Source of the DNA: Streptomyces kanamyceticus
GTDB taxonomy: Bacteria > Actinomycetota > Actinomycetes > Streptomycetales > Streptomycetaceae
Direction: 5' to 3'
Assembly: GCF_008704495.1 (NCBI RefSeq)
Contig: NZ_CP023699.1
Span: forward strand, 8,990,001 to 9,054,000
DNA length: 64,000 nucleotides
This document shows, piece after piece, positions 1 to 64,000 of the stretch. The position numbers and the translations under genes were made by a program. How positions within the stretch are numbered: the first letter of the stretch is position 1; each line of letters opens with the position of its first letter. The notes below the pieces were generated by a model, which was given only the letters and a program-made list of their open reading frames with translations, searched no databases and had not been told where the DNA came from.

Positions 1-734
1 GGCAGGTCCTCGCCGAGGACTTCAACGGCGACCGGGTGCCGCTCGGCGCGTTCAGCGACTGCGATCACCACGCCGACACCTCCGCCGCCTACTGCGCGGG
101 ACTCACCGGCACCTACCGCGACAACTGGTGGGCGTACCCCACGGGTTGGCGCGACACGGCGAACGACCGCGCGCGCGACGTCGTCGGCGTCTACCACCCC
201 GAGGACACCGTGAGCGTGGGCGCTGCGGCGAACGGCGACGGCCGCATGCGCGTCCGCATGTGGCGGCCCGCCGACGGAGGACCCGTGCACGCCGCCGCGC
301 TGGTACCACGTGCCGTCATGCAGATGAAGTACGGCAAGTACAGCGCCCGCATCAAGGTGACCGAGCAGGCCGCCGGTTACAAGTCGGCGTGGCTGCATTA
401 CGGCGGTGGCTGCGAGATGGACCACCCCGAGGGCGAGTGGACCGGATCCCTGAGCGCCTTCCACCATCCCTGCGGCGGCGGCGAACAAGGCTCCTTCCGG
501 GGCGCCGACGACTGGACCGAGTGGCACACCGTGTCGACCGAGTGGACGCCCGGCAGCGTGCGGTTCTTCGTCGACGGACGCGAGACCGGCCACGACACCC
601 GGGGCGTGCCCGACGAGCCGCTGTCCTGGGTCCTGCAGAACGAGAGCGCCCTTGAGGGACCCGGCGCGGCGCCCGGCAGCAGCGCCCAGCTGGAGATCAC
701 CTGGGTCGCGGCGTACGCGTACGGCTGGAAGTGA
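1..734 (+). CDS. Glycoside hydrolase family 16 protein, 5' truncated by window edge
   Basis: The reading frame is already open at base 3 (QVLAEDFNGDRVP...), so the true start lies before the window; the GTG at 36 is internal. The visible 243 residues look like a concanavalin-type beta-jelly-roll glucanase. The GH16 catalytic signature ExDxxE is present as EMDHPE (about 420-437), preceded by KSAWLHYGGGC and followed by the WHTVSTEW and VRFFVDG strands typical of GH16 enzymes. Family knowledge predicts a retaining, secreted endo-beta-glucanase or related enzyme. The export signal would be upstream and cannot be seen. Substrate (laminarin, carrageenan, other beta-glucans) is not decidable here. 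Confidence 0.85.
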   Translation, partial: QVLAEDFNGDRVPLGAFSDCDHHADTSAAYCAGLTGTYRDNWWAYPTGWRDTANDRARDVVGVYHPEDTVSVGAAANGDGRMRVRMWRPADGGPVHAAALVPRAVMQMKYGKYSARIKVTEQAAGYKSAWLHYGGGCEMDHPEGEWTGSLSAFHHPCGGGEQGSFRGADDWTEWHTVSTEWTPGSVRFFVDGRETGHDTRGVPDEPLSWVLQNESALEGPGAAPGSSAQLEITWVAAYAYGWK

Positions 735-891
735 CGCCCGCCGCCTGTGAGTTCGGGCCCGCGCACAGAATCGTGAATCCCGTACAACCCTCGTGCCGCA
801 TCCCGTGTCGAACAGGGCGCCGGACAAGGAACGGGCCCTTTCCGGACATCCCCCCGCGCTGCCCGGCCACCTTCCTTCACAGGAGCCGCTC

Positions 892-2370
892 GTGCGCAAG
901 AACCGTTCGGTCGCCCTCGCCGCGGCATCGTTCCTTCTGCTGACCGGGGCCGGTATCGCCGCCGCCCCCTCCGCCTTCGCCGGTACCCCTGGGGGGACGC
1001 ACGCCGACGACCGCAACAGTGACTTCAACGGCGACGGATACGAAGACGTCCTGGTCGGCGCCCCCGGCGCCACCGTCAGCGGGCAGAAGGGCGCAGGGCT
1101 CGTCACCGTCCAGTACGGCTCCACCAGAGGCATCGGCACCAGCAACGTCGCCAGATTCAGCCAGTCGACCGCGGGCGTCGCGGGCGCGGCGGAGGCGGGC
1201 GACGGCTTCGGCAAGGCCGTCGCCAGCGGCGACCTCGACGGCGACGGCTACGACGACGCGATCGTCGGCATCCCCGGCGAGGACATCGGGGACACCGCCG
1301 ACGCCGGTGGCGTCGCGATCCTCTGGGGCTCCAAGAACGGCCTCACCGGGGCGGCCAGCGACTGGCTGCAGACCCAGGAACCCACCAAGGGCGAGCAGTT
1401 CGGCGTCGGCCTCGCCGCCGCGCACTTCACCAACGACACGCCGGGCGACCTGCTCGCCGTGCTCGACCGCGACGACCTGGAGCTCTTCGGGTACGAGGCC
1501 GCACCGCAGGCCGGCGAGCGGGCCCCGCTGCGCCGCCTGGTCACCGAGCGGCTCTCCGCCGCGGCCGAGCAGCGCGACATCCTGCCGAAGTCGCTCACCA
1601 CGGGCGACTACGACAACAACGGCTACGCCGACCTCGTCGTGTCCGGTGTGACCGAGGGCGCCGAGCCGGGCCACGGCTGGTCCATGCACTACGCGGGCGC
1701 CGCCGACGGACTCTCGTACAAGGGCGACCTGCGCGGCGGCCCCGTCGCGGCCTCCGGAGACATCAACCACGACGGCTACGACGACCTGGTGACCGGTGAG
1801 CCCGCGTCGCCCGACGACGGCGGCGAGACGCTGACCGGCGGCCTGGTCGGCGTGCGCTACGGCGACGAGAACGGCCTGAAGGACGAGGCCAAGTGGTGGA
1901 CGCAGGACTCCGCGGGCGTGCCGGGAGTCGCCGAGCGGGGTGACGGCTGGGGCGCGGACCTGTCCGTCGCGGACACCAACGGCGACGGCTACGCGGACGT
2001 CGCGATCGGCGCGCCGGGCGAGGACATCGGCACCGTCGCCGACGCGGGCGCGGTCTGGGTGCTGCGCGGCGGGGAGTACGGGATGACGGCGACCGGCGCC
2101 AAGTCCTTCGACCAGAACTCGGCGGACGTCCCCGGCACGGCGGAGAAGGGCGACAAGTGGGGCGCGCAGGTCCGCCTCACCGACCCCAACCGCGACGGCC
2201 GCTTCGGGCTCCTCGCCGCGGCGCCCGGTGAGAACGCGGGCGACGGCACGGTGTGGGTGCTCTCCGCGGGGACCGGCGGCATCACCGCCGCGGGGTCCTG
2301 GACGTACGACGCGCAGGCGCTCGGCGCGCCGGGCAAGGGCGCGGCGTTCGGCGCGGCCGTCGACGAGTAG
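892..2370 (+). CDS. Secreted FG-GAP repeat (integrin-alpha-like beta-propeller) protein
   Basis: The GTG at 892 is chosen over the in-frame ATG at 793. It has AGGAG at 881-885 and begins a classic signal peptide (VRKNRS, a hydrophobic stretch, then a cut near PSAFAG). The mature protein carries about six FG-GAP blades with Ca-binding DxNxDGxxD loops: DFNGDGYEDVLVGAPGA, DLDGDGYDDAIVGIPGE, DYDNNGYADLVVSG, DINHDGYDDLVTGEPAS and DTNGDGYADVAIGAPGE, plus a degenerate last copy (DPNRDGRFGLLAAAPGE). It is 492 residues, the usual size of Streptomyces extracellular FG-GAP proteins, whose function is generally unknown. It is probably a seven-bladed propeller. The 157 bp upstream holds no promoter I can place firmly. 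Confidence 0.9.
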   Translation: MRKNRSVALAAASFLLLTGAGIAAAPSAFAGTPGGTHADDRNSDFNGDGYEDVLVGAPGATVSGQKGAGLVTVQYGSTRGIGTSNVARFSQSTAGVAGAAEAGDGFGKAVASGDLDGDGYDDAIVGIPGEDIGDTADAGGVAILWGSKNGLTGAASDWLQTQEPTKGEQFGVGLAAAHFTNDTPGDLLAVLDRDDLELFGYEAAPQAGERAPLRRLVTERLSAAAEQRDILPKSLTTGDYDNNGYADLVVSGVTEGAEPGHGWSMHYAGAADGLSYKGDLRGGPVAASGDINHDGYDDLVTGEPASPDDGGETLTGGLVGVRYGDENGLKDEAKWWTQDSAGVPGVAERGDGWGADLSVADTNGDGYADVAIGAPGEDIGTVADAGAVWVLRGGEYGMTATGAKSFDQNSADVPGTAEKGDKWGAQVRLTDPNRDGRFGLLAAAPGENAGDGTVWVLSAGTGGITAAGSWTYDAQALGAPGKGAAFGAAVDE

Positions 2371-2467
2371 ACAGGGCCCCGCGACAGCGGGACGTCCGGG
2401 CGCGGTCGTGAGCGGCTCCGTATGATCACGGTGTGGATTCACGACCGCGCTTGGAGGCTGAACGGGC

Positions 2468-3289
2468 ATGACGGAGAGTCGAGTTGTCATCGTCACCGGT
2501 GGCGGTACCGGAATCGGCGCCGCCACCGCGCGGCAGTTGCGCGCCGACGGGCACCGGGTGGTGATCTCCGGCCGCCGCGCCGATCCCCTGGAGCAGATCG
2601 CCGAGGAGACCGGGGCGCTCGCCCACCACGCCGACGCGGGCGACCCCGCGGACGTCCAGGGCCTCGTCGACGCGACGGTGGAGGCGTACGGCCGCATCGA
2701 CGGTGTCGTGCTCAACGCCGGGGTCGGGCGCGGCGGCGCGGTCGGTGACATCCCCGACGAGGACTGGGACCTGGTGCTGCGCACCAACCTCACCGGGCCC
2801 TTCCTGTTGCTGCGCGCCGCGATTCCGCACCTTCTTCAGACGCGTGGCTCGGTCGTCGCCGTCGCCTCGGTCGCCGCGCTGCGCAACGGCGTCGCCAACG
2901 CCGCGTACGCCACGTCCAAGGCGGCGCTCCTCCAACTGTGCCGCTCCGTCGCCGTCGACTACGGCAAGCAGGGCCTGCGCGCCAACACCGTCTGTCCCAG
3001 CTGGGTGCGGACCGAGATGGCCGACGGGCGCATGACCCGCTTCGCGCGGGAGGCCGACCTGGGCGACGGCAGCGCCGACGCGGCGTACGAGGAGGCGACC
3101 CGCCTGATCCCGACCGGCCGCCCCGGCGATCCCGCCGAGGTCGCCGAGGCGATCACGTGGCTGCTCTCGCCCGCCGCGTCGTTCGTCAACGGTGCGACGC
3201 TCACCGTCGACGGCGGGGTGACGGCGCTCGATCCCGGCACCCTCGCCTTCGACTTCGACATCACGCCGCGCGCCGGATCCGCGCGTTAG
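2468..3289 (+). CDS. SDR family NAD(P)-dependent oxidoreductase
   Basis: A 273-residue classical short-chain dehydrogenase/reductase. The N-terminal cofactor loop reads TGGGTGIG (TGxxxGxG), NAG appears as LNAGVG, the catalytic Ser lies in VVAVASVAALRNG, and the YxxxK pair is YATSK. The C-terminal end FVNGATLTVDGG is standard for the family. GGAGG at 2453-2457 supports the ATG at 2468. The substrate cannot be deduced. The stop codon TAG is supplied by the terminal bases of the repeat element that starts at 3287, so the original C-terminus may have been altered by that insertion. Confidence 0.88.
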   Translation: MTESRVVIVTGGGTGIGAATARQLRADGHRVVISGRRADPLEQIAEETGALAHHADAGDPADVQGLVDATVEAYGRIDGVVLNAGVGRGGAVGDIPDEDWDLVLRTNLTGPFLLLRAAIPHLLQTRGSVVAVASVAALRNGVANAAYATSKAALLQLCRSVAVDYGKQGLRANTVCPSWVRTEMADGRMTRFAREADLGDGSADAAYEEATRLIPTGRPGDPAEVAEAITWLLSPAASFVNGATLTVDGGVTALDPGTLAFDFDITPRAGSAR

Positions 3290-3485
3290 GGCCTGTCCGG
3301 CGGATCATGGCGCTGTCGCGGGGTGTGGCACGCACTCCCCCAAGCTCTCGGCTTCGCTCGAGCAGGGGAGGCCCCACTGCGTTGCCGCCCTCCTCCGCCT
3401 TGCAGCCGCACGCACCACACCCCGCTCGCCCGCACCGGACGGGGGACGCCACCCGAGCGCGCCCTGATCCGCCGGACAGGCCCTA
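3287..3485. mobile_element. MITE-like element with 21-bp perfect terminal inverted repeats
   Basis: Bases 3287-3307 (TAGGGCCTGTCCGGCGGATC plus A) are the exact reverse complement of 3465-3485, giving a 199-bp element with no coding capacity. Both ends are TA followed by a GGGCC terminus, which fits a duplicated TA target as used by the IS630/Tc1/mariner group (inference). Inside is a strong hairpin from about 3337 to 3370, with CTCCCC/GGGGAG arms around an AAGCTC/GAGC stem, a motif common between Streptomyces genes. Both flanking convergent genes end on the TAG of the element's ends. No transposase is nearby, so movement would need one supplied in trans. Confidence 0.75.
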
Positions 3486-4601
3486 GAGGTACCGCTCGAT
3501 GTGCAGCTGCGCCGGTGGGAACGGCGAGGAGGAGGTCGTGCCCACCGACCAGTAGCCGCCCGACCCTCCGGGGACAGCGGTGATCGCCTCGGGCAGCACG
3601 GTGGTCGTGGTCGTCGGGCCGCGCTCGCTGACCCAGGTCGTACCGTCCCAGCGCAGGTAGTGGGCGCGCTTGTCGTCCCAGAAGTCCCAGCCGCAGATTC
3701 GGTCGGGGCGGCCCGCGGCGTCCCCCACGATGCCGGTCAACGCGCCCACGCCGAACGGGGCCGCGACGTAGTTCCAGTCCGTCCCGTCGTAGCGTTGCAA
3801 CATGACGCCGGGCGGTTTGCCGGGCGGTCCGCCCACTCCGTAGCCGAAGCCGGTCAGCCAGATGTCGTCGTGCGCGACCGGCAGCAGCCCGGTCACCGAT
3901 GCCCGCACGCCGAGCAGTCGCGGGATCACCGTCCAGGCGCCGTCCCAGCGGGCGATGACGTCACCGAAGACCCACACCTCACCGCCCGGCGTCACATGGA
4001 CGCCACTCGGCGTGGGCGCGGCCGCGTCGGGCAGTGGCGTGCACCAGCGCCACTTCGCGCCGCGGCCGTGCAGCAGCCCCGCGCGGCCGCCGTGCCGCCC
4101 CGACACCCAGAACCGGCCGTCGGGCGCGAGGGCCACGTCCGTCACCGCGGTCCCCGCCTCGCCCCTGCCGGGGAAGGGGGTCTCGCGCCAGGTCGTACCG
4201 TCCCAGGTCAGGAGCTGGTCGTGGCCCGCACCGTCGGTGCCGACGGCGTGCGCCTCGCCGCCGGGAGCAGCGGCGAGGCCGCGCAGCGCGCCCTTGTACG
4301 CGAGGTGGGAGACGTCGTTCGTCGTCCAGGCGGAGCCGTTCCAGCTGAGCGAGATCGGGGTGCCGGAGGTGGCGCCGTTGAGGCCCTGCTCGCCCACCGC
4401 CCAGGCCCGGTCGGGCCCGGTGGCGGCCACCGAGACGAGATGGGTGGCGGGCCGTCCGGGCGGTGCGGTCACTTCCTGCCAGCTTCCGGCCGCGCCGACG
4501 GACCGGGCGGCGGATCCGGTGGCGGCCCGGGCCAGCGGCGTCGGCAGGGCCAGCGCCGCGCCGGTCGCGGCAAGTCCACGGACAAAGACGCGTCTTCGCA
4601 T
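3483..4601 (-). CDS. Tat-type secreted beta-propeller-like protein, function unknown
   Basis: The start at 4601 gives MRRRVFVRGLAATGAALAL, a twin-arginine signal peptide ending near LARAATG; the longer open frame to 4694 would bury this signal. The mature part (about 340 residues) is a series of repeats with W-x-G-x-x-W cores: WNGSAWTT, WDGTTWRE, RWDGAWTV, RYDGTDWNY and RWDGTTWVS. This resembles tectonin/Kelch-like propellers that sit outside the cell. No catalytic motif is recognisable. Its stop codon lies in the end of the MITE-like element. A DasR-type box lies 136 bp upstream of the start, suggesting GlcNAc/chitin-linked control (inference). Confidence 0.72.
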   Translation of the reverse strand: MRRRVFVRGLAATGAALALPTPLARAATGSAARSVGAAGSWQEVTAPPGRPATHLVSVAATGPDRAWAVGEQGLNGATSGTPISLSWNGSAWTTNDVSHLAYKGALRGLAAAPGGEAHAVGTDGAGHDQLLTWDGTTWRETPFPGRGEAGTAVTDVALAPDGRFWVSGRHGGRAGLLHGRGAKWRWCTPLPDAAAPTPSGVHVTPGGEVWVFGDVIARWDGAWTVIPRLLGVRASVTGLLPVAHDDIWLTGFGYGVGGPPGKPPGVMLQRYDGTDWNYVAAPFGVGALTGIVGDAAGRPDRICGWDFWDDKRAHYLRWDGTTWVSERGPTTTTTVLPEAITAVPGGSGGYWSVGTTSSSPFPPAQLHIERYL

Positions 4602-4736
4602 GAGAGGAGCCCTTCTTCGAAGGAGAGGGTTCGGGGCTGCGCCGAGCATCGGAACTGCGGGCAACACCTTGAACCGGGCACCTCGCGGCGTCAATGGACG
4701 GAGGTGAGCAATCCCGCTCCGTCCTGGGGCTATTTT

Positions 4737-4748
4737 TGGTACAGACCA
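4737..4748. promoter_or_regulatory. DasR-type (dre-like) box 1
   Basis: TGGTACAGACCA matches the core of the Streptomyces DasR/chitinase box (TGGTCTAGACCA) at 10 of 12 positions and is a near-dyad. It lies upstream of the minus-strand secreted propeller gene. Assignment to DasR, the GlcNAc-responsive GntR-family regulator, is by motif likeness only. Confidence 0.45.
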
Positions 4749-4890
4749 ATGTGATGTTTGCTTGGGGTGGCCGAGGTGTCAAGACCTTGTTCGCATGCCG
4801 GAATTCATGCGTGAAGGCCGCGTGAAGCGGGGGCGAATATGAGCTTTTCTGTCAACAAGGACACCCAACTCATTTATTGACAGCGAGAGT

Positions 4891-4902
4891 TGGTCTAGTC
4901 CA
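4891..4902. promoter_or_regulatory. DasR-type (dre-like) box 2 overlapping a TTGACA promoter
   Basis: TGGTCTAGTCCA matches TGGTCTAGACCA at 11 of 12 positions. It begins 8 bp after the TTGACA hexamer (4877-4882), so a bound protein would cover the promoter spacer, the layout known for chitinase promoters. It lies about 105 bp before the start of the five-gene operon at 5007. No strong -10 is visible. Confidence 0.5.
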
Positions 4903-5006
4903 TTTTGGTGCTACGTGAGTTCGACGTGGGGTGGATGTGACAGGGGGTGCCTGTGTGCACACCGCCCCTCGCGAGCGGCAGAGAGAACCGAACCTTGGAG
5001 CACCAC

Positions 5007-6071
5007 ATGCCAGCTGCTGACCGCTACCTCCATCGAGCCCCCTCCGGCCGCCCCTACTTCAGCTCGGACGGCGAGACGTATCTGGCGCAGACCCAGCTGC
5101 GGGACCTGGACAAGACCCGCGAGCTGAGGGTGCTCTCCGAGGAGGACTTCGCCTTCTGGCAGACGTACGGCTACGTCGTGGTGAAGCAGGCCATCCCCGC
5201 CGCCGCGGCCAAGGGGCTCCTCGACTTCACCTGGGAGTTCCAGGGCCTCGACCGCGAGCGCCCGGAGACCTGGTACGAGGAGCGCGAGTACCGCTCGGAC
5301 CTGGACAGGGAGCTGCACATCTACGGCTTCGTCGAGGCGTACCACCACCAGCTCATATGGGACAGCCGCCAGACCCAGCGGGTCTACGACGCGTTCGTCG
5401 ACGTGTGGGACTGCGAAGAGCTCTGGGTGACCCTCGACCGGCTCAACCTCAACCCGCCCAACGTCAAGAACCGCGACCGCGGCCTGATCGCGCCGACCGA
5501 GCGCGGCTTCGACATCAACCTCCACTGGGACGTCGACACCACGCTCGGCGTACTGCCCCAGCGCGTCCAGGGCATCATCGCCCTCGACGACACGAGCGCT
5601 GAGCTCGGCGGCTTCCAGTGCTGCCCGGAGCTGTTCCGCCAGTTCGACCGGTGGAAGGCCCTCCAGCCCGACGACCGCGACCCGATCCGCCCCGCGATCG
5701 ACCGCTCCGAACTGCCCGTCGTCCGCCCCGAACTGGAGGCGGGCGACCTGCTCATCTGGAACGGCCTGCTGGCCCACGGCGTCGCCCCCAACACCTCGGG
5801 CAGCGGCGTGCGCGCCGTGCAGTACCTCTCGATGATGCCGGCGCTGGAGTCCCACGAGACCCTGCGCCGCTCCCGCGTCGAGTCCTGGCGCGACCTCAGC
5901 ACGCCCGACTGGAACGCGACGTTGGTCGGCGACCACGTCAAGCACGAGTCCGAGCGGTACGGCACGGCCGCGCTGACCGGCCTCGGCGCCAAGCTCCTCG
6001 GCCTGAAGTCCTGGAACGGGCAGCACTTCGACGAGCCGATCGGGGAAGACGCATGCGCCGAATCTGCCTGA
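5007..6071 (+). CDS. Phytanoyl-CoA dioxygenase (PhyH) family Fe(II)/2-oxoglutarate oxygenase
   Basis: A 354-residue protein with the PhyH facial triad visible: HxD in LHWDVDTT, and the distal His in LLAHGVAPNTSG with a downstream Arg for 2-oxoglutarate (SGVRAVQY). The ATG at 5007 has GGAG at 4997-5000; an upstream in-frame GTG (4947) lacks a good ribosome site. The family hydroxylates or otherwise oxidises small molecules using Fe(II), O2 and 2-oxoglutarate. It is the first gene of a five-gene operon and overlaps the next gene by 19 bp. Together with a decarboxylase, an acetyltransferase and an exporter it probably tailors a small secreted metabolite. The substrate is unknown. Confidence 0.85.
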   Translation: MPAADRYLHRAPSGRPYFSSDGETYLAQTQLRDLDKTRELRVLSEEDFAFWQTYGYVVVKQAIPAAAAKGLLDFTWEFQGLDRERPETWYEEREYRSDLDRELHIYGFVEAYHHQLIWDSRQTQRVYDAFVDVWDCEELWVTLDRLNLNPPNVKNRDRGLIAPTERGFDINLHWDVDTTLGVLPQRVQGIIALDDTSAELGGFQCCPELFRQFDRWKALQPDDRDPIRPAIDRSELPVVRPELEAGDLLIWNGLLAHGVAPNTSGSGVRAVQYLSMMPALESHETLRRSRVESWRDLSTPDWNATLVGDHVKHESERYGTAALTGLGAKLLGLKSWNGQHFDEPIGEDACAESA

Positions 6072-7372
6072 CACTGCCCACGAACAGAGCCTGCTCCCAC
6101 ACCATCGCGGCGATCGGCGACGAGGCGGCGTACGCCGCCCGGACCTTCGACGTCGAGGTGCGGCTGCTGATCCTCGACTCCTCCGACACCGCCACCTACA
6201 CCGAGCACGCGGCGGCCGTGCGCGAGCTCGGCGACGTCCCCGGTGTCGTCACGCACCACCTCGACGAGGCGGCGCAGCGCGACTTCCTGCGCCGGGTCAT
6301 CGACGGCGCGGGCGTCGCCAAGCCCGAGCTGATGCTCGACCTGATGCTGCCGGACGGCGTCTCCTACGGAGCCTGCACCAACCGGGCTTTCCTCATCGCC
6401 GCCGCGCTCGGCTGCGAGTCCGTGCACCGCAGGGACTCCGACAGCCACTACCAGGTCCTGGACGGCGAGCCCGTCTTCCCCGTCCACCACGAACTGATGT
6501 CGCTCGGCAAGCGCGCCGCCGACGCCGTCGACGGCGTCACCGAGATGGACCTCGCCGACGAGCACCGTGACAAGCGCGTCGCGATGGTCGGCAGCTCCTT
6601 CGTCGGCGAACTCTCCGTGGACATCGGCGAGATCAACGCGATCGACCCGGACGTGTACTACGACGTGGTCAGCCTCTGGGCGCCCGTCCACTGGTCCGAC
6701 GAGGAGAAGCGGGACCTCGTCGAGGAATCCTTCCGCGGCGCGGGCTCCGACACCTTCACGCACGACCGCGCGACGCTGACCCTGGTCGACCCGATGCGCG
6801 TCGACATGTGCAACATCGCCTTCCACGACGTGCACGAGCGCGTCCCGCTGCCGCCCGCCACCGACACCATCGGCAGCGACTACTTCCTCATCCACCTCGC
6901 CCACGACGCCGCACTGCCCGGCGTCCTGCACAACCGCCACATCGTCAACTACTACACCGAGGAACGCCGCACCGACGCGGGTTTCACGGCGTACCAGACG
7001 CGCTTCGTCAAGTTCTTCCTCTCGATGCTCTACTTCAACGTCATCTACGACCGGATGACCGAGGCGGGCGAGGCGCTCCTGGACGAGCGGGGCCGGGTCA
7101 GCGCCCGCGCCATCGCCGCGTTCGCCCGCGAGAGCGCTCTCCTGGACCGGGCGGAGAACGTCGAACGGCTCGACAGGGTCGACGTCGCCTACCGCAAACT
7201 GGGCGGCCGCTACGCCGAGTTCGCCGACCTCCTCGCCGAGCGCCGCGAACGCCTCCTGGACGAGGCGCGGCGTGACATCGAGGACTTCGCGCTGCTCACC
7301 GAGGCGTGGGAGTCGCTGGTGCGCGCGAGCGCGGCCGCCGGTGCCCCGCCGACCCCGGGGCGGACCGGTTGA
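6053..7372 (+). CDS. DUF6271-like / glycosyltransferase-2-like protein
   Basis: A 439-residue protein starting MRRICLTLPTNRACSHTIAA at the ATG 6053, inside the end of the preceding gene. The N-terminus resembles a nucleotide-sugar-type Rossmann start (ICLTLPTNR, then VRLLILDSSD). A later Asp-rich stretch CESVHRRDSDSHYQV could act as a DxD-like metal site. I think it corresponds to the Streptomyces family named DUF6271 in public annotation, but this is from memory. The middle (GSDYFLIHLAHDAALPG, then HNRHIVNYYTEER) suggests a GT-A fold acceptor region, and the C-terminus is helical and charged. No reaction can be assigned. Its fixed place in the operon suggests a core biosynthetic step. Confidence 0.55.
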   Translation: MRRICLTLPTNRACSHTIAAIGDEAAYAARTFDVEVRLLILDSSDTATYTEHAAAVRELGDVPGVVTHHLDEAAQRDFLRRVIDGAGVAKPELMLDLMLPDGVSYGACTNRAFLIAAALGCESVHRRDSDSHYQVLDGEPVFPVHHELMSLGKRAADAVDGVTEMDLADEHRDKRVAMVGSSFVGELSVDIGEINAIDPDVYYDVVSLWAPVHWSDEEKRDLVEESFRGAGSDTFTHDRATLTLVDPMRVDMCNIAFHDVHERVPLPPATDTIGSDYFLIHLAHDAALPGVLHNRHIVNYYTEERRTDAGFTAYQTRFVKFFLSMLYFNVIYDRMTEAGEALLDERGRVSARAIAAFARESALLDRAENVERLDRVDVAYRKLGGRYAEFADLLAERRERLLDEARRDIEDFALLTEAWESLVRASAAAGAPPTPGRTG

Positions 7373-7380
7373 GCGCCACG

Positions 7381-8571
7381 ATGACGTACGAAGCCGAGAG
7401 CGGACCCCTGTTCGACGCCCTCGCGGCGGCTTCCGCGGACCAGATCGTCTACGACCTGCCGGGCATCGAGGCGCGCTACGACACGCTGCGCCGCGAACTG
7501 CCGGGCGTCGCGGTCCGGTTCGCCATGAAGGCCTGCCCGGTGGACGAGGTGCTCGGGCGGCTCGCGCAGCGCGGCTCAGGAGTCGACGCGGCGAGCCCCG
7601 ACGAGGTGGCGCAGGCACTCCGGGCGGGTGTGCCCATCGAACGGATGCACTACGGCAACACGGTCAAGTCCGACCGGAACATCGCCGACGTGTTCCGGCT
7701 CGGCATCCGGGACTTCGCGACCGACAGCCTGGAGGACGTGACCGCCCTCGCCGAGCACGCCCCCGGCGCCCGGGTGTTCTGCCGCCTCGCGACCACCGGC
7801 GAAGGGGCCCTGTGGGGCCTCAGCAACAAGTACGGCTGCTCGCCCGCCGACGCCGTGGACATCCTGACGACCGCACGGGACAACGGACTCGTCCCCGCGG
7901 GCCTGTCCGTGCACGTCGGATCCCAGCAGATGACCGCCGACGCCTGGCGCGGCGCCTTCGACCGCATCGCGGACGTCCTGACCGCCCTGCGGGAGCGCGG
8001 GATATCCCTCGACCACGTCAACCTCGGCGGCGGGCTGCCCGCGCTCGGCTACCGCGACAAGCACGGCAGACCGCTCGACCCCCCGATGGACAAGATCTTC
8101 ACCGTGATCCGCGAGGGCATGGAACGCCTGCGGGAGATCAGGGGCCACCGCCTCGGCTTCGTCGTGGAGCCCGGCCGCTACCTCGTCGCCGACCACGGCG
8201 CGATCCGCGCCCACGTCGCGCGGCTCTCCGCGCGCGGCCAGGCCGACGGTGAGCGGCGGTACTGGCTCTACCTGAGCTGCGGCAAGTTCAACGGCCTCTA
8301 CGAGATGGACCAGTTGCAGTACCGCCTGGTCTTCCCCACGCACCGCGGCGCCGAGTCGGTCCCCGCCGTCGTGGCGGGCCCCACCTGCGACAGCGACGAC
8401 GCCTACTCCCACGAGGACGGACTCGTCCCGGTGCCCAAGGACTTGGCATCGGGCGACCCGGTCTGGGTGCTCTCCTGCGGGGCGTACGCGACCAGTTACA
8501 TGACGCAGGGCTTCAACGGGTTCCGTCCCCTTCCGTACACGTGGATCGACGGCGGTGCGCATGCGGCATGA
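7381..8571 (+). CDS. Type III PLP-dependent decarboxylase (ornithine/DAP decarboxylase-like)
   Basis: A 396-residue alanine-racemase-fold decarboxylase. The PLP lysine is in RFAMKACP, the phosphate-binding glycine loop in NLGGGLPALGY, the PLP contact in EPGRYLVADHG, and the subunit-completing Cys-Asp in GPTCDSDDAY, as in ornithine and diaminopimelate decarboxylases. The YLSCGKFNGLYE and CGAYATSYMTQGFNGF segments complete the C-terminal barrel. Family members remove the alpha-carboxyl of a basic or meso amino acid; substrate choice cannot be read with confidence. The ATG at 7381 follows the previous stop by 8 bp. It may produce an amine later acetylated by the neighbouring GNAT (inference). 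Confidence 0.82.
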   Translation: MTYEAESGPLFDALAAASADQIVYDLPGIEARYDTLRRELPGVAVRFAMKACPVDEVLGRLAQRGSGVDAASPDEVAQALRAGVPIERMHYGNTVKSDRNIADVFRLGIRDFATDSLEDVTALAEHAPGARVFCRLATTGEGALWGLSNKYGCSPADAVDILTTARDNGLVPAGLSVHVGSQQMTADAWRGAFDRIADVLTALRERGISLDHVNLGGGLPALGYRDKHGRPLDPPMDKIFTVIREGMERLREIRGHRLGFVVEPGRYLVADHGAIRAHVARLSARGQADGERRYWLYLSCGKFNGLYEMDQLQYRLVFPTHRGAESVPAVVAGPTCDSDDAYSHEDGLVPVPKDLASGDPVWVLSCGAYATSYMTQGFNGFRPLPYTWIDGGAHAA

Positions 8572-9124
8572 AGTGCGCGTCAGACACATCGTCGACGCCG
8601 ACTGGGACGGCATCACGGAACTGGAGGCCCGCGCCTACACGGGACTCGGCCTCTCGGAGGGGCGCGCCGCGCTGGAGTCGCGGATGCGGGCGTCCCCCGA
8701 CACCTGCTTCGTCCTGGACATCGGCCCCCGGCTCGCGGGCTACCTCCTCGCGCTGCCCTACGCGGAACACCAGTACCCGGACCTGCGCAGCACGGAGGCG
8801 GCAGGCGCCGCGCCCGTGACGCGCAACCTCCATCTGCACGACGTCGTCATCGCCGAGGACCTCCGCCACCGGGGGCTCGCCAGGCACCTCGTCGAGCACC
8901 TGATGGAGACGGCGCGTGCGCACGGGTACGAGCGGATCTCCCTGATCGCCGTCGGCGGCAGCGACACCTTCTGGTCGGCGCGGGGATTCACCGCCCGCGA
9001 GGACGAGGCCGCCCCCGCCGGTTACGGTCCCGGCGCCGTGTACATGCACCGCGCGGTGCCCGGCGACGTGGCGCTCGCCGGTGCGTCGCCGCAGACAAGT
9101 CATTCGCGAAGAGAAGTGGGCTGA
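8561..9124 (+). CDS. GNAT family N-acetyltransferase
   Basis: A 187-residue GNAT fold. The acetyl-CoA pyrophosphate loop is RHRGLARHLVEHL (R-x-x-G-x-A type), preceded by the beta-4 strand LHLHDVVIAEDL and followed by YERISLIAV and a C-terminal DTFWSARGF hairpin, the usual GNAT motif B. The ATG 8561 overlaps the end of the decarboxylase gene by 11 bp; a GTG at 8555 is also possible. The stop overlaps the next start as TGATG. In this operon it probably acetylates an amine product, perhaps for self-protection or maturation (inference). Confidence 0.82.
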   Translation: MRHEVRVRHIVDADWDGITELEARAYTGLGLSEGRAALESRMRASPDTCFVLDIGPRLAGYLLALPYAEHQYPDLRSTEAAGAAPVTRNLHLHDVVIAEDLRHRGLARHLVEHLMETARAHGYERISLIAVGGSDTFWSARGFTAREDEAAPAGYGPGAVYMHRAVPGDVALAGASPQTSHSRREVG

Positions 9125-10377
9125 TGCGGGTGCTCCGCGTACGTGATCCTTTTTATCGGGGCCAGTTGGCGATCGCCGCCCTGTTCTGTTCCCTCGGCTT
9201 CCAGTACGCCACCTGGGCGGCCCGGATCCCGGCCATCAAGGCGGACCTCGGCCTCTCGGCGGCGGAGGTCGGTGTGCTCCTGATGGCCGCAGGGGTGGGC
9301 GCGGCCGTCTCGTTCCCGCTGGTCGCGATGTTGATGCGGCGCTTCGACTCGCGCCGCATCGCCGTCTTGTCGGCCATCGGCCTCGCCCTGATGCTCCCGG
9401 CCCTGGCCGCCGCGCCGAACTTCCCCGTGGCGCTGGCCGTGATGTGCTTCGACGGCTTCCTCGTGGGCTGCCTCAACGTCTCCATGAACGCCCAGGGCGC
9501 CGCCCTGGAGAGCAGGCACGAGCGCAACGCCATGGCCCGTCTGCACGCGACGTTCAGCGGCGGCTCGCTGCTCGCCGCGCTCGTCGCCTCCGGCATGAAC
9601 GCGGTGACCTCGACGGTCGCCGTGCACTTCGCCGCGGCCGCCGTGATCCTCTTCCTGCTCGTCGCGTACGCCAGTACGGGGCTGCTCACCGAGGAGAGGG
9701 CGGCCGAGGGCGGCACGGATTCACAGGAGAGTGAGGAGAAGGAGACACAGGGAGTAGAGGGAGTAGAGGGGGAGAAGAAGGGCAAGTGGGCCCTGCCCTC
9801 CCGCATGACCCTGTGGATGTGCTGCGCCATGGCCTTCGGCACCGTCACCGAGGGCGCCATGAACGACTGGTCGGCGCTCTACCTGAAGGACGTGGCCAAG
9901 GCGTCGGCCGAGCTCGCGCCCCTGGGCATCGCCGTGGTCTCCGGAATGATGGTGGTCGCCCGGCTGTTCGCCGACGGCTGGCGCAGCCGCTGGGGCGACG
10001 GCCGCATCGTCGTGGTGGGCAGCGCGGTGGGCGGTGTCGGCCTTGCCCTCGCCCTGCTCAGCGGTGGTCTGGTGCCCGCCCTCATCGGGTTCGCCTGTGT
10101 GGGTCTCGGCGTCGCGGCCGTCACCCCGTGCGTCTACGTCGCCGCGGCGAACCAAGGCTCGGACACGCTGACTCTGGTCGCCGCCATGGGCACCACGGGA
10201 CTGCTCGCCGGGCCGCCGCTCATCGGATTCATCGCGCACGCCAGCAGCCTGGCCTGGGGCCTCGGTGCCGTCGCCGCATCGGCCCTCGTCGTGTCGCTGT
10301 GTGGTACGCGGATCCGGTGGACGTCCCCGGCTGCCGCGCCAGGAACCGCGGAAGAAGCGGTTCTTACTCAAGGGTAG
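9124..10377 (+). CDS. MFS transporter (probable exporter of the operon product)
   Basis: A 417-residue polytopic membrane protein with about 12 hydrophobic segments, split by a charged cytoplasmic loop (residues about 195-220, rich in E, G and K, ending EGEKKGKWALPSRM). The N-terminal half has the MFS pattern FQYATWAARIPAIKADLGLS; the loop-2/3 Arg-rich signature is MLMRRFDSRRIAVLS. The start ATG overlaps the GNAT stop (TGATG at 9122-9126), so the genes are translationally coupled. Family and position suggest export of the small molecule made by the four preceding enzymes. Confidence 0.85.
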   Translation: MRVLRVRDPFYRGQLAIAALFCSLGFQYATWAARIPAIKADLGLSAAEVGVLLMAAGVGAAVSFPLVAMLMRRFDSRRIAVLSAIGLALMLPALAAAPNFPVALAVMCFDGFLVGCLNVSMNAQGAALESRHERNAMARLHATFSGGSLLAALVASGMNAVTSTVAVHFAAAAVILFLLVAYASTGLLTEERAAEGGTDSQESEEKETQGVEGVEGEKKGKWALPSRMTLWMCCAMAFGTVTEGAMNDWSALYLKDVAKASAELAPLGIAVVSGMMVVARLFADGWRSRWGDGRIVVVGSAVGGVGLALALLSGGLVPALIGFACVGLGVAAVTPCVYVAAANQGSDTLTLVAAMGTTGLLAGPPLIGFIAHASSLAWGLGAVAASALVVSLCGTRIRWTSPAAAPGTAEEAVLTQG

Positions 10378-10387
10378 GCCGCGCCGA

Positions 10388-10420
10388 CCCCCTTGTTATA
10401 CGGTCCGTCTAACAAGGGGG
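10388..10420. promoter_or_regulatory. 33-bp near-perfect palindrome, TetR-type operator candidate
   Basis: Arms CCCCCTTGTTA (10388-10398) and TAACAAGGGGG (10410-10420) are perfect. The 11-bp centre, TACGGTCCGTC, continues the symmetry (ACGG-T-CCGT) with one mismatched pair. An ACGGnCCGT core inside TA-rich flanks is typical of TetR-family operators. It lies 70 bp before the di-iron oxygenase start. It could also act as a terminator of the preceding operon. Confidence 0.6.
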
Positions 10421-10489
10421 GCGCGGCGGGCGAAGGGACGATGCGCCGCGCTCCGTTCTGCGCACACTTCTGAGCCGAGGAGCCGCAGC

Positions 10490-11446
10490 ATGGCAAGCAG
10501 CACCGTTCGCCCCAGCACACAGGACCAGCCGCACCACGCCTCCGCCGACACCTCTCAAGAGGCCGACACCTCTCAAGAGGGCGACGTGTCGCAGCGGTTG
10601 CTCGCATCGGCCGCCGTCCTCGCGTACGACCCGGCCACCGAGGTCGACTGGGACACGCCCCTCGACACCGACCACCACGGCGCGAGCCCGGAGTGGAGCA
10701 CGCTCTACGGCACCGCGTACTGGCGGGAGCTGACCGAGGCGCAGCGCAAGGAGCTGACCCGGCAGGAAGCCGCGTCCGTGGCGAGTACGGGCATCTGGTT
10801 CGAGATGATCCTCCAGCAGATGGTGCTGCGCGACGTGTACGCCAAGGACCCGACGAGCGCCGACGTCCAGTGGGCGCTCACGGAGATCGCCGAGGAGTGC
10901 AGGCACTCGATCATGTTCGCCCGCGGCGCCCGGAAGCTCGGCGCGCCGCCCTACCGGCCGAAGCGGTTCGTCGTCGAACTCGGCAGGGTCTTCAAGACGG
11001 TGGCCTTCGGCGAGGCGGCGTACGCGGCGATCCTCGTGGCGGAGGAGGTGCTCGACGTGATGCAGCGCGACTGGATGCGGGACGAGCGGGTCGCGCCGTT
11101 CGTCCGCACGATCAACAACATCCACGTCGTCGAGGAGTCGCGGCACATGAAGTTCGCCCGCGACCAGACGCGCAAGCGGCTGAAGGGCGCGGGCCCGGTG
11201 CGCCGCCAGATCAACGCCTTCGTCGTCGCCGTCGCCTCGTACTACATCGTCACGAGCATGGTGAACCGCCAGGTGTACGCGAACGCCGGGCTCGACGAGA
11301 AGCGGGCGCTCGCCGAGGCGAAGGCCAACGAGCACCACAAGTCCATGATGCGGTCCAGCTGTTCGGGCCTCATGGAGTTCCTCGCCTCCTCGCGCCTGCT
11401 CACCGGGCCCGCCCTGGCGTTCTACAAGCGCGCGCACCTGATCTGA
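10490..11446 (+). CDS. AurF-type di-iron oxygenase (p-aminobenzoate N-oxygenase family)
   Basis: A 318-residue ferritin-like protein with the paired carboxylate/histidine iron motifs of the AurF family: EIAEECRHSIMFARG and, about 80 residues later, NIHVVEESRHMKFARD, with a helical EMILQQMVLRDVY before them. GAGGAG at 10477-10482 supports the ATG 10490. Family members use a di-iron centre to N-oxygenate amines or hydroxylate fatty/aryl substrates; many Streptomyces copies are uncharacterised. The N-terminus carries an 18-bp tandem duplication (ADTSQE twice). It is followed by a ferredoxin/reductase gene likely to supply its electrons. Confidence 0.85.
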   Translation: MASSTVRPSTQDQPHHASADTSQEADTSQEGDVSQRLLASAAVLAYDPATEVDWDTPLDTDHHGASPEWSTLYGTAYWRELTEAQRKELTRQEAASVASTGIWFEMILQQMVLRDVYAKDPTSADVQWALTEIAEECRHSIMFARGARKLGAPPYRPKRFVVELGRVFKTVAFGEAAYAAILVAEEVLDVMQRDWMRDERVAPFVRTINNIHVVEESRHMKFARDQTRKRLKGAGPVRRQINAFVVAVASYYIVTSMVNRQVYANAGLDEKRALAEAKANEHHKSMMRSSCSGLMEFLASSRLLTGPALAFYKRAHLI

Positions 11447-11513
11447 CCCGTTCCGAGGTCCGACCCGTGCCGAGATCAGAGCCCTTCCGAGCGAGCAGAG
11501 CCGAGCCGACGAC

Positions 11514-13208
11514 ATGACCTACGCCATCACGCAGACCTGCTGCAGCGACGCCACCTGCGTCGCCGTGTGCCCGGTCAACTGCATCCACCCGACGCCCGAA
11601 GAGCGCGCGTTCGGCAGCACGGAGATGCTGCACATCGACCCGAAGTCCTGCATCGACTGCGGTGCCTGCGCCGACGCCTGCCCGGTCGACGCGATCTTCC
11701 CCGTGGACCGGCTGCCCGCCGCGCAGCGCGAGTACGCCGACATCAACGCGGCGTACTACGACGGGGAGGAGCCGGGACCCGCGCCGGAAGGACCCACCTT
11801 CCACGCCTGGGGCGAGCCGTCCTTCCCGCGCGTCTTGCCCGCCGACTTCGCGCCGCTCAAGGTCGCCGTCGTCGGCACGGGCCCCGCGGGGATGTACGCC
11901 GCGCAGGACCTGCTCCTGCACACCAGCGCCGAGGTCACGCTCATCGACCGGCTGCCGGTCGCCGGTGGCCTGGTGCGGTACGGAGTGGCCCCTGACCATC
12001 CCGCGACCAAGAAGGTCGGCGACACCTTCGCGCGCTTCCACGCCCACCCGAGGGTGCGCATGCACCTGGGGCTCGACGTGGGCACCGACGTCACCCACGA
12101 GGAGATAGCGGCGCACCACGACGCGGTCGTCTACGCCGTGGGCGCCGCCGCCGACCGGAAGCTCGCGATACCGGGCGAGGAGCTGCCGGGCAGCGTCTCC
12201 GCGAGCGCGTTCGTGGCCTGGTACAACGCCCACCCGGACGCGGCGCGGGACCCCGTCGACCTGTCGGCCGAGCGCGTCGTCGTGGTCGGCAACGGCAACG
12301 TCGCCCTCGACGTGGCACGGATCCTGCTCGCCGACCCCGAAACCCTGGCCCGCACCGACATCGCCGACCACGCGCTGGCCGCGCTGCGCGCCAGCAAGGT
12401 GCGCGAGGTGGTGCTGCTCGGCAGGCGCGGGCCCGAGGACGCCGCGTACACGAGGTCCGAACTGCTCGCGCTGCGCCACGTGCCGGGCGTGGACCTGGTC
12501 GTGGACGACCACGACCCGCGGACCGCCCCCGCGATCGAGGCGGCCGCGGCGCGCGACAAGGCCGCCGCACTGCAGGGCGTCGGACGCGCACGGCCTGATT
12601 GGCAGGCGCCGCCCGCGCCGGGACGTCGCATCGTCCTGCGCTTCCACTGCGCGCCCGTCGAGGTGCTCGGCGACGACCGGGTCGAGGCCGTGCGGGTCGA
12701 GGGCGGACAGGTCGTACAAGGCAGCGATGGCGATGGCGATGGCGATGGCGACGTGGACGGGCGGACGATCCGCGCGGGCGCGCTGCTGCGCGCCATCGGC
12801 TACCGCGGGGTGCCGGTCGCCGGGCTGCCCTTCGACGAGGCCACCGGCACCGTGCCGCACGAGGGCGGCCGGGTGACGGGGCAGCCGGGCACGTACGTGG
12901 TGGGCTGGATCAAGCGCGGTCCCAGCGGCGGCATCGGCGCCAACCGCACCTGCGCCGCCGAGACGGTCTCCACGCTCCTGGCCGACGCGGTCGCCGGTGC
13001 CCTGCCCGCGCCGCGGCACCCGGCCAAGGGCTTCCGGCGCCTGGCCAGGCGCCGCAACCGGAAGGTGGTCGACGCCCGCGGCCTGGCCGCGATCGAGCGG
13101 GCGGAGGTCGCCCGGGGCCACCTCGACGGGCGGCCCCGGGTCAAGCTCGCCACGGTGGAGGAGCTGGTGGCGACCGCGCGGAGCGGGCGCCCCGGTCTGC
13201 TGCGCTGA
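11514..13208 (+). CDS. Ferredoxin-fused ferredoxin/NADP+ reductase (FprB-like)
   Basis: A 564-residue fusion. Residues 1-75 are a seven-iron-type ferredoxin with cysteines in CCSDATCVAVCPVNCIHP and CIDCGACADACPVDAI. Residues about 115-560 form an adrenodoxin-reductase-like flavoenzyme with FAD loop VAVVGTGPAGMYAAQDL, NADPH loop VVVVGNGNVALDVARIL, and ending GGIGANRTCA. This matches the layout of mycobacterial FprB. It lies 67 bp after the di-iron oxygenase and would hand NADPH electrons to it (inference). Near 12725 a hexanucleotide repeat encodes GDGDGDGDGD inside the reductase domain, probably a surface loop expansion. Confidence 0.88.
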   Translation: MTYAITQTCCSDATCVAVCPVNCIHPTPEERAFGSTEMLHIDPKSCIDCGACADACPVDAIFPVDRLPAAQREYADINAAYYDGEEPGPAPEGPTFHAWGEPSFPRVLPADFAPLKVAVVGTGPAGMYAAQDLLLHTSAEVTLIDRLPVAGGLVRYGVAPDHPATKKVGDTFARFHAHPRVRMHLGLDVGTDVTHEEIAAHHDAVVYAVGAAADRKLAIPGEELPGSVSASAFVAWYNAHPDAARDPVDLSAERVVVVGNGNVALDVARILLADPETLARTDIADHALAALRASKVREVVLLGRRGPEDAAYTRSELLALRHVPGVDLVVDDHDPRTAPAIEAAAARDKAAALQGVGRARPDWQAPPAPGRRIVLRFHCAPVEVLGDDRVEAVRVEGGQVVQGSDGDGDGDGDVDGRTIRAGALLRAIGYRGVPVAGLPFDEATGTVPHEGGRVTGQPGTYVVGWIKRGPSGGIGANRTCAAETVSTLLADAVAGALPAPRHPAKGFRRLARRRNRKVVDARGLAAIERAEVARGHLDGRPRVKLATVEELVATARSGRPGLLR

Positions 13209-13232
13209 TCGGCGGCCCCGACCGCGTGGCGC

Positions 13233-14537
13233 TCATCCCTGCCCGGGCACCACGAACAGCGCCCAGGTGGCGAGCGGCGCGATGAGCGCCATGGAGAGCC
13301 CCCACTTCATGAGCGCGCCGAACACCTGTGGGCGCATCTCCTCCGGGGCGTTGGCGGCGACCAGCGCCCCGGAGGTCGACAGCGGTGAGGAGTCGACGAC
13401 GGACGAGGAGACGGCAAGGGCGATGATCAGCCCCACGGCGGAGACCTGACCGTCCATCAAGAACGGTACGGCGAGCGGGATCAGGGCCCCCAGGATGCCG
13501 GTGGTGGAGGCGAACGCGGAGACCAGGGCCCCGATGAGGCAGATCAACAGGGCCCCGGCGAGCGGTGAGTCGATCTTCGCGACGCTCTCGCCGAGCCAGT
13601 CGATCGTGCCCATGCGCTCCATGACGCCGACGAAGGTCACGACCCCGCAGACGAGCAGCACGGTGGACCACGCGCACCGGTCCACCGCCCCTTTGGCCGC
13701 CTCGGGGTCGACGAGGGTCAGCACGACGACCACGGTGAGCGCCATGAGCCCGACGTTCAGGTCGAGGAAGAGCGCCCCCGCGACCATGCCGAGCAGTCCG
13801 AGCAGGGTCAGGGTGCGGGACCTGTCGAGGCGCAGTGCGACGGCGGGCTTCGCGGGTGCGATCGTCGCGGTCGTGGAGCCGCCGCCCTCGTGGGGGAGCG
13901 GTTCCGTGGGTTCGGTGGCGGGCGCGGGCCCGAGGTCCGTGCTGCGGCGGCCGATGAGGAAGTACGCCACGACGCTGAGCGCCGCGTTGAACAGGAAGGA
14001 CATCGCGAACAGCAGTGCGGGGCTGCCCGGCAGGTCGTTGCGTTCGACGACGCCGTTGGTGATGCTGCCGAAGACGCTGGCGGGCGAGAAGCCGCCCGCG
14101 CTCGCGCCGTTGATGACCAGCAGGCCCATGAGCAGCGGGCTGATCTTGTACCGCGTGCAGAAGCTCATGCCGATGGGCGCGATGACGCCCACCGCGGCGG
14201 GCACGACGGCGCCGACCGCGGTGAGGGCCGCGGTGATCAGGAACATCACCCAGGGGATGAGGGCGATCCGGCCGCCCACGGCCCGCGTCGCGGCGTGCAC
14301 GAGCCATTCGATGGTGCCGTTGTTCTTCGCGATGGCGAAGAGGAAAGTGACTCCTACGAGTACGACGAAGAGGTCCCCGGGGAAGCCGCCGAACACGTCG
14401 TCCGCGCTCTGTCCCGCGACGGCGGAGCCGACGGCGAAGGCGGCGACGAGAGCGAGCACTCCCATGTGGACCGAGGTGAAAGTGGCGACGGTGAACACGA
14501 GCACCAGTGCGCCGATCGCGATGAGATGGTCTGCCAT
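13233..14537 (-). CDS. SLC13/MatC-like dicarboxylate or hydroxyacid permease
   Basis: A 434-residue membrane protein. The N-terminus (MADHLIAIGALVLVFTVATF) and the VGVTFLFAIAKNNGTIEWLV region are typical of the MatC N-terminal domain of the arsenite/anion permease group. A second half follows a charged loop (about 215-235) and repeats the fold, including the SSSVVDSSPLSTSGALVAAN motif. About 11-12 transmembrane segments are visible. AGGA 8 bp upstream supports the ATG 14537. Relatives take up malonate, C4-dicarboxylates or small hydroxyacids. With a downstream-acting aminotransferase and dehydrogenase, uptake of glycolate or another 2-hydroxyacid is plausible. A 17-bp IclR-like dyad lies 68 bp upstream. 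Confidence 0.82.
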   Translation of the reverse strand: MADHLIAIGALVLVFTVATFTSVHMGVLALVAAFAVGSAVAGQSADDVFGGFPGDLFVVLVGVTFLFAIAKNNGTIEWLVHAATRAVGGRIALIPWVMFLITAALTAVGAVVPAAVGVIAPIGMSFCTRYKISPLLMGLLVINGASAGGFSPASVFGSITNGVVERNDLPGSPALLFAMSFLFNAALSVVAYFLIGRRSTDLGPAPATEPTEPLPHEGGGSTTATIAPAKPAVALRLDRSRTLTLLGLLGMVAGALFLDLNVGLMALTVVVVLTLVDPEAAKGAVDRCAWSTVLLVCGVVTFVGVMERMGTIDWLGESVAKIDSPLAGALLICLIGALVSAFASTTGILGALIPLAVPFLMDGQVSAVGLIIALAVSSSVVDSSPLSTSGALVAANAPEEMRPQVFGALMKWGLSMALIAPLATWALFVVPGQG

Positions 14538-14604
14538 GACACGTCCTCGCCTTCGGGCTGCGGCCGAGAGAGTCGGCCGGGACTGTCCGCAGCATGGACT
14601 TAAG

Positions 14605-14621
14605 GTTCCACTATGCGGAAC
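14605..14621. promoter_or_regulatory. IclR-family operator candidate upstream of the permease
   Basis: GTTCCACTATGCGGAAC: GTTCC/GGAAC arms with a 7-bp spacer, a form typical of IclR-family sites. It sits between the IclR gene stop and the permease start, on the upstream side of the permease. Confidence 0.55.
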
Positions 14622-14689
14622 TCTCCTGCGGCGTTGGCGAGTATGTGACGGCTGTCACGAACCGTCAAGGGGGTGCGACGGCACGGGAG

Positions 14690-15457
14690 TTACCGGACGC
14701 GGCTCGCGTGCGGCGCCTCGTAACCCAGCGCCGCACTGATCTCCTGGGCCGCCGCGCGCACATGTGATCCGAGGGCGTGCAGGCGCTCGCTGTCGCACCG
14801 GCTGCTGGGCAGATTGATGCTCATGCTCGCCACCGGGACGCCGTCGGGGCCGAGCACCGCGGCGGCGACGGCGGACACGTCGTCACGCCATTCGCCCTGG
14901 TTGAGGGCGTAGCCGCGGGCCCGGACCGAGTCCAGCTCGGTGCGCAGCGCGTCGGGGTCGTCGATCGTGGTGCCGGTGAAGTGCGTCAGGCCGCGGGCCA
15001 GATAGCGCTCGACCGCTTCGGGGGATCCCGCGGCGAGGATCGCCTTGCCGTTGGCGGACGCGTGCCCGGACAGCGGCTGGCCGAGCGGCAGCACGATCCG
15101 CACCGGCTGGCTCGTCTCCAGGCGCTCGACGAGGACGATCCGGTCGCCCTCGGGGACCGCCAGGTGCACGGTCTCGTCGACGGCGCGGCGCAGCTCCTCC
15201 ATCACGGGCACCGCCACGTCCCGCACGCCGAGTTCGCCGGTGGCCTGCCGCCCGATGAGCAGCGCCTTCGTGGTGAGAGTCCAGCGCGTGGGCGTACTGC
15301 CGGTCTGCTTGATCCAGCCCGCCGTGTGCAGCGTGCCGAGCGCCCGCTGGACCGTGCTCTTGGGCAGGTCCATGGCCCGTGCGAGTTCGGCGACGCCGAT
15401 GGGCTGGCGCGTTGCCAACTCCTCCAGCGTGCGCAGGGTGTTGAGGACGTTCTGCAC
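14690..15457 (-). CDS. IclR family transcriptional regulator
   Basis: A 255-residue regulator. The N-terminal winged helix-turn-helix has GVAELARAMDLPKSTVQRAL as the recognition region. The C-terminal IclR effector domain has LVERLETSQPVRIVLPLG, LSGHASANGKAIL and the YALNQGEWRDDVSAVAA signature. Translation starts at GTG 15457 with AAGGGGG just upstream. It is divergent from the aminotransferase and upstream of the permease, so it probably controls both sides; effector binding would be a small organic acid such as glyoxylate (inference). Confidence 0.92.
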   Translation of the reverse strand: MQNVLNTLRTLEELATRQPIGVAELARAMDLPKSTVQRALGTLHTAGWIKQTGSTPTRWTLTTKALLIGRQATGELGVRDVAVPVMEELRRAVDETVHLAVPEGDRIVLVERLETSQPVRIVLPLGQPLSGHASANGKAILAAGSPEAVERYLARGLTHFTGTTIDDPDALRTELDSVRARGYALNQGEWRDDVSAVAAAVLGPDGVPVASMSINLPSSRCDSERLHALGSHVRAAAQEISAALGYEAPHASRVR

Positions 15458-15537
15458 CGAAATCCCCCTTGCGTACGGCCGTTGGCGCGACGCGACGGGG
15501 CCGTTGACCCCTCGCCGAGGATGACCCTATGCTGCGT

Positions 15538-15575
15538 CGTGCCGCATCACGATACGCCGTGCCGTCTCACGGCAC
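15538..15575. promoter_or_regulatory. Paired operator repeats in the IclR/aminotransferase divergent promoter
   Basis: Two 14-bp direct repeats, CGTGCCGCATCACG (15538-15551) and CGTGCCGTCTCACG (15558-15571), start 20 bp apart, close to two helical turns. The second also forms the dyad GTGCCGT-CTC-ACGGCAC (15559-15575). The site lies just before the aminotransferase ribosome site and is a good candidate for IclR binding. Confidence 0.6.
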
Positions 15576-15599
15576 AAGCGTGGAGGGGAGATTCGCGCA

Positions 15600-16766
15600 A
15601 TGACCGTCCAGACCGGCCGCCACTTTCTCCAGATTCCCGGACCCACCAACGTTCCCGACCGGGTGCTGCGCGCCATGGCCGCACCCACCATCGACCACCG
15701 CGGTCCCGAATTCGCCGCCCTCACCCGCCGGTTGCTCGACGCGCTGGGGCCCGTCTTCGGCACGTCGGGCCCCGTCGTCGTCTATCCCGCGTCGGGCACC
15801 GGGGCCTGGGAAGCCGCCCTGGTCAACACGCTCAGCCCCGGTGACCGCGTGCTCTGCTTCGAGACCGGGCACTTCGCCTCGCTGTGGCGTGCCATGGCTC
15901 AATCCCTGGGCCTCGACGTGGAGTTCGTGCCCGGTGACTGGCGGCACGGCGCGTCCCCCGAAGCCGCCGTCGAACGCCTCCGGGCGGACACCGCGCACCG
16001 CATCAAGGCCGTCTGCGTCGTCCACAACGAGACGTCCACCGGCGTCACCAGCCGCATCCCGGAGATCCGCGCCGCCATCGACACGGCGGACCATCCCGCG
16101 CTGCTCCTCGTCGACACGGTCTCCTCGCTGGGCTCCATCGAGTACCGGCACGACGCGTGGGGCGTGGACGTGACCGTGACCGGCTCGCAGAAGGGGCTCA
16201 TGCTGCCGCCGGGCCTGAGCTTCAACGCCGTCAGCGAGAAGGCCCTGGCCGCCGCGCGCACGTCGCGGCTGCCCAAGTCCTTCTGGGACTGGACGCCGAT
16301 CATCGACGCCAACGAGGCGGGCTTCTTCCCGTACACCCCCGCCACCAACCTCCTCTACGGCCTCGACGAGGCGCTCGACATGCTCACCGACGAGGGCCTC
16401 GAACAGGTCTGGGCCCGGCACGCACGGCACGCCGCCGCCACCCGAAGTGCCGTACGCGGCTGGGGACTCGACGTGCTCTGCGCCGACGAGCGCGAGCACT
16501 CGGGATCCCTGACGGCCGTGCTCCTGCCCGAAGGACAGGACGCCGACGCCGTACGCAAGGTCGTCCTCGAGCGCTTCGACATGTCGCTCGGCACCGGACT
16601 CGGTCGGCTCGCGGGCAAGGTCTTCCGCATCGGCCACCTGGGCCACTTCAACGACCTCACGCTCGCGGGCACCCTCGCCGGGGTCCAGATGGGCCTCGAA
16701 CTCGCCGGGGTCCCGGTCGGCCACCAGGGCCTGGCCGACGCACTCGACCACCTGCGCACCACCTGA
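15600..16766 (+). CDS. Class V PLP aminotransferase, serine/alanine-glyoxylate type
   Basis: A 388-residue class V aminotransferase of the serine-glyoxylate/alanine-glyoxylate branch. Features are the N-terminal HFLQIPGPTNVPDRVL, the substrate loop VYPASGTGAWEAAL, the PLP contact VCVVHNETSTGV, VDTVSSLGSI, and the PLP lysine in TGSQKGLMLPPG. GGAGGGGAG at 15582-15590 supports the ATG. These enzymes convert glyoxylate to glycine using serine or alanine as donor. The downstream flavo-iron-sulfur dehydrogenase could supply glyoxylate from glycolate, and the permease could bring in the acid. The gene is probably under the adjacent IclR regulator. Confidence 0.85.
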   Translation: MTVQTGRHFLQIPGPTNVPDRVLRAMAAPTIDHRGPEFAALTRRLLDALGPVFGTSGPVVVYPASGTGAWEAALVNTLSPGDRVLCFETGHFASLWRAMAQSLGLDVEFVPGDWRHGASPEAAVERLRADTAHRIKAVCVVHNETSTGVTSRIPEIRAAIDTADHPALLLVDTVSSLGSIEYRHDAWGVDVTVTGSQKGLMLPPGLSFNAVSEKALAAARTSRLPKSFWDWTPIIDANEAGFFPYTPATNLLYGLDEALDMLTDEGLEQVWARHARHAAATRSAVRGWGLDVLCADEREHSGSLTAVLLPEGQDADAVRKVVLERFDMSLGTGLGRLAGKVFRIGHLGHFNDLTLAGTLAGVQMGLELAGVPVGHQGLADALDHLRTT

Positions 16767-16806
16767 ACCGTACGTACGCCCCTTCGCCCCCCCCGGAGCA
16801 TGTCGT

Positions 16807-19806
16807 ATGACGTCGAGCACGGAGAGCACCAAGAGCACCAGCACCGAGAACGCCAAGAGCACCGAGATCGCCGCCGACACCGAGGACCTCGCACGGCGGC
16901 TCGCCGCCGACCTGGAGGGCGAGGTCCGCTTCGACGACTACAGCCGCCATCTGTTCGCACGCGACGCCAGCATGTACGCCATCACCCCGCTCGGCGTCGT
17001 CTTCCCCCGCCACGCCGACGACGTCAGGGCGGCGGTCGCCGCGGCCGCCGCGCACGGCGTGTCCGTGGTGCCGCGCGGCGCGGGCACCAGCCTCGCCGGG
17101 CAGACGACAGGCCCGGGCATCGTCCTCGACCTCTCCCGGCACATGCGGCGGATCGTCGCCCTCGACCCCGACGCCCGCACCGCGCTCGTCGAACCCGGCG
17201 TCGTCCAGGACGACCTGAACCGCGCCGCGGCACCGTACGGCCTGATGTTCGGCCCGGACACCTCCACCAGCAACCGCGCCACCCTCGGCGGGATGATCGG
17301 CAACAACTCCGCGGGCAGCGGCTCGCTGCGCCACGGCATGACCATCGACCACATCCGCGCGCTCGACGTGGTGCTCTCCGACGCGAGCACCGCGCACTTC
17401 GCGCCGCTCACCGAGGAGGAGCGCGCGGCCCGCGCCGGGCACGCCACCCTCGACGGCCGCATCCACCGCGAACTGCCCGCCCTCGTCGCGGCGCACGCCG
17501 GGGCCATCGAGGCCGGGTTCCCGCGGCACTGGCGCCGCGCGGGCGGCTACCGCCTGGACCGGCTCGCCCGCGAGAACACCCCCTTCGACCTGGCGAAGTT
17601 CGTCGTCGGATCCGAGGGAACCCTGGCCGTCACCACCCGGGCGCTCGTCGACCTGGTGCCCAAACCGTCCCGCACGGTCTTCGCCGTCGGCCACTTCACC
17701 TCGGTCACCGGCGCGATCGAGGCGACGCAGGACGCGCTCGCCTGCGACCCGGCGGCCGTGGAGCTGATGGACCGCACCATCCTCGACCTGTCCCGCCAGA
17801 AGATCGAATACGCGTCCCTCTCCGATGTGCTCGAAGGCGACCCCGAAGCGCTCCTCTTCGTCTCCTTCACCGGCGACGACGAACGCGAACTCATGGGCAG
17901 GCTCGACACGCTGACCGCCCTCTGGCGCCGCCACGGCCACGGCTACCACACCCTGCGCGCCGTCGACCCCGCCCACCGGGCCGCCCTGCTCAAGGTCCGC
18001 AAGTCCAGCCTCGGGCTGCTCATGGCCGCGAGCGAAGGAACCAAGCGTCCCCTCGCCTTCATCGAGGACACCGCCGTCGACCCGGTCCACCTGCCCGCCT
18101 ACACCGCGCGGTTGAAGAAGGTCCTGGACCGGCACGGCCTCACCGCGGGCTTCTACGGCCACTGCTCGGTGGGCTGCCTGCACATCCGCCCGTTCCTGGA
18201 CGTCACCGACCCCGCGCAGCGGCAGACCATGCGCGACGTCGCCGAGGAGATCAAGGACCTCGTCACCGAGTACGGCGGGGTCAACTCCAGCGAGCACGGG
18301 GACGGCCTGGCCCGCAGCGAGTTCAACCGCGCGCTCTTCGGCGACGAGCTCTACGAGGCCATGCGCAGGGTGAAGGGCCTCTTCGACCCGCACGACCGGC
18401 TCAACCCCGGCAAGATCGTCGACGCCCCCGCCATGACGGACCACCTCCGCGACGCCGCCCTGCCACCCGCACCCGGCCTGCGCACCCGCCTCGACTTCGA
18501 CGTCACGGGCGGCATGCGCGCCACGGCCGACCGCTGCATGAACATCGGCCTGTGCCGCAAGACCGACACCGGCACCATGTGCCCCTCCTACATGGCCACC
18601 AGGAACGAACAGGACTCCACCCGCGGCCGCGCGGGCGCCCTCGTCAAGGCACTCTCCGCCCCCGACCCGCACACCGCACTCGGCGACGAGGCACTGCACG
18701 AGGTCCTCGACCTCTGCCTCATGTGCAAGGCGTGCAAGAGCGAATGCCCCCTCGGCGTCGACATGGCCGCCCTCAAGACGGAGGCGCTCGCCCACCACCA
18801 CGACGAACACGGCGTCCCCGCCCGCTCACGGATCTTCGGCGCGATCCGGCTCCTGAACCGCCTCGGCTCGGCCACGGCGCCGCTCTCCAACCTGCCGGGC
18901 CGCGTCCCCCTGCTGCGCCGCCTGCTCGACCGCACGCTCGGCATCACCCCGCACCGCCCGCTGCCGCGCTACGCCCGCCGCAACCTCGTGCGCTGGTTCC
19001 ACCGCCACAGCGCACCGGCACGGACCGTCACCCAGGGCACGGTCGTCCTCCTCGCCGACTCCTTCACCACCTACACGGAACCGGAGATCGGCCAGGCCGC
19101 CGTCGAACTCCTCGAACGCGCGGGATGGGACGTACGCCTGGAGAGCGGCGGCTGCTGCGGCCGGTCCAGCCTCTCCAAGGGCCTCGTGGACGACGCGAGC
19201 GACAAGGCGTTCCAGCTCGTCCACCGGCTCGCGGAGAGCACCCCGGCCGACGCCCCGATCACCGGCTGCGAGCCGTCCTGCCTGATGACGCTGCGCGACG
19301 AGCACCGGGCGCTGCTGCCCAGGGACTCGGCGCGCATCGCGATCACGGACCGGGTGCGCCAGCTGGAGGAACTCCTCACCGACGCCATCGACGACGGCAG
19401 GCTGCGCCTGCGCGCCGACTCCTGGCTCAGCGGCCGCACCCTGCTCTTCCACGGCCACTGCCACCAGAAGGCCGAGGTCGGCACGGCCGCGACCATGGCC
19501 CTGCTGCGCCGCATACCCGGCGTCGAGGTCGTCGAACTCGACGCGGGCTGCTGCGGGATGGCCGGATCCTTCGGCTTCGAGTCCGAGCACTACGACGTGT
19601 CGATGACCGTCGGCGACGACCGGCTCTTCCCCGCCGTGCGCGCCGCCGCCGACGAGACCGTCGTCGTCGCGACCGGTGCCTCCTGCCGCCAGCAGATCTT
19701 CCACGGCACGGAGCGCGACGCGTGGCACCCCGTGCAGCTGGTGCGGGAGGCGGCGGTCAGCGCGTCGGCTTCAAGCGGACGGGAAGCTGCGCCTGACCGT
19801 TCGTGA
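16807..19806 (+). CDS. Fused FAD-linked oxidase / Fe-S (GlcD-GlcF-like) 2-hydroxyacid dehydrogenase
   Basis: A 999-residue fusion. Residues about 45-225 form the PCMH FAD domain (VVPRGAGTSLAGQTTGPGI, GGMIGNNSAGSGSLRHGMT). Residues about 260-545 are the FAD-oxidase C-terminal domain (DLVPKPSRTV to LNPGKIVDAP, with VNSSEHGDGLARSEF). Residues about 575-660 hold two 4Fe-4S clusters (CMNIGLCRKTDTGTMCPSY and CLMCKACKSECPLG). The C-terminal half has two CCG domains (GGCCGRSSLSKG, AGCCGMAGSFGFESEH) as in GlcF/LutA. Relatives include YdiJ-type D-2-hydroxyacid dehydrogenases. The context suggests glycolate or another D-2-hydroxyacid feeding the aminotransferase. The last 50 bp overlap the convergent P450 gene. 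Confidence 0.85.
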   Translation: MTSSTESTKSTSTENAKSTEIAADTEDLARRLAADLEGEVRFDDYSRHLFARDASMYAITPLGVVFPRHADDVRAAVAAAAAHGVSVVPRGAGTSLAGQTTGPGIVLDLSRHMRRIVALDPDARTALVEPGVVQDDLNRAAAPYGLMFGPDTSTSNRATLGGMIGNNSAGSGSLRHGMTIDHIRALDVVLSDASTAHFAPLTEEERAARAGHATLDGRIHRELPALVAAHAGAIEAGFPRHWRRAGGYRLDRLARENTPFDLAKFVVGSEGTLAVTTRALVDLVPKPSRTVFAVGHFTSVTGAIEATQDALACDPAAVELMDRTILDLSRQKIEYASLSDVLEGDPEALLFVSFTGDDERELMGRLDTLTALWRRHGHGYHTLRAVDPAHRAALLKVRKSSLGLLMAASEGTKRPLAFIEDTAVDPVHLPAYTARLKKVLDRHGLTAGFYGHCSVGCLHIRPFLDVTDPAQRQTMRDVAEEIKDLVTEYGGVNSSEHGDGLARSEFNRALFGDELYEAMRRVKGLFDPHDRLNPGKIVDAPAMTDHLRDAALPPAPGLRTRLDFDVTGGMRATADRCMNIGLCRKTDTGTMCPSYMATRNEQDSTRGRAGALVKALSAPDPHTALGDEALHEVLDLCLMCKACKSECPLGVDMAALKTEALAHHHDEHGVPARSRIFGAIRLLNRLGSATAPLSNLPGRVPLLRRLLDRTLGITPHRPLPRYARRNLVRWFHRHSAPARTVTQGTVVLLADSFTTYTEPEIGQAAVELLERAGWDVRLESGGCCGRSSLSKGLVDDASDKAFQLVHRLAESTPADAPITGCEPSCLMTLRDEHRALLPRDSARIAITDRVRQLEELLTDAIDDGRLRLRADSWLSGRTLLFHGHCHQKAEVGTAATMALLRRIPGVEVVELDAGCCGMAGSFGFESEHYDVSMTVGDDRLFPAVRAAADETVVVATGASCRQQIFHGTERDAWHPVQLVREAAVSASASSGREAAPDRS

Positions 19807-21025
19807 TCAGCGAGGGAACCCGCGCCAACTGGTCCACGGGCACGGCCAGTTCGGCGTCGGGGAACCGCTCGAAGAACCGGCTCAGCGCCACGCTCCCCTC
19901 AAGGCGGGCCAGCGGAGCGCCCAGGCAGAAGTGGACGCCGTGCCCGAAGGAGAGGTGCTCAGGGTTGCCGCGCGTCACGTCGAACACGTCCGCGCTCTCA
20001 CCGTGCCAGTCGGGGTGCCGGTTCGCGGCGGCGTACGAGGCGAGGATCGCGTCGCCCGCGGCGATCGTCTGCCCGTCGGGCAGCGGGATGTCCCGTACGG
20101 CGAAGCGCATCGGCAGATGCTTGACGGCCGGTTCGACCCGCAGCGTCTCCTCCACCACGCCGCCCCAGCCCGCGCGGCCCTCGCGCACGTGCGCGAGCTG
20201 CTCGGGGTGGGTCAGCAGCTGGGCGACGGCGTTGCTGATCAGGTTGACCGTGGTCTCGTACCCGGCGCTGACCATCAGCAGGAGCGTGTCGCGCACCTCG
20301 GCCTCGTTCAGGCCCGAGCCGTCGCCCTCCTCGTCCTGCGCGGCGATGAGGAGCGACGTCATGTCCTCGCCGGGCTCGGCCCGCTTGGTGGCCACCAGAC
20401 GGTCGAAGGAGGCGTACAGCTCCGCGGTGTTCGCCGCGGACTCCTCGGCGGTGAGGGTGGTGGAGAAGACGCCGTCGACCAGCCTGCGGAACCCCTCGCG
20501 CTGCTCCTCCGGCACGCCCATGAGCTCACCGATGACCCGGATCGGCAGGGGATAGGCGAAGTGCTCGCGCAGATCGACCGGCTCACCGGCCGCGATGATC
20601 CCGTTCTCCGTCTTCCTGCCGTGGTCGAACCCCTCCTCCAGATCGTCGAGGAGCCGCGTCACGATCTGCTCGATGCTCTCCTGGAGCGCGGCGACGCGCC
20701 GGGCGCTGAACGCGGGGGCCACCAGGCGGCGCAGCCTGCGGTGATCGGACCCGTACGCGGTGAACATGTTCTGGACCGCGACCCACAGGGCCAGCGGCCA
20801 GGTCGCTATGGCCTCGTCGAACAGCGGCCAGTGTTTGCGCGCGTCCTTGGAGACGTCCGGGCTCGTCAGCATCTTCTGCAGCAGCGCGGGATCGCTGACG
20901 GACCACGCGGTGACGCCGAGGACGTCCACGCGGGTCGCGGGGCCCGCGGCCCGGAGCGCACGGTTCTCCGTGTCCGGGTCGGCGCCGGTGGGGTCGATGA
21001 CGAAGGGCGGGGGCTGCTCGGGCAT
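19757..21025 (-). CDS. Cytochrome P450 (CYP105/107-like)
   Basis: A 422-residue bacterial class I P450. The I-helix oxygen-activation motif is LMVSAGYETTVNLI, the K-helix ExxR is ETLRVEP, and the heme loop is LSFGHGVHFCLGAPLARLEG with the ligand Cys. The ATG 21025 (MPEQPPPF) is chosen because GGAGA lies just upstream and the longer frame adds non-P450 sequence. Its 3' end overlaps the convergent dehydrogenase by 50 bp. It is divergent from a second P450. The substrate is unknown; it may or may not belong to the NRPS locus. Confidence 0.88.
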   Translation of the reverse strand: MPEQPPPFVIDPTGADPDTENRALRAAGPATRVDVLGVTAWSVSDPALLQKMLTSPDVSKDARKHWPLFDEAIATWPLALWVAVQNMFTAYGSDHRRLRRLVAPAFSARRVAALQESIEQIVTRLLDDLEEGFDHGRKTENGIIAAGEPVDLREHFAYPLPIRVIGELMGVPEEQREGFRRLVDGVFSTTLTAEESAANTAELYASFDRLVATKRAEPGEDMTSLLIAAQDEEGDGSGLNEAEVRDTLLLMVSAGYETTVNLISNAVAQLLTHPEQLAHVREGRAGWGGVVEETLRVEPAVKHLPMRFAVRDIPLPDGQTIAAGDAILASYAAANRHPDWHGESADVFDVTRGNPEHLSFGHGVHFCLGAPLARLEGSVALSRFFERFPDAELAVPVDQLARVPSLITNGQAQLPVRLKPTR

Positions 21026-21478
21026 GTCGGGTCTCCGAATCGACGGTGGTGGCAGGGTGTTGACACCGGCGCAGACGTTACCCGCGGGTCGGGCCCGGCG
21101 TCTCACCACCTGCGAAGACGTATGGGGACTCTCCACAACGGGGGCCGACAGCAAGCGCGATGACGCGGTCTCAAGTCCCCCTTGCGTCAAGGTGGTTGTG
21201 CTCTGTACCACTGCCGCACGCGCGAGACGGGCGCGTTCGAGGAATTCCGCATGCGTGCGGCAGGGACGGAGAGGCCAGCGTCGGGCGCGCGGAGAGCCGG
21301 GCCGAGGGTGGAACGTGCGTACGCATCGCACAAGCCACCGGCCGGGAATCCCGGCACATAGCCGACCAGCGGCCCTGCGTCATCACCCACTCTTTGTTCG
21401 GTTCCTACAGCACCCGGCCATGGTCGCTGGCTCAGGACCGCGTCGAAACGGACCACCCGCCCCGGCGAGGATGAGCGG
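21026..21478. other. 453-bp intergenic region between divergent P450 genes
   Basis: No credible gene. It holds a short dyad CCTTG-CGT-CAAGG near 21180-21192 and a looser GTGG/CCAC repeat just after it, which could be regulator sites. Promoters for both P450 genes must lie here but none is clear. Confidence 0.4.
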
Positions 21479-22759
21479 GTGACCACACCCCTGCCCACAC
21501 CCCGGCACCCCGACGCGCCGCCGACCGCCCTCGACCCGGCGGACCCCGCCTTCGCGCGCGACCCATACCCGTACTACGCACGGCTGCGCGAGCAAGGCCC
21601 GGCGGCGCGCGTACCGCTCGCGAACGGCACGCACGCCTGGTTCGTCACCGGCTACGAGCAGACCAGGGCCGTCCTCGCCGACCCCCGCTTCTCGAACGTG
21701 CCGCCGCGCGGCGCGGGCCGCCCCAAGAGCGACTCGCCCGCGCAGCGAGCCCGCGCCTGTCTGGCCCGGCACATGCTCAACACCGACGCGCCCGACCACA
21801 CCCGGCTGCGCAGGCTGACCACCGCCGCGTTCGCGCCGCGCCGCGTCGACACGCTGCGGGCGCGGATCGAGGAGCTGACCGACGGGCTCCTGCGCGACGT
21901 CGCCGAACGCCTCGCGCGCGAGGGGAGCGCGGACCTCGTCGACGCCTTCGCCTTCCCGCTGCCCGTGCTCGTGATCGGGGAGGTACTCGGGGTGCCCGAG
22001 GCCGACCGGGCGGCCCTGCGCGACTGGACGTACCGGGTCGGCTCGCCCGCCGACGCACTGCGGCCGGGCGCCGTGGACGAGGCGTGGACATCGCTGTACG
22101 CCTACTTCGGCGAGCTGATCGCACACAAGCGCCGCGCCCCGGGCCCCGACCTGTTCAGCGCGCTCACGCACGACGCGACGGAAGGCGGCCTGGACGACGG
22201 CGAGCTGCTCGCCATGGCGTTCCTGCTGCTGTTCGCGGGCTACGAGACGACCATGAACCTGCTCGCCTCGGCGTCCCTGCTGCTGCTCACGCACCCCGCC
22301 GAACTGGCGGCCGCCCGGCGCGACCCCGGGCGCTGGCCCGCCGTCGTCGAGGAGACGCTGCGGCACGCCAGCCCCCTGGAGGGCACGACCTGGCGGCACG
22401 CCACGCAGGACGTCGACCTCGGCGACGGCACGCGCATACCGGCAGGGTCCTCGGTCCTCGCCGTCCTGGCCGCGGCCAACCGCGACCCCCGGCACTTCCC
22501 CGAACCGGACGCCTTCCGCCCGGGCCGCTACGCGCACGACGCCACGGGCCGTGGCCCGCGCGCCGCACCCCACGTCGCGTTCGGCCACGGACCGCACTTC
22601 TGCGTCGGCTCGCGCCTGGCCCGCCTGGAGGCGGCCGTCGCGCTGCCGCGTCTGTTCGCCGCGTTTCCTGGCCTCCGGCTGACCGCGGACGCGGCCGAAC
22701 TCCCTTACCGCCCGGGCCTGTTGGTACGCGGCCCGCGCAGCGTCCCAGTCGCGGCCTGA
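21479..22759 (+). CDS. Cytochrome P450
   Basis: A 426-residue P450. The I-helix is LLFAGYETTMNLLA, ExxR is ETLRHASP, and the heme loop is VAFGHGPHFCVGSRLARLEA. Translation starts at GTG 21479 (MTTPLPTP) with GAGGA about 8 bp upstream; the ATG at 21473 runs into a stop after three codons and is not used. It lies 101 bp from the 3' end of the NRPS thioesterase gene, convergent, and is the nearest tailoring candidate on that side of the NRPS. Confidence 0.88.
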   Translation: MTTPLPTPRHPDAPPTALDPADPAFARDPYPYYARLREQGPAARVPLANGTHAWFVTGYEQTRAVLADPRFSNVPPRGAGRPKSDSPAQRARACLARHMLNTDAPDHTRLRRLTTAAFAPRRVDTLRARIEELTDGLLRDVAERLAREGSADLVDAFAFPLPVLVIGEVLGVPEADRAALRDWTYRVGSPADALRPGAVDEAWTSLYAYFGELIAHKRRAPGPDLFSALTHDATEGGLDDGELLAMAFLLLFAGYETTMNLLASASLLLLTHPAELAAARRDPGRWPAVVEETLRHASPLEGTTWRHATQDVDLGDGTRIPAGSSVLAVLAAANRDPRHFPEPDAFRPGRYAHDATGRGPRAAPHVAFGHGPHFCVGSRLARLEAAVALPRLFAAFPGLRLTADAAELPYRPGLLVRGPRSVPVAA

Positions 22760-22787
22760 GCGCACCCGCTGTGGTCGCCGACCTGCG

Positions 22788-22835
22788 GGCCGGTGGGGGC
22801 TGGTCGCGCAGTTCCCCGCGCCCCTTACGGGGCCC
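22788..22835. terminator. Streptomyces-type intergenic hairpin between convergent genes
   Basis: GCCCC-TTAC-GGGGC forms a stem-loop near 22820-22832. It is preceded by GGGGGCTGGTCGCGCAG and TTCCCCGCGCC, a phrase I recognise as a frequent Streptomyces intergenic repeat. It sits between the P450 and NRPS 3' ends and would serve as a bidirectional terminator. Confidence 0.55.
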
Positions 22836-22860
22836 GACAGCTGAGGGGCGTACAGCAACG

Positions 22861-25800
22861 TCAGGGTGTGGGCGACAGGGCCCTCGCCAGGACGGCCCCG
22901 ATCCGTTCCAGCGCGTCGGCGCGCAGCATGTGCTCGTGTCGCACGTCGACGCTGTGCTCCGTCACCTCGCCCGCCACGAACGGCGACCAGGCCCCCGCCG
23001 ATCGCCGGGGATCGTCCGCGGGCCACTCCGCGGCCGACTGCGCGGCGGTGAACAGGAGTACGTCGCCGCCGAACCGCTCGGGGACGAACTTGTCCAGGGC
23101 GTCCGGCACCCGCATGAAGATGTCGACGACCCTGGCGAGCACGTCCTCGTCGAGCAGCAGGTCGACCCGCCCCGCGCTCTCCTCGCGCATGAAGTCGATC
23201 AGCTGCTCCGCCGTCAGTTCCCGCCCGCCGAAGTCCGCGTCGAACTGCTTGCGGTCGATGCCGACGATCTCCTCGAAGAGCAGGGCAAGCACATCGCGCA
23301 GGTCGAGCTCGGGTATCTCCTCGCCTGGCCTGCGGTCGGGCGGGAACGAGTCCAGGAGCGCGAGCAGTTCCACCCGCTCCCCGGCCTTCTCCAGGCGGGT
23401 CGCGACGGCGTGCGCGACGAGCCCGCCGAAGGACCAGCCGAGCAGGGAGTACGGTCCCGACGGCTGCACGGCCCGGATGTGCGCCAGATAGTCGTCGGCC
23501 ATCTCGTCGATGGTGTGGGCGGGCGGCTCCGCGCCGGTGAGGCCGCGCGTCTGGAGCCCGTAGACGGGCCGGTCGGGCGCGACGTGCGCGAGCAGCCCCG
23601 CGTACGGCCAGCTGATGCCCGCGGCGGGGTGCACGCAGAACAGCGGAGGCAGGGTGCCGGTGGTCCGCAGAGGAAGCAGCACGTTCAGCGCGTCCCCCGA
23701 GGTGTCGCTGTCCAGGCGCCGGGCCAGCGCGGCGGGCGTCGACGCCTCGAACAGGGCCCGCACGCCGAGCTCCACACCGAACACCGCCTTGACGCGGGAG
23801 ACGAGCCGGGTGGCGAGCAGCGAATGCCCGCCCCTGTCGAAGAAGCCGTCGTCCGCGCCCACGGGCACCCCGAGCACCTCGGAGAACAGCCCGCACAGGA
23901 GCTGCTCCTCCTGGCTCGGTGCCGGGCGCCGGGCGGCGGGGGAGGCGGGTGAGGCGAAGTCGGGCTCGGGCAACGCGGCGCGGTCCAGCTTGCCGTTGGG
24001 GGTCAGCGGCATCGCGTCGAGGGTCACGTACGCGGCGGGGACCATGAACTCGGGCAGGCGGGTGCGGGCGAACTCGCGTAGAGAGGCGCCGAGTTCACCG
24101 GGTGATGAGGGCGCTCCGGCGGCTGCCGCCGGGACCACGTACCCGACGAGCCGGTGGCCTTCGTGCGCCGTGACGACGGCCTGGGCGACATCGGGGTGCT
24201 CGGCGAGGACGGACTCGACCTCGCCCGGTTCGATGCGGAAACCCCGGATCTTGACCTGCTGGTCGGCCCGGCGGACGTAGTGCAACTTTCCGTCCGTACC
24301 GCGCCGTACGAGGTCACCGGTGCGGTACATCCGCTGCCCCGGGGTGAAGGGGTTGGCGATGAAGCGTTCGGCGGTGAGGGCGGGACGGTTGGTGTAGCCC
24401 CGGGCGAGCCCCGCGCCCGCGATGTACAACTCGCCGGTCACGCCCGTGCCGACGGGCCGCAGGCGGTCGTCGAGCACATAGGCGCGGATGTTCCCTACAG
24501 GTGCTCCGATCGCCGGGGACGACGGCCAGGCGGAGACGTCGGCGGGCAGTGTGTGCGAGGTGACCACATGTGTCTCGCTGGGACCGTAGTTGTTGCGCAG
24601 CCGCCGCCCGGGCACCTGCCGGAAGAACGCCCGCACGTGGGGACTCAGCGTCAGTGCCTCACCGGCCTGCACGACCTCCCGCAGCGCGGGCAGCTCCCGC
24701 CCACGTGTGACCGCCGCGTGAGCCAGCGCGTCGATCACCAGATTCGGCGCGAACAACTCGTCGACCCGCTGCTCGTCCAGCCAGTCCACCAAATCCTCAG
24801 GGCTGTAACGGACGTCGTCCGGCGGAATCACCAGCGTCTTCCCGAACAGCACCGCGGACAGGATCTCCTGCACGGACACGTCGAAGCTGAGCGCGGCGAA
24901 CTGCGCGGTACGGGTCGGCCGCGCGCACGGCAGCTCACCGCTGTGCCAGGACAGCAGATTGACCATGGCGCCGTCGGACACCGCGACGCCCTTCGGCCGC
25001 CCGGTGGACCCCGAGGTGTAGATGACGTAGGCGGGGTGGAGGGGATTGCGGGTGGCGGAGGCGGGGTCGGTGTCCGGCTGGTCGGACGTGTCGAGGCCCG
25101 TGTCGTCGAGTACGAGGACGGGGTGGGCGTCGTCCAGCATGAACTGGATGCGGTCGTCGGGGTATTGGGGGTCGATGGGGAGGTAGGCGGCGCCGGTTTT
25201 GAGGACGGCGAGGACCGCGATGACCATGTCGGTGGAGCGGGGCAGTTTGAGCGCGACGACGCCTTCCGGGCCTGCGCCGTGGGTGATGAGGTGGTGGGCG
25301 AGCCTGTTCGCGCGGGAGTTGAGCTCCGCGTACGTGAGCTGGGTGTCCTGGTGGATGACGGCTGTCTGGTCCGGGGTGCGGGCGGCCTGTGCCTGGAAGA
25401 GCTCGGCGAGGGAGGCCCGGGGCACCTCACGGGCGGTGTCGTTCCAGCCGGAAACGGCCTGTCGGTGTTCCTCCTCGGTCAGCAGGTCGATGTCGCCGAT
25501 GGGCTGGTCGGGGTCGGTGACGGCTGCGGTGAGGATTCGGCCGAGTCGGGCGGTGAGGGCCTCGACGGTGCTGCGGTCGAAGATGTCGGTGCGGAACTCC
25601 ACCTGCCCGTCGATCCCGTTCGGGCCGCCGTCGGCCGTCCGGTGTTCGGAGATGCTGAAGGTGAGATCCGTCCGGGACGTGCCCGTGCCCGCGGCGACGG
25701 GCGAGACGGAGAGCCCCGGCAGGTCGAGCACGGCGTCCGCGGTGTTCTGCCAGGCGAGCATGGTCTGGAAGAGGGGGTGGTGGGCGAGGGTGCGTTGGGG

Positions 25801-28800
25801 GTTGAGGATTTCGACGAGGTGTTCGAAGGGGATGTCTTGGTGGGCGTAGGCGTTGAGGTCGGTTTCGCGGACGCGGGTGAGGAGTTCGCGGAAGGTGGGG
25901 TCGCCCGAGACATCCGTACGCAGGACGAGGGTGTTGACGAAGAAGCCGACGAGGTCGTCGAGTGCCTCGTCGGTGCGTCCGGCGATCGGGGTGCCGATGG
26001 GGATGTCGTCACCGGCGCCCGACCGTGAGAGCAGTGCCGCGAGGGCGGCCTGTACGAGCATGAAGAGGCTGGCGCCCGATCCGCGCGCGAGCCGGACGAG
26101 ATCGGCGTGGAGGTCGGCGTTCCAGTGGAAGGTGAATGACGCGCCGCGGTGGGAGGCCGCCGCCGGGTGCGGGCGGTCCGCGGGGAGTTCGATCCGTGCC
26201 GGGAGACCGGCGAGTGTGCTTGTCCAGAAGTCGAGTTGGCGGGCGAGCGTGCTGTCGGGGTCGGCTGGTTCGCCGAGGATCTCGCGCTGCCAGAGCGTGT
26301 AGTCGGCGTACTGCACCGGGAGTGCGGCCCAGTCCGGAGCCGCTCCCGCAAGGCGTGCCCGGTACGCCGCGGCGATGTCGCGCCAGAGCGGCTCCAACGA
26401 CCAGCCGTCGGCGGCGATGTGGTGCAGGACCAGGACGAGAACGTGCTCGTTGGCCTCGCCGTGCCGCCCGTCCACCGACTCAGGCGTCAAGAGCGTGGCG
26501 CGCAGGGGCAGTTCGTTGCTCAGGTTGAAGCCGTGGCGTACGGCTGAGGTGACCGACTCCTCCAGTGCGGGGGCGGAAACGGTCGACACCGTGAGCGTCG
26601 GCCGCGCGGCATCACTGTCCAGCACCAACTGGTAGGGCGTGCCGTCGTGTTCGCGGTAGAGCGTACGCAGGCTCTCGTGCCGGGACACGACGTCGGCGAG
26701 CGCGTCCTCCAGGGCCTGCCGGTCGAGCGTGCCGGTGAGGCGTACGGCGAGCGGCACGTTGTACGTCGCCGAGGGCCCCTCAAGGCGGTGCAGGAACCAC
26801 AGCCGGTTCTGCGCGTACGACAACGGAACGTGCTCGGGCCGTATCGCGCGCCCCAACGCGGCCCGCGCCGGACGGGCCCCGCCGAGTACCCGGGCCAGAG
26901 AGGCCACCGTCGGCGCATCGAACAGCGCCCGCACGCCCAGTTCGAGGCCGAACGCGGGCCGGATCCGGGACATCAGACGCGTGGCGAGGAGCGAGTGTCC
27001 GCCGAGGTCGAAGAAGCTGTCGTCGACACCTACGTGGGGCTGTCCGAGCACGTCGGCGAAGAGGGCACAGAGGATTTCCTCGGTGGGTGTGCGGGGTGCG
27101 CGGGTGGTGGTGACCTCGAAGGCGGGGTCGGGGAGGGCGTCGCGGTCGAGTTTACCGGTGGTGGTCAGCGGGAGTTCGTCGAGGACCATCACGGTGGCGG
27201 GGATCATGTGGGCGGGGAGACGGGACCGGGCGAAGTCGCCTAGGGCGCTCGTGAGTTGCGCGTGGTCTGTCGCGCTCATCGGCACGACGTAGCCCACGAG
27301 CACTTCGTGGCGTACGGATACGGCCGCCTGGGCGATGCCGGGGAACGAGGCGAGTGCGGTCTCGATCTCGCCGGGTTCGATGCGGAAGCCGCGGATCTTG
27401 ATCTGGTGGTCGGCGCGTCCCGCGAATTCGAGTTGGCCGTCGGTGCGTCGGCGGGCGAGGTCGCCGGTGCGGTACATGCGTTGCCCTGAGGCGAAGGGGT
27501 TGGCGGTGAAGCGTTCGGCAGTGAGGGCGGGTTGGTTGACGTAGCCGCGGGCCAGACCGGGGCCCGCGAGGTAGAGCTCGCCGGTGACACCGGGGGGCAC
27601 CGGTCGCAGCCAGGTGTCCAGGACGTAGGTGTGGATGTTGGGGATGGGATGGCCGAGGGAGGGTTTCCCGGCCGGGGCGGTGAGGGTGGCGCAGACGGTG
27701 GCCTCGGTGGGCCCGTAGGCGGTGGTGAGCTGCCGTCCGTCAGTGGTCCACAGACGGGCGAGGTCGGGCGGGCAGACCTCGCCGCCGGTCAGGACGTGCT
27801 GCAGGTGGGGGAGTTGGTGGGGGGTGAGGGTGGCGAGGAGGGAGACGGGCAGCGCGACGTGTGTGGCTCCGGTGTGGTGGAGGGCGGTGGTGAGTTCGTC
27901 TCCGGCGAGTTGGCCGGGGTTGTCGAGGATGAGGGTGGCGCCGGTTCCCAGGGTCATGACGAGGTCGCAGACGGCGACGTCGAAGCTGGGGGAGACGGCC
28001 TGGAACACCTGGGCCCCGGGGCCGAGGCGCAGGGCTTCGGCGTGCGCGGTGTGGAGTGCGGCGATGCCGGTGTGGGTGACGGCGACGCCCTTGGGCCGTC
28101 CCGTCGTGCCGGAGGTGTAGATGACGTAGGCGGTGCCGGCCAGGTCCTGTGCCACGCACAGGTCGGTGTCGTCGTACTCCAACGCCTCGATGGGCCCGTC
28201 GACGACGATCGCGGGGCGGGCGTCGTCGAGCATGAACCGCACCCGCTCGGCGGGATACCCGGGGTCGACGGGCAGGAACGCCGCGCCCGCCTTGCCCGCC
28301 GCGAGCGCGGAGACGACGAGGTCCACGCCGCGGGGCAGGCGCAGCGCGACGACATCGTCCACGCCCGCGCCCCGCTCGCGCATCCACCGGGCGAGCCGGT
28401 TGGCCCGCGCGTTCACTTCGGCATACGTCAACTGGACGTCCCCGCAGGTCAGGGCGGTGCCGTCCGGAGTGCGCGCCACCTGCGCGGCGAAGAGTTGCGT
28501 GATGGTCAGTGCGGGCAGGTCCCGCCCGCTGTCGTGCCATCCGGCAAGGGCCTGCCGCCTCTCTTCCGCTGAGAGGAGGTCGAGTCCGGTCACCAGCTGG
28601 TCGGGCTCGCTGATCACGGCCCGCAGCAACCGCTCGAGCCGCGCCGCGAGCCCCTCCGCCTTCCCCCGGTCGACGACGTCCGGACGGTGGTCGAGCCGCA
28701 GCACCATCCTGCGGCCGGGTACGACAGCGAGGCTGAGCGGGTAGTGCGTGGCGTCGTGCCCGCTCGCGCCCGAGACACGCAGCCCGTTGAAGACCGGGTC

Positions 28801-29919
28801 GTCGTCGCTGTCGCCGAGGGGGTAGCTCTCGAAGACCATCAAGGTGTCGAAGAGCTCGTTGTGGTCCGTGAGGCGAGTGATCTCGGTGAGGCCGAGGTGG
28901 TGGTGCTCGGCGAGCTCCGCCTGTTCGGTCTGGAGACGTGTGAGCAGAGCGGCGACGGTCTCCGTGGGGCGGAGCCGTACCCGTACGGGCAGGGTGTTGA
29001 TGAAGAGCCCGACCATGCCTTCCACACCGGGGAGCTGCGGCGGCCTGCCGGACACGGTCATGCCGAAGACCACGTCGTCACGGCCGGTGAGCCGCTGGAG
29101 CAGCAGGGCCCAGCAGCCCTGCACGACGGTGTTCGGCGTGAGCCCCCGGCGGCGTGCGAAGGCGGTGAGGTCCGCCGTCAGCGACTCGGGCAGGGGGTGG
29201 TCGAGCCGTTCGGGGCGGGCGGTGTCGTGTGCGGAGTCGGCGGGTTCGGCGGCGGCGTGGTCGGCCTCGGCGCCCCCGACCAGCGTCGGCCCGTCGACAC
29301 CGGCGAGCGCCGCACCCCACGCTGCCGTCGCCCGCGCCGGATCCTGCTCCCCGAGCCAGGCCAGATAGTCGCGGTAGGGAGTCACGGGCGGCAGCCCGGA
29401 GTCGTCGCCGTGGTGCTCGTAGAGGTGGAAGAAGTCCCGGTACAGGACCGGCAGCGACCAGCCGTCGAGCAGGATGTGGTGCGCCGTCAGGGCGAGCCGG
29501 TGCCGCCGCTCACCCAGGCGTATGAGCGCGAAGCGGAGCAGCGGCGGGTCGGCCGGGTCGAAGCGGAGCGTCCGCTGCTCGGCCAGGATCCGGTCCAGCG
29601 CGTTTTGCTGCCCGTCCCCTTCGAGGCTCCCGAGGTCGGTCTCGTGCCAGGGGACGGTGACCTCGGCGGGGATCAGCTGGACGGGCTGCTCCAGGTCCTC
29701 GTCCCAGAAGCCCGCGCGCAGGTTCGGGTGCCGGACGAGCAGGGCGTCCGCGGCGCCGCGCAGCGCCTCGGTGTCGAGCGGGCCCGCCAGGTCGAAGACG
29801 GCCTGGAGGACATAGACGTCGGCGCGGTCCTCGTCATAGCGGGCGTGGAAGAAGAGGCCCTCTTGCAGGGGAGCGAGCGGCCATACGTCCACCAGTTCCG
29901 ACAGTTCCGACTGCGTCAC
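22861..29919 (-). CDS. NRPS, final two modules and thioesterase (C-A-T-C-A-T-TE)
   Basis: About 2352 residues. The start is set at GTG 29919, with GGAGGA 8 bp upstream and a GTGA overlap with the preceding NRPS stop; the GTG at 29934 lacks a site. Order by residue: C (10-450, [19 protein letters not shown]), A (465-930), T ([10 protein letters not shown], about 945-1010), C (1020-1480, HHIAADGW), A (1495-1975), T (2000-2070), TE (2085-2345, GWSFGG Ser, LLDSF Asp, HEHML His). The first A reads D-V-C-A-L-G-A-V-C at specificity positions, unassigned. The second reads D-V-Q-F-V-A-N-V-V with [10 protein letters not shown], a proline-like pocket except Asn for the usual His. The TE ends the line by cyclisation or hydrolysis. 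The first C follows a Gly module, so chirality at that step is moot. Confidence 0.9.
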
Positions 29920-32900
29920 TTGCGATTCCTCCACGCTGCTTCGATCTTCGACAACTGGCCGCGGCCCATTTTCACCAGGGGCGCCTGTGGCTCTGTTTGA
30001 GGTGCCGGTTCAGCGGGTGCTGCCGGTTCCGTCGGTTGCACGCGTTCGGCGAGCGCCGCCACGGTCTTGTGCAGGAACACGTCCCGGGGCGTGATCACAT
30101 AACCGGCCGCACGAGCCCGGCCGACCACCTGGATCGACATGATGCTGTCGCCACCCAGGTCGAAGAACCCGTCGTCCACACCTGCCTCGACCCCGAGCAC
30201 CTCGGTGAACACCTGGCAGAGGGCGATCTCCGCAGGGGTGCTCGGCGCGCGGGACGCGGGCGCGGGGGCGAAGTCCGGCGCCGGGAGCGCGGCACGGTCG
30301 AGTTTTCCGTTGGCGGTCAGGGGGAACGCGTCGAGCGTCACGATCGCGGCGGGGACCATGAACTCGGGCAGCCGCGCTCGGATGAACTCCCGCAGTACTG
30401 CGCCGAGTTCAGTGGCAGCTGTGTCGGAGGAGGAGGACTCCACATACGCGACGAGCCGTTCACCACCCCGGACCACCACCGCCACCGCCTGCCGTACCGC
30501 CGGATGCCCGGCCAGCGCCGACTCGATCTCACCTAGCTCGATGCGGAAGCCGCGCAGCTTCACCTGGTCGTCGGCGCGCCCCACGAAGTCGATTCGGCCG
30601 TCCGCGCGGCGGCGCACCAGGTCGCCGGTCCGGTACATGCGCTCGCCGGGCCCGCCGAACGGGCAGGCGACGAACCGTTCGGCGGTCAGGGAGCCACGAC
30701 CCGCGTACCCGCGTGCGAGACCGGAGCCCGCGATGTACAACTCGCCGACGACACCGGCCGGCACCGGTGCGAGCCGCCCGTCGAGCACGTACACCTGGGT
30801 GTTCGCGATCGGTGTGCCGATGCCCGGCGTCTCGTCCTCCACGGTCGCCGCCGTCGACCAGATGGTCGTCTCCGTGGGCCCGTAGACGTTGAGGACGCAA
30901 CCGGCGCGCTTGGCCAGCGAGATCGCCAGGTCCTGCGGCAGGGCCTCGCCGCCGACGAGCACGCTGACCCCGTCGAGTCGTACGTCCGTCGCCGTCAGAG
31001 CGCGCCAGAGGCTGGGAGTGGCCTGCATGACGGTGGTGCCCGACCGGGTGAGGAGCGCGCCGAGTGCCTCCGGATCGCGGACGGTCCCGCGCGGCGCGAC
31101 CACGACGCGGGCGCCGCTCACCAGCGGGACGAACAGTTCCAGGCCCGCGATGTCGAACCCCGTCGTGGTGACCGCGAGGAACGTGTCGCCCGCGCCGAGA
31201 CCGAGGCGGTCGCGCATGGCCACCACCAGGTTCAGCAGGGCCTCGCCGGGCACGGTGACGCCCTTGGGCCGTCCCGTGGAGCCCGATGTGTAGATGACGT
31301 ACGCGGGATGGAGTCCATGGCGCCGCACGGGCCCCACCTCGGCCCCACCCGCGTCTCGGCTCTCCGCCTCGTCGGCCTCGTCGGCCTCGTCGGCCTCGTC
31401 GGCCTCGTCGGCCTCGTCGGCCTCGTCGGTCTCGTCGTCGAGCGAGTCCAGGACGACGACCGGCCGCGCGTCGTCGAGCATGAACCGGATGCGCTCCTCG
31501 GGATACTCCGGATCGATGGGCAGATAGGCCGCGCCGGTCTTGAGCACGGCCAGCATCGCCACCACGAGCCCGGCCGAGCGCGGCAGCCGCAGCGCGACGA
31601 GCCGCTCGGGTCCCGCGCCGCGCGCGATGAGCGAGCGCGCCAGGCGGTCGGAGCGCGCGGCGAGTTCGGCGTACGTCAGCTCTACGTCGCAGAAGGCGAC
31701 CGCCACCGCGTCCGGGGTGCGCCGCGCCTGTGCGTCGACGAGTTCCGGTACGGACGATGACGGCAGGTCGAGCGCGGTGTCGTTCCCCGCGGTGAGCGCT
31801 TGGTGGCGTTCGTCGGCCGTGAGCAGGCCGATGGCGCCGACCGGCAGGTCCGGGTCGTCGGTGACGGCAGCGAGGAGGCGTCCGAGCCGCCCGACCAGGG
31901 CCTCGACGGTCCGCCGGTCGAACACGTCGGAGCTGAACTCCACGAACCCGTCGATGGTTCCCTCGGCCGTGTTCTGCGTCAGGTTGAACACCAGGTCCAT
32001 CCGGGCGGTGCTGGTGTCCGTCGCCACGGGGGACGCGGTCAGCCCCGGCAGGCCGAGCGCGGACCGCGCGGTGCTCTGCCAGGCCAGCATCACCTGGAAG
32101 AGGGGATGGTGGGCCAGGGTGCGGGACGGGTTGAGCACGTCCACCAGGTGTTCGAAGGGGACGTCCTGGTGGGCGTAGGCGTCGAGGTCGGTTTCGCGGA
32201 CGCGGGCGAGGAGTTCGCGGAAGGTGGGGTCGCCCGACACGTCGGTGCGCAGGACGAGGGTGTTGACGAAGAACCCGACGAGGTCGTCGAGCGCCTCGTC
32301 CGTACGTCCCGCGATCGGCGTACCGATCGGGATGTCGTCACCCGCGCCCGACCGCGAGAGCAGCGCCGCGAGCGCCGCGTGCACGACCATGAACACGGTC
32401 GTGCCGCTGCGCCGCGCCAACTCGGCGATCCGCGTGCCCAGTTCGGCGTCCCAGTGGTACGTCAGGCTGCCGCCGCGGTACGAGGCGATCGCCGGATGCG
32501 GGCGGTCCGTCGGGAGTTCGATCCGTTCGGGGAGTCCGGCGAGCCGCTCCTTCCAGTGGCCGAGCTGCCGGGCCAGCGGGCTGTCCTCGTCGGCGCTGTC
32601 TCCCAGGAGTTCGCGCTGCCACAGCGTGTAGTCGGCGTACTGCACCGGCAGCGGCTCCCACGCGGGCGCCGCGCCGCCGAGCGAGCGTGCCTCGTAGGCG
32701 GTGGCGAGATCGCTCCACAGGGGCGCGAGCGAGGAGCCGTCGGCCGCGATGTGGTGCACCACGAGGGCCAGGACGTGCTCGTCCGGCGACAGCTCGATGA
32801 GCTCGGCGCGGACGGGAACTTCGGCGCCCAGGTCGAAGGCGTGGCGCACGGCGGAGGCGACCGCCCCGTCCAGCGCGTCGGCGTCCACCCGGCGCCTGCG

Positions 32901-35900
32901 CAGGGCGGGCCGCGCCGCGTCCGGGGCGAGAATGTGCTGGTACGGCGTGCCGTCATGCTCGCGGAACACGGTCCGCAGGCTCTCGTGCCGGTCCACCACG
33001 TCCGCGAGCGCGGCCTCAAGGGCGGCACCGTCGAGTGCTCCCGTCAGCCGTACGACCAGCGGAATGTTGTACGTCGCCGAAGGGCCGTCGAGGCGGTACA
33101 GGAACCACAGGCGCTTCTGCGCGAACGACAGCGCGAGCCGCTCGGGACGCGACGGACGCGACACCGGGAGCAGCGCCGGCCTGGTCCGGCCCGCGCCTAC
33201 CCGCTCGTCGAGCACGCGGGCGAGCGCCGCCACCGTGGGTGCCTCGAACAGCGCCTTCACGCCGAGCTCCGCGCCGAACGCCGAGCGGATGCGCGACACC
33301 AGCTTCGTCGCGAGCAGGGAGTGCCCGCCACGATCGAAGAAGCTTTCCTCCACGCCGACGTGCGAGGTGCCGAGGACATCGGCGAAGAGCGCGCACAGGA
33401 CTTCCTCGGCCGGGGTGCGCGGCGCGCGGAACGAGGGCCCCGCGATGAACTCGGGTACGGGCAGGGCCGCTTTGTCCAGCTTTCCGTTGGAGGTCAGCGG
33501 CAGCTCGTCGAGGACCATGACGGCGGCGGGCACCATGTACTCCGGGAGCCGCCCACGCACGAAGTCCCTCACCGAACCCGCGAGTTCGACCTCCGAGGCG
33601 TCCGTCGAGGAATCCCTGACGGCGTAACCCACCAGTACATCGCTGCCCGCCCGCGCCACCACGGCGGCCCGGGTCACGGCCGGATGCGCCGCCATGACGG
33701 CCTCGACCTCGCCGGGCTCGACCCTGAAGCCCCGGACCTTCACCTGGTCGTCGGCGCGTCCGGCGAACTCCAGCTGCCCGTCGGCACGGTGGCGCACCAG
33801 GTCACCGGTGCGGTACATCCGCTGCCCGTCCTCGAAGGGGCAGGCGACGAACCGTTCGGCGGTCAGGGCGGACCGGCCCGCGTACCCGCGTGCGAGACCG
33901 GCACCGGACACGTACAACTCGCCCACCACACCCGCGGGTACGGGCCGCAGCCCGCCGTCGAGCACGTACACGCGCGTGTTGTCGACCGGCACGCCGATCG
34001 GCACAGGACCGGGTCGGCCCCCGGCGGACAGCGGCGCGCTGATGGTGACGCAGACCGTGGCCTCCGTGGGGCCGTACGCGTTGATCATCGTGCGGCCCGC
34101 CGACCAGCGCGCGGCCACCTCGCGCGGGCACTCCTCACCCGCGACGACGAGGACACCGCCCGACGGGAAGTCCTCCGGTGCCACCACGGGGAGCAGCGCG
34201 GGAGGCAGCGTCATGTGGGTCACACCCTGCCGGACGCACAGGGCCCCGAGCCGGTCGGGCGCCAGGTCCTCCTTCGGCGCCATGACCAGTGCGGCTCCGG
34301 AGAGCAGCGCCATGCACAGCTCCCACGCCGCCGCGTCGAAGCTCACCGAGGCGAACTGCAGGACCCTGCTGTCGCCCGAGACCCCGAACCGTTCGATCTG
34401 CGTCGCGGACAGACTGCCGATGCCCGCGTGCGTGACGGCCACACCCTTCGGGCGTCCGGTCGAGCCCGACGTGTGGATGAGGTAGGCCGGATGCGAGAGG
34501 TGGAGCGGGCGGACCCGCTCGGACTGGGTGAGGTCGGCATCGGCGAGGTTCTTCGCCGAAGCGTCGTCCACGCGGACGAGGGGAATGCCCAGGGGCCCGG
34601 CCGAAGAGCCGTCGGGCAGGGCCGTGTCGCCGCTGGTCACCAGGCACACCGGCGCCCCGTCCCGCAGGATGAACGCCACCCGGTCCGACGGATATCCCGG
34701 ATCGACGGGCAGATAGGCGCCACCGGCCTTGAGCGTGGCCAGCAGCGCCACGACCAGTTCGGGCGAGCGGTCCAGCAGTACGGCGACGGTCGCCTCGGGA
34801 CCCACACCCTTGGCCACCAGATGGCGGGCGAGCCGGTTGGCCCGCGAGTTCAGCTCGGCATACGTCAGCTCGGTGTCGTCGAACACCAACGCCACCGCGT
34901 CCGGGGTGCGTGCCACCTGCGCCTCGAACAGCTCGGGCAGGGTGTGGCCCGGCAGTTCGCGTGCCGTGTCGTTGAACGTGGTGAGCAGCTCGCGGCGTTC
35001 CGTGCCGCTCAGCAACTCGATCGCACCGACCGGCAGTTCGGGGTCGGCGACCACGGCGGCGAGCACCCGGTGGAGCCGCTCCACCAGCGCCACGACCGTC
35101 GCCTCGTCGAACACGTCGGTGCTGAACTCGACCACCCCGTCGAGGCCCGCGGGATCCCCGTCGCCCGCCCTGCTCTCCGCGATGCTGATCACGAGGTCCA
35201 TACGGGCGGTACCCGTCCCCACGGGAGCGGGCTCGACGGCCAGACCCGGCAGCGCGAGCCCGACATCGGGCGTGTTCTGCCAGGCCAGCATCACCTGGAA
35301 CAAGGGGTGGTGCGAGAGGGCGCGTGCCGGGTTCAGCGCCTCGACGAGGAACTCGAACGGCACGTCCTGGTGCGCGTACGCGTCCAGATCGGTCTCCCGA
35401 ACCCGGGCGAGCAGGTCACGGAAGGTGGGATCGCCCGACACGTCCGTACGCAGGACCAGCGTGTTCACGAAGAACCCGACGAGGTCGTCGAGGGCCTCGT
35501 CCGTACGTCCCGCGATGGGGGAGCCGACCGCGATGTCGTCACCGCCGCTGGACCGGGCGAGGAGCGCGGCGAGCGCCGCGTGCACGACCATGAACACGGT
35601 CGCGCCGCTGCTCCGCGCCAACTCCGCGAGTCCCGCGTGCACATCGGCGTCCCAACGGAAGGGCAGTGTGCGGCCCTGGTAGGAGGCGACCGCAGGATGC
35701 GGCCGGTCGGTGGGCAGTTCGAGCCGCTCGGGCAGACCCGTGAGCCGGGTCCGCCAGTAGCCGAGCTGCTCGGCGAGCACGCTGTCGGGGTCCCCGCCGT
35801 CGCCCAAGAGCTCGTGCTGCCACACGGTGTAGTCGGCGTACTGCACGGGCAGCGGCTCCCACTCCGGAGCCGCGCCGTCGCGCGAGCGTGTCTCGTACGC

Positions 35901-37070
35901 GGCGGCCAGGTCGCGCCAGAGCGGTTCGAGCGACCAGCCGTCGGCCGCCACATGGTGCAGGACGAGTACCAGCGTGTGCTCGTCCGGCGCTGACGTGAAC
36001 AAGGTGGAGTGCAGGGGGAGTTCGGAGCCGAGGTCGAAGGCGTGCCGTACCGCTGATGCCACGGCGCGGTCGACCTCCCCGGCGGCGACCGCCACGGCGT
36101 CGAGCGCGGGAACCGCGGAGGCGGCGTCGAGCACCAACTGGTAGGGCGTGCCGTCGTGTTCGCGGAACACGGTCCGCAGGCTCTCGTGCCGGGCGACCAC
36201 GTCCCCGAGGGCCGCCGCAAGGGCCTTCCTGTTCAGCGACCCTGTCAGCCGTACGACCAACGGGATGTTGTACGTGGCCGAAGAGCCCTCGAGCCGGTGC
36301 AGGAACCACAGCCGGTTCTGCGCGTACGACAGCGGAAGCCGCTCGGGCCGCTCCGCCGCCGCCAGCGCCAGACGGGCCCGCTGGGCGCCCGAGAGCAGCC
36401 TGGCGAGCGCCGCCACGGTCGGCGCCTCGAACAGCGCCCGCACACCGAGTTCCACACCGAACACCGACCGCACCCGCGACACGAGGCGCGTCGCGAGCAG
36501 CGAATGCCCGCCCAGGTCGAAGAAGCCGTCGTCGACCCCGACCGTGCGCACACCGAGGATCTGGGCGAACAGCCCGCACAGCAGTTCCTCGACCGGCGTC
36601 CTCGGCACCCGGGACGTCGCCGCGGCCAGGAACTCCGGCACCGGGAGCGCGGCCCGGTCCAGCTTGCCGTTGACCGTCAGCGGGAACTCGTCCACGACAA
36701 GAACCGCGGCCGGGACCATGAACTCGGGCAGCCGCGTGCGCAGATGCTCGCGCACCGAGGCGGCGAAGGCGCCGATGTCGCGCGACAGGGCCGGATTGTT
36801 GGCCCATGTCGCCGGGTTCTCCCCGGCGCCACCCGCACCGGGCCGGTACAGCCCTTCGACGACGACGCCCTCGGCCACCTCGGCCATGTTGGCCGAGAGG
36901 AACACCGCGTCCAGAAGATCCTCGGACTCCGCCGACCAGGTGAGCACGGTCCGGTAGCCCAGGCTCTCGCCGATCCGGTGCAGCTCCTCAGGATCGACAC
37001 CGGGCCCGTCCGTCTCGGCGAGGGTGCGCAGCAGATCGGCGGGCGCGTCACCGGCGGCGAGTCGACGCAC
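29916..37070 (-). CDS. NRPS, frameshift-separated continuation (A5 C-terminal part-T, C-A-T, C-A-T)
   Basis: This ORF has no proper beginning. The frame is open upstream to about 37178, and its first residues ([13 protein letters not shown], then [16 protein letters not shown]) match the part of the intact first module that follows its methyltransferase. Residues about 1-145 are the A8-A10 end of module 5 ([13 protein letters not shown] with the A10 Lys). Then T (155-225), C (245-690, HHVAADGW), A (705-1205, D-A-W-T-V-A-A-V-C, a Phe code), T, C (1305-1750, HHIAADGS), A (1770-2260, D-I-L-Q-L-G-V-I-W, a Gly code), and T ([10 protein letters not shown], a type distinct from the GGHS carriers elsewhere), ending in a charged docking-like tail. 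A (DEA)n tract sits in the Gly A domain. No ribosome site supports the GTG at 37070; the gene is probably the 3' part of the larger NRPS. Confidence 0.88.
31365..31430. repeat. 9-bp tandem repeat encoding (Asp-Glu-Ala)n in the Gly adenylation domain
   Basis: On the plus strand GTCGGCCTC is repeated about seven times, flanked by a variant unit. On the coding strand this is GAGGCCGAC, giving DEADEADEA between core motifs A2 and A3, a surface loop of A domains. It is in frame, so length changes would be tolerated. Confidence 0.85.
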
Positions 37071-37141
37071 GGCGGAGACTTCGGCGGTGAGGCGCTTGTT
37101 GGGGATGCCGTTGACGCGTACGGCCGGGCTGTTGTTGGACT

Positions 37142-53197
<16,056 letters not shown>

Positions 53198-53690
53198 TGC
53201 TTGTCCTTTTTCAAATACAGTGCAGAAAACACACTGAACCACATGGTGAAGCTTTGTTCGATGTGATTCACGCCACATGTGGAACTCTTGGCGGAAGTGC
53301 TCGCGAATTGCGGAGTGGCACTCATTTACCGTGCTGAGCTGCGAATATCGCCGCCTTGGGTGCCGGATGCGCCTCGTCGGCGCGGCGCACGTAAAGCCTG
53401 GCCCGAATGGGCTCGAGTGGAAACGTGCTTTCTTGTCCCGGGGACTCGGCAAGGTGCCAGTGGGGCGCTGGAGGTGGGCAGTCTCGTGAGCAGTTGATGG
53501 GGATCGTGTGTGCATGGGAGTTTTATCGCGCCTCGGGCGTTCCGGAAGTCGGGTCCCGCAGTTGACTCTCTTTTTGCGCGCCTTTGGAAAACCTTTTGAA
53601 GAGGCTTTGACGGGAAAGCGAGGTTGTCCGCCACATCCCCGGGCTGGCAGGGTCGACGGACACTGCCTTGTCACGCCTTGGGGGAGGCCG
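53198..53690. other. 493-bp divergent promoter region of the NRPS locus
   Basis: AT-richer than its surroundings and without a credible gene. It separates the giant minus-strand NRPS from the plus-strand carrier/P450/C/A set. A dyad CAGTG-N9-CACTG lies at 53218-53236, about 20 bp before the NRPS start, and CCACATGTGG lies near 53272-53281. TTGACT near 53562 and TTGACG near 53607 are possible -35 hexamers for the plus-strand genes, but no good -10 pairs with them. Confidence 0.5.
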
Positions 53691-54035
53691 ATGCCGGTGG
53701 ACAACGGTCCTGCAATCCATGGCTCCAGCCGCGAATCACTCGGCATGAGCTCCGCCTACATCGAGCCACGGACCGCCGTCGAGCATCGACTGGTCGCCCT
53801 GTGGAGCACCGGCCTTGGCGGCATCGGCATCGAGGCCGAACCGATCGGCGTCGAGGACGACTTCTTCGAGCTCGGCGGCGACTCCCTGCTCGCCGCCGAA
53901 CTGCAGCTGGCCATCGACATGGAGTTCGGCGTGGAGGTGCCCGCGGCGGCGCTGTTCCTGACGCCCACCATCGCGGCCCTCGCCGAGGCGGTGGAGTCCG
54001 CGGCGGACAACGGCGGCCCGGAGCCGGTCCTGTGA
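53691..54035 (+). CDS. Free-standing peptidyl carrier protein (PCP)
   Basis: A 114-residue carrier protein with the phosphopantetheine site [18 protein letters not shown] (Ser of GGDSL) followed by the helix-3 region [11 protein letters not shown]. The ATG 53691 is chosen for GGGGGAGG at 53680-53687; an in-frame ATG at 53745 (MSSAYIEPR) starts closer to the fold and is possible. The stop overlaps the P450 start as GTGA. A single carrier next to a P450, a free C and a free A domain resembles sets that load one amino acid, oxidise it while tethered, and pass it on. Confidence 0.88.
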
Positions 54036-55318
54036 CCGTCCGGCCCGCCGAAGTGAACCTCGCCGACCCGGAGCTGTACACGGACGGCGATCCGTACGCG
54101 GCCTGGCGCGCGCTGCGCGCACACGCGCCCGTGTCCTGGCAGCAGGTCTCAGGAACCCTCGGCTTCTGGTCGGTGACCCGGTACGCGGACGTCGAGCGCG
54201 TCCTGGAGGACCACGCGTCCTTCACCTCCGAACGCGGCACGCTGCTCAGCTTGTTGGGCAGGGGCGACCCGGCGGCGGGGCGGCAGATGGCGGTCACGGA
54301 TCCACCTCGCCACAACCGGATGCGCGCGCCGCTGCACCGGGCCCTGCGGCTGCGCTCCGCCGAGGCGCACGCCGAGGAGATCCGGGCGGGCATCCGCGAG
54401 CTGCTGCCCGATGCGCCACCGGGCGAGGCGCGGGAGTTCGACTTCGCCGCGGCCTGTGCGCAGCTGCCGCTCGTGGTGCTCGGCCCGCTGCTCGGGCTGC
54501 CCGCCCGGGACCGTCCCCGCCTGGTGCGGCTCGCGATGATGTGCGCGGCAGAGGACGACCCCGAACATCAGTTGCCCGGCGGATCCGAGGCCACCCTGGA
54601 GCGCGGACACCGCGAACTCTTCGCGTACTTCGCCGACGTGGTGCGCCAGAGGCGGCGTGGGGCGCACGAGGACCGTGCCGGACGTCCGTGCGAGGGCGCC
54701 GGACGTCCGCGCGAGGGCCCCGGCGACCTGGTCGACGTCCTCCTGTCCATGGAGGTCGACGGCGCGCGCCTCACGCCCGGTGAGGTCCTCTCCAACTGCT
54801 ACAGCCTGCTGCTCGGCGCGAGCGTGACGCTGGCCCACGTGCCGCCGGCCGCCGTGCTCGAACTCTCGCGCACCGGCCGCTACGCGGAGTGGGCCGCACG
54901 TCCCGACCTGCTCGACAGCGGGGTGGAGGAGGCGCTGCGCAGGGCCTCGCCCGCGCGTCACTTCATGCGGCACGCGCGGCGTCCCGTCGTCCTCGCGGGT
55001 GTGCCCGTCGCCGAGGGCGACCCGGTCGTGGCCTGGCTCGGCTCCGCCAACCACGATGAGACCGTGTTCCCCCGCCCCGACGTGTTCGACCCGGGCCGCC
55101 GCCGCAACCGGCACCTCGCGTTCGGCGCGGGTCCCCACTACTGCGCGGGCGCGAGCATCGCCCGGGTCACGCTCCGGCTGTTCTTCGCGGAACTGTTCGC
55201 GCGGTACGCCGAGATCGAGGTGACCGGCGCGCCCGTGCGGGCGCGATCGACGTTCCTCTCGGGCATCACGCACCTGCCCGTACGCGTACGGCCGAGGCAG
55301 AAGGAGGTGGCGCGGTGA
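54032..55318 (+). CDS. Cytochrome P450, probably acting on a carrier-bound residue
   Basis: A 428-residue P450 with heme loop LAFGAGPHYCAGASIARV and K-helix EEALRRAS. The I-helix reads SLLLGASVTLAHVP. Where most P450s have A-G-x-(D/E)-T, this has L-G-A-S-V, so both the acid and the following Thr of the proton-relay pair are replaced. This is also seen in some P450s that work on tethered or unusual substrates (family knowledge). GTG 54032 overlaps the PCP stop, and the stop overlaps the next start, so the set is translationally coupled. A 24-bp tandem repeat encodes AGRPCEGAGRPREG in a loop before the I-helix. It probably oxidises the residue loaded on the neighbouring PCP. Confidence 0.85.
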   Translation: MTVRPAEVNLADPELYTDGDPYAAWRALRAHAPVSWQQVSGTLGFWSVTRYADVERVLEDHASFTSERGTLLSLLGRGDPAAGRQMAVTDPPRHNRMRAPLHRALRLRSAEAHAEEIRAGIRELLPDAPPGEAREFDFAAACAQLPLVVLGPLLGLPARDRPRLVRLAMMCAAEDDPEHQLPGGSEATLERGHRELFAYFADVVRQRRRGAHEDRAGRPCEGAGRPREGPGDLVDVLLSMEVDGARLTPGEVLSNCYSLLLGASVTLAHVPPAAVLELSRTGRYAEWAARPDLLDSGVEEALRRASPARHFMRHARRPVVLAGVPVAEGDPVVAWLGSANHDETVFPRPDVFDPGRRRNRHLAFGAGPHYCAGASIARVTLRLFFAELFARYAEIEVTGAPVRARSTFLSGITHLPVRVRPRQKEVAR

Positions 55319-56652
55319 CGGAACCCACGCCCCACGCGACGCACGACACACCCCGCGCACCGCACGACACACACCACGCGACGCACGACACGCACCGAGC
55401 CACGTACGCGCAAGAGCTCCTGGGCCTCGTGGAGACGCTCCTGCCGGGCACCGTCCTGCAGCCCGGTTTCCTGGTGCGCGCGGCCTATCGGGTGTCGGGC
55501 GCGGTGGACGAACGGGTGCTGCGCCGGGCCCTGGACGACGTCGTCGCCCGGCACGGCGCGCTGCGCACCCTGCTCCTGCGCGACGGCGACGACCTGCGGC
55601 AGCGGGTGCTGCCCCCGATGCCGTCCCGGCTCGCCGTGACCCGCCTCGGCCCCGGCCGGTCGTTCGACGCATGGATCTCCGAGGTCGCCCTCCGACCTCA
55701 TCCGTACGACGAACCGCCGCTGTTGTGGGCCGACTTGGGCCGCAAGGGCGACGACGCCGTCCTGGTGCTCGTCGTCCACCACGTCGCGGCCGACGCCTGG
55801 TCGCAGGACGTGCTCGCCCGCGACGTCGTCGCCGCCTACACCGCGCGGCTGCACGGCGAACCGCCGCTCGCTCCCGACGTCATGCAGTACGCCGACATCG
55901 CGGCGGACGACCACAGTGACAAGTGGCAGGCCCGCATCGGCCAGGCACTGCCGTACTGGCGGGAGCGGCTCACCGGAGTGGAGGGGCTCGGGCTGCCCGC
56001 CGAGACGCCCGACGCCGCACCGGGTCCGACCGCCGTGCACTCCTTCCGCATCGACGACGAACTGCGCGACGCCGTGCGGTCGACGGCACGGCGCGGCCGC
56101 ACCACCCCGTTCACCGTGCTGCTCACCGCGTTCGTCGGCGCGCTGCTGCCACCGGGCGACGCCCTGGTACCGGTCATCACGGCGGGCCGCATCCCGTCCG
56201 AATGGGACACCGTCGGGTTCCTGCTCAACCTCCTGCAGATCCGCGTCGAGCACTCCGGCGCGCACGACGCGGAGGCCCTGCGGGAGCTGGGCCCGCGCGT
56301 CGACCGGCGCTGCCGTGAGGCGTACGCCAACGACATCCCGCTGATCCGCGTACTGGAGCAGTCCCCGCAGCTCCTGGAGCGGATGACCGCACGCGACCTG
56401 GTCGCCCCCGTCTTCCAGATGATCGTGCGCTCACCGGTCCGCCCGGCAACCGGGACGCCCGCGCTCCACCTGGACCGTCTCGCGCTGGACGCGCAGACGG
56501 CGATGCCGATGCCGGTGCCGTTCCTGTGGACGATGCGCTGGGACGGCGATCCGGGCGGCTACATCACCTACGACACCCACCTGTTCAGCGCAGCGTGGAT
56601 GGAACGGGCCGTCGCCACCTACCTGGACGCCCTCACCGGACTGGTCGGCTGA
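55315..56652 (+). CDS. Free-standing NRPS condensation-like protein
   Basis: A 445-residue C-domain homologue. After a His/Thr-rich repeated N-terminus (HDT and HATHDT units) comes the acceptor half with the active-site motif HHVAADAWSQD, where the canonical HHxxxDG ends in Ala rather than Gly. The latch and floor-loop regions are present (AGRIPSEWDTVGFLLNLLQI). The GTG 55315 overlaps the P450 stop. It could join the PCP-bound residue to the N-terminus of the loading-module amino acid, which has no C domain of its own. Alternatively it could be a non-catalytic recruitment domain. Which one cannot be told from sequence. Confidence 0.78.
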   Translation: MTEPTPHATHDTPRAPHDTHHATHDTHRATYAQELLGLVETLLPGTVLQPGFLVRAAYRVSGAVDERVLRRALDDVVARHGALRTLLLRDGDDLRQRVLPPMPSRLAVTRLGPGRSFDAWISEVALRPHPYDEPPLLWADLGRKGDDAVLVLVVHHVAADAWSQDVLARDVVAAYTARLHGEPPLAPDVMQYADIAADDHSDKWQARIGQALPYWRERLTGVEGLGLPAETPDAAPGPTAVHSFRIDDELRDAVRSTARRGRTTPFTVLLTAFVGALLPPGDALVPVITAGRIPSEWDTVGFLLNLLQIRVEHSGAHDAEALRELGPRVDRRCREAYANDIPLIRVLEQSPQLLERMTARDLVAPVFQMIVRSPVRPATGTPALHLDRLALDAQTAMPMPVPFLWTMRWDGDPGGYITYDTHLFSAAWMERAVATYLDALTGLVG

Positions 56653-56653
56653 C

Positions 56654-58216
56654 ATGGCAGCGGCCCGCCCCACCGACGAAGCCCGCCCCACCGGCGAAGT
56701 CCGCCCCACCGGCGAAGTCCGGCTCGCCGGGCCGCGGTTGACCGGCGAGCCGCCGCACATCCTCGACCTGGTCGAGCCCCGTCTCGGCGGCCGCGCGGCC
56801 GCCGTCGCCGACAGCACGGGCACGTTCAGCTACCGCGAACTCGACGAGGCCTCGCGCGCGGTGGCCCGCGCCCTGCTCGCCCGCGGCGCACGCCCCGACG
56901 AGCCGGTCGTGGTGCACGGCACCACCGCGTCGCGCCACACGATCGCCGCGCTGCTCGGCGTCCTGCGGGCGGGCTGTTGCTACGTCCCCGTCGACGCGGG
57001 TTTCCCCGAGGAGAGGCGACGGCTCATGGCGCAGGGCCCCGGCGCCCGCTTCGTTCTCGTACCCGAGGAGAACGCCGCCGTCCCCGTGGCGGATCTGGAA
57101 CACGTCGACTGCGGGGCACAGCAGGTCACCGGGCAGCGCACAGGCCCGATGGACGCGCGCCGCGGCACCCACGCCTACACCTGCTACACCAGCGGCTCGA
57201 CCGGACTCCCCAAGCCCGTGACGATCGCGGCCACCTCCCTCGGCTGGTCCACCGCCGCGCGCCTGCGCCACTACGCCGAGCGGGTCGGCGCGTTCCTGCT
57301 CTGCTCGTCGATCTCCTTCGACAGTTCCATGGCGGGCATCTGGTGGACCCTGGCCAGCGGCGGGCTGCTCGTCCTCCCCGGCGGGAGGCCAGGTGATCTC
57401 CTGGCCGTCGCCCGCGCGGCCGAACGCCACGGCGCCACGCATCTGCTGATGGTGCCCTCGCTCTACGGGGCGGCACTGCGCGGGGGCCTCGCGCCACGGC
57501 TGCGTACGCTCACCACCGTGATCGTGGCGGGCGAGAGCTGCTCACCCGGTCTGGTCGCACGGCACTTGGCCGAACTGCCGCAGGCCGAGCTGTACAACGA
57601 GTACGGACCGACCGAGTGCACGGTGTGGGCCACGGTCCACGCCTGTACGCCCGCCGACGCCCACGCCCGCACGGTGCCCATCGGGCGGCCGATCGCCGGG
57701 GTCACCCTGCACGTCGCCGAGGTACCGGACGAGGGACCGGACGCCCCGGGAGCGGGGGAGCTGTACATCGCCGGGCCGGGGCTGGCCGTCCCCGGTGACC
57801 GGGAAGCCGACCGCTTCGTCCATCTGCACGGCACCCGCCACTACCGCACGGGCGACCTGGTGACGGTCCGCGAGGACGGCGAACTCCTCTTCCACGGAAG
57901 GGCCGACCACCAGCTCAAACTCGGCGGCGTGCGACTCGAACGCGCCGAGATCGAACGAGCCCTCACCTTGTGCGACGGCATCACCGAGGCGGGCATCGGC
58001 GTGAGCGGGGCGCCCCGTCCGCGGCCGGTCGGCTTCGTGGTCACCGACGGCACCGCGTTCGACGAACAGCGGGTCAGGTCGCAGCTGCTGAGCAGTCTCC
58101 CCACGACCGCGCTGCCCGCCCGCGTCATCGCCGTGCCCGGGCTGCCACGGCTGCCCAACGGCAAGGTCGACCACGGGGCGCTGGACCGCCGGGCGGCGGC
58201 CGCCGTGCGAAGGTGA
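56654..58216 (+). CDS. Free-standing amino-acid adenylation protein
   Basis: A 520-residue A domain without its own carrier. Core motifs: A3 TCYTSGSTGLPKP, A5 NEYGPTECTVW, A7 YRTGDL, A8 GRADHQLKLGGVRLERAEIE, and A10 LPNGKVDH with its Lys. Specificity residues read D-S-A-M-I-A-E-V-W, which I cannot match to a standard amino acid. The gene begins 1 bp after the C-protein stop. The N-terminus has an 18-bp tandem repeat (PTGEVR units). It probably charges the free PCP at 53691, giving the P450 its substrate. Confidence 0.85.
   Translation: MAAARPTDEARPTGEVRPTGEVRLAGPRLTGEPPHILDLVEPRLGGRAAAVADSTGTFSYRELDEASRAVARALLARGARPDEPVVVHGTTASRHTIAALLGVLRAGCCYVPVDAGFPEERRRLMAQGPGARFVLVPEENAAVPVADLEHVDCGAQQVTGQRTGPMDARRGTHAYTCYTSGSTGLPKPVTIAATSLGWSTAARLRHYAERVGAFLLCSSISFDSSMAGIWWTLASGGLLVLPGGRPGDLLAVARAAERHGATHLLMVPSLYGAALRGGLAPRLRTLTTVIVAGESCSPGLVARHLAELPQAELYNEYGPTECTVWATVHACTPADAHARTVPIGRPIAGVTLHVAEVPDEGPDAPGAGELYIAGPGLAVPGDREADRFVHLHGTRHYRTGDLVTVREDGELLFHGRADHQLKLGGVRLERAEIERALTLCDGITEAGIGVSGAPRPRPVGFVVTDGTAFDEQRVRSQLLSSLPTTALPARVIAVPGLPRLPNGKVDHGALDRRAAAAVRR
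56664..56725 (+). repeat. 18-bp tandem repeat in the A-domain N-terminus
   Basis: Units close to GCCCCACCGGCGAAGTCC occur about three times in frame, encoding (RPTGEV)n with a first variant RPTDEA, before the adenylation fold begins. Confidence 0.75.
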
Positions 58217-58217
58217 C

Positions 58218-58245
58218 GCGTGCTGCCGTGCGTACGGCAGCACGC
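58218..58245. terminator. Strong terminator hairpin
   Basis: Arms GCGTGCTGCCGT (58218-58229) and ACGGCAGCACGC (58234-58245) pair perfectly over 12 bp around a GCGT loop. The hairpin starts 2 bp after the A-domain stop and lies between convergent genes, so it can terminate from both sides. Confidence 0.8.
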
Positions 58246-58254
58246 TTCGGGACG

Positions 58255-58977
58255 TCACCACCCGTCGCGGTGGACCACCTCGCGTACGGAACGGCGCCTG
58301 ACAGGACCGAAGTTGCCTACGGGATAGCCGACCGGGATCACCGCGAACGTGTTGATCCCCTCCGGGATGCCGAGCTCGGCCTTCCACTCCCGCTCCAGCA
58401 TCAGGTGCCAGATGGTGATGTTGGCGGCGAGGCCGAGGCCTCGCGCGGCAAGGAGGAGGTTCTGGACTCCGGGATAGACGCACGAACCCTCGGCCAGCGC
58501 ATGGAAACGCACCTGCGCCGAGGGATCCGCCTGCCGCGCCGCGGCGACGGGCCCGAGTGCCTCGGCCGAGACCCGTATCCCCTCCGCGTCGATGCGCGGG
58601 GGCGGGAAGCTGTAGCAGGGAATGACGAGCGCGGGGGTCTCCGCGAAGTGATCGCGCTGGTACTCGATCGCGTCGACCATGCGCCCGTACGCCGCGCCGT
58701 CCATCCCCTCGGGCGCGTGCTTCCCCGTGGTCGCCAAGTAGGCGTTCACGCAGCGTTCCCAGAGCGGGGCGAGCCGCGCCATCACCTCGCGGTCCGTGAC
58801 GACGACGTACTCGAAGCACTGCATGTTTCCGCCGCTCGGGCCCCACACGGCGGCCTGGACCAGCTGGTCGAGCACGGCCTCCGGAACCGGATCCGGCTTG
58901 ATCCTGCGCATGGCACGCATCGTGGACATGGTGCTGAACAGCGCGGGATCCTCGGGTACTGCACTGGCGTCAGTCAT
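58255..58977 (-). CDS. Nitroreductase family protein
   Basis: A 240-residue FMN-dependent nitroreductase-like protein. The N-terminal TMRAMRRIKPDPVPEAVLDQ and VWGPSGGNMQCFEYVVV segments are the FMN phosphate and isoalloxazine contacts of the family. The C-terminal GSCVYPGVQNLLLAARGLGL and a VIPVGYPVGNFGP ending also fit. The start is ATG 58977 or GTG 58983; no ribosome site decides. Such enzymes reduce nitro groups, quinones or enones, and some work in peptide or siderophore tailoring. Placed at the edge of the NRPS, it could be a tailoring enzyme, but a housekeeping role is equally possible. Confidence 0.85.
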   Translation of the reverse strand: MTDASAVPEDPALFSTMSTMRAMRRIKPDPVPEAVLDQLVQAAVWGPSGGNMQCFEYVVVTDREVMARLAPLWERCVNAYLATTGKHAPEGMDGAAYGRMVDAIEYQRDHFAETPALVIPCYSFPPPRIDAEGIRVSAEALGPVAAARQADPSAQVRFHALAEGSCVYPGVQNLLLAARGLGLAANITIWHLMLEREWKAELGIPEGINTFAVIPVGYPVGNFGPVRRRSVREVVHRDGW

Positions 58978-59043
58978 GATCACGACGGTAGACGACGGCG
59001 AGCGCGAGCGGCAGGGGCATGACGCCCGGTCAGCCGGACAGGC

Positions 59044-59066
59044 GGTGACCCAGTTACCCGGTCACC
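59044..59066. promoter_or_regulatory. 23-bp dyad GGTGACC-N9-GGTCACC
   Basis: Perfect 7-bp arms at 59044-59050 and 59060-59066, with a further GGTCACC at 59104-59110. It lies between the divergent nitroreductase and small secreted-protein genes and looks like a regulator binding cluster; the regulator is unknown. Confidence 0.45.
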
Positions 59067-59127
59067 GTTACCCCGGTTATGGAGTCACGCGACCCGGTCG
59101 ATCGGTCACCCGAGAAGGAGCCACACC

Positions 59128-59487
59128 ATGCACCGCCCTCTGACCACGCCCCGTCCCCGCCGCCTCGCCGCGTCCCTGGCCGGGGGCGTGATGCTGGCCG
59201 CCGTCCTCACAACAGGTTCCGCGGGCGCCGCCGCCCCCGCCGTAGCCCCCGCCGTCCCGAAGGCCGATGCCCCGAAGGCCGATGCCCCGGAACCCTGCGC
59301 CGCCATCAAGGACCGCTTCGAGTCCGGCCTCTGTTACTACGAGGTCGCCAAGACCTTGGAGGACTGCTCGCCCCGCTGGCAGCGGGTCATGGCGGAGGTC
59401 GTCGCGTCCGGAGCGGTGCAGTTCTTCGTGAACCCCCTCGAACACTGCGCGGACACGGGGGCGCGAAAGGCGCAGCCCGTGCGATGA
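59128..59487 (+). CDS. Small secreted four-cysteine protein, unknown function
   Basis: A 119-residue protein with AAGGAG at 59115-59120 and a Sec-type signal (RPRRLAASLAGGVMLAAVL, cut after GSAGAAA). A low-complexity linker with the repeat PKADAPKADAP follows. The mature C-terminal domain of about 65 residues has four Cys (EPCAAI, GLCYYE, EDCSP, EHCADT), enough for two disulfides. I do not recognise the family. It could be an extracellular inhibitor or binding protein. Confidence 0.68.
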   Translation: MHRPLTTPRPRRLAASLAGGVMLAAVLTTGSAGAAAPAVAPAVPKADAPKADAPEPCAAIKDRFESGLCYYEVAKTLEDCSPRWQRVMAEVVASGAVQFFVNPLEHCADTGARKAQPVR

Positions 59488-59555
59488 GTTCCGGCGTCGG
59501 CGGCGGTCTGTACCGGTGAACGACATGACGACCCAGAACGACTGAGGAGACAGCC

Positions 59556-60437
59556 ATGCCCGATCCGGTGACGCACAAGCTGGCCACGCACGGTGCCGAG
59601 ATCCAGTACGACATCCGGGGCCCGCTGACCACCGCGGCGGACGGCGACCGGGTGCTCGTACTCATCGGCTCGCCGATGGACGCCAGTGGTTTCGCCTCGC
59701 TGTCCTCGCACTTCGCCGACCGGACCGTCGTCACCTACGACCCGCGCGGGGTGGGCCGCAGTGTCCGTACGGACGGTGCGGTGGAGTCGACGCCCGAGGA
59801 GCACGCCGACGACGTGCGCCGGGTGATCGAGGCGCTCGGGGCGGGCCCCGTGGACCTGTTCGCCAGCAGTGGTGGCGCCGTCAACGCGCTGGCCCTGGTC
59901 GCCGCGCACCCGGAGCTCGTGCACACGCTCGTCGCGCACGAGCCGCCGACGGCACAGGTCCTGCCGGACCGAGCCGCGGCCCTCGCGGTCTGCGCGGATC
60001 TGCACGAGACGTATCTGCGCGAGGGAATGGGACCCGCGATGGCCAAGTTCATCGCGGTGACGGGCCGGAAGGGCCCCTTCCAGGACAACTGGCGGGACGA
60101 ACCGGTCCCCGCCCCTGCCGACTTCGGCCTGCCCGCCGAGGACGACGGTTCGCGCGACGATCCGCTGCTCGGCCAGAACCTCCGTACGTGCACGGGCTAC
60201 CTGCCCGACTTCGCCGCACTCGGCGCCGCGTCGACGCACGTCGTGCTCGCGGCGGGCGAGGAGTCCGAGGGCGAACTCGCCGCCCGCGCCGCGGCGGAGA
60301 TCGCCGCCCGTCTCGGCTCCGCGCCGGTGATCTTCCCCAGTCACCACGGGGGCTTCCTCGGTGGCGAGTTCGGCCAGCAGGGTGCCCCGGAGGAGTTCGC
60401 CGGGGCGCTCCGCAAGGTGCTCGACGCCCACCGCTGA
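59556..60437 (+). CDS. Alpha/beta-fold hydrolase
   Basis: A 293-residue alpha/beta hydrolase. The N-terminal GDRVLVLIGSPMDAS and TVVTYDPRGVGRS strands match the oxyanion-hole and second-strand regions. The nucleophile elbow is FASSGGAVN (a variant with Ser-Ser-Gly-Gly), and the late His is in SHHGGFLGGEFG. GAGGAGA upstream of ATG 59556 supports the start. Close relatives are esterase- or haloperoxidase-like proteins of unknown substrate. Confidence 0.85.
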   Translation: MPDPVTHKLATHGAEIQYDIRGPLTTAADGDRVLVLIGSPMDASGFASLSSHFADRTVVTYDPRGVGRSVRTDGAVESTPEEHADDVRRVIEALGAGPVDLFASSGGAVNALALVAAHPELVHTLVAHEPPTAQVLPDRAAALAVCADLHETYLREGMGPAMAKFIAVTGRKGPFQDNWRDEPVPAPADFGLPAEDDGSRDDPLLGQNLRTCTGYLPDFAALGAASTHVVLAAGEESEGELAARAAAEIAARLGSAPVIFPSHHGGFLGGEFGQQGAPEEFAGALRKVLDAHR

Positions 60438-60478
60438 CGCGCGCCTGGGCGCCGCCCGACCGCCTGATCTGCCGGAGG

Positions 60479-61795
60479 TCAGGACCGGGCGGCGCCCCGC
60501 AGCGCCACCACGGGGATCACCGCGAGGGCGAGCGTGCCCGCCGCGACCGCGAGGAGCGGATAGCCGCCGCCCGCCACCACCAGTCCTGACGCCATGCCGC
60601 CGGTCGCGCCCGCCAGGGAGACACCGACGTCGACCAAGCCCTGCACGGAGGCGCGGCGTTCCCCCGGCACGGCATCGGTGATCAGCGCTGTGCCGCTGAC
60701 CAGCGCCAGGTTCCAGCCCACGCCGAGCAGGACGAGCGCGCAGGACAGCGCCACCATGCCGGTCGGCGGGGCAAGCGCGGCGACCAGGCAGGCCGCGAGC
60801 AGCACGGCGCCGGACGCGGCCGCCACGGGCAGCCGCCCGATCCGGTCCACGAGCAGTCCGCTCAGCGGCGACGGCAGGAACATCGCGCCCACGTGCAACG
60901 CGATGACGAACCCGGCGGCCTGGGTGCCGTGGCCGTGCCCGGTCATGTGGACGGGCGTCATCGTCATCACGGCGATCATCACCAGCTGGGCGGTGATCAT
61001 CACGGTCGCGCCGGTGACGAGGCCGGGGGCGGGGCGGTCGGACCGTGTGGAACGCGCCGCTGCCGACCGGGGCGCGGGAACAGGGGCGGACGTGGGCGCT
61101 GCGCTCGGCTCCGGCGCCGGTTCCGAGCCCGGCTCGGGCGTCGCACTCGCCTCCGGCGCCGTCCGGGCAAGAAGCAGCGGATCCGGCCGCAGCCACCCCC
61201 ACAGCACGAGACCCGCCGCCGCGTAGGCGACCGCGGCGAGCAGGAAGGGCCCCGCGAGACGCGGAATGCCCCACGCGTGCGCGAGCGCGCCCGTCGGGCC
61301 GACGAGGTTCGGGCCGACGACCGCGCCCAGCGTCGTGGCGAGCAGCACCGTGCCGGTGGCGCGGCCGCGCCGCTCGGGCGGGGCGATGTCGGCGCCCGCG
61401 TACCGCGCGAGGAGCCCGGTCGCGGTACCGGCCCCGTACACGAAGAGCGACGCCAGAAGCAGCCACGCCCACTGCCAGGCGGCGCCCGCGACGACTCCCG
61501 CGCTGCCGAGCGCGGCGGCGCCGTGGCCGAGCGCGAGGCCCGGACGGCGCCCGTGGCGCTGCGAGATGCGGCCGATGGCCGCGGCGCCGACGGCCGCGCC
61601 CCCGGTGAACAGCGCGGTCGGCAGTCCGGCCAGGCCGGTGGAGCCGAGCAGGTCCTCGGCGAGGAGCGCGCCGACGGTGATGCCCGCGGCCATGCCCGCG
61701 CCGCCGAGCGTCTGCGAGACGACGAGCACGGTCATGACGCGCCGTCGTACGTCAGGCGGCGCCGCGCCCCCGGCGCGCGGCGCCGTGACGGTCAT
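60479..61795 (-). CDS. MFS transporter of the RiPP-like operon
   Basis: A 438-residue MFS protein. The ATG 61795 is fixed by an ATGA overlap with the preceding gene; the much longer open frame upstream is a shadow. Twelve hydrophobic segments are visible, with the loop-2/3 signature GRISQRHGRRPGLALG and its counterpart VDRIGRLPVAAAS in the second half. A Pro/Ala/Ser-rich central loop (EPGSEPAPEPSAAP) separates the halves. As the last gene of an operon headed by a small repeated peptide, it most likely exports the mature peptide product or gives immunity (inference). Confidence 0.85.
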   Translation of the reverse strand: MTVTAPRAGGAAPPDVRRRVMTVLVVSQTLGGAGMAAGITVGALLAEDLLGSTGLAGLPTALFTGGAAVGAAAIGRISQRHGRRPGLALGHGAAALGSAGVVAGAAWQWAWLLLASLFVYGAGTATGLLARYAGADIAPPERRGRATGTVLLATTLGAVVGPNLVGPTGALAHAWGIPRLAGPFLLAAVAYAAAGLVLWGWLRPDPLLLARTAPEASATPEPGSEPAPEPSAAPTSAPVPAPRSAAARSTRSDRPAPGLVTGATVMITAQLVMIAVMTMTPVHMTGHGHGTQAAGFVIALHVGAMFLPSPLSGLLVDRIGRLPVAAASGAVLLAACLVAALAPPTGMVALSCALVLLGVGWNLALVSGTALITDAVPGERRASVQGLVDVGVSLAGATGGMASGLVVAGGGYPLLAVAAGTLALAVIPVVALRGAARS

Positions 61796-62355
61796 GCCGG
61801 TGTCCCCGCGACGGCGTCGACGTCCGCGATCTCCGCGAGGGACAGGCCCAGTTGGTCGTGCAGGAACCGCACGACCGTCCAGTGCGGCAGGGCGTCCGCG
61901 TCGAAGGGGCCGAACGCGGCGGTGTAGAGGGGGATCCACCGCAGTGCTTCCTCGGCGGCCGTCTCGCGTCCGGGTTCGGCCTGGTAGGCGTCGTACGACA
62001 CGCTGCGATGGTGGATGAAGTGGCCGCCGGGGAGCCGCTGTTCGCACAGTTCCCGGTACTCGCGGGTCTGCAGGATGAGGTAGTGCCAGATCTCGTCGAT
62101 GTCCTGCTCGACGGGGAGGAAGAGGCCGCCGAGCCGGTCGGGGTGGCGGGAGACGAGGTAGAGGTAGCGCAGACATTCGCGTACTTGGTACGTGACGAAG
62201 GTGGCGTCCGGGGCGTCGGGCCGCTCCGCGAAGTACCGGACCACCTCGTCGTGCAGGGCGGTGCCGAGCAGTTCCTCGGCGGTGGGGGCGGTGCCGTGAG
62301 GCGTGCGGGTGTCCGTGTGCATGGTGGGGTCCTGTGCGTAGGGGCGCGTGGTCAC
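61792..62355 (-). CDS. GRDP-like protein in the RiPP-like operon
   Basis: A 187-residue soluble protein starting at GTG 62355, which overlaps the ligase stop (GTGA); its own stop overlaps the exporter start (ATGA). The core DIDEIWHYLILQTREYREL followed by CEQRLPGGHFIHHRS resembles the WH...Y..C...G..I.H signature of glycine-rich-domain-containing-protein (GRDP)-like domains. The conserved His and Cys could bind metal. I cannot assign a reaction. Its tight coupling to an adenylating enzyme and peptide precursor suggests a modification or recognition role in maturation. Confidence 0.6.
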   Translation of the reverse strand: MTTRPYAQDPTMHTDTRTPHGTAPTAEELLGTALHDEVVRYFAERPDAPDATFVTYQVRECLRYLYLVSRHPDRLGGLFLPVEQDIDEIWHYLILQTREYRELCEQRLPGGHFIHHRSVSYDAYQAEPGRETAAEEALRWIPLYTAAFGPFDADALPHWTVVRFLHDQLGLSLAEIADVDAVAGTPA

Positions 62356-63647
62356 GCCGGGTCCTGCGTGGTCAGCCAGGCGTATTTGCCGGAGCGTCCG
62401 ATGGGCACGTGGTCGAGGTGTTCCACGGTGCAGGCGCGTCCTGTCAACGCATGGACGGACAGGGCGAGTTCGGTCTCGTCGCCGGGGGCGAGCGGCTTGC
62501 CGTCGAAGGTCGTGTACCGCAGGCGGCAGGTCCCTTCCCCGGTCAGGTGCAGCTGCTGCAGGAAGACGCGGGGCGAGACGGCGGCGACGCGGGCGTCGAG
62601 ATCTGCCTGCGCGACCGGCCCTTCGGGTGCGGGCAGGAGCTCCTTCTCGCGGCCGCAGAAGGAGACGATCCGCTCGGGGTCGGTGCCGCCGTCGCTGGTG
62701 CGCACGCAGTCTCCCGACCGGTAGCGGACCAGGGGCATGTACGGATTGCGGACGCTGGTGACGATGAGGCTGTGGATGCCGCTGCCCGGCTCCACCGGGA
62801 TCAGTTCCACGCTCATGTCGTGCAGATAGGGCCGGTAGCCGCCGTCCGCGTCGCTGTAGAAGAGGTAGCCCAGTTCCGTACTGCCGAAGAGGTCGACGAC
62901 GGGGCAGTCGAAGCGGGACCGCAGATACGCGCGGACGTTCAACGGCGCGTACTCATAGGCGTGCACGATGCCGGAGGGACGGGGGAAGCGGTCCCACAGG
63001 TCCCATTCGGTGACCTTGCGGACCAGCTGCGCCAGATGGTTCCCGGAGCAGTCCAGGAGGTACGAGCCGCCGGGGTGCGCGGCACTGACCTCACGGATCT
63101 CGGCGAGCATCCGCTCGACCTCGGCGCGGTCCCAATCGGCGGGGTCCAGGCGGCGGTTGAGGTACAGCGTGCGGTCGTCGAGCCAGCGCTCGCCGGGTGT
63201 CGCGCCGGGCTTGGCGGCGTTGACGCGGGCGACGTGCTCGGTGGCGAGCACGGTGGTCAGGGAGATCCGCCGGGCGCCCTCGTGCCAGCTCGCCGCGAGG
63301 TCGGGGTGCTCGCTCCACAGCCGGTAGTAGGAGCGGAGCAGGAAGTACGGCGGCCGGATGAGCCGCATCCGGGCGTGGTTGGTCCCGGTGGACAGCACGT
63401 ACTCGGCGTCGCCCGCCTCCAGCGCGCGGGCGAGGTCGGGGGTCATCCAGTTGTCGGGGAAGCCCCGGGCGATCTCCGGCTTCTCGAGGATCGGGAACTC
63501 CCCGCGCTCCACGGAGTCGCGGTAGAGGGGGATGTCGCGGACCTGGTCAAGGACGTCGGCGCTCGGCAGGCGGTTCAAGGGGGCTCCGGGGTGGTGGAGG
63601 AGGGGCGGGGCCGCCACCGTGACGGCGGCGGCGGCCCCGTGAAACAT
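62352..63647 (-). CDS. PaaK/LuxE-like adenylate-forming ligase in the RiPP-like operon
   Basis: A protein of up to 431 residues of the phenylacetyl-CoA ligase/acyl-protein synthetase type: LSTGTNHARMRL (P-loop-like), DLFGSTELGYLFYSD (A5-like), LVRYRSGDCVR (A7-like), RIVSFCGREKEL (A8-like) and a small C-terminal domain. The family activates a carboxylate as acyl-AMP and transfers it to a thiol or amine. The ATG at 63647 is the only ATG, but an attenuator-like hairpin lies just after it, and TTG 63578 has GGAG 5 bp upstream, so the true start may be 63578. It lies directly downstream of the repeated Cys peptide, which is the obvious partner: activation of its C-terminus or acylation of its Cys/Lys are options (inference). 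Confidence 0.78.
   Translation of the reverse strand: MFHGAAAAVTVAAPPLLHHPGAPLNRLPSADVLDQVRDIPLYRDSVERGEFPILEKPEIARGFPDNWMTPDLARALEAGDAEYVLSTGTNHARMRLIRPPYFLLRSYYRLWSEHPDLAASWHEGARRISLTTVLATEHVARVNAAKPGATPGERWLDDRTLYLNRRLDPADWDRAEVERMLAEIREVSAAHPGGSYLLDCSGNHLAQLVRKVTEWDLWDRFPRPSGIVHAYEYAPLNVRAYLRSRFDCPVVDLFGSTELGYLFYSDADGGYRPYLHDMSVELIPVEPGSGIHSLIVTSVRNPYMPLVRYRSGDCVRTSDGGTDPERIVSFCGREKELLPAPEGPVAQADLDARVAAVSPRVFLQQLHLTGEGTCRLRYTTFDGKPLAPGDETELALSVHALTGRACTVEHLDHVPIGRSGKYAWLTTQDPA
63606..63639 (-). terminator. Attenuator-like hairpin after the peptide gene
   Basis: Arms CGGGGCCGCC (63606-63615) and GGCGGCCCCG (63630-63639) pair over 10 bp with a 14-base loop, about 16 bp after the precursor stop. 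Partial termination here would give more peptide than enzyme mRNA, the usual arrangement in RiPP operons. Confidence 0.6.
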
Positions 63648-63654
63648 CAGCGGG

Positions 63655-63807
63655 TCAGGAGATGCAACCGGCCTTGCCGGTGGCGCTGATGCAGCCGCTC
63701 TTCGCGGTGGCGCTGATACAGCCGTCCTTCGCGCCCTGGGCGGAGTTGGCGGCGACCCACTTCTGCCACACGGTCTCTTCGGTCATGCGCTTGATGAGCT
63801 GCTCCAT
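63655..63807 (-). CDS. RiPP-like precursor peptide with three GCIS repeats
   Basis: A 50-residue peptide. The ATG 63807 has GGAG 9 bp upstream (TAGGAGAT); the frame is open further upstream but without a site. Residues 1-24 look like a charged helical leader (MEQLIKRMTEETVWQKWVAA). Residues 25-50 are a core of nine-residue repeats, KDGCISATA, KSGCISATG, KAGCIS, ending exactly at the stop. Each repeat has Lys, Gly, Cys, Ile, Ser, and three Cys are evenly spaced. It heads a coupled operon with an adenylating enzyme, a GRDP-like protein and an exporter. I know no RiPP class with this combination. A small repeat protein of another kind is the main alternative. Confidence 0.72.
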   Translation of the reverse strand: MEQLIKRMTEETVWQKWVAANSAQGAKDGCISATAKSGCISATGKAGCIS

Positions 63808-63860
63808 AGTGAAATCTCCTAGCTGATTAGCTTTTGAGGGTGTTTGTCCCCTCGCCATCA

Positions 63861-63890
63861 AACGTAAAGAGATGGTCAAGGGGGTGTCAA
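63861..63890 (-). promoter_or_regulatory. Promoter of the RiPP-like operon
   Basis: Reading the minus strand, TTGACA (63890-63885) and TACGTT (63866-63861) are separated by 18 bp, a good vegetative-type promoter. It gives a leader of about 45-50 bases containing a GAGGG/CCCTC small hairpin (63836-63853) before the peptide start. The region is AT-rich compared with its surroundings. Confidence 0.55.
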
Positions 63891-63965
63891 TGGGGGCGGA
63901 CTGGATGGCGTAAATCGCATTCCTGCGTCCGGATACGGCCAGTCGTGGCACGCGGGCACGCCGAG

Positions 63966-63999
63966 CCCGCCGCGCGCGGGCACGTCGGCGCGCGGCGGG
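63966..63999. terminator. Hairpin at the window edge
   Basis: CCCGCCGCGCG (63966-63976) and CGCGCGGCGGG (63989-63999) pair over 11 bp with a 12-base loop. It is probably the terminator of a gene beyond the window. Confidence 0.6.
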
Positions 64000-64000
64000 T

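Follow-up and report, generated by a model that had tools for sequence, protein, structure and literature searches.

What does a gene for a 50-residue peptide ending in cysteine-containing repeats do at the head of a ligase operon in Streptomyces kanamyceticus? The locus lies in a stretch of 64,000 nucleotides, here called the window, for which a sequence-only reading had proposed a RiPP-type operon composed of the peptide, a PaaK/LuxE-like ligase, a GRDP-like protein and an exporter. The peptide operon itself was confirmed, its interpretation as a RiPP-type system is partly supported, and its chemistry is what we infer from sequence. With moderate confidence, we regard it as representing an undescribed class of RiPP-type operon, in which a PaaK-type enzyme would transfer acyl groups to the peptide repeats.

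Operon layout and expression signals

The features of the locus are collected in Table 1. The start codon and the ribosome site of the peptide gene can be seen directly in the sequence, and both overlaps described previously, between the ligase and GRDP-like genes and between the GRDP-like and MFS genes, are present (each -4). For the ligase, the TTG start is more likely than the upstream ATG, judging by the length of its relatives.

Table 1. Features of the peptide operon (positions within the window)
Feature	Position	Strand	Details
MFS exporter gene	60479..61795	-	438 aa; ATGA overlap; accessory
GRDP-like protein gene	61792..62355	-	187 aa; GTGA overlap with ligase gene
PaaK-type adenylate-forming ligase gene (predicted)	62352..63578	-	408 aa from TTG 63578; ATG 63647 possible (431 aa)
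Strong stem-loop	63606..63639	-	14 predicted pairs; between peptide stop codon and ligase gene
Precursor-like peptide gene	63655..63807	-	50 aa; ATG at 63807
Shine-Dalgarno sequence AGGAGA of peptide gene	63815..63820	-	direct sequence reading
Conserved promoter	63861..63890	-	-35 TTGACA 63890-63885; 18-nt spacer; -10 TACGTT 63866-63861

The peptide gene had been credited with a promoter of its own, which is backed by comparison across loci, although a generic sigma-70 scan found none. The promoter carries repeats spaced by 11 bp (TTGAC/TTGAC/TTTAC). Of 81 peptide genes, 75 have a correctly spaced TTGAC...TANNNT pair upstream; in 200 shuffles the mean was 0.2 and the maximum 2. The strict 11/11 repeat pattern occurred in 61 of 81 loci and in none of 200 shuffles of all upstream regions; the shuffles preserve base composition only. 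The 10.1 Mb genome holds the pattern only once when up to one mismatch is allowed. Ribosome sites of the GGAG type precede the peptide gene in 78/81 loci (73 GGAG and 5 AGGAG). The precursor is thus probably expressed from its own conserved promoter.

When the 93 nt from the peptide stop codon were folded, z was below -2 in 60 of 81 loci and -4.1 in the window. This stem-loop probably lowers expression of the enzymes. Its position directly 3' of the stop codon in most loci would also suit a regulatory leader, in which the short frame is a cysteine-sensing attenuator of the ligase operon and the stem-loop its terminator. We consider this highly improbable, and rejected it because the protein sequence is conserved, and not the RNA only: two Trp and an Asn-Ser lie far from the stem, pN is well below pS, and homologues reach as far as Caballeronia. 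Furthermore, the Cys codons are not clustered, and no T-run terminator was found in the stretch of the window scanned.

The peptide family and its constant partners

The window peptide consists of a leader-like segment, MEQLIKRMTEETVWQKWVAANSAQGA, followed by KDGCISATA, KSGCISATG and KAGCIS, the last being the end of the protein. The repeat region, previously described as three nine-residue repeats in the last 26 residues, is therefore 24 residues long and made of two nonamers and a final hexapeptide. Across the family, the conserved unit is not a nonapeptide but the hexapeptide KxGCIS. The 83 candidate proteins, among them that of the window, all reach E ≤ 1, and 82 of them 1.4e-5 or better (exception P0083, E 6e-4). 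Peptides from Nocardia (P0081), Caballeronia (P0082) and a metagenome (P0083) belong to this set. Most precursors are 50-60 residues long and share a conserved N-terminal segment, M-x-x-L-I-x-x-M...W-x-x-W-V-A-A-N-S. The locus peptides hold two to four repeats, a count restricted to G-C-x-S/C matches in which lost repeats are not scored as units; alignment columns are free of this fault, and in them K, G, I and S of KxGCIS are about as conserved as Cys. Cys is lost from single repeats in a few relatives (P0026, P0246, L068 and L079).

The median pN of the peptide gene was 0.175 and the median pS 0.391 (3240 pairs, pN<pS in 3186). The peptide is thus genetically encoded and selected at the protein level, as expected of a precursor, and these sequence comparisons indicate that its conservation is not due to chance. 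The hexapeptide is nearly constant across genera and phyla, without the diversification typical of most RiPP cores, which argues against the multi-product library envisaged earlier. Activation of the C-terminus by the ligase, also suggested in that reading, is weakened since some C-termini are extended or changed (GCISR in 3 of 81 locus peptides, GCISKG in L153).

The sequence-only reading had named beforehand a finding that would overturn it, the lack of a homologous peptide adjoining homologous ligases elsewhere, and it survived this test. The peptide was found in 80/80 ligase loci, which are the best 80 of 103 found and share ancestry. Throughout these loci only the ligase and the GRDP-like gene accompany it. 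In the class and order scans, scoring was confined to a subset of the first-look candidates from each genome; an orthologue of the GRDP-like protein turned up in 51 of the 391 genomes sampled from the order. Where such GRDP-first loci were fetched with enough flank, peptide and ligase were both present in 40/40, a count that leaves out eleven of the 51 orthologue genomes, three of which (G000, G513 and G610) show the peptide. The association of peptide and candidate enzymes is thus conserved, and by these comparisons the peptide is carried with the same ligase and GRDP-like partner by many soil bacteria. A scan of 296 genomes of the phylum with the peptide profile returned the peptide's own genome only, with none of the eight other same-genus genomes listed, so the system is patchy. 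The viral collection gave no confirmed relative of the peptide or the GRDP-like protein, and ligase, GRDP-like protein and peptide had no match in PHROGs.

Ligase and GRDP-like protein

The PaaK part of the PaaK/LuxE assignment stood, as the predicted model has a PaaK-type fold across both domains; the LuxE part did not, as none of 49 ligase members matched a LuxE family in Pfam at E ≤ 0.1. Core motifs that we take to be A5, A7 and A8 of adenylate-forming enzymes are present, together with the C-terminal Gly-Lys. The Gly-rich P-loop of such enzymes (presumably A3) usually reads S/T-G-T-T-G-x-P-K; here it is an atypical STGTNHARM, and residues 66-69, with pLDDT under 50, are the model's least confident part. 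The ligase scored 36.2 bits against NF045666 (cut-off 300), and PF00501 was matched by 1/49 members at E 0.026, short of the family cut-off. Structure neighbours by PDB title were PaaK1, BT_0428, ClxA, AjiA1 and NatL2, at 13-20% identity. The predicted model thus supports a PaaK-type adenylate-forming enzyme, distant from the PaaK family in identity, P-loop and Pfam/NCBIfam scores. Unlike that family, its full-length relatives adjoin a Cys-repeat peptide (7/7). Five distant ligases (25-29% identity) were found in the plasmid collection. In one Klebsiella and one Vibrio record, the distant ligase lies in an NRPS cluster without peptide or GRDP-like gene; in a Nonomuraea record, the site is unannotated and both are missing.

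Among the nearest solved relatives are natural-product AMP ligases that have aryl acids bound. These, and a hexapeptide whose near-constancy over genera and phyla fits a scaffold better than a bioactive core, would suit a peptide carrier, whose repeats serve as reusable thiol sites: the ligase would charge Cys with an acyl group, the GRDP-like protein would process that group in its tethered state, and release of a small molecule would be followed by its export. We consider this rather unlikely, because the window's operon proteins include no transferase, thioesterase or reductase family, only two genes accompany the peptide throughout, and the repeat number varies.

The GRDP-like protein carries the motif D-E-x-W-H ... 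T ... Y ... C ... H-H; H91, C104 and H116 are invariant. It matches PF07173 weakly (15.8 bits, below the gathering score of 22.7), and this family was listed for 1/56 GRDP-like members (E ≤ 0.1). This weak match is what it shares with GRDP-like/DUF1399 domain proteins such as plant AtGRDP2, in which Cys residues are interspersed in a Gly-rich C-terminus (PMC4299439). Unlike the plant protein, the window protein has no tail, and its Cys peptide is encoded separately.

Actinobacterial paralogues carry Cys-rich tails at 24 loci (L149-L173 except L153), 22 of them from the window's genus. They match the GRDP-like profile at E 1e-6 to 1e-9 and share the motif D-x-x-W-H...T...Y...C...H-H; no Pfam family was matched by the three of the 24 that were scanned. 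At least two Cys were present in 20 of 23 parsed tails, a count that includes the long tails of L171 and L173, which resemble frame slips (18 of 21 without them); the tail of L170, outside the count, holds three. Neither ligase nor KxGCIS peptide occurred at any of the 24 loci within the 4.5-11 kb read. The paralogues have their Cys tail in cis, and it may correspond to the separate peptide gene of the window operon. It is possible, though we hold it only tentatively, that the ligase charges the KxGCIS repeats while the GRDP-like domain functions as a Cys-directed enzyme for modification or metal handling, with its Cys peptide in trans here, in cis in the paralogues and perhaps in plants.

Gene content, candidate mechanism and meaning

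By Pfam and NCBIfam, the window operon encodes only the ligase, GRDP-like and MFS proteins. Searches with these families matched no RiPP class enzyme, protease, leader peptidase or RRE, nor the class-defining enzyme of lanthipeptide, lasso, YcaO, radical SAM, MNIO and other classes. The exporter belongs to MFS_1 (131.3 bits, gathering score 33.4). It had been counted as part of the set and falls outside the conserved core, being present in 59 and absent in 20 of 79 operons (tree rows); in operons without it, the product may stay inside the cell. Near the operon, 43 of 80 loci have a SulP gene, often with a carbonic-anhydrase-like gene; there are four arrangements, which changed at least six times on a quick ligase tree. 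This pair was rejected as a component, owing to its shifting arrangements and to SulP relatives in 375 of 391 genomes, which make the co-occurrence uninformative.

The nearby SulP gene and the dispensable exporter, like the three regularly spaced Cys and the tails of the paralogues, could be accommodated by a metal or redox peptide, in which the Cys repeats would bind a metal or be joined by disulfides, with the GRDP-like protein loading or protecting them and the ligase in a side role. That seems improbable to us, as the ligase is conserved as strictly as the other two genes, and the conservation of Lys, Gly, Ile and Ser exceeds what metal binding needs.

For the preferred RiPP-type reading, we propose that the conserved N-terminal segment serves as a leader, which would be removed, and that the two to four C-terminal KxGCIS copies are the modification sites. 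The ligase would use ATP to convert a carboxylic acid to an acyl-adenylate and load every repeat with the acyl group; the Cys thiol is the most likely first acceptor, from which the group may move onward to the Lys three residues upstream. The GRDP-like protein would be a helical partner bearing His and Cys that works on or with Cys, and the product would be exported by the MFS protein where present.

The locus resembles RiPP operons in its small precursor, whose parts look like a leader and a repeated core, and in its overlapping enzyme genes, stem-loop and exporter, and differs from RiPP operons in general in its nearly constant core. Consistent with the earlier statement that no RiPP class is built on this set, literature searches gave no described class with the ligase and GRDP-like pair among the matches listed, and five motif strings did not occur in the literature searched. 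In pearlin (PEARL) pathways, a ribosomal peptide acts as scaffold. The window peptide may likewise be a scaffold, in an operon with an adenylating ligase instead of a LanB-like enzyme.

If the peptide is modified, the family would represent a widespread yet unnamed RiPP class. Since the repeats are highly constant, one compound or one family of compounds common to different genera is expected, which we infer to be more like a cofactor, metallophore or signal than a weapon. The GRDP-like domain, a domain of unknown function, would become testable through its pairing with a Cys peptide, and if the ligase charges the repeats and the domain does act on Cys, the operon would provide both a new class of peptide modification and a testable function for the domain.

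The repeat peptide and its operon

The four genes of the operon lie on the minus strand in the order peptide, PaaK-type ligase, GRDP-like protein and MFS protein, and GTGA and ATGA overlaps, read from the sequence, join the last three. The genome consists of one contig of 10.1 Mb, and the closest named relatives are from Streptomyces.

Coordinates of the operon and its neighbours (window numbering)
Feature	Coordinates	Strand	Remarks
Peptide gene	63807-63655	minus	50 codons
Ligase gene	63578 or 63647 to 62352	minus	two possible starts
GRDP-like gene	62355-61792	minus	187 aa
MFS gene	61795-60479	minus	438 aa
NRPS cluster	37142-58216		neighbour of the operon in the window
SulP-type transporter and beta-carbonic-anhydrase-like genes	~64026-66302	minus	just past the window end (fetched locus L002)

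The peptide consists of MEQLIKRMTEETVWQKWVAANSAQGA followed by KDGCISATA, KSGCISATG and KAGCIS, the last of which ends the protein. A single-sequence search scored all 83 candidates, the window's own counted, at E<=1, with Streptomyces, Kitasatospora, Nocardia mexicana and Caballeronia as named sources; a profile search matched 215 of 2200 candidates at E<=0.1 (120 of them listed). Across 81 loci (80 found by their ligase, plus the window), counting only repeats that match G-C-x-S/C, peptides carried three repeats in 70, two in seven and four in four. Lys opened 239 of these 240 units, the second position was variable, Ile was replaced by Val in 11 and the last residue was Cys in one. With no pattern imposed, a 32-row alignment showed G, C and I of repeats 1 and 2, as well as K and S of repeat 2, to be identical in every row; K, G, C and I of repeat 3 were identical in 31, the remaining row having no third repeat. 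Within the leader-like part, Trp14, Trp17, Asn21 and Ser22 were invariant in all 32 rows. The Cys of one repeat was missing in a few relatives (peptides P0026 and P0246, loci L068 and L079). Median pN was 0.175 versus a pS of 0.391 over 3240 pairs. The peptide gene is genuine and ancient.

Co-occurrence, regulation and neighbourhood

Homologous peptides beside homologous ligases, whose absence would have refuted the sequence-only reading, were found from two directions. All 80 ligase loci fetched (the best 80 of 103) contained the peptide, and 79 contained the GRDP-like gene, the exception stopping at a contig edge. A close GRDP-like orthologue (E<1e-50) was found in 51 of 391 genomes of the order, own genome counted, and the 40 of these fetched with enough flank held all three genes. 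Among 394 genomes of the class, seven (own counted) have a full-length ligase relative (E<1e-200), and each of them has the peptide and the GRDP-like gene; one, from another family, has a peptide with only two repeats, ending GCISKG. When 296 genomes of the phylum were scanned with the peptide profile, only the own genome matched and none of the eight other listed same-genus genomes did, which counts against a wide spread of the system. The MFS exporter is accessory: its gene was present in 59 loci and absent from 20, and a quick tree calls for no fewer than 13 changes (locus L008 is cut off by a contig end).

Upstream of the peptide, TTGAC-N6-TTNNN-N6-NTTAC was found in 61 of 81 loci (0 in shuffles preserving base composition) and a TTGAC...TANNNT pair in 75 of 81 (0.2 in such shuffles). 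At <=1 mismatch, the fuller pattern has a single site in the own genome, upstream of the peptide. The 11-bp period of the promoter repeats presumably resembles that of OmpR/SARP-type operators. A stem-loop lies 3' of the peptide stop codon, and the 93 nt from this stop gave a folding z<-2 against dinucleotide shuffles in 60 of 81 loci. This layout of promoter and stem-loop suggests that the peptide is expressed at a high level and the enzymes at a lower one.

The SulP-type and carbonic-anhydrase-like genes, named from sequence, lie directly upstream of the operon on the same strand. Of the 80 loci, 43 have SulP close to the operon, with four different arrangements among them, though almost every genome of the order (375 of 391) has SulP relatives. 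In the NRPS cluster of the window, a multimodular frame of 5534 aa carries condensation, adenylation, PCP and methyltransferase domains; a P450 and free-standing condensation and adenylation proteins follow it. Distant ligase relatives were seen inside NRPS clusters on one Klebsiella and one Vibrio plasmid (L114, L115); both clusters include a TauD-type dioxygenase as well as a class V aminotransferase. The Vibrio plasmid additionally has a serine O-acetyltransferase and a cysteine-tRNA ligase gene, which are suggestive of cysteine-related chemistry.

Proposed modification of the peptide

A RiPP-type modification of the peptide is reasonably probable. The earlier statement that no RiPP class is known on this gene set agrees with a full-text literature search (subscription papers mostly outside), in which the set was absent among the matches listed and the peptide motif strings occurred in no paper searched. 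As a tentative route, the ligase would make an acyl-AMP, and the acyl group would then be transferred onto the Cys of KxGCIS, possibly with a relay to the nearby Lys; the GRDP-like protein may handle the Cys. C-terminal activation of the peptide by the ligase, one of the routes first proposed, appears less likely because three of the 81 locus peptides end GCISR and that of L153 ends GCISKG. The nearly constant core points to a single conserved compound, or to a scaffold, rather than to a library.

GRDP-like proteins and Cys-rich tails

The Pfam GRDP-like match was below cut-off, and among 56 relatives only the window's own protein matched at all. Its predicted model was all-helical (pLDDT 82), with no clear solved relative in a structure comparison; invariant residues include D87, W90, H91, Y100, C104 and H116. 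Distant paralogues (E 1e-6 to 1e-9) in other genomes of the order have the W-H...C...H-H motif in common with it and form one side of a branch on a quick tree. These proteins of ~145-175 aa (L149-L173 except L153; 22 of 24 loci from the window's genus) combine a GRDP-like core with a variable Cys-rich tail, e.g. ADCNEPTCCGDGPCC; three scanned against Pfam matched no family. At least one Cys was present in all 23 tails parsed from the 24 loci and at least two in 20 (18 of 21 once two apparent frame slips were left out), compared with at least two in three of 29 background frames. Cys occurred in the last 30 residues of none of the 80 operon GRDP-like proteins. Neither ligase nor KxGCIS peptide was seen at any of the 24 paralogue loci within the 4.5-11 kb read, and the Cys-tailed paralogues are possibly self-contained modified proteins.

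A closer GRDP relative (E 7e-35; L147/L214, 1578-2012) has neighbours that, judged by sequence, resemble ATP-grasp, aminotransferase, ABC transporter and PhyH-type dioxygenase genes; neither ligase nor Cys peptide was seen at this locus. A plant protein of the Pfam GRDP-like family is reported to have a Gly-rich C-terminal end with Cys (PMC4299439), a link to the window's protein that depends on the weak Pfam match. From these architectures we infer that GRDP-like domains are repeatedly paired with Cys-rich peptides, either in cis or in trans, and this is the step we consider newest.
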